DNA of 44,908 nucleotides from a virus, in IMG/VR virus record IMGVR_UViG_3300027972_000002, positions 1 through 44,908 of that record, one strand, 5' to 3'. Positions 1 to 44,908 of the stretch are shown piece by piece. How positions within the stretch are numbered: the first letter of the stretch is position 1; each line of letters starts with the position of its first letter. Position numbers and translations under genes: made by a program. The notes under the pieces were generated by a model. The model was not told where the DNA came from and did no database searches. It saw only the letters and a list, made by a program, of their open reading frames with translations.

Positions 1-127
1 CAGTAGCTAAAATACAAGTAGCTATAGAGGATAAGCGCAAGCAGATTAAGATATTAGAAAATCGAGCCAAAACTCACTTGCCTACATATCCATATAGTGA
101 TGCCCGCTACGATAAGTCAACAGACTA
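1..127. repeat. 127-bp terminal direct repeat (copy 1)
   Basis: Bases 1-127 are identical to 44782-44908. The repeat lies inside a coding frame that is continuous when the ends are joined. A length of exactly 127 is the size of a common large assembly k-mer, so this is most simply an assembly overlap of a circular or circularly permuted genome and not a biological terminal repeat. Confidence 0.9.
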
Positions 128-248
128 CTGGGTATCATTATCACTAGCTGTAGAGCATTTAAAAGATGCAGAAACTAGAGCTAATGTGTATCGCATACAA
201 CTACTGGAGAAACTCGCAAGACTTAAGGTAGAAAAAAGAGGGGCTTGA
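1..248 (+). CDS. Small basic coiled-coil protein, 3' part (gene wraps from 44739)
   Basis: This is the downstream part of a gene whose start lies at 44739 on the other end of the circular map; the reading frame runs from base 3 to the TGA at 246-248. Joined, the product is about 96 residues, rich in Lys, Arg, Glu and Leu, with two helical stretches separated by a Tyr/Pro-rich segment (THLPTYPYSDARYDK). I do not recognise a family. It is the last gene of the right-hand plus-strand operon, and the -35 box of the next promoter overlaps its stop codon. Confidence 0.75.
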   Translation, partial: VAKIQVAIEDKRKQIKILENRAKTHLPTYPYSDARYDKSTDYWVSLSLAVEHLKDAETRANVYRIQLLEKLARLKVEKRGA

Positions 249-273
249 CGAGGCATCTGCCTTATGGCATAAT
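245..273 (+). promoter_or_regulatory. Sigma70-type promoter of the replication operon
   Basis: TTGACG (245-250), a 17-bp spacer, then CATAAT (268-273). Transcription would start near 280, giving a leader of about 105 nt before the gene at 385. The -35 box overlaps the stop codon (246-248) of the preceding gene. The 3' part of the spacer (CCTTATGG) resembles the second strong promoter at 40176-40204 (CCTATGG before GATAAT), suggesting a shared early-promoter design. Confidence 0.75.
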
Positions 274-384
274 GTACACACTCTGAAAGCAAGCAATTGA
301 AACAGGAGTGTAACTAATTAGTTGCAACACAACAGTATCAAAACAGTATCATAATATAACATCATAACCAAAGGAGCATTAACC

Positions 385-1020
385 ATGAGTCAAGAATCAC
401 AACAATCAATCGCAGTTCCTGCACAAGCTGGCAAATACGGTATCAAAGAAGTAAAGTTCAACTTCCGTAAAAATGCAGAACTCGGTACTAAGCGCCCAAG
501 TATCACATTACCAGTTAAAGTGCTGACGCTGCAAGGTCTGGTATCTATCCTTGAGTCCGGCGACGAGAAGCAAGTAAACCTGATCTTGGAAACTCTCCAG
601 AATCCTATCATCGAACAAGCTCGCGCCCAAGTAGATGAAAACGAATCTATCACTGCTGAAACTATTGACAGTGACAAGTTGTCTTGGGAATTCATTGCCA
701 ATCTGGAGCCAGCTACTCGCCGTGGCGGTGGTATTCCTAAAGAAGTATGGGAAGCCTTTGTACTGGATTACACAGAAGTTATGCCAGGAGCTACTGGTAA
801 GAACGCTGAACAAGTTGGCCGCGCAGCTGGCTTGCTGGGTAACAAGTTCGCAGCTGTTAAAACTAACAAGAAGGTTCTTAACTTCTTGGATAGCCAGCTG
901 GACTTGTACTTTAGCACAACTGCTAAGGCTGATGAATTCATTGACTGCTATGAGTTCCTGAAGTCTAAGGCTGCAACATTGTTGGCTGCTTCTGATGAAG
1001 CATTGCTGGCAAATCTGTAA
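385..1020 (+). CDS. Conserved-type phage protein of unknown function, first gene of the early operon (211 aa)
   Basis: Start ATG follows AAAGGAG with good spacing. The product is soluble: a basic, beta-rich N-terminus (about residues 15-50), then a mostly helical acidic C-terminal half ending in DEALLANL. I do not recognise the family. It is the first gene behind the promoter at 245 and stands alone before a 457-bp structured non-coding stretch, which suggests separate and probably high expression. The 241-aa protein at 37693-38418 has a similar C-terminal organisation (an aromatic VW/LW near the helical start, ending DDDMLASLGM) and could be a distant paralogue; that is inference from reading the two sequences. 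Confidence 0.85.
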   Translation: MSQESQQSIAVPAQAGKYGIKEVKFNFRKNAELGTKRPSITLPVKVLTLQGLVSILESGDEKQVNLILETLQNPIIEQARAQVDENESITAETIDSDKLSWEFIANLEPATRRGGGIPKEVWEAFVLDYTEVMPGATGKNAEQVGRAAGLLGNKFAAVKTNKKVLNFLDSQLDLYFSTTAKADEFIDCYEFLKSKAATLLAASDEALLANL

Positions 1021-1049
1021 TCTGGACATAGCCTTGTAGTTAGCTGCAC

Positions 1050-1083
1050 ACAGTAGCTATATAGATGTTTATGTGGCTACTGT
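1050..1083 (+). other. Hairpin
   Basis: ACAGTAGC (1050-1057) pairs with GCTACTGT (1076-1083): 8 bp around an 18-nt loop. It lies 30 bases after the stop of the 211-aa gene and has no T-tract after it, so it is not a standard intrinsic terminator. It could be an RNA-processing or stability element. Confidence 0.5.
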
Positions 1084-1171
1084 ATGAAACTCACTACTTG
1101 AGATTATGATCGTCGCGATGAGCACACTTCATTATCAATACCAGCACAGTCTCCGGTTCTCTAATATCCGA

Positions 1172-1186
1172 TGTGACGGTGTCACA
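1172..1186. other. Perfect palindrome TGTGAC-GGT-GTCACA
   Basis: A 6-bp perfect inverted repeat with a 3-nt loop. Its half-sites (GTGAC/GTCAC) match those of the three tandem palindromes at 37451-37508, although the spacing between half-sites is 3 instead of 7. It may be a protein-binding site or a tight RNA hairpin. Confidence 0.45.
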
Positions 1187-1255
1187 GAAATAGTTCAGTT
1201 TATGGCTGTAGTTTGGTCAGTATCAGTTTCACTGTAGCTTTATGCTCACGTTGCC

Positions 1256-1329
1256 TGAATAGGTGCGAAGTCGGTAGAGTGTGGCCGGATACAGATAAGA
1301 TACTAGTGGTTCGAATCCACTTACAGCCT
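1256..1329 (+). pseudogene. tRNA-like relic (canonical D-loop and T-arm, broken anticodon arm)
   Basis: AGTCGGTAGAG (1269-1279) matches a bacterial tRNA D-loop/D-stem. A perfect T-arm follows at the correct distance: AGTGG (1305-1309), loop TTCGAAT, CCACT (1317-1321). The 3' D-stem has lost its 5' partner (GCGA where GCTC is expected), the predicted anticodon stem does not pair, and no 5' acceptor strand sits at the normal place. A perfect 7-nt partner of the 3' acceptor strand (TACAGCC, 1322-1328) does exist far upstream at 1204-1210 (GGCTGTA). No CCA is encoded. I read it as a decayed tRNA or a tRNA-mimicking RNA, not a working tRNA. Confidence 0.5.
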
Positions 1330-1338
1330 CCCGTGTAC

Positions 1339-1399
1339 TCTAGGCTTGGCCTTTACAGGTATAAGTACCGCTCTCAGTAAGGCCTAGATAGTGAGAGCG
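1339..1399 (+). ncRNA. Competing-stem RNA element (switch or pseudoknot)
   Basis: Stem 1: 1339-1347 (TCTAGGCTT) with 1380-1388 (AGGCCTAGA), 9 bp including one G-U. Stem 2: 1369-1376 (CGCTCTCA) with 1392-1399 (TGAGAGCG), 8 bp. The 5' strand of stem 2 lies inside stem 1's loop and the 3' strand lies outside, giving an a-b-a'-b' order. Only 3 nt would cross stem 1 in a full pseudoknot, so mutually exclusive hairpins seem more likely than both full stems at once. The element ends about 80 nt before the gene at 1478. Confidence 0.5.
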
Positions 1400-1477
1400 T
1401 CTCCGCACTGGACTATGGTGCTGACAGCTGGCAAAGACCGCACGATATTATATTATAACTAAAAAAGAGAGACTAAC

Positions 1478-1750
1478 ATGCAACTAGACCTTATTCCTAC
1501 AGAGCCAGAAGCTGCACCACTTACTCTCAGAGATATATCACACGGAATTCCCGTGAAGCTGGTAAGCTCAAGCAAGATAGTCATGAAAGTTAAGCCTACT
1601 GGCTTCCTGCTAAATAGCTCTATTGTGAGTGATGTATTAAACCGTGGCGATTGCTTCATAGTTGACTTAGCCAAAGGCACACTGTATGCCGTGCAATCTG
1701 ATCGCCCTGTAACTAAGCTCAATAAAGCTAAGCTGCATTACACAATATAA
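1478..1750 (+). CDS. Small protein of unknown function (90 aa)
   Basis: ATG preceded by a GAGAG Shine-Dalgarno-like sequence. The product looks like a small beta-rich domain: an amphipathic N-terminus, then alternating hydrophobic strands around residues 20-85 (IVMKVKP, IVSDVLN, FIVDLAKGTLYAV) with a basic C-terminus. No family recognised. It is the first gene after the structured non-coding region, so that RNA is its 5' leader. Confidence 0.75.
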   Translation: MQLDLIPTEPEAAPLTLRDISHGIPVKLVSSSKIVMKVKPTGFLLNSSIVSDVLNRGDCFIVDLAKGTLYAVQSDRPVTKLNKAKLHYTI

Positions 1751-1769
1751 CTAACAGGGGCTATGCCCA

Positions 1770-2081
1770 ATGAGTACATTAACCTTGCCAGAATTATACG
1801 AGACACTGACAGCAGGCAATAAATTTCATATGAGATTCTCCTGCAAAGATGAAGCTGTAGCATTTAGGAATCGCCTAGCTACACACAAATTTAGAGCTGA
1901 GAAGCAACTTAAACTTCTTGGTATCATAGAGCCACAAGTACTTAGCATGACTTATGATGGCGATGCAAACATTGCCGCATTTTTCCTGCAAGAGCGTAAG
2001 CAACAACAAGATTTAATCTCTTATGAGATACTGGAAATAACACCAGTAACACCGCCAATTTCTGACACAACATCACAATAG
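1770..2081 (+). CDS. Small protein of unknown function (103 aa)
   Basis: ATG follows a GGGG-containing ribosome site. The protein has a basic helical middle (residues about 30-50, many Arg/Lys) and a beta-type segment ending AAFFLQERKQ. No family recognised. The order of elements (strand, basic helix, EPQVL, then NIAAFFL) parallels the next gene's product (basic helix, EQPVL, then NIMIFKL), so the two may be tandem paralogues; this is a by-eye comparison only. Confidence 0.75.
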   Translation: MSTLTLPELYETLTAGNKFHMRFSCKDEAVAFRNRLATHKFRAEKQLKLLGIIEPQVLSMTYDGDANIAAFFLQERKQQQDLISYEILEITPVTPPISDTTSQ

Positions 2082-2086
2082 CCTCT

Positions 2087-2335
2087 ATGAGAAAGTATCA
2101 AAGTATTTGGATTCGCATAAAACGTGATGGCATTTGCACACTAGCTGCTCCACCTAGTTTACATAGGCGGATAAGGAAAGCTGTTTGCAAAGAAAAATAC
2201 AAAGATACAGGCTTTAAGATTGAGTGGGACATAGAAGGCTATGAGCAGCCAGTGCTTGAGAGTTGTACAGATGCAGAGAATCCAAACATTATGATATTTA
2301 AATTACTTAAACCAATTACAGTAGGAGAGTTATAA
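2087..2335 (+). CDS. Small basic protein of unknown function (82 aa)
   Basis: Starts 5 bases after the previous stop, without a clear Shine-Dalgarno sequence, so translational coupling is likely. The N-terminal half is strongly basic (IWIRIKRDG, HRRIRKAVCKEKYK) and the C-terminal half is acidic and strand-like. Possible tandem paralogue of the 103-aa neighbour. No known domain recognised. Confidence 0.75.
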   Translation: MRKYQSIWIRIKRDGICTLAAPPSLHRRIRKAVCKEKYKDTGFKIEWDIEGYEQPVLESCTDAENPNIMIFKLLKPITVGEL

Positions 2336-2336
2336 C

Positions 2337-2564
2337 ATGAGCACACCGGATAGCGACTATTTAGCTCATGTAGAGGGTAAGCCAGTATATAAAGGAGATA
2401 CTCTGTATACGCTGCGACCTAATATGAACAGCCCATTTCTAGTTAACGGTATTGAGCTATTTGCAGGTGAAGTATATTTTACAGCTTTTGGCTCTAATTG
2501 CCTGATAGCTAAGCCAGCTCTGTGTAGCTGGAATCCACAACCACACGATATAGAGGAATTATAA
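2337..2564 (+). CDS. Small protein of unknown function (75 aa)
   Basis: Start lies in the sequence TTATAACATGAGCACA (2330-2345) behind GTAGGAGAG. An identical 16-bp cassette starts the gene at 2566. The product is short and beta-rich, with repeated turn residues (GKPVYKGDTLYTL, NGIELFAGEVYFT), and may be a small SH3-like or beta-barrel fold. Function unknown. Confidence 0.8.
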   Translation: MSTPDSDYLAHVEGKPVYKGDTLYTLRPNMNSPFLVNGIELFAGEVYFTAFGSNCLIAKPALCSWNPQPHDIEEL

Positions 2565-2565
2565 C

Positions 2566-2808
2566 ATGAGCACAACAGTTACTACGCCAATTAAGAATCA
2601 CGCAAGTATTCACTGCCTGATTCTGAGAGAAACAGATAAGGCGATACTTGTGAAGTGTGAGGAGAGCGAGAAAGATGAATGGTTCCCACTCTCTCAGGTA
2701 AGCTATATTAATAATGTGCAGCATTCAACAGCTGTGGATTCTAACTATCCAGACACTATCCATGTAGCCACTTGGCTGCTGGATAAAAAAGGCTTACAGG
2801 AGTATTGA
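2566..2808 (+). CDS. Small protein of unknown function (80 aa)
   Basis: ATG at 2566 is preceded by GAGGA and lies within the TTATAACATGAGCACA cassette (2559-2574). The sequence has a strand pattern with charged residues (AILVKCEESEKDEWFPLSQV) typical of a small beta-barrel; the segment 'W.PLSQ' is seen in many small phage beta proteins. No function can be assigned. Confidence 0.8.
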   Translation: MSTTVTTPIKNHASIHCLILRETDKAILVKCEESEKDEWFPLSQVSYINNVQHSTAVDSNYPDTIHVATWLLDKKGLQEY

Positions 2809-2811
2809 GAT

Positions 2812-3072
2812 ATGAATCAAGCTGACCAATTACATGAGCAAATAGCTCAACTCCAGCAAGCCCTTGTCACTAGTAATCCTGGGATGCCTACAATGCTGCG
2901 TACTATCCATAAGGCATTACTGGCTGATAAGGATACTGTGACACTGCTGGCTCCAGAAGAAATTGGTATCCTTGTGGGTGGACTTCTCAAACATACTAAT
3001 ACTGTTATCAGTACAGCTGCTGCTAAAACCAGTACTAAGAAGATGAAAAATATCACACTGGATGATCTGTGA
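2812..3072 (+). CDS. Small helical protein of unknown function (86 aa)
   Basis: Begins 4 bases after the previous gene. The product is predicted helical: a Gln/Leu-rich N-terminal amphipathic helix (residues 2-20, coiled-coil character), a middle segment, then a Lys/Thr-rich tail. It has no Cys, no signal peptide and no clear membrane segment. Function unknown; part of the small-gene cluster 1478-3719. Confidence 0.75.
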   Translation: MNQADQLHEQIAQLQQALVTSNPGMPTMLRTIHKALLADKDTVTLLAPEEIGILVGGLLKHTNTVISTAAAKTSTKKMKNITLDDL

Positions 3073-3073
3073 T

Positions 3074-3409
3074 ATGGCAGAATCTCCTGAAATCACTGTG
3101 CTGTGGCAAGGACTTATATGTGACATCTGCAAACTCACAGTATATGCAGATTCTCGCTACCCAAATATGCTGCAATACACTATGGAAGATTCTATAGATG
3201 CTATTAAAGCTGCTACAGCTGGCAGGAATCCATACATTATATCACTGAAAATAGTGCGAGACACTGGTGATATAGTGCTAATGTCTGGAAAGCAGCCTAG
3301 CAAAAAGGCTATAGCAGGCATAGTTGCAACCATTGAATCCAGATACATAGCTATAAGCTGTGATCTATATAAGAGGGAAATACAAAATGCAAGAAGTCAC
3401 ATCAACTAG
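3074..3409 (+). CDS. Small protein of unknown function (111 aa)
   Basis: I place the start at ATG 3074, one base after the previous TGA; an alternative ATG at 3062 would add four residues by overlapping the previous gene. Neither has a strong ribosome site, which suggests translational coupling. It shows a helix rich in Ala (about 40-50), strands (YIISLKIV, DIVLMSG) and a helical C-terminus. No family recognised. Confidence 0.7.
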   Translation: MAESPEITVLWQGLICDICKLTVYADSRYPNMLQYTMEDSIDAIKAATAGRNPYIISLKIVRDTGDIVLMSGKQPSKKAIAGIVATIESRYIAISCDLYKREIQNARSHIN

Positions 3410-3719
3410 TGAGATTAAACTGTGTATTAATTGCAAACATATTGGCACTAATGCCTCCGGAAATGTAGACACTTATAAGTGTTTTGCACCTCAGAATCCA
3501 AGTGACATTGACTTAGTATCAGGTCAGAAGATATATAAGATGCAATATTGTAGAGATCATAGAAACTTATGCGCTGTGACACTTCCAGTTTGTAGTGTTA
3601 GCGCTAAATGGTTTGAGCAGCGGCCTGCAACACCAGCTATTCAGCCTATATCAAAACAAGCACTTAAGATTAAATTAAATTCATCATGCAGTAACTTGCT
3701 TGAAGACTTAGGGTTATAA
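3387..3719 (+). CDS. Cys-rich, probably zinc-binding protein (110 aa)
   Basis: Start ATG 3387 has GAGGG 8 bases upstream, which favours it over earlier in-frame codons that overlap the previous gene. Cysteines and histidines are ordered as in small phage zinc-ribbon-like proteins: C13-x2-C16-x-H18, C32, C55, H58, C62, C69, followed by an aromatic SAKWFEQR segment. Such C-x2-C proteins ending in a W-F motif are common in phage early regions, but their role is not known to me. It directly precedes the nuclease and Sak4 genes. Confidence 0.75.
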   Translation: MQEVTSTSEIKLCINCKHIGTNASGNVDTYKCFAPQNPSDIDLVSGQKIYKMQYCRDHRNLCAVTLPVCSVSAKWFEQRPATPAIQPISKQALKIKLNSSCSNLLEDLGL

Positions 3720-3723
3720 TATC

Positions 3724-4650
3724 ATGACTACAGAACTAGTAGAGCTAATTGATCCAAGACTACGCCGCCTAAGTTACAGTGGCCGTACTACACTGCATCG
3801 CTGCCCGCGTAAGTTCCAACTCCAAAAGATAGCTAAGACTCCTTACGAGCCAGAAGATAATGTGACTCTTGCATTCGGCACAGTAGTGGGTCTTGGCATA
3901 CAGTCTTCGCTAGAAGATAAGTCAATACAGCAGATAGTAATAGATATGTTACTGGCTTGGAATCTGGAAGATTTATTCGCAGAGGAAGAGAAAAGTAAGA
4001 AGAGTTTCTTCACAGCTATATTCGCAGTGCAGAGTTTCCAAGCTATAAGAGATAGCGCATTAGCAGAGTATGAACTGGCCTATTTCAATGGCAAGCCAGC
4101 AGTGGAACTTAGTTTCCGAATCTCACTGCCTGACGGTTTTACTTATCGTGGCTTCGTGGACGTAGTATTGAGACACCGCACTACTGGTAAGCTACTGGTG
4201 CTTGAGGTTAAAACTACTGGCATGAATTATGTCAGCGAAGCAACATATAAGAATAGCTCACAAGCTATAGGATATAGCATAGTACTGGATGCAATCGCAC
4301 CTCATGAATCAGAATATGAAGTGTGGTATCTAGTCTATATGACTAAGTCACAGGCTTATGAGATATTTCCATTTCGTAAACATTATAGTGATCGCGCGTT
4401 TTGGATTCAGGAACTCATGATGGATGTTACTAGAATCCAGAGTTATGAGACTGAGTCCCGCTATCCTAGTTACGGTGAAAGCTGCAACGATTATATGCGG
4501 CCTTGTGAATTCTTTAGTAACTGCCAGATGAGCACATCACTACTGGAGCTTCCTTATAATGAGGAAACTATGGCAGAGAAAACAGAGTACATGCTGGAAC
4601 TTTCACTGCTTGATATTATTCAGGCTCAATTAGATAGAAAAGAGATATGA
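3724..4650 (+). CDS. PD-(D/E)XK nuclease, RecB/Cas4-like with Fe-S cysteines
   Basis: 308 aa. The N-terminus has the RecB-family opening 'YSG.TTLHRCPRKF' with C27. The nuclease core is D146 in GFVDVVL and E161-x-K163 in LEVKTTG, followed by a Q-x3-Y-type helix (Q180, Y184). C254, C261 and C267 near the C-terminus together with C27 form the usual four-cysteine Fe-S set of AddB/Cas4-type nucleases. The early GxxxH motif is altered: FGTVVG has Gly where His is expected. The following gene encodes a Sak4-like ATPase, so the pair likely processes DNA ends and anneals or exchanges strands during recombination-dependent replication. A Cas4 role is unlikely, as there is no CRISPR locus. Confidence 0.88.
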   Translation: MTTELVELIDPRLRRLSYSGRTTLHRCPRKFQLQKIAKTPYEPEDNVTLAFGTVVGLGIQSSLEDKSIQQIVIDMLLAWNLEDLFAEEEKSKKSFFTAIFAVQSFQAIRDSALAEYELAYFNGKPAVELSFRISLPDGFTYRGFVDVVLRHRTTGKLLVLEVKTTGMNYVSEATYKNSSQAIGYSIVLDAIAPHESEYEVWYLVYMTKSQAYEIFPFRKHYSDRAFWIQELMMDVTRIQSYETESRYPSYGESCNDYMRPCEFFSNCQMSTSLLELPYNEETMAEKTEYMLELSLLDIIQAQLDRKEI

Positions 4651-4651
4651 C

Positions 4652-5500
4652 ATGAAACTAAGTAATATAGCCCAAGAGACAACACACCGAGTAATCATAT
4701 ATGGCGGCCCAAAAGTAGGTAAGACTGAGCTGGTAGGTAATCTATCTACTGACTTCAATCTGCTTTGGTTCGACGTAGAGCATGGCTATGCTACTCTCAC
4801 TAAGTTACCACTTGCCCAGCAAGAGAGAATAGAAATTATCTCACTGCCAGATACTCGTGATTACCCAATCGCTATTGAGACATTATTAAAAGTATTTAGT
4901 GGAAGTCGCGTGGAAATCTGCGAAGCTCATGGTAAGTGTGGCTGCATGCTCTGCAAGAAGGATGCAAAGCCCTTCACTACTGTATGTTTAAATGAGCTTG
5001 ACACCAGTACAATAGTGGTGGTAGACTCTCTAACTCAGGTAGCAGTCAGCGCCATTGCTAATATCACTAAGGGCAAGCCAGATGATTACCGCTATGACTG
5101 GGAAGATTACCGCAAGCAAGGCACACTGATGGATAAGTTGCTGAGTAATATGCAACAAGCGCGCTATAACCTCTGCGTAATCACTCATGAAGTAGAGGTA
5201 GAAATGGAAGATGGCAAGAAAAAGATTGTGCCAGCTGCCGGAACCACTAACTTCAGCCGTAATACTGCTAAATACTTTGACCATGTGATATATGCACAGG
5301 TTCAGAATAAGAAGCACGCATTTGGCAGTAGCACAGTGTTTGGTATGTCACTGGTAACTGGATCAAGAACTGATGTAACTATTGAGAAAGAAGCAGTGCC
5401 TACTTTGCTGGACATATTTAAGGCAAAGCAGGTTGCACCAACACAGGCTGCTGGAGCTACAGCGGCACTTAATAAACTTAAATCTAATTTGGAGAAATAA
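4652..5500 (+). CDS. Sak4-like RecA-fold ATPase (recombination, single-strand annealing)
   Basis: 282 aa, starting one base after the nuclease stop. Walker A is GGPKVGKT (residues 18-25), and Walker B is in the strand STIVVVDSLTQ (about 121-131). The size and N-terminal ATPase match the short RecA-like Sak4 recombinases of phages, which usually sit beside an exonuclease and an SSB. Between the two Walker motifs is a cysteine cluster (C90, H93, C96, C98, C101) that could bind zinc. The C-terminus is Ala/Lys-rich. The last codons and following start signal (5481-5507) are duplicated at the end of the next gene (5731-5757). Confidence 0.88.
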   Translation: MKLSNIAQETTHRVIIYGGPKVGKTELVGNLSTDFNLLWFDVEHGYATLTKLPLAQQERIEIISLPDTRDYPIAIETLLKVFSGSRVEICEAHGKCGCMLCKKDAKPFTTVCLNELDTSTIVVVDSLTQVAVSAIANITKGKPDDYRYDWEDYRKQGTLMDKLLSNMQQARYNLCVITHEVEVEMEDGKKKIVPAAGTTNFSRNTAKYFDHVIYAQVQNKKHAFGSSTVFGMSLVTGSRTDVTIEKEAVPTLLDIFKAKQVAPTQAAGATAALNKLKSNLEK

Positions 5501-5757
5501 CATGGCAATTACCAAAACACTACTGCCACAAACAGTTATTACGCGCGACTTGCCTAAAGGCTATATTCCTGTTGAGGATATGATAGCTTGTATGGAGAGA
5601 GTGCAGCGGTTGCAAGTGACAGCAAAACAAAACCAACTTGATATTTATGGCGGCGCAGATTACGCGAGTGCGCTCAAGGCCATGAATGAACAAATTACTC
5701 TGGATATAACAGAGATAACAACCTACATGAAATCTGAATTGGAGAAATAACATGGCA
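5481..5757 (+). repeat. Duplicated gene-junction sequence (5481-5507 and 5731-5757)
   Basis: Two 27-bp copies, 25 of 27 identical, exactly 250 bp apart. Each encodes the end of one gene (S-x-LEK stop), a GGAG ribosome site and the ATG-GCA start of the next; the core is TTGGAGAAATAACATGGCA. The gene 5502-5750 lies precisely between the copies, as if inserted or removable by recombination at the repeat. Confidence 0.85.
5502..5750 (+). CDS. Small helical protein of unknown function (82 aa)
   Basis: Start ATG 5502 has GGAG 8 bases upstream; an upstream in-frame extension would only overlap the Sak4 gene. Two helical segments (residues 24-45 and 55-80), ending KSELEK like the Sak4 protein's SNLEK. 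The gene is flanked by the 27-bp duplicated junction. No family recognised; its position between Sak4 and the nucleotide hydrolase hints at a DNA-metabolism accessory role. Confidence 0.8.
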   Translation: MAITKTLLPQTVITRDLPKGYIPVEDMIACMERVQRLQVTAKQNQLDIYGGADYASALKAMNEQITLDITEITTYMKSELEK

Positions 5758-6123
5758 TTTAACAAGAGAGTTTCTACCAAGAAAACTGGCGGCACTAAAC
5801 ACGACACTGACAAAGCAGCTAAACCCTCACTGTCACTACTGCCAACACAGCCGCTACTGGAAATAGCGCGAGTGCTGGATTTTGGTGCAGCTAAATACGC
5901 TGCTCATAACTGGCGCGCTGGTATTGATAACAGCCGCTTACTTGATGCTGCACTACGTCACATACTTGCTAACAATGAAGGTGAGACACTTGATCCGGAG
6001 TCTGGATTGAATCACTTAGCTCATGCTGGCTGCATGATTCTGTTTGCTCTTGAGCAGCAGTTGAGAGCTACAGCCTATGCAGATTTTGATAACAGATTCA
6101 GAGCTGATGAGCTGGAAGCCTGA
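5752..6123 (+). CDS. dATP/dGTP diphosphohydrolase N-terminal-like protein (DUF5664 type)
   Basis: 123 aa. The pattern 'D..K..LSLLP..PLLEIARVLDFGAAKY', then 'NWR.G', 'DAALRHI', 'DPESGLNHLAHAGCMILFAL' is that of the phage dATP/dGTP diphosphohydrolase N-terminal family (formerly DUF5664), an all-helical, MazG-related fold. These proteins are thought to hydrolyse or bind deoxynucleotides. Start follows GGAG. Together with the MazG-like gene at 11178 it suggests adjustment of the nucleotide pool. No PurZ-like gene is present, so there is no sign of a 2-aminoadenine genome. Confidence 0.82.
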   Translation: MAFNKRVSTKKTGGTKHDTDKAAKPSLSLLPTQPLLEIARVLDFGAAKYAAHNWRAGIDNSRLLDAALRHILANNEGETLDPESGLNHLAHAGCMILFALEQQLRATAYADFDNRFRADELEA

Positions 6124-6141
6124 TAATTGGGAGACTTTATT

Positions 6142-6468
6142 ATGGCAATAACACATAAGAGTAGTATTCCTTACGACCTACAGCCTTATAAGGTTCCTAT
6201 AATCGGCAGGGACTTGGATGATTATGGTATGCGCGGTAATCCAAACCTGCGGGAGTCACTGTATAAGCTAAATCAGACTGAGTGCATAGAGAAGATAGTG
6301 CGGCTTGAGCATGAAGTTAACAGGCTGCATTCAGAATTAAGTAACGCTCATAATGCAACTAGAGTTATAACCGCTATGAGAGAGAATTTAACTGGTCAGG
6401 GCGTGCGAGCTAAGCCATTGGTAACAGACTCAAGGATTGACAAGCTCTTACTGCTAATACCAAATTAA
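6142..6468 (+). CDS. Coiled-coil protein of unknown function (108 aa)
   Basis: Start ATG 6142 lies 8 bases after GGGAG; an in-frame TTG at 6127 is less likely. The N-terminal 40 residues are Pro/Tyr/Arg-rich, followed by a heptad-like helix (about 55-80: CIEKIVRLEHEVNRLHSELS) and a Leu-rich C-terminus. No known family. Followed by a 57-bp spacer. Confidence 0.78.
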   Translation: MAITHKSSIPYDLQPYKVPIIGRDLDDYGMRGNPNLRESLYKLNQTECIEKIVRLEHEVNRLHSELSNAHNATRVITAMRENLTGQGVRAKPLVTDSRIDKLLLLIPN

Positions 6469-6525
6469 CCGCAATACATTGTAACACAACTTCGTAATAC
6501 CAAACTAACCACTAAGGAGAATCAA

Positions 6526-6825
6526 ATGTCATTTAATATCAAACCTTTCAAAGACCTCGTAGCACTTAGCAAAGAAAAGCTGGATGAAGCTCTTATCCCA
6601 CTGCGTGTTCGCGCTGCTAAAGCTAAGGCTGAAGGCGAAGTAATTAAGCTGGAAGAGCAGTTGATTAAGCTGGAGACAGACATTAACACACTCTGCGCCC
6701 AGAAAGAATTAGATTTTAACAGCATCACAAACACCATTGACACCTATGAATTGACTGAGCGCCGCCTTACTCAGATTAAGAAATTGGTGGATAATTTGTT
6801 TCCTGCAGCATCTGCTGCACAATAA
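6526..6825 (+). CDS. Coiled-coil protein of unknown function (99 aa)
   Basis: ATG with AAGGAG 8 bases upstream. Nearly the whole protein is helical with alternating charges and Leu/Ile heptads (residues 15-95), ending PAASAAQ. It resembles short phage coiled-coil proteins that lie beside SSB genes, but no function can be given. A 112-bp spacer follows before the SSB-like gene; I see only a weak inverted repeat there. Confidence 0.78.
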   Translation: MSFNIKPFKDLVALSKEKLDEALIPLRVRAAKAKAEGEVIKLEEQLIKLETDINTLCAQKELDFNSITNTIDTYELTERRLTQIKKLVDNLFPAASAAQ

Positions 6826-6937
6826 TTCGAGGCAACTCAAATAGGCGAGTCGTAGCTGATCATATAAGCGACACTAGTAGCAATGTAACACCTTAACTTA
6901 AATACTTAACCTAAACTTTAAAGAAAGAAAACATATC

Positions 6938-7372
6938 ATGAACGATAATATCTCAAGCCTTCTTGACGCTAACTTGGATGACCTTGCTGACTTGCCAGAA
7001 TTTGTTGTGCCGCCAGCAGGTGCTTACAATGCAACAATTATCAGTATTGAAGAAAAGAAAATCGGTGAGCATCCAGCTGTTGAAATGAAATTCAAGCTGA
7101 ATGAAACACGGGAACTGGCCTCTGCTACTGATGCTCCTGTTGCTCCTGGTACTGAGTGCTCTGTAAGTTTCATGCTGGACAATGAGTTTGGTGTTGGCGG
7201 TATGAAAGCTGCATTGGCTCCACTGAAAGCAGCTTTTGGAACTGGCAGCGCCCGTGAAACTATGGAAGCAGCTCGCGGTGCTGGCATCATGCTGGTTACA
7301 AAGGTTCGTAACGGTAAAGGTGACAACGCTGATAAGAAGTATCTTGGCGTACATAAGATAGAAGTACTGTAA
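6938..7372 (+). CDS. Putative single-stranded DNA-binding protein
   Basis: 144 aa, behind AAAGAAAG. An acidic N-terminus (residues 1-22) precedes a beta-rich body: GAYNATIISIEEKKI, AVEMKFKLNETREL, ECSVSFMLD, GIMLVTKVRNGK and KYLGVHKIEVL, consistent with an OB-fold. Its place between Sak4 and PolA is where phage SSBs usually lie in this gene order. The classical acidic C-terminal tail is absent. Identification is by fold pattern and context, not by a diagnostic motif. Confidence 0.6.
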   Translation: MNDNISSLLDANLDDLADLPEFVVPPAGAYNATIISIEEKKIGEHPAVEMKFKLNETRELASATDAPVAPGTECSVSFMLDNEFGVGGMKAALAPLKAAFGTGSARETMEAARGAGIMLVTKVRNGKGDNADKKYLGVHKIEVL

Positions 7373-7394
7373 CACTGCAAGTGCTGTAATGCTT

Positions 7395-7426
7395 ATGGCA
7401 TTTTATGTTAACTCATGAGATGCCAT
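7395..7426 (+). other. Hairpin between SSB-like gene and polymerase gene
   Basis: ATGGCAT (7395-7401) pairs with ATGCCAT (7420-7426) around an 18-nt loop. No T-tract follows, so it is not a typical terminator; it may be a processing or pausing element ahead of the polymerase gene (7456), which has no clear Shine-Dalgarno sequence. Confidence 0.4.
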
Positions 7427-7455
7427 TCACATAACCACTACTAGGCCCATATAAT

Positions 7456-9711
7456 ATGAATCTACTATTTCTTGGCACTGAGCAAGACAAGCCCTATCTG
7501 CATAAGCTCAAGCCAATAATAGGTGTGAGTAATCATTGCAAGGTGATACTTACTAAGGCTACTACGCTATTCGAGATCACAACTTATTGCAAACTCCATA
7601 ATATTACTGGAGTTATCTGCACTCAGCCACAATTAATTGAGAAATTAACTGGAGAAGATTATGGAAATAAAGCCCCAAGTCTCGACAATTATGCAGGCTC
7701 TTTCTTCCAAAGAGGTGAGATTCAATGGGTGCTGGTGCATCCTTTGGCTCATACTATTACTGTCCCTTTCGGATCTTTTCTCTTAGCTCGCTACATCTCC
7801 AAGTTAATCGCACCTGAGAAATGGTACACTAGCACTGAGTTTAGCTGGGAGATAGTTAATGAATCAACTGTAGGAGCTATATATGAAAGATTTAAAGCAG
7901 CAACTCTACTCGCAGTGGATATTGAAACCATTAAGGATCCTCTCAGTATTACTTGTGTTGGCTACTGCGCTCTGTTTGTTTCTGCTGATGGACGCCTTAG
8001 TTCTCATAGCATCGTTATTCCATTTAGCTCCGAATATCTGCTCACATGGGTTGATAAATTTAACAGCTTGGGTGGAGGCAAGATTACACAAAACGGTAAG
8101 TACGATGTTAGTCACCTTACGAGATATGGACTCCCAATAGAGAATTGGTATTGGGATACAGCTACAGCTATGCACTGCTGGTTTAGTGAATTGCCAAAAG
8201 ACTTAGGATTCATTAACGCATTTATGGTGCGTGATGCAAGATACTGGAAACATGAGGCAGAAGCCTCTCAGAATTTAGAAGAATACTATCTCTACAATGC
8301 CAAGGATACTCATAACACACTTAATGCTATGATAGCTTGGTTGCTAGAAGCGCCTGCTTGGGCAAAGAGTAACTATCTGCAAGAGTTCCCGCTGTTATTT
8401 CCTTGCCACCTTAGTGAGATGACAGGACTTAAGCGCGATATGGCTAGGCAAGCAGCTCAAGTAACTAAGCTAGAAGGTAGAATCGCTACTAGGCAGCTAG
8501 GGCTTGAGGCTATGACTGTGCCAAGATTCAATCCTAATAGCCCGAAGCAAGTATTGCAATTACTTAAAGCTCTTGGCTGTGGTGATCTTACTAGCAGCGA
8601 CGAGACTAATCTTAAAAAGGCTATGCACCGCCACCCACTTAACACTAGAATATTAGGAGAGATACTTGAAATCAGAGGAGATAGAAAGCTGGTTAGCACA
8701 TATTTCGGTAAGGATTTTGGTACTGCTGGCCATGAGCGCGTTCTTTACAGTCTTAATCCTCACGGCACTGATACTGGCAGATTAGCCAGTAGAGAGCACC
8801 ACTTTTGGTGTGGGCTGCAGCTGCAAAATATTCCTAGAGGTGATGAGGTTAAATGCACCTTAATGGCTGATGATGGTTTCTTTATGGGAGAGGCAGATTA
8901 TGCTCAAGCGGAGTCAAGGGATACGGCTTATATCACTGGAGATACTAATCTTATTAATGCTGTGGAAGGTACTAGAGATTTTCACAGTGTTAATGCCAGC
9001 GCATTTTTCGGCGTGCCCTATGAGTCAATATATAGAGATGCCACGCCAGAATACTGGGATGCCACCTCAGAGGTGTTAGTCCCTGCTAAGGGCAATAAGA
9101 TACTAGATAAAGCCTTGCGTGATCTTAGCAAGAGAACTAATCACGGAGCCAATTACTGCATGGGTGAAGCTATTATGCTAGAAACCATGGGTATTGAGAA
9201 GGTACTGGAAGCTCAGAGATTACTTGGACTTCCTAAATACTTCAGCCCAATTCAAGTAACAGGCCATCTCTTAGCAGTATTCGCTAAGACTTATCCAGTA
9301 GTAGCCAGAGATTATCCTGAGTGGGTAGTTGCTACAATAGCTGCAAAGCATATGCTGGTAGGTGCAACTGGCTGGACTAGATATTGCTTTAAGAATCCAG
9401 CTCAAGATAAGCGCGCTAAGAATGCTTATGTAGCTCATAACCCGCAGAGTCTTAATGCTATGACACTTAATATAGCCTTTAAGCGCGTGTTTTATGAGGT
9501 GTGGTTGCCTAATCAGCGCGATTTTAAACTCTATGGCCAGATTCATGACTCAATTCTATTCGGCTATCGCATAGGTTTTGAGCATTTAGCTCAGGAAGTT
9601 AAACGCTGCATGGAATTTGTAGTACCAGTTACAGATATTAAGGGAATCACGAGAGACTTACTTGTGCCTGTGGATTTAAACATAGGCTTAACCAGATGGA
9701 GTGGAGAATAA
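7456..9711 (+). CDS. polA: Family A DNA polymerase with 3'-5' exonuclease domain
   Basis: 751 aa. The exonuclease domain has D155-x-E157 (AVDIETIKD), NGKYDVSHL, and the third motif YYLYNAKDT near residues 275-282. The polymerase domain has TGRLASR...LQNIPRG, motif A (DYAQAESR, D481), motif B (R555...K559...H563-G...Y567) and motif C (HDS, 697-699). No 5'-3' exonuclease domain is present. Two active-site positions are unusual: the O-helix residue equivalent to Phe762 of E. coli Pol I is His563, and motif C ends in Ser instead of Glu. This is the replicative polymerase. It overlaps or abuts the next small gene. Confidence 0.93.
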   Translation: MNLLFLGTEQDKPYLHKLKPIIGVSNHCKVILTKATTLFEITTYCKLHNITGVICTQPQLIEKLTGEDYGNKAPSLDNYAGSFFQRGEIQWVLVHPLAHTITVPFGSFLLARYISKLIAPEKWYTSTEFSWEIVNESTVGAIYERFKAATLLAVDIETIKDPLSITCVGYCALFVSADGRLSSHSIVIPFSSEYLLTWVDKFNSLGGGKITQNGKYDVSHLTRYGLPIENWYWDTATAMHCWFSELPKDLGFINAFMVRDARYWKHEAEASQNLEEYYLYNAKDTHNTLNAMIAWLLEAPAWAKSNYLQEFPLLFPCHLSEMTGLKRDMARQAAQVTKLEGRIATRQLGLEAMTVPRFNPNSPKQVLQLLKALGCGDLTSSDETNLKKAMHRHPLNTRILGEILEIRGDRKLVSTYFGKDFGTAGHERVLYSLNPHGTDTGRLASREHHFWCGLQLQNIPRGDEVKCTLMADDGFFMGEADYAQAESRDTAYITGDTNLINAVEGTRDFHSVNASAFFGVPYESIYRDATPEYWDATSEVLVPAKGNKILDKALRDLSKRTNHGANYCMGEAIMLETMGIEKVLEAQRLLGLPKYFSPIQVTGHLLAVFAKTYPVVARDYPEWVVATIAAKHMLVGATGWTRYCFKNPAQDKRAKNAYVAHNPQSLNAMTLNIAFKRVFYEVWLPNQRDFKLYGQIHDSILFGYRIGFEHLAQEVKRCMEFVVPVTDIKGITRDLLVPVDLNIGLTRWSGE

Positions 9712-9712
9712 T

Positions 9713-9886
9713 ATGGAGTACATTAGAACTATTCACAATCGAGGCTCTGTGTTATTTTTAGAGTCTCCGGAGGAGTTACATGAATTCAAACAGCTAGTAG
9801 CTAGAGCTGTAAATACTTGGGAACAAGCTCCTCAGTGGGCTAAAGACCTTAACGATACACTGCAAAACAATCCGATAATTACTTAA
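9713..9886 (+). CDS. Small protein of unknown function (57 aa)
   Basis: ATG 9713 lies one base after the polymerase stop, with GGAG inside the polymerase's last codons; a GTG at 9701 is a less likely start. Sequence: a short strand (residues 1-15) then a helix with two Trp residues (VNTWEQAPQWAKDLNDTL). Unknown; probably translationally coupled to polA. Confidence 0.7.
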   Translation: MEYIRTIHNRGSVLFLESPEELHEFKQLVARAVNTWEQAPQWAKDLNDTLQNNPIIT

Positions 9887-9901
9887 CTCTGATCCTAAGC
9901 T

Positions 9902-11176
9902 ATGTCTGATAATACAGAGGCACCAACTGACTTCTTTGCTCGATACCTAGACTATGTAGGCGAAACTGAGTGCCCTAATATATATCATCGCTGGAGTATA
10001 ATTACAGCAGTGGCAGCTTTGCTAGGGCGTAACTTCGGACTGCAGCACGGGCACTTTACTATATATCCTAATCTCTACGTGATGCTTATGGGAGAGCCGG
10101 GAGCTAGGAAGTCAACATCAATTAAGACAGTAAAGAAATTAGTACGGCGCGCTGGTTATAATACCATTGCGGCCGATAAGACAACTAAGGAGAAATTCTT
10201 ACTTGACTTAGCAGGTGAGGAGGATAATAGGGTAGCCAGCAATCCGGCTGACATCTTAGATAAAAATTTGTGGGGAGAAGATGATGTTAATAGCACTACA
10301 CGACCAGTTGCTGAGTGTTTTATCATGGCTGATGAGTGGAACGAATTCACTAGTTTGGGTAATATTGAATTCTATTCTATGCTTGGTAATCTTTGGGATT
10401 ACGATGGGATTTATCAAAATAGAATCAAAACAGGCACAAGTGTTAGCATTAATAACCCTACTATTTCTATCCTTGCTGGAAATACTGCTACTGGCTTTTC
10501 TCTCGCATTTCCTCTTGAAATTATAGGTCAAGGATTCTTCAGTAGACTTATACTGGTACATGGAGAAAGTACAGGGCGCAAAATTACATTCCCTAAGATG
10601 CCCTCTGAAGCAGCTACAGCAGCAATGGTTGATTATATGCAGCAGATAAGAATGAAGTGTCAGGGAGTTGCAACACTAGAACCTGATGCAGAGATACTGC
10701 TTGATAAGATATATAAGGAATTCGTAGGTTTTGATGACGTGAGATTCCATAGTTATCTTAATAGACGATTCAGCCAGCTTCTCAAGCTGTGTCTCATATG
10801 CTGTGCTACTAGGCTTAGTAAAGTAATATCTGCTAAGGATGTAGTGCTGGCTAATACAATGCTAACTCATACTGAACACAATATGCCTAAAGCATTAGGT
10901 GAATTCGGTAAGGGTAAGAATAGTGATGTGGCCAATAAGATTGTGGACATATTAATTAACGCAAATAAGGCAGTAACGTTTCCGAAACTGTGGGAACTTG
11001 TGGGTCATGATTTAGAGAAGCAGTTACAGCTGGGAGAAATTCTTAGCAATCTGCGAGCAGCTGGTAAGATTCAGCAAGTAGGTACTGGATTCTTATGTAA
11101 GAGAAAGGCTATAGTGGAGATAGTAAATGACACTGTAGATTACAGTTTATTAACTAAAGAAGAAAAGGGAATGTGA
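9902..11176 (+). CDS. DUF3987-type helicase / primase-helicase-like ATPase
   Basis: 424 aa. Walker A is GEPGARKS (64-71), preceded by the typical 'YPNLYVMLMGEPG'. The Walker B-like segment is 'CFIMADEWNEF', followed by a polar 'IYQNRIKTG' segment and 'PTISILAGNTATGF' (sensor-like). This matches DUF3987 proteins, regarded as phage or plasmid replicative helicases with or without a primase domain; no primase motif is visible here. The C-terminal 80 residues look like a winged helix. No separate DnaB or primase was recognised in the window, so this is the best candidate for the replicative helicase. Confidence 0.82.
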   Translation: MSDNTEAPTDFFARYLDYVGETECPNIYHRWSIITAVAALLGRNFGLQHGHFTIYPNLYVMLMGEPGARKSTSIKTVKKLVRRAGYNTIAADKTTKEKFLLDLAGEEDNRVASNPADILDKNLWGEDDVNSTTRPVAECFIMADEWNEFTSLGNIEFYSMLGNLWDYDGIYQNRIKTGTSVSINNPTISILAGNTATGFSLAFPLEIIGQGFFSRLILVHGESTGRKITFPKMPSEAATAAMVDYMQQIRMKCQGVATLEPDAEILLDKIYKEFVGFDDVRFHSYLNRRFSQLLKLCLICCATRLSKVISAKDVVLANTMLTHTEHNMPKALGEFGKGKNSDVANKIVDILINANKAVTFPKLWELVGHDLEKQLQLGEILSNLRAAGKIQQVGTGFLCKRKAIVEIVNDTVDYSLLTKEEKGM

Positions 11177-11177
11177 T

Positions 11178-11558
11178 ATGAGCACCGATACACTTAACAC
11201 CGCTGATGTGGAGCATCAAAGTTTGGTAAGACACTTAACCAAGAGTGGGTCAGATATACTTAGCAAGCTACTAGCATCCGAATGCCATCTTATCCATATG
11301 GCTATGGGCATTAGCGGTGAGAGCGGTGAATTGCTGGATGCAATTAAGAAGCATACAATATATGGTAAGGAACTTGATCTGGAAAATGTGATTGAGGAAC
11401 TTGGTGATATTGAGTTCTATATGGAAGGCTTGAGAGCATCCTTAGGAATCACACGCGGTCAAGTATTACGGGCTAACACGGCTAAGTTGCTTAAGAGATA
11501 TAGCAAGGGCAGCTATAGTAATGAGGCAGCGATTGCCAGAGAGGATAAAATATCATGA
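11178..11558 (+). CDS. MazG-like nucleoside triphosphate pyrophosphohydrolase
   Basis: 126 aa, starting one base after the helicase stop. It shows the all-alpha NTP pyrophosphatase metal motif: E-x2-E in SGESGELLDAI and E-x2-D in VIEELGDIEFYM, separated by about 20 residues, then the usual 'VLRANTAKLLKRY'. These enzymes hydrolyse (d)NTPs to (d)NMP and PPi; in phages they may clear alarmones or rebalance nucleotides. It overlaps the next gene by ATGA. Confidence 0.88.
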   Translation: MSTDTLNTADVEHQSLVRHLTKSGSDILSKLLASECHLIHMAMGISGESGELLDAIKKHTIYGKELDLENVIEELGDIEFYMEGLRASLGITRGQVLRANTAKLLKRYSKGSYSNEAAIAREDKIS

Positions 11559-12142
11559 GCTTAGCAAATCTTGCAGGAGATATAGCTCTGGATTTAGAGA
11601 CTACGGGTGTAGATCCAGGCTGCAGCGTTCTTAGTATCGGTGCAGCTACTGTTGATGGCCTTGACTCTTTCTATGTAGGGATCACATTAAGTAGCAATCA
11701 CGTAGAAGGCTTATGGGATAACGAGTCAACACTGGACTGGTGGCGTAAGCAAGATAAAGTCGCTAAGTTGGAAGCATTCACAGGCCGTGAGACTCTAAGA
11801 GTAGCGCTGCACAATTTTGCAGATTGGCTGGAGTATATCTCAGCTAAGCATAACAGGCCAGTAAATATCTGGGGTAATGGTGCGGGTTTTGATCTGCCAA
11901 TTTTAGCTGCTGCTTACAAGGCCTGTGAATTCCATCGACCTTGGGAGTATAAGCAAGAGCGCTGCTTCAGAACAGTTAAAGCACTATTTCCACAAGTAGC
12001 TGCACCTGCATTTGTTGGTACTCCGCACATTGCTATAAATGACGCAGCGCACGAAGCCCGGCATCTTGCTCTTATATTGGAGTATATGGCTAAGATTGAC
12101 TCTCACTATAATGACGGAAAGGTGGCTAAGAATGTATCATGA
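11555..12142 (+). CDS. DEDDh 3'-5' exonuclease (Rv2179c/DnaQ-like)
   Basis: 195 aa. Catalytic motifs are intact: D13-x-E15 in ALDLETTG, D113 in GNGAGFDLPIL, and H158-x4-D163 in HIAIND. The segments STLDWWRKQ and 'IWGNGAGFD' with 'RCFRTVK' match the Rv2179c-like exoribonuclease family (formerly DUF5051). It likely trims RNA or DNA 3' ends. Start overlaps the MazG-like gene by 4 bases. It is separate from the polymerase's own proofreading domain. Confidence 0.87.
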   Translation: MSLANLAGDIALDLETTGVDPGCSVLSIGAATVDGLDSFYVGITLSSNHVEGLWDNESTLDWWRKQDKVAKLEAFTGRETLRVALHNFADWLEYISAKHNRPVNIWGNGAGFDLPILAAAYKACEFHRPWEYKQERCFRTVKALFPQVAAPAFVGTPHIAINDAAHEARHLALILEYMAKIDSHYNDGKVAKNVS

Positions 12143-12398
12143 AATGTTCCCGCCAGAGATACTGGCAATGCAAGAAGAGATTCAGATGCACCCAGCCCTT
12201 CTTAGCAATCTTCTCCAGATGCCGCCTAATAGCGCACTTGAGGATAAGATGGGCGAGGTAGCTGCATTTGTTGGTATTATCCTTGACGGCTATTACGGTA
12301 ATGATGAGATACTGGAATTAGCGGAAGAGATTACTAAGCGATTGCGAGCTGCAAGAGTTGAATTGATTCTGGAAATTAACGCAAGTAAGATTAATTAA
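12132..12398 (+). CDS. Small helical acidic protein (88 aa), last gene of the operon
   Basis: I choose ATG 12132, which has AAGGTGG upstream and overlaps the exonuclease end by 11 bases; longer in-frame readings run entirely inside the exonuclease gene. The product is helical with Leu/Met-rich and Glu-rich faces. Function unknown. A bidirectional terminator follows 22 bases later. Confidence 0.75.
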   Translation: MYHEMFPPEILAMQEEIQMHPALLSNLLQMPPNSALEDKMGEVAAFVGIILDGYYGNDEILELAEEITKRLRAARVELILEINASKIN

Positions 12399-12420
12399 GT
12401 CAGCAATAGCCGCACAAAAG

Positions 12421-12454
12421 AAAACTCCCTAACTGTAATAGCTAGGGAGTTTTT
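12421..12454. terminator. Bidirectional intrinsic terminator between convergent operons
   Basis: AAAACTCCCTA (12421-12431) pairs with TAGGGAGTTTT (12443-12453), an 11-bp stem with an 11-nt loop. The plus strand continues with T, and the minus strand continues with a T-rich tract (complement of AAAAG). It serves both the rightward replication operon (ending 12398) and the leftward late operon (ending 12486). Confidence 0.88.
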
Positions 12455-12485
12455 GCTTTACAGCCGCAACTACATCTATATCATA

Positions 12486-15400
12486 TCACTCTTCTGCTGG
12501 AGTATTCATCATATCCTGCAACTCATAACCTCCCATCATCTTCTGAATATACTCATTGCCAGGATTACTAGTGTCATTAATCATCTGGTTCACCTTACTC
12601 CTATTAGCTCCCAGAATCTGCTTGTGATAGTAAGCATTAAAGTTCTGTTGATTACCTCCAGCTTTAGCATACTCATGAATGAATCCAGAGATCTGATCTG
12701 CATCTGGCACATTACCGCCAACTACACTTACCTTAATAGCCTCGCCAAGATTCGCCAGCTGTCTCTTACTTGCAGCCTTATATACTTGAGTTCTTTGAAT
12801 CGCGTCAAGAGCTACAGCTTCATCAAGAGGCTTAGCACCAGCAAGTCTGGAAGCAGTCATAATAGAAAATAACTCATTCTCCATCACAATGTTACCAGCA
12901 TTGTCAGTACTAAATACAGTGCCTCTATCTGATACTGTAGACTGCATTACTTGAGCAAATCCAGCCAGCGGCCTAGAGATACCACTGTGTTCTACACCTT
13001 GCAGGAAACTACTCCATACATCCGCGCCCTTATTAATCTTCTGAGTTGTATCCCAGATACTACCAAAGAACTTAGATGTAGCACCCACAACTGGCACGTC
13101 AGCAAAGCTAGTTGGTATCACAGTTACCTGCCTTGGGTTAATATCCCCGCGGCTATACAAGTTCACCTTAGCGTCTGGGTGTAGCATGAAATTACTTGCG
13201 GCTCCGTACATAAGCCAATCAGCAGCCTCCTTGCCAGCAGTATCATACACGCTATACACTATATCCTTATGGCTAGTGTTACCAGCTGCATTACCTACAA
13301 GATAATTATTCACTGCATTAAAAGCTGGCAAGCCATTCAGCCCGTATATACTACCTTGCAGGCCCAGCAGTGTAGCTACAGATTTTCTGTCACCTTCACC
13401 TACATATCTCAGCATCTGCTGAATCATGTTAAATTGATAAGTTTGGAATAAGCCGATAGCCTGACCTATTGGGCCTCTGAACATAAGTGGCCGCTGAGAT
13501 GCCAGTGATACTCCCTGAGTCCTATTCACGAATGTATTAATTACACTATTCTGTAATTCAGGAAGCAGCTTACCTTGAGCTATAGCTATGTCAGATATTT
13601 GCATAGCAGTGTGAGCAGACACGAATCTATTCATCTCCTCAGCAAAGCTATTACCACTAAACTTCTCAGCTTTCTCGCCAAAAGTCTTAGCAGCTGCAAA
13701 TGCTTTAGAGAGTCTAGTATCTAAATCAGCAGCTTTCTCTCCACCTCGCAGTGTTAAGTTATCCGCCATAAGTCTCAGCTGATCTGTATAACTTGGCAGC
13801 AATCCCATATTTTTGAATCTGCTGTATAGGGCACCGCCATCAGAGCCGCCCACAATCTTATCCCACCAAGCTGCATACGCATTACTTGCTATCTTGCTTG
13901 GAGATACCAGTTTGCTTGCAGTACCTGGAACTGTCACGTGTACAGCTGCGCTCATAACTGCTGCACCTTCACCGCCGCCTTTCATTACATCCTTAATAAG
14001 TCTTGGAAGCTCTGTGCCATATAACACAGCGTGGCCAATTCCGTTATTAATAGCATTCATTGGGTCAGAGCGCAGCATAGTAAATGATAGCAGCGAGTTA
14101 GCGCCGCGTATGAATCTGCTAAGAGCTTCTTTTGGCGCTGTATGATTAGCCAGTGCATAAGTTGCTGCATCAGTATAAGCTGCACAGCCGATACTTTGCA
14201 ATTCCTTATTCAGCACTTCTAACTCAGCAGGGGATTTAAGACCCTTAAATGTGTCATCCAGCTTACTAACAGCTTTACTTACACCAGTCTCTGCCAGCCT
14301 ATTTACTGCGCTCCAGATAGGTGTGCTACCTTCACGAGATACATCCATAGCAGTTCTGATATAATCGCTATATGGATTAGCAGTTGTGACCTTACCTATA
14401 TCACTTACGTAACCTTTGCGGCTAGTCTCAGCTAAGCTATACTGCTCACCTTGTCTGCGCAGTTCTGCAAACTCACTGCTATATCTTAGTTCCAGCATGT
14501 CTCTAGCTAAGCCAGCATCTTGCTTCTGTCTCCAGCCCATGAGATCATCCCATAGTTTCTTCTCATCAGTTACAGCATAAAATGGCGCACTTGCTCCACT
14601 CTTCCTGAGAGCTGTATCAATATAGTTTTCATTAATACCAAGATCATAATCATAATCTTTCATAGCCTTGTGCCAGCGCTCACTCTGATCTTTATAGATT
14701 ACTTTAAGGCCCGTATCTGTTGGCACCTTATTAGCAAGTCCTTCAAGTTCAGCTGCTGTGTTAGCATGTATCATACTGATATGGCCAGTACTTGTGAGTG
14801 AGTCATCCACCACAAATGCGAAGTGTGGATACGATCTGCTATCTACGGGAGGAACATAAAATACTTCGTCAAGCCCACGATTAACTTCCAGACCCTGACT
14901 AGCTCTGAGATTGCCAATATGACCTCTGTGTGTTTTATGGTAAGTGTTCCACTCAGTAGCGAATTCTCTCATACCTTCAGACTCAAGAGATATGCGCACC
15001 GGAGCTTTAGCATCCTCGAATATTGGCTTAGCTACTTTAGCCGCGTCTGCACCTCCTGCAATCTCTGCCTCATAGCGAGCCTGCTTAATATTCACAAGCT
15101 CATTACCCACAAGAGTATACTTTTCTGGGGTCATTCTTAATTGCTGTACGGTTTTCCACAGCTCAGTACCAGCTGCTTTATCTGTTAGAATCTTATGACC
15201 GCTCGGAGCGAAAGTAGTGGCGAGATTATCAGCCTTAGTCTTAATATGATTGCTCATAACTGTGCCAATTTGCTGCATGAGTGATGCCAGTGTATTATAG
15301 TCACCATTCTGGGAACTTATAATACTGCCGCCCACACTCTGCCTATTAGCACCTACTAGGATATGACCAGGAATTTCTGGCACTAACTGCGCTCTTGTGG

Positions 15401-17477
15401 CTTCATCAAAATACACATCAGTAGTATTGCGAGCGTCTTGCTTATACACACGCTGCTGCTGCCGAATTGCTACCATGCCGTTAATTTCATGGCCACTTAT
15501 CTTAGCAGCCTCAGTAGTATCAAATACCACCTTAGCATAATGAGGGCGCAAATAAGTTTTAATATCTCCCTTACCCGCGCGCCAGTTACCGAGAGCTATT
15601 TGCTCTTCAGTGTATTTACTGGCTGCAGTCTGTAGTGCGAATAAATCAGTCTCGGGCTTAGCAACATTTATTTGACCTTGCAAGCGGCTTGGAGATATAT
15701 TAACCATCTTAGCTATGTCTTCAGTGGTAAGTGCTGCTTCGCCTGTAGCCACCAGATTGGTTTCATGAATCTTATTAGCTTCAACTAATTTCGTATCTTC
15801 CAGATGGTGCCACAGTGCGCTCTTATCCAGTACTTGCCCATCACGTAATTTTATCTCAGTGATAGCTCCGCGAGTCATTTCAAGATAGCCACGCTCAAGG
15901 AATGGAATATCCTTAACACCTACAGCTATCTCAGGATTAAATACTGTCTCCTGTGCATGAATGAATCTAGCTTCAATGTTATCGGCATCGCCAGCAGCAT
16001 TAGCAATACTCCACTCTTTACCTTGAGCATGCTTGAATGTGCTTACCTTAACTAAGACTTCAGCCTCGCTACGGCTCTTATCAGCGATTCTTAATGTGGG
16101 AGCTTTATCAAATATAACACCCTTATCAGCTCCAAAGAATCCCATGTATTGAGTTTCTATAGGAGCTGCATTAGCTTCCGCGATTTTAGATTCAGTAGCA
16201 CCCAGCTTATTTCTAGCTGCAGTAAGTTTCTGTGCTACCTTACCATACTCGCTGATATTAATATCAGTAGCGTATAGCTTAGCTTCCAGCGCTGTAACCT
16301 CGCGAGATAGTGCTGTAGTATTAAGTGACCTTGCAGCAATAGCAGCCTCTTCTGGCAACTCAATACCAGCGCGGCCGATTCTAGTGACACCTGCCATCTT
16401 ACGGCTTACATCTACGGTGTTAGCACCTTGCAATGTATCGAATAGAGTATTACCAAGCTCGCTATCACCTTTAACTAATGCGTGAGCTGACTCCCTGCCA
16501 CGGTCAAGTTCAGCAGCTCTAGTTGCAGCTACAGCCTTCTCTTTCGGAGTCTTAAGTAAGTCATCTGCAGCAACTCTTGGTAAGCTCTCCACGTTATTAA
16601 GGTGAATTGCCAGAGCTTCATTAGCTGGAGTTCCTGCTGTAGGTTCAGTACGCACAGTTCTATAGGCGTGAGTAGCCTCATCCACAACTTTACCTGCTGC
16701 CTTATAAGCAGCCACTGTGGATACTGCAACTGCTGTGCCCATAATACCCGCACCAATCATACCGCCACCTAGTAGTGCATTATAAGCTATATCACCAAGA
16801 TCATGATCAGTAAATAGTGGCGAATCTTTCATAGTGGAAGCTGCAGCCACATCAAAGGCCGCAAATTCAATAGCGCTCTGAGCGTAGCCAGCTCCAAGAC
16901 TCTTAGCCAGATTAGCATTAATAAGACTATAAGTATTAGTGCTTGAGGCAATCTCTGCTTGAGCTGCGCGCGCAAATGATGCCTGCTTACTTGGAAGTGT
17001 ACCAAAGTTACTAGCTAGTGCCCAGCCCGCTCTACCTTCAGTAGCAGCTGCAACACCCTTTTGTGCCCAATTCAATACCTTAATACCTGCAAGCCCAGGA
17101 GCAAACATGCCAACTACATCACCAAATACATCCACAGATGATTTATTCGCGTCATAGTATCTGGCTAAGTCATCATCCATACTTTGCAGCCACTGATATG
17201 TATCAGCCTTATCAGTCTCATCTGCCAGACCTACTAAGGAACCTACAGTTACCGCGCTATTATAAGTACTGGATACTGCACGAGTAAGCATTGATACAGA
17301 GAACTTGAATCCGTTATCTACGCGATCGCCCCAAGTAGTAGGATCGAAGATACTGGAATTGTTATTACCAAGTTGGTGATTATCTGCACCCACCAGATAA
17401 GATGGTACAGATGGAAGCAGTGGGCCAGAGCCTGAATCTTCTGAGCCTACAGGTGCAAAATAGTTTATATCACTCAC
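12486..17477 (-). CDS. Very large internal virion / DNA-ejection-type protein (1663 aa)
   Basis: GTG start at 17477 overlaps the upstream stop (GTGA), with GAGGAG upstream. It is the last and largest late gene, where podoviruses encode large ejection proteins. The sequence is Ala-rich and mostly helical. A hydrophobic Gly/Ala segment near residues 230-260 (ALLGGGMIGAGIMGTAV) could insert into a membrane. A later aromatic/Gln segment (GLFQTYQFNMIQQMLRYVG) resembles the conserved region of other giant podoviral internal proteins. No lytic transglycosylase motif was seen. The role in channel formation is inferred from size, order and composition. Confidence 0.72.
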   Translation of the reverse strand: MSDINYFAPVGSEDSGSGPLLPSVPSYLVGADNHQLGNNNSSIFDPTTWGDRVDNGFKFSVSMLTRAVSSTYNSAVTVGSLVGLADETDKADTYQWLQSMDDDLARYYDANKSSVDVFGDVVGMFAPGLAGIKVLNWAQKGVAAATEGRAGWALASNFGTLPSKQASFARAAQAEIASSTNTYSLINANLAKSLGAGYAQSAIEFAAFDVAAASTMKDSPLFTDHDLGDIAYNALLGGGMIGAGIMGTAVAVSTVAAYKAAGKVVDEATHAYRTVRTEPTAGTPANEALAIHLNNVESLPRVAADDLLKTPKEKAVAATRAAELDRGRESAHALVKGDSELGNTLFDTLQGANTVDVSRKMAGVTRIGRAGIELPEEAAIAARSLNTTALSREVTALEAKLYATDINISEYGKVAQKLTAARNKLGATESKIAEANAAPIETQYMGFFGADKGVIFDKAPTLRIADKSRSEAEVLVKVSTFKHAQGKEWSIANAAGDADNIEARFIHAQETVFNPEIAVGVKDIPFLERGYLEMTRGAITEIKLRDGQVLDKSALWHHLEDTKLVEANKIHETNLVATGEAALTTEDIAKMVNISPSRLQGQINVAKPETDLFALQTAASKYTEEQIALGNWRAGKGDIKTYLRPHYAKVVFDTTEAAKISGHEINGMVAIRQQQRVYKQDARNTTDVYFDEATRAQLVPEIPGHILVGANRQSVGGSIISSQNGDYNTLASLMQQIGTVMSNHIKTKADNLATTFAPSGHKILTDKAAGTELWKTVQQLRMTPEKYTLVGNELVNIKQARYEAEIAGGADAAKVAKPIFEDAKAPVRISLESEGMREFATEWNTYHKTHRGHIGNLRASQGLEVNRGLDEVFYVPPVDSRSYPHFAFVVDDSLTSTGHISMIHANTAAELEGLANKVPTDTGLKVIYKDQSERWHKAMKDYDYDLGINENYIDTALRKSGASAPFYAVTDEKKLWDDLMGWRQKQDAGLARDMLELRYSSEFAELRRQGEQYSLAETSRKGYVSDIGKVTTANPYSDYIRTAMDVSREGSTPIWSAVNRLAETGVSKAVSKLDDTFKGLKSPAELEVLNKELQSIGCAAYTDAATYALANHTAPKEALSRFIRGANSLLSFTMLRSDPMNAINNGIGHAVLYGTELPRLIKDVMKGGGEGAAVMSAAVHVTVPGTASKLVSPSKIASNAYAAWWDKIVGGSDGGALYSRFKNMGLLPSYTDQLRLMADNLTLRGGEKAADLDTRLSKAFAAAKTFGEKAEKFSGNSFAEEMNRFVSAHTAMQISDIAIAQGKLLPELQNSVINTFVNRTQGVSLASQRPLMFRGPIGQAIGLFQTYQFNMIQQMLRYVGEGDRKSVATLLGLQGSIYGLNGLPAFNAVNNYLVGNAAGNTSHKDIVYSVYDTAGKEAADWLMYGAASNFMLHPDAKVNLYSRGDINPRQVTVIPTSFADVPVVGATSKFFGSIWDTTQKINKGADVWSSFLQGVEHSGISRPLAGFAQVMQSTVSDRGTVFSTDNAGNIVMENELFSIMTASRLAGAKPLDEAVALDAIQRTQVYKAASKRQLANLGEAIKVSVVGGNVPDADQISGFIHEYAKAGGNQQNFNAYYHKQILGANRSKVNQMINDTSNPGNEYIQKMMGGYELQDMMNTPAEE

Positions 17478-19198
17478 TTAACTTCTCCTCTATATTCTTT
17501 GGCCCGCTGGCTATCACCAAACATAAGTTCTCTTGCATTCACCTTGCCCATATTAGCTCGGAATAGCGCGTTAGCAAGAGCTTTAGTATCTTTGAAATTA
17601 ACACTAGAGCTACCTAAACCTAGTTTACTTGTGCCTGAAATAATACCTGTGTATGGAAGAGACTGGCCGCTGGGTAATCCCATAAGTTGCGGCTTGTTAT
17701 TAGCGTCTACTGCTATGCCTGCACTAATACCATAAGCATTAAGCCCTGCTACTTGTTCTTGCAATGACAGGCCACTTGCTACAGTAGCATCCCAAAGAGC
17801 TTGAGCACTTACGTTCTTAACACTAGCTGCAAGCGGAGTTAATACTTTAGTAGTCCACGGAGTTACTTCTGGGGTGTGCATACTCTGCATACTTACCATG
17901 TATTCAAGACTTGGCTGGCCATAAGGTGATGCATCCACATTAGGTGTAACATCTTTAGCAAGCCAGTTACTGACATTACCATTAAATGCATCTGCGCGCT
18001 GATTAGGCTTAAGCTGCATATTCATAGGGTCAGCATTAATCTTAGCGTTGACCTCATCAAATTTGATCTTGAATTTCTCAGTTCCTGGGATAGTACTACG
18101 TAGCATAGTGAGCATGTTAGCAACTTCCCCAGGAGTACCAAATGCAGCTGGCAGTGGTTGATCAGGAGTAAGAGTTGCATGACCTATGATATGACTTCCT
18201 GGCCCAGCTAGTGCTAACACTTGTGCCTTGCCTTGAGGAGTTTTCATAACATCAGTTACATATTCTGGTGTCCAGATATCAGCATCAGGTCTGCCAGCAG
18301 CTCTTAAAGCTACACGCACAGATTTAGATAACATTTCCACGTCATCAGTCTTAGCTGCAAATGCTGCATATTGGCGCTTAGCAACTTCTCCGCTGATACC
18401 AAGACTAGCTTGCTGGGAAGCTGCACTCACATTATGTTGAGATTGGCTCAGCGCCCGCTTACTGAAGTCTGCGCCCAGAGCTAAAGAAGATTCTCTGATA
18501 CCTGTGAGTTCTTTAGTAGCTTGTAATACTTCTAAAGTCTTAGCGTCAGCAGCAGCCCCAGCAGCAAGAGTAACTGCGCTAGATGCATTAGCTTGTGCTT
18601 GGCCACTATATAAATTCTGCAAGTCAGCTATGCGCTTAGTTTCCAGCGCTGCAACTTTCATATCTAGCTGCGCTTTCTGATCATAGTCTTTAGCGGGGTT
18701 TACAAACGCTGCATCCGCCCACTCGGCTAGAGTATTCTTACCACTAATTGCACCTAACAGTGTCTTACTACGTTGTTCTTCTGCATGGCTCAGATTAATC
18801 ACAGCACTATCAGTTCTTGCATTAATCTCTGCAATACTGTTTCCGAGCACACTGGCAATGTCAAGACCTGCAGCTTCCTTAACTGCTGCATTCTGTAGCT
18901 GCACCTGTCTTTCAGCAGCTACTTTAGTCTCAGCTAGGCCACCTTTTATAGCCCCAGATTGGGCCACTGCAGATTCAGCCGAGGCTATATTCTCCTGTCT
19001 CAGCGCGGTAATTTCTTGGTCAGCTCTAGCTATTACTTTTTGTTGAGCTACTCCCATAGTATAAGCTGCAGAGGCATCAGCCATGAATCTAGCTATAGCA
19101 TCTGGATCACCTCCAGTGCTTATCTTAGCTTCGCCACCTCGGGCTAGTGCATCCTTAGTGATTGAAGCTACATCAAGTCCTGCGAAATCGTCAGCCAT
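17474..19198 (-). CDS. Putative internal virion protein, helical (574 aa)
   Basis: I start at ATG 19198 (MADDFAG), which has GGAAGG upstream. A longer reading to 19279 would add a hydrophobic 27-residue segment that overlaps the preceding gene and lacks a ribosome site. The N-terminal 300 residues are Ala/Gln/Glu-rich and predicted long helices; the C-terminal part is more mixed with Gly/Ser. Lying between two other large late genes near the operon end, it is likely an ejection or internal core protein. Confidence 0.7.
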   Translation of the reverse strand: MADDFAGLDVASITKDALARGGEAKISTGGDPDAIARFMADASAAYTMGVAQQKVIARADQEITALRQENIASAESAVAQSGAIKGGLAETKVAAERQVQLQNAAVKEAAGLDIASVLGNSIAEINARTDSAVINLSHAEEQRSKTLLGAISGKNTLAEWADAAFVNPAKDYDQKAQLDMKVAALETKRIADLQNLYSGQAQANASSAVTLAAGAAADAKTLEVLQATKELTGIRESSLALGADFSKRALSQSQHNVSAASQQASLGISGEVAKRQYAAFAAKTDDVEMLSKSVRVALRAAGRPDADIWTPEYVTDVMKTPQGKAQVLALAGPGSHIIGHATLTPDQPLPAAFGTPGEVANMLTMLRSTIPGTEKFKIKFDEVNAKINADPMNMQLKPNQRADAFNGNVSNWLAKDVTPNVDASPYGQPSLEYMVSMQSMHTPEVTPWTTKVLTPLAASVKNVSAQALWDATVASGLSLQEQVAGLNAYGISAGIAVDANNKPQLMGLPSGQSLPYTGIISGTSKLGLGSSSVNFKDTKALANALFRANMGKVNARELMFGDSQRAKEYRGEVK

Positions 19199-19202
19199 GA
19201 TA

Positions 19203-20081
19203 TTAACTTCCTTCCCACAATTTATAGTATTTAACTTCAGGGAGTACAGAACCAAGAATAAAACACAGAGGTACACCAAACCACATAGCTATTTTAGTGG
19301 CTGTATTCTTTGTAACACCTGGCTTAGTTATATAGTGTGCAGCGCAGTGATTACACCAACGCGTACCAAAATACTTTCCAAGCGCATATACTAACTTATT
19401 AGCTCGCATAGCATATACGAAAGGCACTGCCCATGCTCTATAACCATTAATGGTAGCTTCACAGAAATGCGCAGTCACATATAACTGATCTGCTTTATAT
19501 ACATCCGCGTGTATATGGCCATCTATAAACAACTGGGTGCAAATAACAGTACCACCTTCCCCGCCTGTGCCTAGCTTAAACGAATCTTCACGGGTGCTTT
19601 TACCTCCTTGAGTTCCAGAAGTTTCTGTCATATCAGTAGTAGTAGTTTTTCCTGACGTAGCAGAGACTGCTCCAGTCCTAGCAGCAATAGCTTGAGACTG
19701 TGCTGCAGAGTATTTAGCTATGGTATCAAGGATAACTTGAGAGCCTGCAGATCCTGCTCTTGTCGCTAAATCGTTCTGCAGCATAGTTTCTGTTGTGCTA
19801 TCATAACCGCCACCGCCTCTTGCAGTACTTGCAACTCCAGGAGCACCTGCTTCCAGCACCGATTTAGCCATAGCATCTGCAGCTGCTTTAGCATCAGATA
19901 TAGCTGCGCCCTTACTGTAACTAGTGTCTGCAAGACTGGCGTCAAGAGCCTCTTTAGCAGCCTCATCAAAATCAACTGAAGTTTTTTGCGTGCCGGAGCT
20001 AGCTTTCCACGCATTCATGTACTCTTCTACATTGGTTAAGCTACTCTTACCTTCAGTAGATGCGCTCATTCCAGTACTCAT
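19203..20081 (-). CDS. Virion-associated protein with Ala-rich N-terminus and conserved 'GTVICT' C-terminal domain (292 aa)
   Basis: Start ATG 20081 with AGGAG. Residues 1-175 are low-complexity Ala/Ser/Thr/Gly helices. The C-terminal 115 residues form a separate domain beginning GTVICTQLF with the pattern 'ADQLY...GYRAWAVPFVYAMRANK...WC..CAAHY', rich in aromatic residues and Cys, followed by a hydrophobic segment (WFGVPLCFILG). I have a recollection of similar C-terminal domains in structural proteins of other podoviruses. Probably a tail or internal virion protein; exact role unknown. Confidence 0.65.
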   Translation of the reverse strand: MSTGMSASTEGKSSLTNVEEYMNAWKASSGTQKTSVDFDEAAKEALDASLADTSYSKGAAISDAKAAADAMAKSVLEAGAPGVASTARGGGGYDSTTETMLQNDLATRAGSAGSQVILDTIAKYSAAQSQAIAARTGAVSATSGKTTTTDMTETSGTQGGKSTREDSFKLGTGGEGGTVICTQLFIDGHIHADVYKADQLYVTAHFCEATINGYRAWAVPFVYAMRANKLVYALGKYFGTRWCNHCAAHYITKPGVTKNTATKIAMWFGVPLCFILGSVLPEVKYYKLWEGS

Positions 20082-20145
20082 ATTATGTCTCCTAATGTAT
20101 ATGCTGTAACTATACTAGCCACAGCTGTTGCTATCAATGTGGGGC

Positions 20146-20502
20146 TTAAGCTCTACGCTCGAAGTGTGGGGCATCTTTGAAACTACGCCAGTTACCGCCC
20201 CAACTATTCTTACTATTAAGAGATTCCCAGTAATCTCCAAGCTCTTGCAGCGCTTCTTTCTCACAAATATATACCAGCTTACCAGTTGTATCAGGTAAGA
20301 AAAAGTTAAGATCACCAGCCAGTTTTCGGATATGGTAACTATTCATAGTCTTGCTGCGGCCACTGGCAACATATAATTGCTGCATCTCTACAGGCCGCAA
20401 GAGTTCACCAGATGTAACTACAAAGCCAAGCTCAGTAGCTTTAGCAATTAGCTTCATATAGTCTTGCAGGAATGCGGCCTGCTCAGTAACTAGTGAGCTC
20501 AT
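20146..20502 (-). CDS. Endolysin, M15-family zinc peptidase (VanY / L-Ala-D-Glu type)
   Basis: 118 aa. The zinc-peptidase signature is present: S-x-H57-x6-D64 (SYHIRKLAGDL) and D110-x2-H113 in 'DAPHFE', with the WGG-W context before it. This matches single-domain M15 endolysins such as that of phage T5, which cut the peptide stem of peptidoglycan. No signal peptide, so it needs the holin. Start ATG overlaps the holin stop by ATGA. It is compact compared with T5 Lys (137 aa). Confidence 0.88.
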   Translation of the reverse strand: MSSLVTEQAAFLQDYMKLIAKATELGFVVTSGELLRPVEMQQLYVASGRSKTMNSYHIRKLAGDLNFFLPDTTGKLVYICEKEALQELGDYWESLNSKNSWGGNWRSFKDAPHFERRA

Positions 20503-20996
20503 TTCTTACCTCCTACTATAGACATACCTTTCTCTACAGTCCTGCCTACAAAATAGGCGCTCATAATAAGCATTCCCCACTGCCCAAGTAATTCCACATA
20601 GGTCTCATTCACCTTAATATCAAAGGCGGAAGCCGTGGCGAATATAGTATAGATTGCAAGGATAAAGATAAGTGTCATCGGGCGAATGTTCTTACTAAGC
20701 CAAGAGTCACTAGCCATATCTGATTGCCAACGCGCAGTAACTGCCTCAGACGCAGCCTTATCAGAGGCCAGATCAATCTCGGCTTTCTTAATAGCCAGCT
20801 CCAATAACTTCTCTTCATGCAGCATCTCAGCCTGTTTCAATACCTTAATATCTTCACTGGATGGATTATCAGGAATCTTAATTCCTATAACTCGCTCAAC
20901 AGCTTCCTTACCTTTAGCCTGTATAGCACTAGAGAGTAAGGACATGCCGCTTGAGGCAAGAGTAGAGAGTAGTGGGGCTAACAGAGCTGGTAACAT
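20499..20996 (-). CDS. Holin of the 3-TM gene-transfer-release type
   Basis: 165 aa from ATG 20996, chosen because AAGGA lies 8 bases upstream and the previous stop is one base away; a 13-residue longer form is possible. It has an N-terminal hydrophobic helix (LPALLAPLLSTLASSGMSLL), a charged helical middle, and the family block 'SDSWLSKNIRP.TLIFILAIYTIF' leading into two C-terminal membrane helices. It permits endolysin release through the inner membrane. Overlaps the endolysin gene by 4 bases. Confidence 0.85.
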   Translation of the reverse strand: MLPALLAPLLSTLASSGMSLLSSAIQAKGKEAVERVIGIKIPDNPSSEDIKVLKQAEMLHEEKLLELAIKKAEIDLASDKAASEAVTARWQSDMASDSWLSKNIRPMTLIFILAIYTIFATASAFDIKVNETYVELLGQWGMLIMSAYFVGRTVEKGMSIVGGKK

Positions 20997-20997
20997 A

Positions 20998-21318
20998 TCA
21001 GGAATCCTTCTTATGAGTGTTATGTGGGTGGTCATTTAAGTGCTTATTAAGAGCTCGCGTCATCTCTCTAAGATCAGAGCCAAGCTCAGAGAATCCATCT
21101 TTAATAGCAAGCTCCAACTTATCAAACTTTCTATCAAGTTCTGGTCGCTCGTAGTGATTCTGAGCTACTTTTAGTTCAAGTAATCTCAGAGCCTCTGTGT
21201 CAGCATCATGCTTTTTAAACAGCAATTTTATTTCTTCTTGCTGCTTGGCGTCTTTATTAGCTAAGAGCCACCCAACTACGCCTACTACAGCAGGCAAGGC
21301 AATATCAATAAGTTCCAT
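20998..21318 (-). CDS. Membrane-anchored coiled-coil protein, lysis-cassette member (106 aa)
   Basis: ATG preceded by GAGGG. One N-terminal membrane helix (about residues 5-20, IALPAVVGVVGWLLANK) is followed by a long charged coiled coil and a His/Lys-rich tail. This shape fits an inner-membrane spanin or a holin-modulating protein. It lies directly upstream of holin and endolysin and is probably coupled (TGA-T-ATG). No lipobox partner (o-spanin) was found, so the spanin reading is tentative. Confidence 0.65.
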   Translation of the reverse strand: MELIDIALPAVVGVVGWLLANKDAKQQEEIKLLFKKHDADTEALRLLELKVAQNHYERPELDRKFDKLELAIKDGFSELGSDLREMTRALNKHLNDHPHNTHKKDS

Positions 21319-21344
21319 AAGTGTGCCCTCAGCCAGTATATAAC

Positions 21345-21623
21345 TTAACCGCCATTATCCAAGTCAGCAATCGCAGCATCTGTTACTGTAGCGGCGTTTG
21401 TTTTTGCATTCCCTAGTGCGGTGTAAAAAGTTCCACCTTGTGACGCCAATACGCCAAATTCTACGCTTGATTCAAGTAATGCAGGCGTAGCTCCACCAGC
21501 GCTTACACTATCCGCTAGACTTTTAGCCCTCATTAAAAGATCACGGCCTTTGCGAATATGGTCAATACCTTCGGCTACCATTGTGCCACCAATTGTTGTT
21601 GCGTTATATGTGATACGTGCCAT
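21345..21623 (-). CDS. Small late protein of unknown function (92 aa)
   Basis: AGGAG-preceded ATG. The sequence is Ala/Gly-rich with an even helix-turn pattern and ends in DLDNGG. It is probably a minor structural protein by its position between the fibre genes and the lysis cassette. No family recognised. Confidence 0.72.
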   Translation of the reverse strand: MARITYNATTIGGTMVAEGIDHIRKGRDLLMRAKSLADSVSAGGATPALLESSVEFGVLASQGGTFYTALGNAKTNAATVTDAAIADLDNGG

Positions 21624-21624
21624 G

Positions 21625-21894
21625 CTATTCTCCTATCGTTTTTAAAAGTAATACTGCTTCAATTGGTGTAAGGTTAGATGCTCTGCGCCGTATCACCCCT
21701 TTATAGTTATTGCTTGCAACCTCTGCTGGTGATGGTGCAGGTTTAATATACTGGATAATTGCATTATTTACGTATGTATACTCACCAGATGCCAACTGGT
21801 CATATTCTGCATCTGTTAAAGGTATTGCACCTTCTGGCATGGAGTTGCCTATATGAATCGAAAAACTACCATTATTGATCGTTAAATATTTCAT
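21625..21894 (-). CDS. Small protein following a tail-fibre gene, possibly fibre-assembly or structural (89 aa)
   Basis: The ATG overlaps the upstream fibre stop (ATGA), so it is translationally coupled to it. The segment 'AIPLTDAEYDQLASGEYTYV' resembles the 'PLTDEEY..L..G' sequence common in small phage proteins attached to or assembling tail fibres. The C-terminal 30 residues are a basic helix. The function is inferred from coupling and this short motif. Confidence 0.68.
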   Translation of the reverse strand: MKYLTINNGSFSIHIGNSMPEGAIPLTDAEYDQLASGEYTYVNNAIIQYIKPAPSPAEVASNNYKGVIRRRASNLTPIEAVLLLKTIGE

Positions 21895-22757
21895 GGTGCG
21901 GTTAGCCTTATAGCAGTTATTTTACCAAATGCAGTTGGAGATGTCCCTGCAAATGTAGCCTGTGCAACCAAATATGCCGTATCGGTTGTTGCTACAACTT
22001 TTAAAACAGCGGGAACAGGACGCCTATCGTTTATACCAGAGCCAAAAGTATCGACGTTATTAGATGATTCATATGAGCTAGGTAGGGTTGCAGAGGTAAA
22101 TGATATTCCTCCAACATGGTTAGAGTCTGAAGTCCCTGAAATTATTGCTACCATCCCAGTTAATAACCATGTGCCAGCCGTTAAATTTACTGATGCAACA
22201 TTGTATGCTGTTGCACTTGTTGTTAAAGTAACAGGAGACGCACTTGTTACTATTGTTTCGACATACGTTCCAAGCTCTGTTTTATCTACTTTCTCTGTAT
22301 CAAGTTCAACTACAGCAGTCTGCAAGTTCGTTGCTGATACGTTACCTGCTGGGGTGAATGTTATGTCAGCGGCAATTGATTGACCATTTTTAATCAGTCC
22401 TGTTGCTGATAATACGCTCCACCCGTTTGTGTCTGTGAAGTATAAAGTATCACCGACTTGTAATGTAACAACTACAATATTCCTAAGTGTGGTGTTATTG
22501 TTTAGCCTTATGGTTACAGCTTTACTTGCTGTATCTGCATTGTATACAGTGATTAAATTAATCTTGCGCTGTGTACTAGCAGCAGGTGCTGCGACAATCG
22601 TAACTAGGGTTGTACCATTGCTAGCAGAGTCAAGCGAACCCGGTACAGTAGTCGTTGTGGTAATATCCACATAGTCAACTGTCACCGGCATAGCGTTAGT
22701 GGTAGCCGCCGCACCAAGTATCAGTTCTATGGTTTTTGTAGTGCTATCTAATATCAT
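21891..22757 (-). CDS. Tail-fibre-like protein (288 aa)
   Basis: Behind GAGGG. Thr/Val/Ala-rich, almost entirely short strands, with the fibre-type segment 'FTPAGNVSATNLQTAVVELDTEK' in the middle (a repeated linker seen in many phage fibres) and a beta-rich C-terminal domain of about 120 residues that may be a receptor-binding tip. Followed by the coupled 89-aa gene. Host-surface binding is likely; the ligand is unknown. Confidence 0.72.
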   Translation of the reverse strand: MILDSTTKTIELILGAAATTNAMPVTVDYVDITTTTTVPGSLDSASNGTTLVTIVAAPAASTQRKINLITVYNADTASKAVTIRLNNNTTLRNIVVVTLQVGDTLYFTDTNGWSVLSATGLIKNGQSIAADITFTPAGNVSATNLQTAVVELDTEKVDKTELGTYVETIVTSASPVTLTTSATAYNVASVNLTAGTWLLTGMVAIISGTSDSNHVGGISFTSATLPSSYESSNNVDTFGSGINDRRPVPAVLKVVATTDTAYLVAQATFAGTSPTAFGKITAIRLTAP

Positions 22758-22759
22758 GG

Positions 22760-24244
22760 TTAAACCCTCAAGGTTGCTACTTTTCTAACGTTGGCGAGGC
22801 TAATCCCGGTTGCAGATGTTAATGCAGTTATAGCCTGCGCCACTCTCTCAGCAGTCCATGTTCTAGGATCGGTAGCTGTTCCAGCCTCTGCATCTGCTTG
22901 AGATACTATCTGGGTGGGTATGTCAGCATCATAGGCTTGTACTGTTACGCCTATATCAGCATCTTTTAAAACTGTTCCATCAGTTAATTCAGTCCATTCC
23001 GCTTCTGTTAGGTGATAATATTCGTCAGTAGTGCCGCCCTGCTTATTCGTAGTGTTATTGTGCTGTATCGCGCCAACAAGCGCATAACCTAGAGAAGATA
23101 CTTGTTGCACAATAGCAGTATTAGAATTGCGCTGATAAAGTATCCTACCAAGTAGTGCAGAGTGATCTGTAATCCATGCAGGGGGCACGGGAGGTGAAGA
23201 ATCTATTGCCTCTGCATAACTGTAATCACCTTCCCCAAGTAAAACATACGCGTGCTTTTGGTCTTCAATCCCGCGCCATATCCAGTTAATAGCGTAGCGG
23301 CTACCAGTAACACTTTGAAGTCCTGTAATAGACTGATATTGTGTGTTTGATAATTGAGTAATGGATGAGCCTTGCCACGCTGCACCATCATAATAAATAA
23401 ACCTGTAAGTATCCGCGCCGCTTGTGTCGATTGCAGCTAGCGGTGTTTCAATTCCACCAAGGCTGATATTGCCCGCACTAATAGTTAAGTATCTTACTCC
23501 AGTGTCAGATATAACCAATCCAGATGTGGCAACCGGCCCTAATATATATTCAAGTGCTTTCTGTATCTTATTCGGCAAGCCTACAGCAAGATGGTCGCGC
23601 CATGTAGTATGAAATGTTGTTGTACCTGTCCTGATAATCTTTGCTATCAGCGCAACGGTTCCATCTGATTCATCAGGATAAGTAGTGCCACAAGCGAGAA
23701 TTGGAGTGCCTGCGTTATAGTCAGCTGTAAGGTAATAAGTTGTTTCAACAGTTGCAATTGTAAAGGTAGCCCCAGCAGGAGTTATTCGTGTCATCTCCCC
23801 TGTGTAATATGTCTCAGTGTTTATCCAATATACACCAGTACCATCAACTATAATGTCTGAGCCGCTATAAGTTACTCCCGGCAGTGTCTCTGCGCCAATT
23901 GTTCTGCTGAGGTGTTTGTGTGTTTCTGTAAGTCCGCCATCAGTGAGATCAGTAGCATCTATATCAGAGATGTTATTAACTTGTGCGCCAGCCTCAATAC
24001 CAAGTAACTTACCATACTCCACGTCAGTAATATGATTTATGTCCCCGTCATTAATACCGCTAAGAGTATTGTGCTCAGTGGGTATAGTACCGTCAGGTGT
24101 TACACCGCTAAGAGCTGCGTGGAGACTTCTAATTGCAGCGTACACAATCTGAAATTCTCTGAACGCCTTCATATCATCCACCTGTTCAGGGGTGGCTGGT
24201 AATCTAATATCTATAGCACTAGATATATTAGCGTTTACTGGCAT
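22760..24244 (-). CDS. Tail-fibre protein (494 aa)
   Basis: AGGAG precedes ATG 24244. The N-terminal 100 residues include 'AGAQVNNISDIDATDLTDGG', and the C-terminal part has 'DEYYHLTEAEWTELTDG', both common in trimeric tail fibres and baseplate or spike proteins. The body is beta-rich with many Thr/Gly/Tyr. It lies two bases before the 288-aa fibre gene, so the two may assemble as one fibre. Specificity unknown. Confidence 0.78.
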   Translation of the reverse strand: MPVNANISSAIDIRLPATPEQVDDMKAFREFQIVYAAIRSLHAALSGVTPDGTIPTEHNTLSGINDGDINHITDVEYGKLLGIEAGAQVNNISDIDATDLTDGGLTETHKHLSRTIGAETLPGVTYSGSDIIVDGTGVYWINTETYYTGEMTRITPAGATFTIATVETTYYLTADYNAGTPILACGTTYPDESDGTVALIAKIIRTGTTTFHTTWRDHLAVGLPNKIQKALEYILGPVATSGLVISDTGVRYLTISAGNISLGGIETPLAAIDTSGADTYRFIYYDGAAWQGSSITQLSNTQYQSITGLQSVTGSRYAINWIWRGIEDQKHAYVLLGEGDYSYAEAIDSSPPVPPAWITDHSALLGRILYQRNSNTAIVQQVSSLGYALVGAIQHNNTTNKQGGTTDEYYHLTEAEWTELTDGTVLKDADIGVTVQAYDADIPTQIVSQADAEAGTATDPRTWTAERVAQAITALTSATGISLANVRKVATLRV

Positions 24245-24250
24245 GGCCTA

Positions 24251-25852
24251 TTATCTCCTAGCACCTAATGATGCAGTTATCTCTACAGTTGTAAGATTGA
24301 AACTTCCGAGCAGTGCCAATATATGATTCTTAGCCTCTACCTTTAATCCGAATTGCCTGTTATTTCCAGCAGATGTTATCACCGTAGGAGTTGTTATGCT
24401 TGATACATCCTTACCGTCAATTGAACTCAGTACTCTTATGTCAAAAGATGTATTGCTGATAGGTATGGATTCTACATCAATCTCATGTAATTCCAATAGG
24501 GTGTTTCTGGTGGCCTGATATTTACCAAGGAGTAATACAGCAGTGCTAGCAATCGAGGCAAAATCCAATTCCGCCAATTTGATTGAGCCATCTGCAAGTA
24601 AGAATCCAAAGATACTGCCGATAGCTGGAGGTAAATTGAATTTACTTGCTGTGCTGTTATAGGTACTTGGCGAAGCTGCTGCATAAGTCTGGCCAATTTC
24701 TGACGCTTCATTGTAAGGTTTAGCTTCTTGGCTAACATCTACCTCTACCTCAAATGCAGCTACATGATCTATATGCAATCTACCCCAACGCTTAAGCACC
24801 AAGTCAAATACTATAGTATCAGTAAATGAGCTAACTCCGTAAGATACCATTATATAACGAGATGCCATAGTGGCTATTTTAGTAACTACATTGCTGGCCA
24901 GTTCAGTCTTATCTACTGCGTTAGTAGTGAAATTATAGGTCTCATAAATCTTGGCTGCTATAAAATCTGCAACCTCTGGCACTATTGGTGTACAGCCTTG
25001 AGCTGTTATCTGCAGTATGCCTGCGAATGTGATAGCTGTATGGAATCCCAAATCTCTGGAAGTTGTTACATTGCCGGAGTTAGCTATACCGCTACCCCCT
25101 GTAGCAGCTCTAAATATCCAAGGATACTGAGTATTATTACTGAAACTGGCCAGAATTATGTTAGTATCAGTATATATGGCAAAGCCATTACCAAGTTGCA
25201 CTACAGCTACTATCTTGCCTTCTATGTCATAAGGGGTGGAAGAGCCTGCACCAGTAATAAGAGATGGTACAAAGTTAAGTGAACCATCTGTGGCATTCCA
25301 ATATATTTTAGTTGCATCATACAATATGATATAGTTCATGGCGCTAACCATACCATAAATAGCGCTGGCTGTAATACCTGTGAGAGTTACTGGAGTGAGT
25401 GCTACCCCAGCTATATTCACACTGTAGCAGCCGAGCTGCTTAAGATATAAATAATGCACACCGCTGGCATTTCCAGTACTTACACTATCGCCGCCTGCCC
25501 AAGTTGCCGGAGTTACGTCAGTCCAGACATAACTACTTGACGTGATCATATAGATCTTGCTATTAGTAGTAATTCCGATCAGTGCCTTATTCTGGCTAGT
25601 ATCTGACACTGTGAATATCTTACTAAATGTTATATTAGCCGGAAGAGCTGCAGCAATTAAGTCTCTAAATGTCACTGACTTATAACCTTGAGCCGTAGGT
25701 AATACATTCTGGCAATACAATATTTGAGGCGTAGTTATAGGAGGATTACCCTCTGGCATCTTCTGGTTATTAAGAACTGTACGACTGGCCCAATCTAGCA
25801 GAAGTGGGAAGCCAGCTGCCATAATATCTGCCGCAAATTTCATCTGAGCCAT
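24251..25852 (-). CDS. Tail nozzle / tubular-type structural protein (533 aa)
   Basis: Weak ribosome site (AGGA). The start 'NPPITTPQILYCQNVLPTAQGYKSV' is typical of large podoviral tail proteins that begin with a 'CRNV.PT..GY' block; the rest is beta-propeller-like, with repeated short strands and Thr/Ser/Ile. By size, composition and its place near the adaptor gene it likely forms the tail nozzle or hub. It is unlike T7 gp12 in sequence, so the label is structural inference. Confidence 0.6.
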   Translation of the reverse strand: MAQMKFAADIMAAGFPLLLDWASRTVLNNQKMPEGNPPITTPQILYCQNVLPTAQGYKSVTFRDLIAAALPANITFSKIFTVSDTSQNKALIGITTNSKIYMITSSSYVWTDVTPATWAGGDSVSTGNASGVHYLYLKQLGCYSVNIAGVALTPVTLTGITASAIYGMVSAMNYIILYDATKIYWNATDGSLNFVPSLITGAGSSTPYDIEGKIVAVVQLGNGFAIYTDTNIILASFSNNTQYPWIFRAATGGSGIANSGNVTTSRDLGFHTAITFAGILQITAQGCTPIVPEVADFIAAKIYETYNFTTNAVDKTELASNVVTKIATMASRYIMVSYGVSSFTDTIVFDLVLKRWGRLHIDHVAAFEVEVDVSQEAKPYNEASEIGQTYAAASPSTYNSTASKFNLPPAIGSIFGFLLADGSIKLAELDFASIASTAVLLLGKYQATRNTLLELHEIDVESIPISNTSFDIRVLSSIDGKDVSSITTPTVITSAGNNRQFGLKVEAKNHILALLGSFNLTTVEITASLGARR

Positions 25853-25866
25853 GGCAATAAGTCCTA

Positions 25867-26427
25867 TTAAGTCTTAATGATATAATATAATTTCAAGCCT
25901 GCCGCTAAGTTAGCAGTGCCGCCTGTAGCCTCTATAACTCCTGGATCGTCAGCAAATACACCATCTACACGAACTGGTGAGCCTCCGGAGCCTCCAACAC
26001 CTCCGAGATACACTTTCGATCTGTGAGTGTGAGATAGCACTTCACCTACAGACTCAGTAGCAACCTCAGTATCATCTACAGCTGGGAGTATTGAATAACC
26101 TGGCTTAATAAAGGGGATACCGAATGTAGTACTACCATCGCCTACACCGTATGGATACCCACTAGCCTGCATAAACGTGTGCAAGTCAGCATAGGTAACT
26201 CTTGATATATTGGTAGCTACGGTTGGAACTATCATCCAGCCTGCTGGAATACTGGCTACTTTACCGCTCCAGATTTTAATCTCACCTGTGAATGCTTGCT
26301 TAGGTACGAAGGCAGTAATCAATCCTGCTATATAAGTCTTGAGAGTTCTGAATTCTGCAGCAGCCGTGCTTCTATCTACTGTATCTACGGGTTGATTTAC
26401 ATCTGTAGCGTCTGGGGTATATGGCAT
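25867..26427 (-). CDS. Tail collar-domain fibre protein (186 aa)
   Basis: I choose ATG 26427 (MPYTPDATD), which has AAGGAA nine bases upstream; a longer reading overlaps the adaptor gene. A Phage_Collar-type domain is recognisable: 'GEIKIWSGKVASIPAGWMI', 'GVGDGSTTFGIP' and 'SHTHR' in order, ending in a Gly-rich segment. Such domains occur at the tip or shaft of phage fibres. Confidence 0.82.
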   Translation of the reverse strand: MPYTPDATDVNQPVDTVDRSTAAAEFRTLKTYIAGLITAFVPKQAFTGEIKIWSGKVASIPAGWMIVPTVATNISRVTYADLHTFMQASGYPYGVGDGSTTFGIPFIKPGYSILPAVDDTEVATESVGEVLSHTHRSKVYLGGVGGSGGSPVRVDGVFADDPGVIEATGGTANLAAGLKLYYIIKT

Positions 26428-26455
26428 GATAGGGATTCCTTGTGAGATTGTGGGA

Positions 26456-27091
26456 TTAAATTTGTGTGGTTCTGAGCATAGCCAGATTATCATTAAAGGC
26501 TTGCGCTAATCTCTGGTATTCTGTGTCCTTACCAATAGATTTGAATATAGTGGATAGTGCCTCCTCTATAATAGCGTCAGGGAATTGTCTTGCAATCCAG
26601 CTACTATAAGTAGCAGGTACTACGTCAGGATAACTGAAATAACCTATGCGCAGATTGCTAATTGATATACTTGAGCGCACATTAACTTGCTGGCCTGCTT
26701 GATACCAGTAATCTATGCACTCAGCGCCGTAGCCGTCAAATAGCCTATCTGCGTCAAGCTCATTGAAATTTAGCTCGCGGCCAGTGAGTGGGGAGTTATA
26801 TTCTTTTATATGACTGATTCTACGATAGCGTGCGAATTTAAGCGGATCTGTGAGATCTATAGAAAATCTATAGCTGCTATTAGCGGAATCTACAGTACCT
26901 ACCTGATAAATAACTTCCACTAAATCGTTCTTCCAAAGATCCGCCATATGTAATTTCATTGTGGCTTTTCTTATAGCAGCGGCTGTATCTGCGATTAAGT
27001 CTGGGCGACCTGATCTTGCATAAATTGTATCTCTGATATCCGCGTACAGAGCTGCTGGTATTGATATACTTGTATTACCGATAATTGCCAT
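26456..27091 (-). CDS. Head-tail adaptor / tail tubular protein A-like (211 aa)
   Basis: AGGAA precedes the ATG. The N-terminal 60 residues are helical with 'ADIRDTIYARSGRPDLIADTAAAIRKAT', the central region is stranded, and the C-terminal 40 residues are a long helix. This helix-barrel-helix plan and size match podoviral adaptors (T7 gp11 or P22 gp4 class) that sit under the portal. The assignment rests on size, order and layout. Confidence 0.62.
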   Translation of the reverse strand: MAIIGNTSISIPAALYADIRDTIYARSGRPDLIADTAAAIRKATMKLHMADLWKNDLVEVIYQVGTVDSANSSYRFSIDLTDPLKFARYRRISHIKEYNSPLTGRELNFNELDADRLFDGYGAECIDYWYQAGQQVNVRSSISISNLRIGYFSYPDVVPATYSSWIARQFPDAIIEEALSTIFKSIGKDTEYQRLAQAFNDNLAMLRTTQI

Positions 27092-27101
27092 GATAATTTC
27101 C

Positions 27102-27794
27102 TTAACTTAATGGATGTGCAGCAGTTGGAACTGTATAAGTGGCACCAGTATATCTAGCAACACCTTTAGTTACCCGTACGTCGTCTATATAACCATGGAA
27201 TTGCTGGGCACCACCAAGTGTTAATGAGCCGATTGCTGGCGGGTAAGTAGCTGTTCCTACGTTAACACTGCTAACTCCAAGGTCAGATCTGGTATCTACA
27301 CGGACTCCATCTAGATAACTTGTAAGAGTCCCACTCTGTCTAACAAATGCCAGATGGTGCCAACCGTTTATAGTTGGTTGAGCCGCATCAATTACATACG
27401 GTGTAGCCCCTACATAAACTGCACACGCACTTGACGTAGTACCGCAGCCCATAACCCAACTAGAACCTGCCACGCTAGATTGATTCGCCTGCCCTACTAC
27501 TATAGCACCTCCAGCAGTATCCAGCGGATATATCCAAGCCTCTACAGTGAAATCCTCTGCAGCAAAGTTAAAACCTGCAAAGTTAGGTGTAGTAAGTCTA
27601 GTGTTTGCCGCATTAATTACTAAGCTGCCGCCGCCAAATTTACTCTGTACAGCACTTATAGCAGCTGAGCCTACTGCAGTCCACACAGGAGTTTTAATAT
27701 CGAGGATATCAGCATCTAACGGCAGTAATGAAACCACAGAGGCAAAATACGGATCAGCGTAGGCTCCATGGCCTATAAGTCCGAGACTGAACAT
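27102..27794 (-). CDS. LamG / concanavalin-like lectin domain protein (230 aa)
   Basis: AGGAG precedes the ATG. The central 180 residues are a LamG-type jelly roll: 'SLVINAANTRLTTPNFAGFNF', 'DFTVEAWIYPLD', 'GWHHLAFVRQSGTLTSYLDGVRVD', 'FHGYIDDVRVTKGVARYTG'. Such domains bind carbohydrate. In the tail cluster it likely decorates the capsid or tail and helps bind host surface sugars. No signal peptide. Confidence 0.85.
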   Translation of the reverse strand: MFSLGLIGHGAYADPYFASVVSLLPLDADILDIKTPVWTAVGSAAISAVQSKFGGGSLVINAANTRLTTPNFAGFNFAAEDFTVEAWIYPLDTAGGAIVVGQANQSSVAGSSWVMGCGTTSSACAVYVGATPYVIDAAQPTINGWHHLAFVRQSGTLTSYLDGVRVDTRSDLGVSSVNVGTATYPPAIGSLTLGGAQQFHGYIDDVRVTKGVARYTGATYTVPTAAHPLS

Positions 27795-27809
27795 TATTTA
27801 TAACTCCTG

Positions 27810-28406
27810 TTATGCAGTTAAATTACCAACTAGCCACCATACATTCGCACTCTTCTTTATCAGAGTAACTCCTGCATATTGAGCTGCTATGCTCTTATTA
27901 CTGGCGTGGCTCAGTATAGTAACCCCTGAACCTTCAGCAAAAGTTACTTTACCTGCACCATCTTGAATGCAGTCAATCTGGCTATTAGGTTTAAATGCTA
28001 CAGCAGCCTCGGGCGGGATAGTTACAGTAGTAGCTGCTGCGTTATTAAATACAACTAACTTTGCCTGATCTGTTATATCGAATGTGTAAGTAGTTCCAGT
28101 CTGCTCATTTACCTCTCTGGTAAAATCATCCTCAAGCTCTATATCAGATACCACTATAGTTGTGAGTCCTGATCCTGATATATTAATATCATAGCGACCG
28201 TCAGCTGCATAAAATGCGAAGTTACCATTAATATCTGTAACTACTGGAGCTGCTGTTTGATCTATAGCAGTAATACCATTATCGGAGTATATAGTAGCTA
28301 GAGTACCAGTACCTGCTTTATACACTTTCACAGTAAGCCCAGAGCCTATTTGGGGAGTTCCTGTGGAAAGATATTGAAGCAACACACTATCATGATACTT
28401 TTGCAT
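27810..28406 (-). CDS. Tail / fibre attachment-type protein (198 aa)
   Basis: AGGAG precedes ATG 28406. The N-terminal 95 residues contain 'VKVYKAGTGTLATIYSDNG' and 'FYAADGRYDI', the pattern of small beta-sandwich domains at fibre or spike N-termini. The C-terminal half has a beta-helix-like stretch ('TVTIPPEAAVAFKPNSQIDCIQDG') also seen in other phage tail proteins. Probably a fibre or tail accessory protein. Confidence 0.72.
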   Translation of the reverse strand: MQKYHDSVLLQYLSTGTPQIGSGLTVKVYKAGTGTLATIYSDNGITAIDQTAAPVVTDINGNFAFYAADGRYDINISGSGLTTIVVSDIELEDDFTREVNEQTGTTYTFDITDQAKLVVFNNAAATTVTIPPEAAVAFKPNSQIDCIQDGAGKVTFAEGSGVTILSHASNKSIAAQYAGVTLIKKSANVWWLVGNLTA

Positions 28407-28446
28407 ACTCTATACTCCTGTAATTGCACTAATGAGATATTACTAA

Positions 28447-28986
28447 TTACTTAGTTGGAAGCGAAATCGCAATCTTAGGTGCAGGGGCTGGAGCTGCATT
28501 AGCACCTACACCTGCATCACCAGTTGCACCTGAATTACTACCTGCCATAGCATCTGCTACGTGAGTGCTGTTGAGTACATTGAGAGAACCAACTGTGCTA
28601 GCTCCAGTATTCTTATCACGAGCCGCTAATGCTGCTTCCTGAGCCTTAAATTCTTCAAAGAACCGCTCACGTAAAGCTGCCAGAGGTTCTGTAACTTCTA
28701 CAGTCTCCTCAGGTTTAGAGCTGAAAGTTGGATGATGCAATTCAATCTCTGCGTCCAACTCTGCAATCTCATGAGCAATATCAGTAACATAGCGGCCGCC
28801 TACGAAGTTAGCTCGTTTGCCATTTTTAAACGTGTAACTTACACTTGCCATAGCACTGCGAAATACGCGGGCTGTAGTTTTAACTGGCAGACTTGCCTTA
28901 GTGTTAGCCTGAATTGCATCTGCATGAGTCTTAGCTGCATTGATGTGATTAGCTACATCTGTGGCCTGATTGGATACTTGGGTCAT
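28447..28986 (-). CDS. Structural protein of unknown role (179 aa)
   Basis: AAGGAG precedes the ATG. The middle segment 'YTFKNGKRANFVGGRYVTDIAHEIAELDAEIELHHPTF' resembles the 'FK.GK..FVGG.Y.T....ELD..I..G.P' pattern of small head-associated phage proteins. The C-terminus is Ala/Pro-rich. It lies between the tail cluster and the capsid genes. Function unknown. Confidence 0.65.
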   Translation of the reverse strand: MTQVSNQATDVANHINAAKTHADAIQANTKASLPVKTTARVFRSAMASVSYTFKNGKRANFVGGRYVTDIAHEIAELDAEIELHHPTFSSKPEETVEVTEPLAALRERFFEEFKAQEAALAARDKNTGASTVGSLNVLNSTHVADAMAGSNSGATGDAGVGANAAPAPAPKIAISLPTK

Positions 28987-29033
28987 TTTTAATACTCCTT
29001 GGTTATATTACTGTGGGTGGATACTGCTGGGGA

Positions 29034-29345
29034 TTAACCTGTTACTAAGCCGAAGCCTTCATATATCAGCTCTGTTGCATCTACTGCTGCCATTGCTGCA
29101 CTTACACCTGCTGTTACTGCATATACGTTACCATTCATAGTGATGCTGGTAATCTTCGAGGACATTTTAACTACCACTGCGCCAGTTGAGGCATTAGATG
29201 ATAGCACTTTCGGCTTGTTATAGCTCTGCACAATATCTGTAATCTCTACAGCTGTTACTGTGAGCTTAGCTCCATCTGGCACCTGTGCACCGGAAGTTGT
29301 AGTTGTGAGGCCGCCGCAATTAACTGGTACTTTTAATACTGACAT
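29034..29345 (-). CDS. Small capsid-associated protein, possible decoration protein (103 aa)
   Basis: AGGAG precedes the ATG. A compact beta-rich protein (repeated VTAVEITD, GAVVVKMSSK, ITSITMNGN) with many Thr/Ser, directly downstream of the major capsid gene, where decoration or stabilising proteins often lie. No family recognised. Confidence 0.68.
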   Translation of the reverse strand: MSVLKVPVNCGGLTTTTSGAQVPDGAKLTVTAVEITDIVQSYNKPKVLSSNASTGAVVVKMSSKITSITMNGNVYAVTAGVSAAMAAVDATELIYEGFGLVTG

Positions 29346-29381
29346 AATATTCTCCTGTTAGGTGAGTCTGTTAAAATACAT

Positions 29382-29416
29382 TATAGTGGCTAGCTAATTT
29401 CTAACTTGCCACTATA
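29382..29416 (-). terminator. Hairpin between capsid gene and downstream late genes (weak terminator or attenuator)
   Basis: On the minus strand TATAGTGGC pairs with GCCACTATA, a perfect 9-bp stem with a 17-nt loop, starting just after the capsid gene's stop (29433). It is followed by an AT-rich TATTTTAA tract and not a clean T-run. It could lower transcription of the tail genes relative to the capsid gene or protect the capsid mRNA 3' end. Confidence 0.5.
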
Positions 29417-29432
29417 CTGGAGTCTAACCAGA

Positions 29433-30653
29433 TTAGCCAGCTGCAGCTGCTGTCAGGTTGGTGATGATTGCGTTAGCTGGTGGGTTCTTGATCACAGCAG
29501 TGAGTTCTGTAGTCAAGGTGCCGCCAACTGCATCAATACCGTTGTCAACTGGAGTACCTTCGCCGTTGAATTCGGCGTTACCAGTCTGACGATCGCCAAG
29601 ATAGGCAACTTTGAACGTGGAAGTATCCAGAGCAACTGCCATCTTAGCCCAGCTTGCATTGGTGTTAAACAGCGGATGCTCAACTACACGGAAGGTGCCG
29701 CGAGTAGTTTTGAACGTACCGAACTGCAGGCCCCAGCTGGTTTGGCCGTCGCTGATGAAGTAAGTACCATTCAAGCGACCAATGTTGTTGATAACAGCGT
29801 GAGCCTTGGAACCAACAAACAGCACGCGCTCGTTAGCAACTTTAGGGTCGGTGGATTGGTCAAATACTGGGTCAAGGAAGCTCTCCAGCTGTGTGTAGTT
29901 GGTAGTTGCACCAGCTGCATTCACGTTAACTGCGGCGTAGCTGGAAGGGTAGTAAGTCAAGTTACTTACAATACTTACCAAGCCATCCATAGTGCGGAAG
30001 GGCTGACCATTGCGAGTACCTTGGAACTTCTGACCGAAGAACAGAGCCTTCTCGATATCAGCAGCGTGGAAGGCTGCACAGTCTTGACGGCTCTCAGCTA
30101 CGTTGCTATCACCTGCAATCATCTGGCTAGCACGAACGGTGTCAGAGATCGCCCAAGTATTACGGAAAATCTGAGTCAAGTTAGTGATACGCACAGGGTT
30201 AATTAGCAGCGCATTTGGACGAGTAGATGCTTCCTCGAATGCGTTACCAACTTGATACAGGCTGATGGAAGCTGCGATATTAGCGGCAGCTACGTTACCA
30301 ACTGCACGAGTTACAACCACGTGAGTTGCATCAGGCACACTGTTAACAATAACGTTCTCGCCTGTGCTGTCCACACGCAGGATCATGTTAGGCAGGATGT
30401 TAGCAGTAGAAACTACATCGAATGTAGTATCAGCAGCCAATTGGCCTGCAGCAGACAGAACCAGTTGTGGGAACAGCATAGTTTTAGTGAAGAAACCGTG
30501 TTCGATAGCAGCAGCTGTTTCAGAACCTAGCATGCTTGTCATACCAAACAACGGTGCAGAGCCGTGAGGCATCAGGCGAGTAATCATACCAGCAAATGAT
30601 TTCTTTGCCAAGTCCTGAGTAAACGCGGAGGTGTTAAAAATTCCAGTAGTCAT
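29433..30653 (-). CDS. Major capsid protein (SU10 / DUF5309 type)
   Basis: 406 aa, strong TTAGGAG site. The block 'NAFEEASTRPNALLINPVRITNLTQIFRNTWAISDTVRASQ' matches the conserved core of SU10-type (DUF5309) HK97-fold capsid proteins, followed by 'AFHAADIEKALFFGQK'. The C-terminal beta-rich 'AVALDTSTFKVAYLGDRQT' also fits. Gene order (portal, small gene, scaffold-like, 135-aa protein, capsid) supports the call. Confidence 0.9.
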   Translation of the reverse strand: MTTGIFNTSAFTQDLAKKSFAGMITRLMPHGSAPLFGMTSMLGSETAAAIEHGFFTKTMLFPQLVLSAAGQLAADTTFDVVSTANILPNMILRVDSTGENVIVNSVPDATHVVVTRAVGNVAAANIAASISLYQVGNAFEEASTRPNALLINPVRITNLTQIFRNTWAISDTVRASQMIAGDSNVAESRQDCAAFHAADIEKALFFGQKFQGTRNGQPFRTMDGLVSIVSNLTYYPSSYAAVNVNAAGATTNYTQLESFLDPVFDQSTDPKVANERVLFVGSKAHAVINNIGRLNGTYFISDGQTSWGLQFGTFKTTRGTFRVVEHPLFNTNASWAKMAVALDTSTFKVAYLGDRQTGNAEFNGEGTPVDNGIDAVGGTLTTELTAVIKNPPANAIITNLTAAAAG

Positions 30654-30691
30654 TTGAATCTCCTAAATAATGTGAAGTGAATTGGGTACTA

Positions 30692-31099
30692 TTAAATTAC
30701 ATACAGCACGTAAGTTGCCGTGCCAGTCTTAACCAGATGCAGACGACGGCCAGTACTTGCAGCAATCACGTTATTAGCTGTGGCAGAACCTAAAGTAACA
30801 CCGGTAGCAGCTGTGATTGTGCTTGCAAATGCCACACTGTTTACATAGTACAGGCCAATACTGTCGCCAACTTTCATATTAGGGAAAGCTGTGTCCAGAT
30901 TGGCGCCAGTATCAATAGTATCTGCATAAGCACCAGTTGGGCCAGTGCGCAGGAGCATACCGGAAGTAAGCAGACCTGCAAGCAATGTACCAGCTCCAAC
31001 TGTAGCTAAGGCTGTTGGTTTAATGTTATCAAAAATACCGTCACCAGCTTGAGACAGGCGAGGCAAGTTAGCGTCATCATAAAGCATTACTCGTTTCAT
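30692..31099 (-). CDS. Small head protein next to the capsid gene (135 aa)
   Basis: TTAGGAG precedes the ATG, as in the neighbouring capsid gene. A beta-rich, Gly/Thr-rich sequence ending VKTGTATYVLYVI. Proteins of this size between scaffold and capsid genes are often decoration or head-stabilising proteins, but I see no diagnostic motif. Confidence 0.68.
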   Translation of the reverse strand: MKRVMLYDDANLPRLSQAGDGIFDNIKPTALATVGAGTLLAGLLTSGMLLRTGPTGAYADTIDTGANLDTAFPNMKVGDSIGLYYVNSVAFASTITAATGVTLGSATANNVIAASTGRRLHLVKTGTATYVLYVI

Positions 31100-31136
31100 G
31101 TGAATCTCCTAAAGTTATAAGTGTTGAGTCAAGGTA

Positions 31137-31862
31137 TTAATTGGGCAGAAACTCGCTCCAATCTGTTTCAATCCGACCTGGCTTTTGCTTAGGTTGCGGC
31201 CTATTTGAGGTAATAAGATCAGCTGCTCCATTAAGATAGTCATTTACATGAGCCTTAATTTCTGCTGCTGTGGCTGCTGGATACTTAGAAGAGAACTGCT
31301 GTTGCAGTGCTGCTACCATAGGTGCCATAGCTGGGTTTGTCATCAACGGGTTTGAACTACGGAGGTCATCTGAAACTGTGTGTCTTTTGATAATTTCTGG
31401 CAATCTAGCCTCGAATGCAGCTTGCTGATCACGTATAGCTTGCTCTACAATCTTAGCAGAGGCGTGTGAAGTTTGCGCATAAGTAAGCTGTGCTACATTA
31501 TTCATCGCTTCCATCATAGCCTGCTGGCCATCTGCTCCACCAGCTTGAATCCTTGCGTTAAGTTCAGGAGTAAGTATTTTGGTGAAGTTTACAGTCTTAG
31601 CAACATCAAGCAGTTTTGCTGGGTCACTATTAACTGAGAAAGGTTCAGCAGGTTTTGCAGTTGGATCATTTTTCCACAGTTCAGAATAGTTAGCAAGTGG
31701 GGTTGCGCTAGCTCCTGTATTTGGTGAGCCGTCTGGATTCGTTGCGGAAGCTACAGGTACGTTAGATGCAGAAGGTACTGTAGGATTAGCGGCTGCGGAA
31801 GTTGTAGCAGGTGCTGCTTGTTGTTGCTTATTAGCAGGTAGAAAGTTATCAAAAAGTCCCAT
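31137..31862 (-). CDS. Scaffold-like protein (241 aa)
   Basis: AAGGAG precedes the ATG. Pro/Ala/Ser/Gln-rich N-terminal 70 residues, then an acidic helical body (Gln/Ala-rich, about residues 85-210) and a basic end (QPKQKPGRIETDW). No Cys. This low-complexity helical profile and the position between portal and capsid fit a scaffolding protein. Sequence identity to a named family is not claimed. Confidence 0.7.
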   Translation of the reverse strand: MGLFDNFLPANKQQQAAPATTSAAANPTVPSASNVPVASATNPDGSPNTGASATPLANYSELWKNDPTAKPAEPFSVNSDPAKLLDVAKTVNFTKILTPELNARIQAGGADGQQAMMEAMNNVAQLTYAQTSHASAKIVEQAIRDQQAAFEARLPEIIKRHTVSDDLRSSNPLMTNPAMAPMVAALQQQFSSKYPAATAAEIKAHVNDYLNGAADLITSNRPQPKQKPGRIETDWSEFLPN

Positions 31863-31929
31863 GATGATGCTCCTTAGTTAAGTTATATTACGATTATGAT
31901 ACTGAGGTTATTTGCTACTATGTGCTGCC

Positions 31930-32214
31930 TTATTGCTGTGACTCTGCAATTCTTTGTGCTCGCTCTGCAAGTACTGTAGCTGAAGTGTCTAGCAGCCAAT
32001 TTATCACATCTAGTTGGCCACGAAGATACGCCTCATCTTGAGCGAATGCGGCTGGATTTAGTGTATCAAAGGTAATGACTAATTTACTCTGAGCTACTTC
32101 TGCTAATTTATTCTGCAGTACACAGCGTTGTTCGTAAGTTAGTACTTGGCCAGCATCTTCTTCCTGAGGTGTAAGTTCATAAGTGGAGAATATATTAGGA
32201 ATTAGTTTAGACAC
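31930..32214 (-). CDS. Small protein between portal and scaffold (94 aa)
   Basis: GTG start at 32214 with AGAAGGAG upstream, overlapping the portal end by 8 bases. An acidic helical protein ('TPQEEDAGQVLTYEQRCVLQNKLAEVAQSKL', 'DEAYLRGQLDVINWLL'). Small helical proteins at this position are common in related podoviruses; function unknown. Confidence 0.75.
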   Translation of the reverse strand: MSKLIPNIFSTYELTPQEEDAGQVLTYEQRCVLQNKLAEVAQSKLVITFDTLNPAAFAQDEAYLRGQLDVINWLLDTSATVLAERAQRIAESQQ

Positions 32215-34255
32215 TTGGAGCTCCTTCTGTAGATTGTGAGGCAGCTGTTATTTGCTGCATTATTGTAGGCGGCTGCTTAGCTTCAGGCTGCACAGAGCTA
32301 CCAGGAACATATTGATACTGATCAGGTGTGGGCTGAGGCGGCAGTAACTTCTGGATATCTTTAGGCTCAATATTACCTTTAGCGAGTCCCTCAGCTATCA
32401 TCTGAGCTGTTTGCTGCCAAGCTCCCATAGCCTGCTCAAATGCTTGTTGCTGGGAACTCTTCTCAAAACTCTTAAGATCAGCGCCCTTAGTTTTGAGTAA
32501 ATAGCTGAATAGCGGGGTGACATTATAACCAGCTGCCAGATTCGGCGCAGCTTGTAAAGTCTGCAAGGCCATAGTAAGTGTCTCACTATCTATCTGCTTA
32601 GATACGGGAGTAAGACCATCAGCCATCTTGAAGTTAAGTACTGCAGTTCGCAGAGCTATTGGATCAATCTTCACGTTAGTTTGCTCTTGTGAATTGTACA
32701 GAGTAGTACCACCTTGATATTGCAAGATATTAAATTTCAGTATCTCCTTAAGTGGTACAAATACTTGAGCCTCCAGAAGCATTGAGGTCATCATATCACG
32801 ACCACTAGCATTGCTCATAATATCTTGATACTCTTCTGCTGTCCTATTGCCCTTAGTAAATAGACCTCGCTGTGCGCGGTTACGGCCAGATACTTCATCA
32901 GTGAATGAAGACAGCTGGGCGATTTTAGCCATAACATCCCGAGATTGGTCATCCCTGAAAGGTACTTGCGTAAACGCATCAGTAACAGACTTACCATAGG
33001 CAGCAGGCCGTACAGGTATCTTACTTGCGGGATTTGGATTATTAATATCGGCTTCGCGGATTCTACTTGGATCATATACGATACGATCAAAGATAGATTT
33101 ACGAGATGCTGCCAGTGATTGATTCAGTATTGTGGTACTTACTTGCTGGAATGGAGTTACATTCTCTGCCAGTGTCTTAGTCTGATAACCTAAGCCGTCC
33201 TCATTAGGCTGGCCAAATAGCATAGGAATTCTATTGTGTGCGTTAGTTTGGCGTTCAGCAGATATAATTACTGAGCCATTCACAATAATGAATTTCCAGA
33301 TTTGCGGAGTATTTGGGCCAGGAACTCGCAGATCAAAGTCTTTAGGAATTATGCGGCCGTATAGAGTAGTTACCTCATATATGTTTTTATACTGGATACT
33401 GGATTTAGACTGAGCCTGAGTAGCCCAAGACATCCAGTCAGTACTAGCTCTCATGTTACGATCAATGGTAGCTCCAGGATTAATCACAGGGATGTAATAG
33501 GACTCAGTACCACCTACACCTCCAACTCCGCTCTCAAAAGCTGGCTTAATATTGTCTAGGATTACATTGGTACCCAGTTGTGAGATTAACTTCTTAAGAG
33601 CTACGCGAGACATTAGCTTAGTATTACCTGCGAATTCACCTTCAGTACTTATGAGTGCAGGAGATACTCTGGTATCTAGTAGTGTGTTATATGGATCACT
33701 TCGTGTGATTGTATTACCTTCCCACACTACACTAGTTGGGCGGGCCTCTTTAGCACTGTAGGTGAGATCGGTTTCCAGAGCTGGTGTGACTATGCAGTCC
33801 CAAGCAACTTCAATTGCGCTGACTGGATATTTAAATCCGTCGCGAATAAATAGTTGCAACTCTCGTATCCAACCTCCACGAATAGATTGATCTTCTAAGA
33901 TAGTGTTAAATTGCAGTGCCTGATCTTCGTACTGAGGATTAGATACAGCCTCGAAAATGGGGATACCTGTAAGGAACACACTAGACTGATAAGCAACCGC
34001 GTTTTCCACTTGAGGCATAACTACAGGCACTGTTATATTTTGGAGCTGTGTACTGTCGCCGTAACTATTAGCCAGTTTAGCTCTGCGGTGTGTTGTAGTC
34101 TGATCTTCCTCTCGCATATAGGAGAGATCCACAGCCTTCATCTGCTGGCGTAAGTTCCAATTAGCTTCAAGCATAGAGTAGCAAGAGCGATGAAAATCTA
34201 AGATACCTTCCTGGGCAATCTTAGGTATATACATTGGAGTATTTGGAGTAGCCAT
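32207..34255 (-). CDS. Portal protein
   Basis: 682 aa, AAAGGAA site. Size, position after terminase, and the N-terminal layout ('DFHRSCYSMLEANWNLRQQMKAVDLSYMREED...', then 'ITVPVVMPQVENAVAYQSSVFLTG') match large podoviral portal proteins. The helical, Gln/Pro-rich C-terminus (about 590-682) would form the barrel or C-terminal extension. It forms the dodecameric DNA channel and binds TerL and the adaptor. Confidence 0.87.
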   Translation of the reverse strand: MATPNTPMYIPKIAQEGILDFHRSCYSMLEANWNLRQQMKAVDLSYMREEDQTTTHRRAKLANSYGDSTQLQNITVPVVMPQVENAVAYQSSVFLTGIPIFEAVSNPQYEDQALQFNTILEDQSIRGGWIRELQLFIRDGFKYPVSAIEVAWDCIVTPALETDLTYSAKEARPTSVVWEGNTITRSDPYNTLLDTRVSPALISTEGEFAGNTKLMSRVALKKLISQLGTNVILDNIKPAFESGVGGVGGTESYYIPVINPGATIDRNMRASTDWMSWATQAQSKSSIQYKNIYEVTTLYGRIIPKDFDLRVPGPNTPQIWKFIIVNGSVIISAERQTNAHNRIPMLFGQPNEDGLGYQTKTLAENVTPFQQVSTTILNQSLAASRKSIFDRIVYDPSRIREADINNPNPASKIPVRPAAYGKSVTDAFTQVPFRDDQSRDVMAKIAQLSSFTDEVSGRNRAQRGLFTKGNRTAEEYQDIMSNASGRDMMTSMLLEAQVFVPLKEILKFNILQYQGGTTLYNSQEQTNVKIDPIALRTAVLNFKMADGLTPVSKQIDSETLTMALQTLQAAPNLAAGYNVTPLFSYLLKTKGADLKSFEKSSQQQAFEQAMGAWQQTAQMIAEGLAKGNIEPKDIQKLLPPQPTPDQYQYVPGSSVQPEAKQPPTIMQQITAASQSTEGAPSV

Positions 34256-34257
34256 GA

Positions 34258-34683
34258 TTATTTAGTTTCCTTTGGTTTTGTGGGACTTGGCTTACGAGCT
34301 TGCGCTACTGCATCGAATAGTTCAGTTATATAGGCAGGAGTAATTTGTTTACCGAGATTTACCTCTTTAGCTATAGCTGCACCGCCCTTAGCTACAAGTT
34401 CCTCAAGCATAGTTTTACGCTTATATTTTCCTTCTAATAGCGCGGATCTATCTGATTGTTCTTTAGCTAGAGCTGCGGCTTTTTCTTTCTCCACTATAGC
34501 ATTCATTACTTCCAGAGTTGCAGAAGTAGTAGGAGACACGGTTTCTGTCTGACTCGGAGCTCCTAACAATACATCCTCGCCAGTATCTTTCTTGTATTGT
34601 GCGCGAGCTGCTGGACTCATTACATCTGAGGGCTGCAGTATGGACTTAATTAAGTCAGCTACACTGGATTTAGTATCAGCCAT
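34258..34683 (-). CDS. Small helical late protein (141 aa)
   Basis: Weak ribosome site. Lys/Ala/Glu-rich, helical, with a Thr/Ser-rich segment (VSPTTSATLEVM) and a basic Pro-rich end. Lies two bases before the portal start; may be an accessory packaging or head protein. No family recognised. Confidence 0.7.
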   Translation of the reverse strand: MADTKSSVADLIKSILQPSDVMSPAARAQYKKDTGEDVLLGAPSQTETVSPTTSATLEVMNAIVEKEKAAALAKEQSDRSALLEGKYKRKTMLEELVAKGGAAIAKEVNLGKQITPAYITELFDAVAQARKPSPTKPKETK

Positions 34684-34692
34684 AGTAAGTTC

Positions 34693-34875
34693 TCACTCTC
34701 TAGTGAATTTAGTTTTAGAGGCTTTACGCACAATCTCCTCAGTACCGCCTTTTGCAGCCTTAAGAGTAGCTTTCTCTGCTTTATCTTCGTCATCCTCACC
34801 AGCTTTAATAAGAGCCAGTAACTCAGCAGTGGCTTTTCTAAGTGCGTCTCTATCTTCAGTTTTATCGCTTGCCAT
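34693..34875 (-). CDS. Very small charged helical protein (60 aa)
   Basis: GGAG precedes the ATG. Almost all charged residues (Lys/Glu/Asp) and Ala, no Cys; predicted one long helix. Lies between terminase and the 141-aa gene. Function unknown. Confidence 0.7.
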   Translation of the reverse strand: MASDKTEDRDALRKATAELLALIKAGEDDEDKAEKATLKAAKGGTEEIVRKASKTKFTRE

Positions 34876-34912
34876 AATAGTTATATCTCCAAGTAGTATT
34901 TAGTTGCGGATG

Positions 34913-36454
34913 TTAACAGCTACAATTTTCTAGTGATCCATACACTCTTGTGGAGTCATGATCTTGCGCGCCCATAGTGTTACTTATAGCTATGAAACTG
35001 CCGAATTCCTCCATCACCCTCACACTATAAGTTAGTAAGTCTAAGATCCCATCCACGTTATCTCTGCGAAGTGCATTGAACTGACTAATCTGATAATGCA
35101 CCTGAGTCTTAACATCCGGATGTATTATCACATCACCGCGCAGTAACTCTTTAAACATAGTGAGAATTCTAGTTACCTTTGATAGCGAGCCAGAGTATAT
35201 CGGTACACACTCAATTCCTGATACTTGTAACTGCTCACCAATGAATTGGAACCAATAGAGTAGCGAGTACTGATATGCGTTGGCTTCTATGGCTATAAGT
35301 GAGCAGTTATATTGGAAACACATGCTGTAAGCTGCTCGTATTGTGTCGCCAGGACTTAGGCGGTCTTCAATAATATGGCGTAATACTGGCTTGCCATCGA
35401 GTATCTGGAAGTGGCCGATACTTACGAAGTCACTATTAGCCTTATCATTCGAGGGATCTATTATTATATAGTCGCCAAGTGAAATCTCATGAGCATCGAA
35501 CGGATACTGCGGTACTTTAGAGAGGTCAATAGCATTATTACTACTGGCGTTTTCATCATTAAGTACCTCAGAGTAAAATATCTCTGGGTGGCCCGCATTT
35601 AAATCACTCTGAAATTCTTCCAGTAGCTGTGATAGTGGCTGCAAGTCCTCCCAAAGAGAGGTTCCATCCTGTAAGATGCCGCCAACAATGAATTTAGTCC
35701 AACTTGGGTTAGCTTTTAACTTGCGTAATATGCTCCATCTGGTAGGATACATATTAGCAACAAAGATATATAAGCATCCAGAGGGGGATTTAGCTTTCAT
35801 AGCTGTACCAATCATCCAGCGTTCAATTGCCTCGCTAACTGTTTGTGATTCTGCTTCCTCACGAGTCTGTATGTCCTCAAATATCATAATATCTGGACGC
35901 TCGTTGGCTCTGTTAGTACCACGAATTGCGCCATTCTTACCAATAGCTTGAAGAATTATAGTTCTGCCTCGAAATCCAAATACTTTAGTATCCTGCGTGT
36001 CAGTTTCCTTGCCGAGTTCCCAATTACCGAATACCGCTCGGATATTTGCATTAGATAGCATTGCACATACGTCAGTAATGATGTTAACTGCGAGTTTTTC
36101 ATTGGCACTAATTACAATGATGTAGCGACGAGATGTAAATAGGATGCAAAATACGATAAAGAATTTAATAAATGTGGTTTTACCAAAACCTCGAGGTAGC
36201 CCCAGAGCTAACTTAGAGAAATCACGCGGCTTAAACACGTAGCCTAAGAGCCAGTTCCAAGCAGATATGAATACTGGTGGGAATAAGTAGCGCATAAGAG
36301 ATGGCGCGGCCAGTGCTGCCAGGAAGTCAAGATTAGTCCTTGCAAGTTCGAACACTTGAGATTGATCGTAACTAGCTTGAGATATATCCACCTCTTCGCG
36401 AGAGTTATCTACTGGAGCTAATATGCCGAGCTGTGATTCTAAGTCTGTGGCCAT
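34913..36454 (-). CDS. terL: Large terminase subunit
   Basis: 513 aa. Walker A-type GLPRGFGKT (85-93), Walker B 'DIMIFEDI', and a C-terminal RNase H-like nuclease with 'YIIIDPSND', 'LIAIEANAYQ' and 'DGILDLLTYS' acidic positions. It cuts and translocates DNA into the procapsid with TerS and portal. The start lacks a clear Shine-Dalgarno sequence; the 62-aa gene ends 12 bases upstream, so coupling is possible. Confidence 0.93.
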   Translation of the reverse strand: MATDLESQLGILAPVDNSREEVDISQASYDQSQVFELARTNLDFLAALAAPSLMRYLFPPVFISAWNWLLGYVFKPRDFSKLALGLPRGFGKTTFIKFFIVFCILFTSRRYIIVISANEKLAVNIITDVCAMLSNANIRAVFGNWELGKETDTQDTKVFGFRGRTIILQAIGKNGAIRGTNRANERPDIMIFEDIQTREEAESQTVSEAIERWMIGTAMKAKSPSGCLYIFVANMYPTRWSILRKLKANPSWTKFIVGGILQDGTSLWEDLQPLSQLLEEFQSDLNAGHPEIFYSEVLNDENASSNNAIDLSKVPQYPFDAHEISLGDYIIIDPSNDKANSDFVSIGHFQILDGKPVLRHIIEDRLSPGDTIRAAYSMCFQYNCSLIAIEANAYQYSLLYWFQFIGEQLQVSGIECVPIYSGSLSKVTRILTMFKELLRGDVIIHPDVKTQVHYQISQFNALRRDNVDGILDLLTYSVRVMEEFGSFIAISNTMGAQDHDSTRVYGSLENCSC

Positions 36455-36466
36455 GAGTTTATCAGG

Positions 36467-36655
36467 TTACTTTATTGTTATTGATGATGTTGTAAGTGAG
36501 AAGTTATAGCGCATTTGCAGTAGTAAAGTCTCAGCCCGCTTGCGGTCATTGGCAAGAAGTGTTGCAGTAGTTGCAGCTTTAGCCTCATATATTAGCTTAG
36601 CTGCGGCCTCAGACTGAGCTGGAAGCTTTAGCGGCTGCTGTGTTATTTGACTCAT
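36467..36655 (-). CDS. Small protein overlapping terS (62 aa)
   Basis: Starts inside terS, with AGGAG nine bases before ATG 36655; the overlap is 47 bases in another frame. A helical Ala/Lys/Gln-rich N-terminal half followed by 'LLLQMRYNFSLTTSSITIK'. The strong ribosome site argues it is real. Unknown role, probably in packaging. Confidence 0.68.
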   Translation of the reverse strand: MSQITQQPLKLPAQSEAAAKLIYEAKAATTATLLANDRKRAETLLLQMRYNFSLTTSSITIK

Positions 36656-37181
36656 TTTTATATTCTCCTAACTTTCTAGTGAGTGCGGTAGTAGGTATTG
36701 TGATGAGTTCTTGCTCGCCAGCTTCCACTACTTGATTATGTGCATTGGTTACGAATTTGCTTGTGATACTGATTGGAAGAGATAGCTGCACAATAGTCTG
36801 GTTAATTACAGTGTTTTCAGGTGCACTAGCTCCGCGCCTCTTAGCTGCATTAATTACTGTGATGGCTCTAAGTACTTCCATAGGCTTATACATCATTGGA
36901 AGTAAGTCTTTCATTTTCTCTACTAGAGCATCCTCTATGAAATCATACTGTTTATCTCTGGCGGTTGCAGCTTGTAGTGACTCAAAGCGGCGGCCCGTGA
37001 CTTGCTGGGCGAAACTTTCCTCACTCAGAAGTTGTGAGATATAGGATTCACTAACTCCTAGAGCTGACGCGCAAACACCAGGACTCAGGCCATTGCCTAG
37101 CATCTCTAGAATCCGGCCTTGAGTACCCTCGTATTTAGTAACAGTGGCAATATCCAGATTCATATTTGTATTGTGTGTCAT
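36609..37181 (-). CDS. terS: Small terminase subunit-like DNA-binding protein
   Basis: 190 aa, first gene of the late operon, GGAG site. The N-terminal 55 residues contain a helix-turn-helix ('ILEMLGNGLSPGVCASALGVSESYISQLL') as in TerS. The central region is helical (about 60-115), and a beta-rich segment (VIVNQTIVQLSLP) precedes a basic C-terminus. It recognises the packaging site and feeds TerL. The position directly before TerL supports the call. Confidence 0.8.
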   Translation of the reverse strand: MTHNTNMNLDIATVTKYEGTQGRILEMLGNGLSPGVCASALGVSESYISQLLSEESFAQQVTGRRFESLQAATARDKQYDFIEDALVEKMKDLLPMMYKPMEVLRAITVINAAKRRGASAPENTVINQTIVQLSLPISITSKFVTNAHNQVVEAGEQELITIPTTALTRKLGEYKNESNNTAAAKASSSV

Positions 37182-37216
37182 ATCTCAGCTCCGCAGTTTT
37201 CACTATATTATGAGCT

Positions 37217-37225
37217 ATTATAGCA
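37217..37225 (-). promoter_or_regulatory. Extended -10 promoter of the late operon
   Basis: On the minus strand, TGCTATAAT: a consensus -10 hexamer with the TGn extension. No good -35 is visible at the usual distance. Transcription would begin near 37210, leaving a leader of about 30 nt before terS (start 37181). It is the only strong promoter I find ahead of the 25-kb late operon. Confidence 0.65.
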
Positions 37226-37362
37226 ATGTAAGTATGTAAAGATGTAATGGGGGACACAGCTAATAACTCTGTTAGTAATATGAGTGTAAAAAGTTTAGAA
37301 AATTATGGGAGGTGTCTTAGGTATAGGAAGCAGCACAGAATAAAAAAGGGTCTATACCCCTA

Positions 37363-37417
37363 GGCTTCGCCAGTAATTGCTAGTAAGTACTTGCTATTAG
37401 TGAGTGCTGGCTTCGCC
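37363..37417. repeat. GGCTTCGCC direct repeats flanking a near-palindromic centre
   Basis: GGCTTCGCC at 37363-37371 and 37409-37417. Between them AGTAAGTACTTGCT (14 bp) is palindromic apart from one G/T pair, and the flanks GCCAG / CTGGC are complementary. It could be a protein-binding site or stem-loop in the untranslated region. Confidence 0.5.
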
Positions 37418-37450
37418 TGCTGTGAGTGTGAGTGCTTGCACCTTGCAGGT

Positions 37451-37508
37451 GTGACATTAATTGTCAGTGTGACGTAATTTGTCACCTATATGTGACGCTA
37501 TTGGGCAC
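37451..37508. promoter_or_regulatory. Three tandem operator-like palindromes (GTGAC-N7-GTCAC type)
   Basis: Site 1 GTGACATTAATTGTCAG (37451-37467), site 2 GTGACGTAATTTGTCAC (37469-37485), site 3 GTGACGCTATTGGGCAC (37492-37508). All have the same half-site length; site 3 is the most degenerate. They lie 107-165 bp upstream of the sigma54-like element, where activator sites usually occur, but could equally be repressor operators for both divergent units. Confidence 0.65.
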
Positions 37509-37614
37509 ATTGCTAGTATTAGCTGGCGCATGGATATATTAGCGTATGATTATATAGTGGTGTAAGCCATTGATTGCATTGAGGATTATATTATTTATTG
37601 TGATATTGTGCTAG

Positions 37615-37631
37615 CTGGCACGATTACTGCT
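37615..37631 (+). promoter_or_regulatory. Sigma54-like promoter (-24/-12)
   Basis: CTGGCACGATTACTGCT matches the consensus YTGGCACGRNNNTTGCW at all but one informative position (C for T). The invariant GG-N10-GC spacing is kept (GG 37617-37618, GC 37629-37630). Predicted start is near 37641-37642, about 50 nt before the ATG at 37693. It could be chance, so it needs testing. Confidence 0.5.
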
Positions 37632-37692
37632 TACTATATATGTGAGAGCTGGCGCATTTCGCTGCTGCCTCATAACTTATATGGAGCCTAAC

Positions 37693-38418
37693 ATGAACAC
37701 AACATCAACTATCAATACATCAGCAGTTAATATCAATACAATTGGCAATCTCACTCAGCCGCTGCAATCCAGCGTATTTATTCCTATGGTTGCTAGTAAG
37801 GATAAGGCAGTAGCAGCTGGCAATCGTTGGTGCAAGCTGATTAAGAAAGGAGAGAATAGTAAGTTAGCTGCTAGTTTGGCAGTGGAAGTGCCACAGATGC
37901 AAGTTAGTATCTTGGCTGATGCAATCACTAAGCCAGCAATCAGTGAGTATTTGCTGGCATCATTGGAGCAATTGCAGAATGGATATATTAAATCCCGTGC
38001 AGAAGCTGGCGCACTTAGTATTCAGTACAGTGAGCTATCACTAGTGAAACTTGAGGAATTCGCAGGGCTTGAGAATGAAGCTAGTGGTATTGGTCAGATC
38101 AGCTCTGAAAGAATTACTAACTGGTTCAATGCGGAATTGCGTGACTTGTGGATTGTGGCTCTCAGTGATCGCCTCGGAATCAGTGAGAGTGCAACAGATG
38201 CAGATGTTAAGAGGCTGGAACAGATTGCGAATCAAACGCGTGATAACTTGGCGAAGCTGGCAAGCAAGAAGCCAGTACATTTTGATGAGAGGGTGCGTAA
38301 TGCACTGAATGCAGCACTAGCCTGTGCTAATGAGGATGATAGCTTTGCTCAGAGAATCAGCGCGAAGCTTAATATTGCAGTGAGTGATGATGATATGTTA
38401 GCAAGTCTGGGTATGTAA
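37693..38418 (+). CDS. Protein of unknown function, first gene right of the divergent region (241 aa)
   Basis: ATG 37693 has GGAG six bases upstream; upstream in-frame codons are less likely. The N-terminal 30 residues are Thr/Asn-rich, the centre is helical ('LAVEVPQMQVSILADAIT', 'EYLLASLEQLQNGYIKSRAEAG'), and the C-terminus ends DDDMLASLGM. No DNA-binding motif was recognised. It lies between the candidate regulatory sites and the candidate origin. Its C-terminal half resembles the 211-aa protein (385-1020) in pattern and ending; a distant paralogue relation is tentative. Confidence 0.82.
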   Translation: MNTTSTINTSAVNINTIGNLTQPLQSSVFIPMVASKDKAVAAGNRWCKLIKKGENSKLAASLAVEVPQMQVSILADAITKPAISEYLLASLEQLQNGYIKSRAEAGALSIQYSELSLVKLEEFAGLENEASGIGQISSERITNWFNAELRDLWIVALSDRLGISESATDADVKRLEQIANQTRDNLAKLASKKPVHFDERVRNALNAALACANEDDSFAQRISAKLNIAVSDDDMLASLGM

Positions 38419-38470
38419 TGAGTGTGATGTGAGATATTGAGATAGTTACAGTGATATTGAGGTATCCCCC

Positions 38471-38546
38471 TCAAACATGAAAACTTCTCAATACTTCTCA
38501 AAACTTCATGAAACTTCACATAACTACACGAACTACCATATTTCAC
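38471..38546 (+). repeat. Iteron array, left arm
   Basis: Seven consecutive units in exact 10-bp register, approximating AAACTTCTCA: 38471-38480 (divergent), 38481-38490, 38491-38500, 38501-38510, 38511-38520, 38521-38530 and 38531-38540, followed by TTTCAC. The 3' part, AACTACCATATTTCAC (38531-38546), is an exact inverted copy of 38802-38817. The order of sub-motifs (AAACAT, three or four AAACTTC, two AACTAC, ATATTTCAC) is the same in both arms. Confidence 0.8.
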
Positions 38547-38557
38547 CTCCCCCATAA

Positions 38558-38578
38558 ATGACCCCTTTTTATGGTCAT
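38558..38578. other. ATGACC / GGTCAT hairpin
   Basis: ATGACC (38558-38563) pairs with GGTCAT (38573-38578) around a CCTTTTTAT loop, just inside the left iteron arm. Part of the candidate origin. Confidence 0.5.
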
Positions 38579-38661
38579 ATTCTGGATAGCACTGAGTACC
38601 ATAGCAGGGTAGATAGCATCTAGTAGTATATATAGGTAGTTAGTTAGGGGGGTGTATGTTT

Positions 38662-38673
38662 AATTTATAAATT
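38662..38673. other. AT-rich palindromic core of the candidate origin
   Basis: AATTTATAAATT is a perfect 12-bp palindrome within an AT-rich stretch (38657-38677), lying roughly midway between the two iteron arms. It could be the unwinding element. Confidence 0.55.
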
Positions 38674-38725
38674 TTTCGTAGGGTATGGATATACATCAAT
38701 CAACTCTCTATAGCACCTAGCTAGT

Positions 38726-38757
38726 TATAACACCATATAGCATCTATGGTAGTTATA
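38726..38757. other. Long imperfect hairpin / cruciform near the right iteron arm
   Basis: TATAACACCATA (38726-38737) pairs with TATGGT-A-GTTATA (38745-38757): 12 bp with one bulged A around a TAGCATC loop. It lies between the AT-rich core and the right iterons and may be a protein target or priming hairpin. Confidence 0.6.
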
Positions 38758-38801
38758 GAGTAAGGGCGAAAAATGAGGGGAAATAATGGAATCGGCATAT
38801 C

Positions 38802-38870
38802 GTGAAATATGGTAGTTTAGGTAGTTACCGGAAGTTTGGTGAAGTTTGATGAAGTTTTGAGATGTTTGGG
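38802..38870 (-). repeat. Iteron array, right arm (inverted)
   Basis: Units in 10-bp register, read on the minus strand as variants of TCAAACTTCA: 38811-38820, 38821-38830, 38831-38840, 38841-38850, 38851-38860 and 38861-38870, preceded by GTGAAATAT. It is the mirror image of the left arm with about 255 bp between. Confidence 0.8.
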
Positions 38871-38907
38871 GATCGCAGCATTTTGACATAACTAAAGGAG
38901 AAATGAG

Positions 38908-39072
38908 ATGAAAGAGAAGTTTAAGGAGTATCTAGCAGAGATAGGCCTGAGATATGCAGTGCATTATGGTAAATACATGGATATTCCATTGGCAGTGCTG
39001 CAACTATGGCATAGTGACAAGTCGGAACAGACACAGAATGACATAAGGAGATATTATAATGAGTGTTGCTAA
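38908..39072 (+). CDS. Very small protein after the candidate origin (54 aa)
   Basis: ATG with AAAGGAG seven bases upstream, 55 codons to the TAA at 39070. Sequence is helical with a Tyr/Trp-rich middle ('YAVHYGKYMDIPLAVLQLW') that resembles small phage proteins of unknown role. It overlaps the next gene by 14 bases. Good ribosome site and coding flow, but no family. Confidence 0.65.
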   Translation: MKEKFKEYLAEIGLRYAVHYGKYMDIPLAVLQLWHSDKSEQTQNDIRRYYNECC

Positions 39073-39220
39073 ATATGATGAAAGAAAGAAGTGTTATGTT
39101 ATTACAGTGCATAGTGATTATGCGCACGACAGATTACTTGAGCAACTGGAAGCTGAGGGAAGGCAACTGAGAAGTGTAGTAAGATATAGTAGTAATCACA
39201 TTGTAGTGATGTATATATAG
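39059..39220 (+). CDS. Very small protein (53 aa)
   Basis: ATG 39059 has AAGGAG eight bases upstream and overlaps the previous gene's end in another frame; 54 codons to the TAG at 39218. Pattern: strand 'KCYVITVHSDYAHDRLLEQLEAEGRQLRSVVRYSSNHIVVMYI', a beta-alpha-beta arrangement. No family recognised. Confidence 0.65.
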   Translation: MSVAKYDERKKCYVITVHSDYAHDRLLEQLEAEGRQLRSVVRYSSNHIVVMYI

Positions 39221-39261
39221 TATGTGATACAGCCCTGACATATATAAATAGTATCTTTCTT

Positions 39262-39363
39262 GCTAGTTCTTATGGGTACAATAAACTGAAAAGAACTAGC
39301 GCAACTGCTGACATATCAGCATCTTATATTGTGACAGGATATAAGGTGATGCAATGTTGCATC
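39262..39363 (+). other. Structured leader with four tandem hairpins
   Basis: Hairpins: (1) 39262-39271 with 39291-39300, 10 bp perfect, 19-nt loop; (2) TGCTGA/TCAGCA (39306-39321), 4-nt loop; (3) CTTATAT/ATATAAG (39323-39345), 9-nt loop; (4) GATGCA/TGCATC (39348-39363), tetraloop ATGT. They lie one after another within 102 bp and end 34 bases before the start of the GCT-repeat gene. The sequence resembles a regulatory leader or small RNA; I see no promoter of good quality upstream. Confidence 0.6.
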
Positions 39364-39397
39364 TTTGAAACACTAAATAGACTGGAGATTATATATC

Positions 39398-39949
39398 ATG
39401 AAAACAACTACACTGGCAAGACTGCGTGAAAATTACGCCTGTAAGAGAGGCTATAACTTAATAGCGAATCATGTAGGAATTGAGTTTACAGGGGATATTA
39501 GCCTAGAAACTATTCTGGATAATAACGGATTGCATGACTGTATCTGGTCACTGCGCGCAACTGATGGAGGTAAAGAGATTGCACAGGAATTTGCAATAAG
39601 AGTTGCAGTGACTGTATATTTTGAGTTGTCTTGGGTAACGTGGGCAAATAACTGGTTAGCTGGCAGTGATAGAAGTATCGAGGCTGCTGCTGCTGCTGCT
39701 GCTGATGCTGCTGATGCTTATTCTGCTGCTGCTGCTGCTGCTGCTTATGCTGCTGCTGCTGATGCTTATACTGCTGCTGATGCTGCTGATGCTTACGCTG
39801 CTGCTGCTGCTGCTACTGCTGCTTATGCTGCTGCTGCTACTGATGCTGCTGGTGCTGCTGCTGATGCTTATTCTGCTGCTGCTGCTGATGCTGCTGGTGC
39901 TGCTAAACAATCACAAATTAACTTATTACGCGAATTAATCACTAAATAA
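39398..39949 (+). CDS. Ala-rich repeat protein encoded by a GCT tract (183 aa)
   Basis: Start ATG 39398; GGAG lies upstream. Residues 1-95 are a folded-looking N-terminal domain ('YACKRGYNLIANHV', 'GLHDCIWSLRATDG', 'VYFELSWVTWANNWL'). Residues 96-169 are a low-complexity run of Ala with Asp, Tyr, Thr, Ser and Gly, encoded by GCT with GAT, TAT, ACT, TCT and GGT variants, so the DNA is a near-trinucleotide repeat (39683-39904). A basic helix ends the protein. The 'SDRSIEAAAAAAADAADAY' layout resembles Ala-rich phage/Imm-5-like proteins of unknown function. The repeat tract may vary in length between phages. Confidence 0.78.
   Translation: MKTTTLARLRENYACKRGYNLIANHVGIEFTGDISLETILDNNGLHDCIWSLRATDGGKEIAQEFAIRVAVTVYFELSWVTWANNWLAGSDRSIEAAAAAAADAADAYSAAAAAAAYAAAADAYTAADAADAYAAAAAATAAYAAAATDAAGAAADAYSAAAADAAGAAKQSQINLLRELITK
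39683..39904 (+). repeat. GCT trinucleotide-derived repeat inside the Ala-rich gene
   Basis: 74 consecutive codons, nearly all GCT; the exceptions (GAT, TAT/TAC, ACT, TCT, GGT) are mostly single-base changes of GCT and end in T or C. Other frames of this tract read as Leu-rich or Ser-rich strings that look like ORFs but are only shadows. Confidence 0.85.
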
Positions 39950-39966
39950 CTGTAGGAGCCTATATC

Positions 39967-40152
39967 ATGAACTCACAAAACACACCTCCATATAACAACT
40001 GTGACTATATCACTCTAGCAGGCTTAATAGATGACATAGTTACTGCACAAGACACAGAGCTAATTACTCATGCAAGTGATGCAGTTTGCTGGCCGTGTAA
40101 TAACTATGAGGCAGCGCCAGCAGAATCACTGCAACCAGATGTGCCGCAATAA
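39967..40152 (+). CDS. Very small acidic protein (61 aa)
   Basis: ATG with GTAGGAG upstream. Acidic and Pro-rich, with 'DDIVTAQDTELITHASDAVCWPC' in the middle and an acidic end. Contains two Cys in CWPC. Unknown function; the last gene before the strong promoter at 40176. Confidence 0.7.
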   Translation: MNSQNTPPYNNCDYITLAGLIDDIVTAQDTELITHASDAVCWPCNNYEAAPAESLQPDVPQ

Positions 40153-40168
40153 CACTACAGTAGAAAAA

Positions 40169-40196
40169 TAGGCCATTGACAGCATTAGCGGCCTAT
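40169..40196. other. Inverted repeat overlapping the -35 of the right promoter
   Basis: ATAGGCC (40169-40174 region) and GGCCTAT (40190-40196) are complementary around the TTGACA box and part of the spacer. The arrangement suggests an operator that could block the promoter, or simply a hairpin. Confidence 0.45.
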
Positions 40197-40204
40197 GGGA
40201 TAAT
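40176..40204 (+). promoter_or_regulatory. Strong sigma70-type promoter of the right operon
   Basis: TTGACA (40176-40181), a 17-bp spacer, GATAAT (40199-40204): a full -35 consensus and 5 of 6 for -10. Start would be near 40211, about 60 nt before the gene at 40272. It drives the operon that runs across the joined ends to 248. Confidence 0.82.
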
Positions 40205-40271
40205 AGCACAGTTTTAAAGACACAGAGCCAGCAATATCATATCATATCACAACTACAGGAGACTATATAAC

Positions 40272-40526
40272 ATGAGTAAGAATTATTATGTAATTGTTAA
40301 AACAACTAAGATTCGCAGTAATAATGGCGAGTATCATATGGCTGCATATGAGTACCCCAAAATAATTAATACTGCTGGGCTATCATACAAGTTACTTGAT
40401 ACATCTGATATTGCTACTTTTATGGTAACTAATAAGCGTAAAGCCTGCGTTAAAGCTAGACGCCTTAACCGCATGTATCCTGAATTCACCTATACAGTAT
40501 ATAATATGCAGAAAGTTGAGGCATAA
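40272..40526 (+). CDS. Small basic protein of unknown function (84 aa)
   Basis: GGAG precedes the ATG. Lys/Arg/Tyr-rich, with strand-like 'NYYVIVKTTKIRS', a middle segment 'YKLLDTSDIATFMVTNKRKACVKARRLNRMYP' and a short C-terminal strand. First gene behind the strong promoter. No family recognised. Confidence 0.78.
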   Translation: MSKNYYVIVKTTKIRSNNGEYHMAAYEYPKIINTAGLSYKLLDTSDIATFMVTNKRKACVKARRLNRMYPEFTYTVYNMQKVEA

Positions 40527-40527
40527 C

Positions 40528-41523
40528 ATGGCCACAGCTATATGCAATAAATCAGGCATAGAATTTATTATCCAATACTTCCCCTACAATTTCAGTGAAG
40601 GTGAAATTCATCATCCTATATTCTCACTAACTTATGCGCAACTAACGGCACCAGCACTTCTGGGCAAGTGGGTGAGGCGAGAACTTACAGAAATAGATAC
40701 AAAACTATATTTCCTTGCAATTCTCCATAGTACTGATCTTGTAGAGTGGCGCACTTATGCAAGGCCATCACAATCAGTGTGTGAACTTAACATGGAAGCA
40801 CTGCTAGATATAATAGACTGGCAAAATACAATACAACATCCACACTTATCCATGCCAAGAATGGCTATCACACAAGATACAGCTTCACTTGATAATGTGA
40901 GAAATTGGATAGCTGCATGGAACAGTGCCAGAAGTGATTTCGAAAACGGCTATAAAGAACTTAGTCGTAATCAACTCATGATGCGTAAAGAAGATACACT
41001 GCAACGGCTAATAAAAGAACAGCAGAAAGAACTAACAGACTATGCTGGCATCTTAGCAAGTTGGGCAGAGTTATCTGCACAGTTCCCTACATTCACTCTT
41101 AATCTAAATGGTGCGCATATATCTTGCGCAGACTACTGGAAACAGATACTGGTAACTTGTGCCAAGACTCCTGCACACATCTGGCGCTTAGATATAAATG
41201 ATATGCGCGAGTTACTAGATCATCTTGAGGAGAATCTGGAGCACGGCAGTATCTATGCTCATGCAGTTATGAGCCTAATACGCAAGGGCATAGCAACTCA
41301 CGATAACTATCTCGGATTCAGTATCATTGATTATAGCGAAGATATTGAGCAGATCAATCTCAAGATATTAGCAAGTGATGCACCTGCAACTATGCCGATG
41401 TTGCATCAGTATCCTAATAAAATATTGTATCTCAAGGCTAAAATCAAATATGAGCAGGCACAGAAGATGCTAGCAACGGCTACGCAAGCACCAGTAATAG
41501 GAGATAGCAATGACACCAACTAA
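40528..41523 (+). CDS. Protein of unknown function (331 aa)
   Basis: ATG 40528 with GAGG upstream; a TTG at 40516 is less likely. A long mostly helical protein with many Trp and Tyr (e.g. WRTYARPSQS, NVRNWIAAWNSARSDFENGY, IWRLDINDMRELLDHLEENLEHG). A charged coiled-coil-like middle (about 150-185) connects two globular parts. No catalytic motif recognised. Overlaps the next gene by 14 bases. Confidence 0.82.
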   Translation: MATAICNKSGIEFIIQYFPYNFSEGEIHHPIFSLTYAQLTAPALLGKWVRRELTEIDTKLYFLAILHSTDLVEWRTYARPSQSVCELNMEALLDIIDWQNTIQHPHLSMPRMAITQDTASLDNVRNWIAAWNSARSDFENGYKELSRNQLMMRKEDTLQRLIKEQQKELTDYAGILASWAELSAQFPTFTLNLNGAHISCADYWKQILVTCAKTPAHIWRLDINDMRELLDHLEENLEHGSIYAHAVMSLIRKGIATHDNYLGFSIIDYSEDIEQINLKILASDAPATMPMLHQYPNKILYLKAKIKYEQAQKMLATATQAPVIGDSNDTN

Positions 41524-41908
41524 TAGAATCGCTGCCAAGGCATTAGCAACAGTTAGCGCTTTAGATTGCGCAAAGTCAGGATTAGATAGAAGTAAGCTGC
41601 TATCATATGCCACAAATAGCTGGAGTCTTGGCCTCATTGCAAGAGATACCCTGAAAATAACAAGCTATTTCACAAGACGCTGGCACGGTAACCATTTGCG
41701 CGCTATCATTAATGAGGGCACAATACATGATGTTGAGAGTGATAAACTCTATGCTGTGATATATCGTAACTGCACACCATCACAAGCATTTAACGCTACT
41801 GATGTGATGATAAGTTTTAGGGCAACTTGTGTAGGTAACTTCGCTCTTGTATCACCCTCACTTAAAGACACAGAATCACATACTATGGAGACTTGTAATG
41901 GAAAATAA
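41510..41908 (+). CDS. Protein of unknown function (132 aa)
   Basis: AGGAG precedes ATG 41510. Helical N-terminal half with basic patches ('TRRWHGNHLRAIINEG'), then strand-rich 'KLYAVIYRNC' and 'VMISFRATCVGNFALVSP'. No family recognised. The start of the next gene lies inside its last codons. Confidence 0.77.
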   Translation: MTPTNRIAAKALATVSALDCAKSGLDRSKLLSYATNSWSLGLIARDTLKITSYFTRRWHGNHLRAIINEGTIHDVESDKLYAVIYRNCTPSQAFNATDVMISFRATCVGNFALVSPSLKDTESHTMETCNGK

Positions 41909-42254
41909 CACATCTGCGGCCCCTATTAAGAAACACCAGATACTAAAATATGTCATAGATAATGACCTATTACAGAAAACTCATGCTCGTTTTAACTGTG
42001 CTTATGTATGTAATGTAATTAAGCAAGCAGATGATAAACTGTACAGCTCAGATGAGTATAGACATAGTTTTGGGCCTGCTACTACAGAGTTATTAACTGC
42101 AATTAGGCGCTCCATATCACCGTTCAATACAGTCACCCAGTGGTTAGAGTGTGGCGTCAATAACAACTATCAAGTGCAGCTTGTGGCTGGATTACAGTAT
42201 AGAAAAGATTGGGTACAAGCTATGTATGAAGCCTGCCTAGAAAGAGATGAGTGA
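41898..42254 (+). CDS. Protein of unknown function (118 aa)
   Basis: ATG 41898 has GGAG seven bases upstream; this start is preferred over earlier in-frame codons that sit in the previous gene. Mixed helix/strand with Tyr and Cys-rich segments ('FNCAYVCNVIKQADDKLYSSDEYRHSFG'). The C-terminal part ends 'QAMYEACLERDE'. No family recognised; it overlaps or abuts the helicase gene. Confidence 0.77.
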   Translation: MENNTSAAPIKKHQILKYVIDNDLLQKTHARFNCAYVCNVIKQADDKLYSSDEYRHSFGPATTELLTAIRRSISPFNTVTQWLECGVNNNYQVQLVAGLQYRKDWVQAMYEACLERDE

Positions 42255-44007
42255 TAACATGAGCACAACTAATCCCACTAACACTCTTAATAAAGCCAGA
42301 CTAGCAGAGTTACTTGCTAGAGCTAGGGCCGGAGCAACTAAGGTAGTGATGCCATCGGCAGCTGCTACTACAGTAACCACAAACACTGCCGCACCAGCTG
42401 TAACTTCTAGTGTAGGAATGCACGGTGAAGCTATCAGCTATAATCCTAAGCAACAAGAGATCATAACTCTTGCCACCTCCGGTAAAGACTGTGTGCTTTT
42501 AGGTGCAGCAGGAACAGGCAAAAGTACTTGCCAGCGAGGTGTAGTAAGTACTCTAATAGCAGAAAACAAAGCAGGTATCTTAGCTGATGATGGCCACAAG
42601 CACTTAAAGCCAGGAACTCCCAGCATACTTATCTGTGCCTATACTCGCAGGGCAGTAAATAACATACGCAAAGTTATGCCTGCTAATATGCGAGATAACT
42701 GCATCACAATACATAAGCTCCTTGAATACGCTCCAGTGTATTATGAGGAATACGATGATGTGCAGGGTAAAGATGTTAAAACTATGCGCTTTGAACCTAC
42801 TCGCAATCATATGCGCCCACTCTCTTCCAGTATTACCACAGTAATCTTTGAAGAATCCAGTATGATAGGCACAGAACTATTCGCAGAGGTTCTCACCGCA
42901 TTACCTCATACTGTGCAATTCATATTCATTGGGGATATTCAGCAACTTCCGCCAGTATTCGGCAGTGCAGTTCTTGGCTACAAGATGCTGGAGTTACCAG
43001 TAGTAGAACTTACAGAAGTATATAGGCAAGCACTGGAATCACCCATTATAAGACTTGCACATAGAATCTTAAGTGGTAAGCCTATTGCGGCTGAAGAGTT
43101 CACTGATTGGAATGTGGAGAATAAGCTAAAGCTGCACCCATGGAAGAAGCGCCTCAGTCCTGATATCGGCATTCTCACAATAGCTAAGTTCTTCCATGCT
43201 GCCTTAGATGCCGGATCTTATAATCCAGAAACAGATATGATTCTCATCCCATTTAATAAGTCATTTGGCACAGAAGAGGTTAACCGCCACATTGCACAGC
43301 ACATAGCAACTAGCAAGGGTGAAACTGTGCATGAAGTAGTGGCTGGATTCAACAAGCACTATTATGCAGTTGGCGATAAAGTAATGTATGAGAAAGAGGA
43401 CGCAATTATCACTCATATCTCTATCAATGGAACTTACATCGGCACAAGATTCGCGGAAGCCTCTCCTTTGCTAGATCGTTGGGGTAACTATAGAACTCCA
43501 GAAACAGCTGATGCAGAGACAGTTCATGCTACAGCACAAGAAACTAGCGAAGAAGATATAGATGCACTCTTGGCTGATATGAGTTTCAGTGGCAGTGATG
43601 GCGAGGAAGAACGCAAGCGTGAATCATCTCATGTAATTACGCTACGCCTACTTGAGAGCAATGAGGAAGTTACCATTAATACTGCTGCGGCTGTAAATGC
43701 TATGATGCTAGGTTATGCAATAACAGTACATAAGGCTCAAGGCTCGGAAGCACGTAAAGTATTTGTAATCATTCATCAGTCACATAGCTCTATGATTCAG
43801 CGTGAGCTGTTATATACTGCGGTAACTAGAGCTAGAGAATCACTCTATGTTATCTGTGAGCCTGATACCTTTATTCGTGGTATTGAGAAGCAGAAGATTA
43901 AGGGAGAGACATTGGCAGAGAAAGCAGTGTTCTTTAAAGGTAAGCTAGATAGGAAAGAGCAGCAGAGCAGCATAGTTAGATTAACAACTCAGGAGACATA
44001 TCCATGA
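42247..44007 (+). CDS. SF1B DNA helicase (Dda/RecD-like)
   Basis: 586 aa from ATG 42247; ATG 42259 is an alternative and matches the ATAACATGAGCACA start cassette seen at two other genes. Q-like motif 'SYNPKQQEI' (64-72), Walker A GAAGTGKS (86-93), motif Ia 'LICAYTRRAVNNI', motif II-like 'VIFEESSM', motif III 'IFIGDIQQLPPV', motif IV 'VYRQ', and C-terminal motifs 'AITVHKAQGSEARKVFVII' and 'YTAVTRARESLYVI'. The motif II acidic pair is E-E and not D-E. A 60-residue Ala/Thr-rich N-terminal tail precedes the helicase. Likely unwinds origin or recombination intermediates with PolA. Confidence 0.92.
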   Translation: MSDNMSTTNPTNTLNKARLAELLARARAGATKVVMPSAAATTVTTNTAAPAVTSSVGMHGEAISYNPKQQEIITLATSGKDCVLLGAAGTGKSTCQRGVVSTLIAENKAGILADDGHKHLKPGTPSILICAYTRRAVNNIRKVMPANMRDNCITIHKLLEYAPVYYEEYDDVQGKDVKTMRFEPTRNHMRPLSSSITTVIFEESSMIGTELFAEVLTALPHTVQFIFIGDIQQLPPVFGSAVLGYKMLELPVVELTEVYRQALESPIIRLAHRILSGKPIAAEEFTDWNVENKLKLHPWKKRLSPDIGILTIAKFFHAALDAGSYNPETDMILIPFNKSFGTEEVNRHIAQHIATSKGETVHEVVAGFNKHYYAVGDKVMYEKEDAIITHISINGTYIGTRFAEASPLLDRWGNYRTPETADAETVHATAQETSEEDIDALLADMSFSGSDGEEERKRESSHVITLRLLESNEEVTINTAAAVNAMMLGYAITVHKAQGSEARKVFVIIHQSHSSMIQRELLYTAVTRARESLYVICEPDTFIRGIEKQKIKGETLAEKAVFFKGKLDRKEQQSSIVRLTTQETYP

Positions 44008-44501
44008 AAGACATAACAGCATTAGAAGCGAAATATAGTAGTATGCTGGAAGCAACTAAAGAACTAGGCGCAGAGATTGAAGCACTTAAATCTGCAAAGG
44101 TGAAAGAGTGGCCTCAAGTTGGTGATAAGTATTACTTTATATCAGGCGACGGAGCTATGTCTTATAATCTTTGGAATAGTCATAAGTTAGATTGGCAAAG
44201 AAAAGCACTTGGTAATGTGTTCCATACAGAAGAAGCTGTAACCAAAGAACGTGAAACCCGCAAGACTATTGCAGAGTTACGCGCACAGCCGGGGAGGAAG
44301 AAGTTTTGTATCACTAAACCTAATTACTGCGTAAAGGTTCAGTCATCAACTGATACTTGCGATGCAGACTGGTTTAGTGGTGCTGATCTTGGCTTTGCAT
44401 CAACATATTTCGAATCTGCTGGAGCAGTAGAATCCGCAATCAAAGCAGTAGGCGCTGACCGTATCATAACCGCATCTAAATGGCTTTCAATGGGAGAATA
44501 A
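44004..44501 (+). CDS. Small protein with N-terminal coiled coil (165 aa)
   Basis: Start overlaps the helicase stop by ATGA. N-terminal 30 residues are a charged coiled coil (LEAKYSSMLEATKELGAEIEAL), followed by a beta-rich part with aromatic residues (YYFISGDGAMSYNLWNS, FGSTYFES-type segments) and a C-terminal helix. The 'VGDKYYFISGDG.....W.....D.....GNVF.TEE.A' pattern is common in uncharacterised phage proteins. Function unknown. Confidence 0.8.
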   Translation: MKDITALEAKYSSMLEATKELGAEIEALKSAKVKEWPQVGDKYYFISGDGAMSYNLWNSHKLDWQRKALGNVFHTEEAVTKERETRKTIAELRAQPGRKKFCITKPNYCVKVQSSTDTCDADWFSGADLGFASTYFESAGAVESAIKAVGADRIITASKWLSMGE

Positions 44502-44504
44502 ATC

Positions 44505-44735
44505 ATGATACTTACTACAATCAAAAATATCGCACTATATATACTACAGCAACTTGTAGTAATTGCCAGCATCATAGCTCTTACCCTGATTGCCTTATGG
44601 GCGCTCAATGTACCTGTTGACATATCATATTGGAGACTAATGGCAGGCATTCTCTGCATATTCTCTGCCTTTGATATGTTCAAGGAGCTGGCATTATATG
44701 GCAATCACAAGCCTAAAGAGCCTAAAGGAGAATAA
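44505..44735 (+). CDS. Small membrane protein with two membrane helices (76 aa)
   Basis: Two hydrophobic helices (about residues 6-28 LYILQQLVVIASIIALTLI and 40-62) joined by a short loop, then a Lys/Glu-rich C-terminal tail. GGAG precedes the ATG. It may act at the host inner membrane, for example in superinfection exclusion, but nothing in the sequence proves this. Confidence 0.77.
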   Translation: MILTTIKNIALYILQQLVVIASIIALTLIALWALNVPVDISYWRLMAGILCIFSAFDMFKELALYGNHKPKEPKGE

Positions 44736-44738
44736 CTC

Positions 44739-44908
44739 ATGCCAGAACATAAAAATGCAGTAATTCGCCGCAAACTTGTGGCAGTAGCTAAAATACAAGT
44801 AGCTATAGAGGATAAGCGCAAGCAGATTAAGATATTAGAAAATCGAGCCAAAACTCACTTGCCTACATATCCATATAGTGATGCCCGCTACGATAAGTCA
44901 ACAGACTA
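44739..44908 (+). CDS. Small basic coiled-coil protein, 5' part (continues at 1-248)
   Basis: ATG 44739 follows AAAGGAG of the previous gene's end. The frame is open to the window end and continues at base 3 of the window. Joined length about 96 residues. Basic/acidic helical protein of unknown function. Confidence 0.75.
   Translation, partial: MPEHKNAVIRRKLVAVAKIQVAIEDKRKQIKILENRAKTHLPTYPYSDARYDKSTD
44782..44908. repeat. 127-bp terminal direct repeat (copy 2)
   Basis: Second copy of the repeat at 1-127. Joining here restores an open frame of about 96 codons (44739-44781 joined to 1-248). Confidence 0.9.

Follow-up and report, generated by a model that had tools for sequence, protein, structure and literature searches.

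What is the function of a locus in which two arrays of short tandem units face each other in mirror image across an AT-rich core? The locus lies in a virus contig of 44,908 bp, the whole of which is called the window here, and the initial annotation had proposed it as a candidate replication origin. An origin is to be expected in this phage, because it encodes PolA, a primase/helicase, a Dda-like helicase and recombination genes. Our analysis suggests, at a little better than an even chance, that the locus is an iteron-type replication origin in mirror form, whose repeats also touch early transcription. The proposal stands as the best reading, with the arrays and the AT-rich element conserved in relatives, while three parts of it, on helical phasing, on binding by the neighbouring 241-aa protein and on GC skew, do not hold.

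Structure of the locus in the window

The minus strand of the window carries the late genes, starting from the terminase genes TerS and TerL. The plus strand carries the early genes, with the 241-aa gene, the arrays, small ORFs and the Dda-like helicase, and the early genes continue across the record ends with a PDDEXK exonuclease, a Sak4-like protein, the family A DNA polymerase and the primase/helicase. The genes that matter for the argument are as follows.

7456 to 9711, plus strand: family A DNA polymerase
9902 to 11176, plus strand: primase/helicase-type protein (DUF3987, PHROG 14296)
34913 to 36454, minus strand: large terminase TerL (PHROG 38), the query for finding relatives
36609 to 37181, minus strand: small terminase TerS (PHROG 16503), its helix-turn-helix near-invariant across phages with differing units
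37693 to 38418, plus strand: 241-aa protein, candidate array-binding or initiator protein, with a family of about 25 homologues at the same position
38908 to 39072, plus strand: first early-strand ORF past the right array, 54 aa, of no family
42247 to 44007, plus strand: Dda-like (SF1) helicase

The site had been described as lying beside the point where transcription diverges, which holds only roughly: the divergence is at about 37.2 to 37.7 kb, and the arrays lie about 0.8 kb further on, past the 241-aa gene. Further into the early genes, at 39398-39949, a 183-aa protein (PHROG 18326, unknown function) contains a long GCT/GAT trinucleotide-repeat stretch that encodes an Ala-rich (AAADAADAY) tract, and a similar Ala-rich ORF is seen near the locus in the relative L043.

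The arrays and the elements between them were read as follows.

38481 to 38546, plus strand: left array, units AAACTTCTCA, ATACTTCTCA, AAACTTCATG, AAACTTCACA, TAACTACACG and AACTACCATA, then TTTCAC (repeat and period analysis)
38547 to 38801, no strand: core, 255 bp between the arrays
38558 to 38578, plus strand: box ATGACC-CCTTTTTAT-GGTCAT just inside the left array (read from the sequence)
38656 to 38707, plus strand: conserved AT-rich central element near the core midpoint, next to a G run; it contains the palindrome at 38662-38673 and may serve for DNA unwinding
38726 to 38757, plus strand: imperfect core hairpin, described for the window alone
38768 to 38780, plus strand: GAAAAATGAGGGG, on the inner side of the right array, mirroring the CCCC/TTTTT box more loosely (read from the sequence)
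38802 to 38867, minus strand: right array, the mirror image, reading on the minus strand AAACATCTCA, AAACTTCATC, AAACTTCACC, AAACTTCCGG, TAACTACCTA and AACTACCATA, then TTTCAC

A repeat search confirmed the two inverted arrays of 10-bp units about 255 bp apart: each arm is 66 nt long, the arms are 80% complementary and 255 nt apart, and the direct-repeat spacing is exactly 10 in each arm. The identical order of sub-motifs and the exact 16-bp inverted match that had been noted are likewise borne out, since each of the six units in one arm has its counterpart at the same rank in the other arm, and the core-facing ends of the two arms carry the same 16 bp, AACTACCATATTTCAC (38531-38546 with 38802-38817). 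Period 10 is the best in both arms and was equalled by none of 500 shuffles, and the inverted-repeat score is 33.5, whereas 1000 Markov simulations of the region gave no score above 15.0. The locus is the sole match in the 44.9-kb record, both by an ungapped inverted-repeat scan and by a 6-mer scan. Multiple tandem repeats of initiator-binding size, which mark an iteron-type origin, are therefore present, with units that are short (10 bp or less). The 12-bp palindrome, AATTTATAAATT, and the hairpin were also found where they had been reported, and no supported gene overlaps the locus, the only overlapping ORFs being two on the minus strand of 68 and 54 aa.

Long inverted arms might also act as RNA, by pairing into a long stem, and the strand does fold well (z -8.4). 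However, such folding is expected of any long inverted repeat, and the arm mismatches have no wobble bias on the plus strand (16 of 84 against 14 expected, with 42 transversions). Neither does RNA pairing need tandem units, and no Rfam match is present at the locus. We regard a structured RNA as the least probable of the readings considered here.

Shared layout and private units in related phages

The initial annotation had suggested the comparison of the same locus in related phages, and this comparison supports the origin reading. A TerL scan retrieved 71 contigs, and about 20 distinct relatives have the same layout at the same place, in the order of terminase genes running one way, usually an opposite gene of about 220-250 aa, left array, core, inverted right array and early genes. 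The arrays and the central AT-rich element are conserved with this gene order. The core measures about 170-455 bp across relatives, mostly 170-300 bp, and the unit length is 5, 7, 8, 9 or 10 bp depending on the phage, with a period that is usually equal in the two arms of one phage (period test). The following units were read in relatives.

L020: CATTATCA (8 bp)
L022/G006: CATACCTCA (9 bp)
L032: CCAAAATG (8 bp)
L033: TAGACTG (7 bp)
L042: CCAAA (5 bp)
L043: GCTATCCC (8 bp)
L044: TGCCTAAC (8 bp)
L045: CCGCTAGC (8 bp)
L046: CCAATTCA (8 bp)

L050/L053 and L055 are weak examples, and the arms of L024 are long and irregular. The exact 10-bp spacing in the window had been taken to place every unit on one face of the helix; the spacing is real, but since the unit lengths of relatives vary, 10-bp helical phasing is no rule of the family. 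Such phasing is customary in iteron-type origins but does not define them. Aeromonas phage P5 and Polaromonas phage Tiera, both covered by the 6-mer scan as well, and EBPR podovirus 3 yielded no arrays.

Because the arms had originally been selected by mutual similarity, the comparison of own with foreign arms was redone from anchors placed on the AT-rich element alone and picked by eye. The two arms of one phage share a mean of 24.3 inverted 6-mers, against 9.0 with the arms of other phages and 13.0 in direct orientation, and none of 20,000 permutations reached the own-arm sharing by random pairing. An out-of-sample case is L122, which belongs to a metagenome-assembled bacterial genome and was retrieved from a different collection by TerL similarity only; this contig has a homologue of the 241-aa protein, mirrored TTTTCTG units (7 bp), a 247-bp core and a central AT-rich element.

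The AT-rich element takes the form ATTTTnAAATTTTnAA, followed by a G or C run, and its offset from the core midpoint averages 21 nt, against 60 expected if its position were uniform. An automatic 44-bp motif search settled on another core motif, TAGTTAGTTATAGGGG-like, and for this reason a manual alignment of the AT-rich element was made and tried on held-out genomes. The resulting sequence-only model, R1, was built from 16 phages and finds the element at the predicted core in the held-out genomes G001 (E 3e-5), G005 (5e-4), G003 (6e-4), L053 (0.003) and L122 (0.012), the next matches after these five having E values of 0.1 and worse. L053 is a weak test because it is close to L050, a member of the model; the other four are less close. 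The match to the window at 38656-38707 (E 2.4e-4) is not independent, since the window is part of the model, and in several phages the consensus match of the AT-rich element alone is not significant. These results show a conserved AT-rich element, a candidate for unwinding, beside the repeats, as is expected of an origin. Boxes of the type (G)ACCCCTTTTT in relatives resemble the window box at 38558-38578, and a second conserved core motif, about GTAGTTAGTTATAGGGG, which the automatic search had turned up, lies to the left of the AT-rich element in the window, L020, L022, L024 and L043.

Among cultured phages, PaP2 (Jamesmcgillvirus, Fredfastierviridae) has mirrored arrays after gene p01, with units of the CAAGGT type that measure about 10 bp, and this is the only match across its genome. 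The R1 search did not match PaP2, whose core was aligned by eye only. In the five members of the PaP2 genus that were compared, the arms and core are near-invariant, in contrast to a left flank marked by large insertions and deletions; the right array is 23 bases longer in two members. As this podovirus lineage includes the cultured Pseudomonas aeruginosa phages PaP2, 119X and PaMx41, the layout is testable at once.

Many TerL-bearing contigs (L017, L019, L058, L060, L061, L063, L082 and L085) end 0-400 bp past the 241-aa gene or its counterpart; the ends fall at differing points and are either assembly breaks or real ends. In the G006 phage (L005 7154-7585) the first early gene past the right array encodes a protein with an HExxH-like motif (HELAH), for which the window has no counterpart at the equivalent position.

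Candidate readers and functions of the arrays

Which protein reads the arrays is a question on which the gene neighbourhood offers two candidates. The 241-aa protein had been suggested as a binder, and its family gene adjoins the arrays in most relatives. The evidence has since weakened this suggestion: the family is acidic (pI about 5), the fairly confident structure model (pLDDT 83, pTM 0.56) had no match at E <= 0.001 in PDB or BFVD, and L044 has arrays with no homologue between TerS and array, nor anywhere in its 11-kb record. The family has no sequence match to known proteins, and tblastn with the 241-aa protein against named phages gave no match. Proteins of similar size lie near TerS in PaP2/Tiera and in G003/L060/L063/L067, with no detectable similarity to the 241-aa family, and when the profile of this family was compared with PaP2 p01 and the L060/L063/L067 group, no relation was detected; modelled at low confidence, the G003 protein shows a helix order broadly similar to that of the 241-aa protein. 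In L060, L063, L067 and L107 (4439-5119) a second family of about 200-226 aa, with no detectable similarity, replaces the 241-aa gene beside TerS. As the initial annotation had stated, no initiator-like protein has been recognised. The locus also draws attention to a protein family, so far uncharacterised, that may supply the initiator. The second candidate, TerS, is unlikely to be the reader of the units, because its helix-turn-helix (ISQLL motif) is near-invariant while the units differ completely.

The same property of TerS bears on whether the locus could be a DNA packaging site, with TerS binding arrays that flank a cut site in the core in the manner of pacL-pacC-pacR of SPP1. The TerS gene lies about 1.3 kb from the arrays, several contigs end close to them, and eight PaP2-type records (PaP2, PaMx43, Ph_15, 119X, PaMx46, PaMx33, PaMx35 and PaMx41) start at nearly one point in the core. 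However, phages with wholly different units share nearly the same helix-turn-helix, and the DNA-binding domain of the SF6/SPP1 TerS has little preference for repeats (PMC4737164). In the window and other long contigs the sequence passes through the core without a break, and the contig ends near arrays fall at differing points. The remaining PaP2-like records start elsewhere, outside the core, so that the common start may be a convention. We therefore consider packaging quite unlikely. The shared start of the eight records, in which PaP2 is L087, is in itself either a convention or a physical end.

A more serious competitor, although still an unlikely one, is a control region: a regulator of the early genes would use the arrays as operators and loop the DNA, the AT-rich centre lending flexibility and the units diverging through selection for different immunity specificities. 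In most distant relatives a sigma-70-like consensus match, TTGAC...TAnnnT, is so placed that only a few bases separate its -10 from the inner edge of the right arm, as with TTGACG-18-TATAGT in L044, and the mirrored left side rarely has such a match. Operators explain these right-arm promoters equally well, and the episomal persistence of Shea, a PaP2-like phage (PMC13348215), also counts for them. Against this, an operator alone leaves the conserved AT-rich midpoint and the promoter-distant left array unexplained, the promoter match is absent from the window's own clade (window, L020, L022 and L024), and no recognisable repressor was found among the early genes scanned (Pfam, PHROGs). Operators scattered through the genome were rejected, since unit matches outside the locus are near chance level.

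Some plasmid centromeres are tandem repeats around a promoter. The layout of the locus resembles these, and Shea is maintained as an episome (PMC13348215), so the repeats could be bound by an adaptor protein at a partition site of an episomal phage. No ParA, ParM or TubZ-like gene was found among the early genes scanned, a scan that left out several small ORFs, and we hold partition to be very improbable.

For the iteron-type origin, the analysis demonstrates the arrays, their agreement within each phage and divergence between phages, the conserved AT-rich midpoint, the common gene order and the promoter-like sequences, while protein binding, melting, replication start and regulation at the locus are what we infer. 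The tandem units of the two arrays would be bound by a phage-coded protein, perhaps the 241-aa product encoded next to them; acting on the central AT-rich element from both sides, this protein would melt the AT-rich DNA and so admit the helicase and polymerase of the phage. A mirrored arrangement would be well suited to bidirectional loading. With the right array at the start of an early promoter in most distant relatives, the binding protein could also time early transcription. GC skew had been named as a check on the origin, which a minimum elsewhere would refute, and the cumulative minimum is 9.4 kb from the arrays of the window; the skew is confounded with gene direction in these genomes. 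The minimum falls at the array in two of seven genomes (G003 and G005), within 2.7 kb of it in PaP2 and G002, and at a distance of 9-12 kb in the remaining three (the window, G006 and G001).

A more elaborate form of the origin, which we consider rather doubtful, has the mirrored iteron arrays load two replication machines symmetrically, the units and their cognate protein drifting together rapidly and replication becoming private to each lineage. In such a scheme about 55% identity in the neighbouring protein would already accompany different units, and the privacy would be directed against competitors or satellites. The pressure behind the change of units may be incompatibility, superinfection or satellites. 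A unit that is common to both arms and swapped wholly between related phages, with the AT-rich centre kept, offers a natural series for the study of co-change between a site and its reader. For most uncultured tailed phages the origins are not known; the layout provides a recognisable signature across one phage lineage.

Comparison with known systems

In the literature open to searching we found no description of mirrored arrays around a central AT element with a unit whose sequence and length vary between lineages. A parallel for the units is found in the geminiviruses, an unrelated virus group, whose iterons are short, virus-specific, different between related viruses and matched to a cognate protein. 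The geminivirus origin works by rolling circle with a nicking stem-loop, so that the likeness lies in the short virus-specific units, while the type of origin and the virus group differ. In E. coli oriC the unwinding element is not midway between the arrays, and no DnaA box is present in the array region here; what oriC has in common with the locus is two initiator arrays and an AT-rich unwinding element (PMC5043065).

It has been well established that iterons with an AT-rich unwinding element define origins, such as oriL and oriR of SPP1 (PMC6316719) and those of iteron plasmids and lambda (PMC5043065). The Bacillus phage SPP1, with a genome of similar size, combines an AT-rich unwinding element with repeats that serve a phage initiator, but its origins as described have direct repeats rather than two mirrored arrays round the AT element, and its initiator gp38 is known, whereas no matching initiator was found here (PMC6316719). 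The lambda origin and the iteron plasmids P1, F, RK2 and R6K share multiple initiator sites beside an AT-rich region (PMC5043065); the iterons of plasmids mostly run in direct orientation and generally keep helical phase, in contrast to the mirrored units of 5-10 bp, often out of phase, that are described here. The pac site of SPP1, pacL-pacC-pacR, likewise has repeats flanking a central site near the terminase genes (PMC6316719, PMC4737164), but it overlaps the start of the TerS gene, whereas here about 1.3 kb lie between the site and that gene, and the TerS helix-turn-helix hardly changes while the units vary. Iterons with an AT-rich unwinding element are known already; their mirrored arrangement, with units that change between related phages, has no counterpart in the literature searched.
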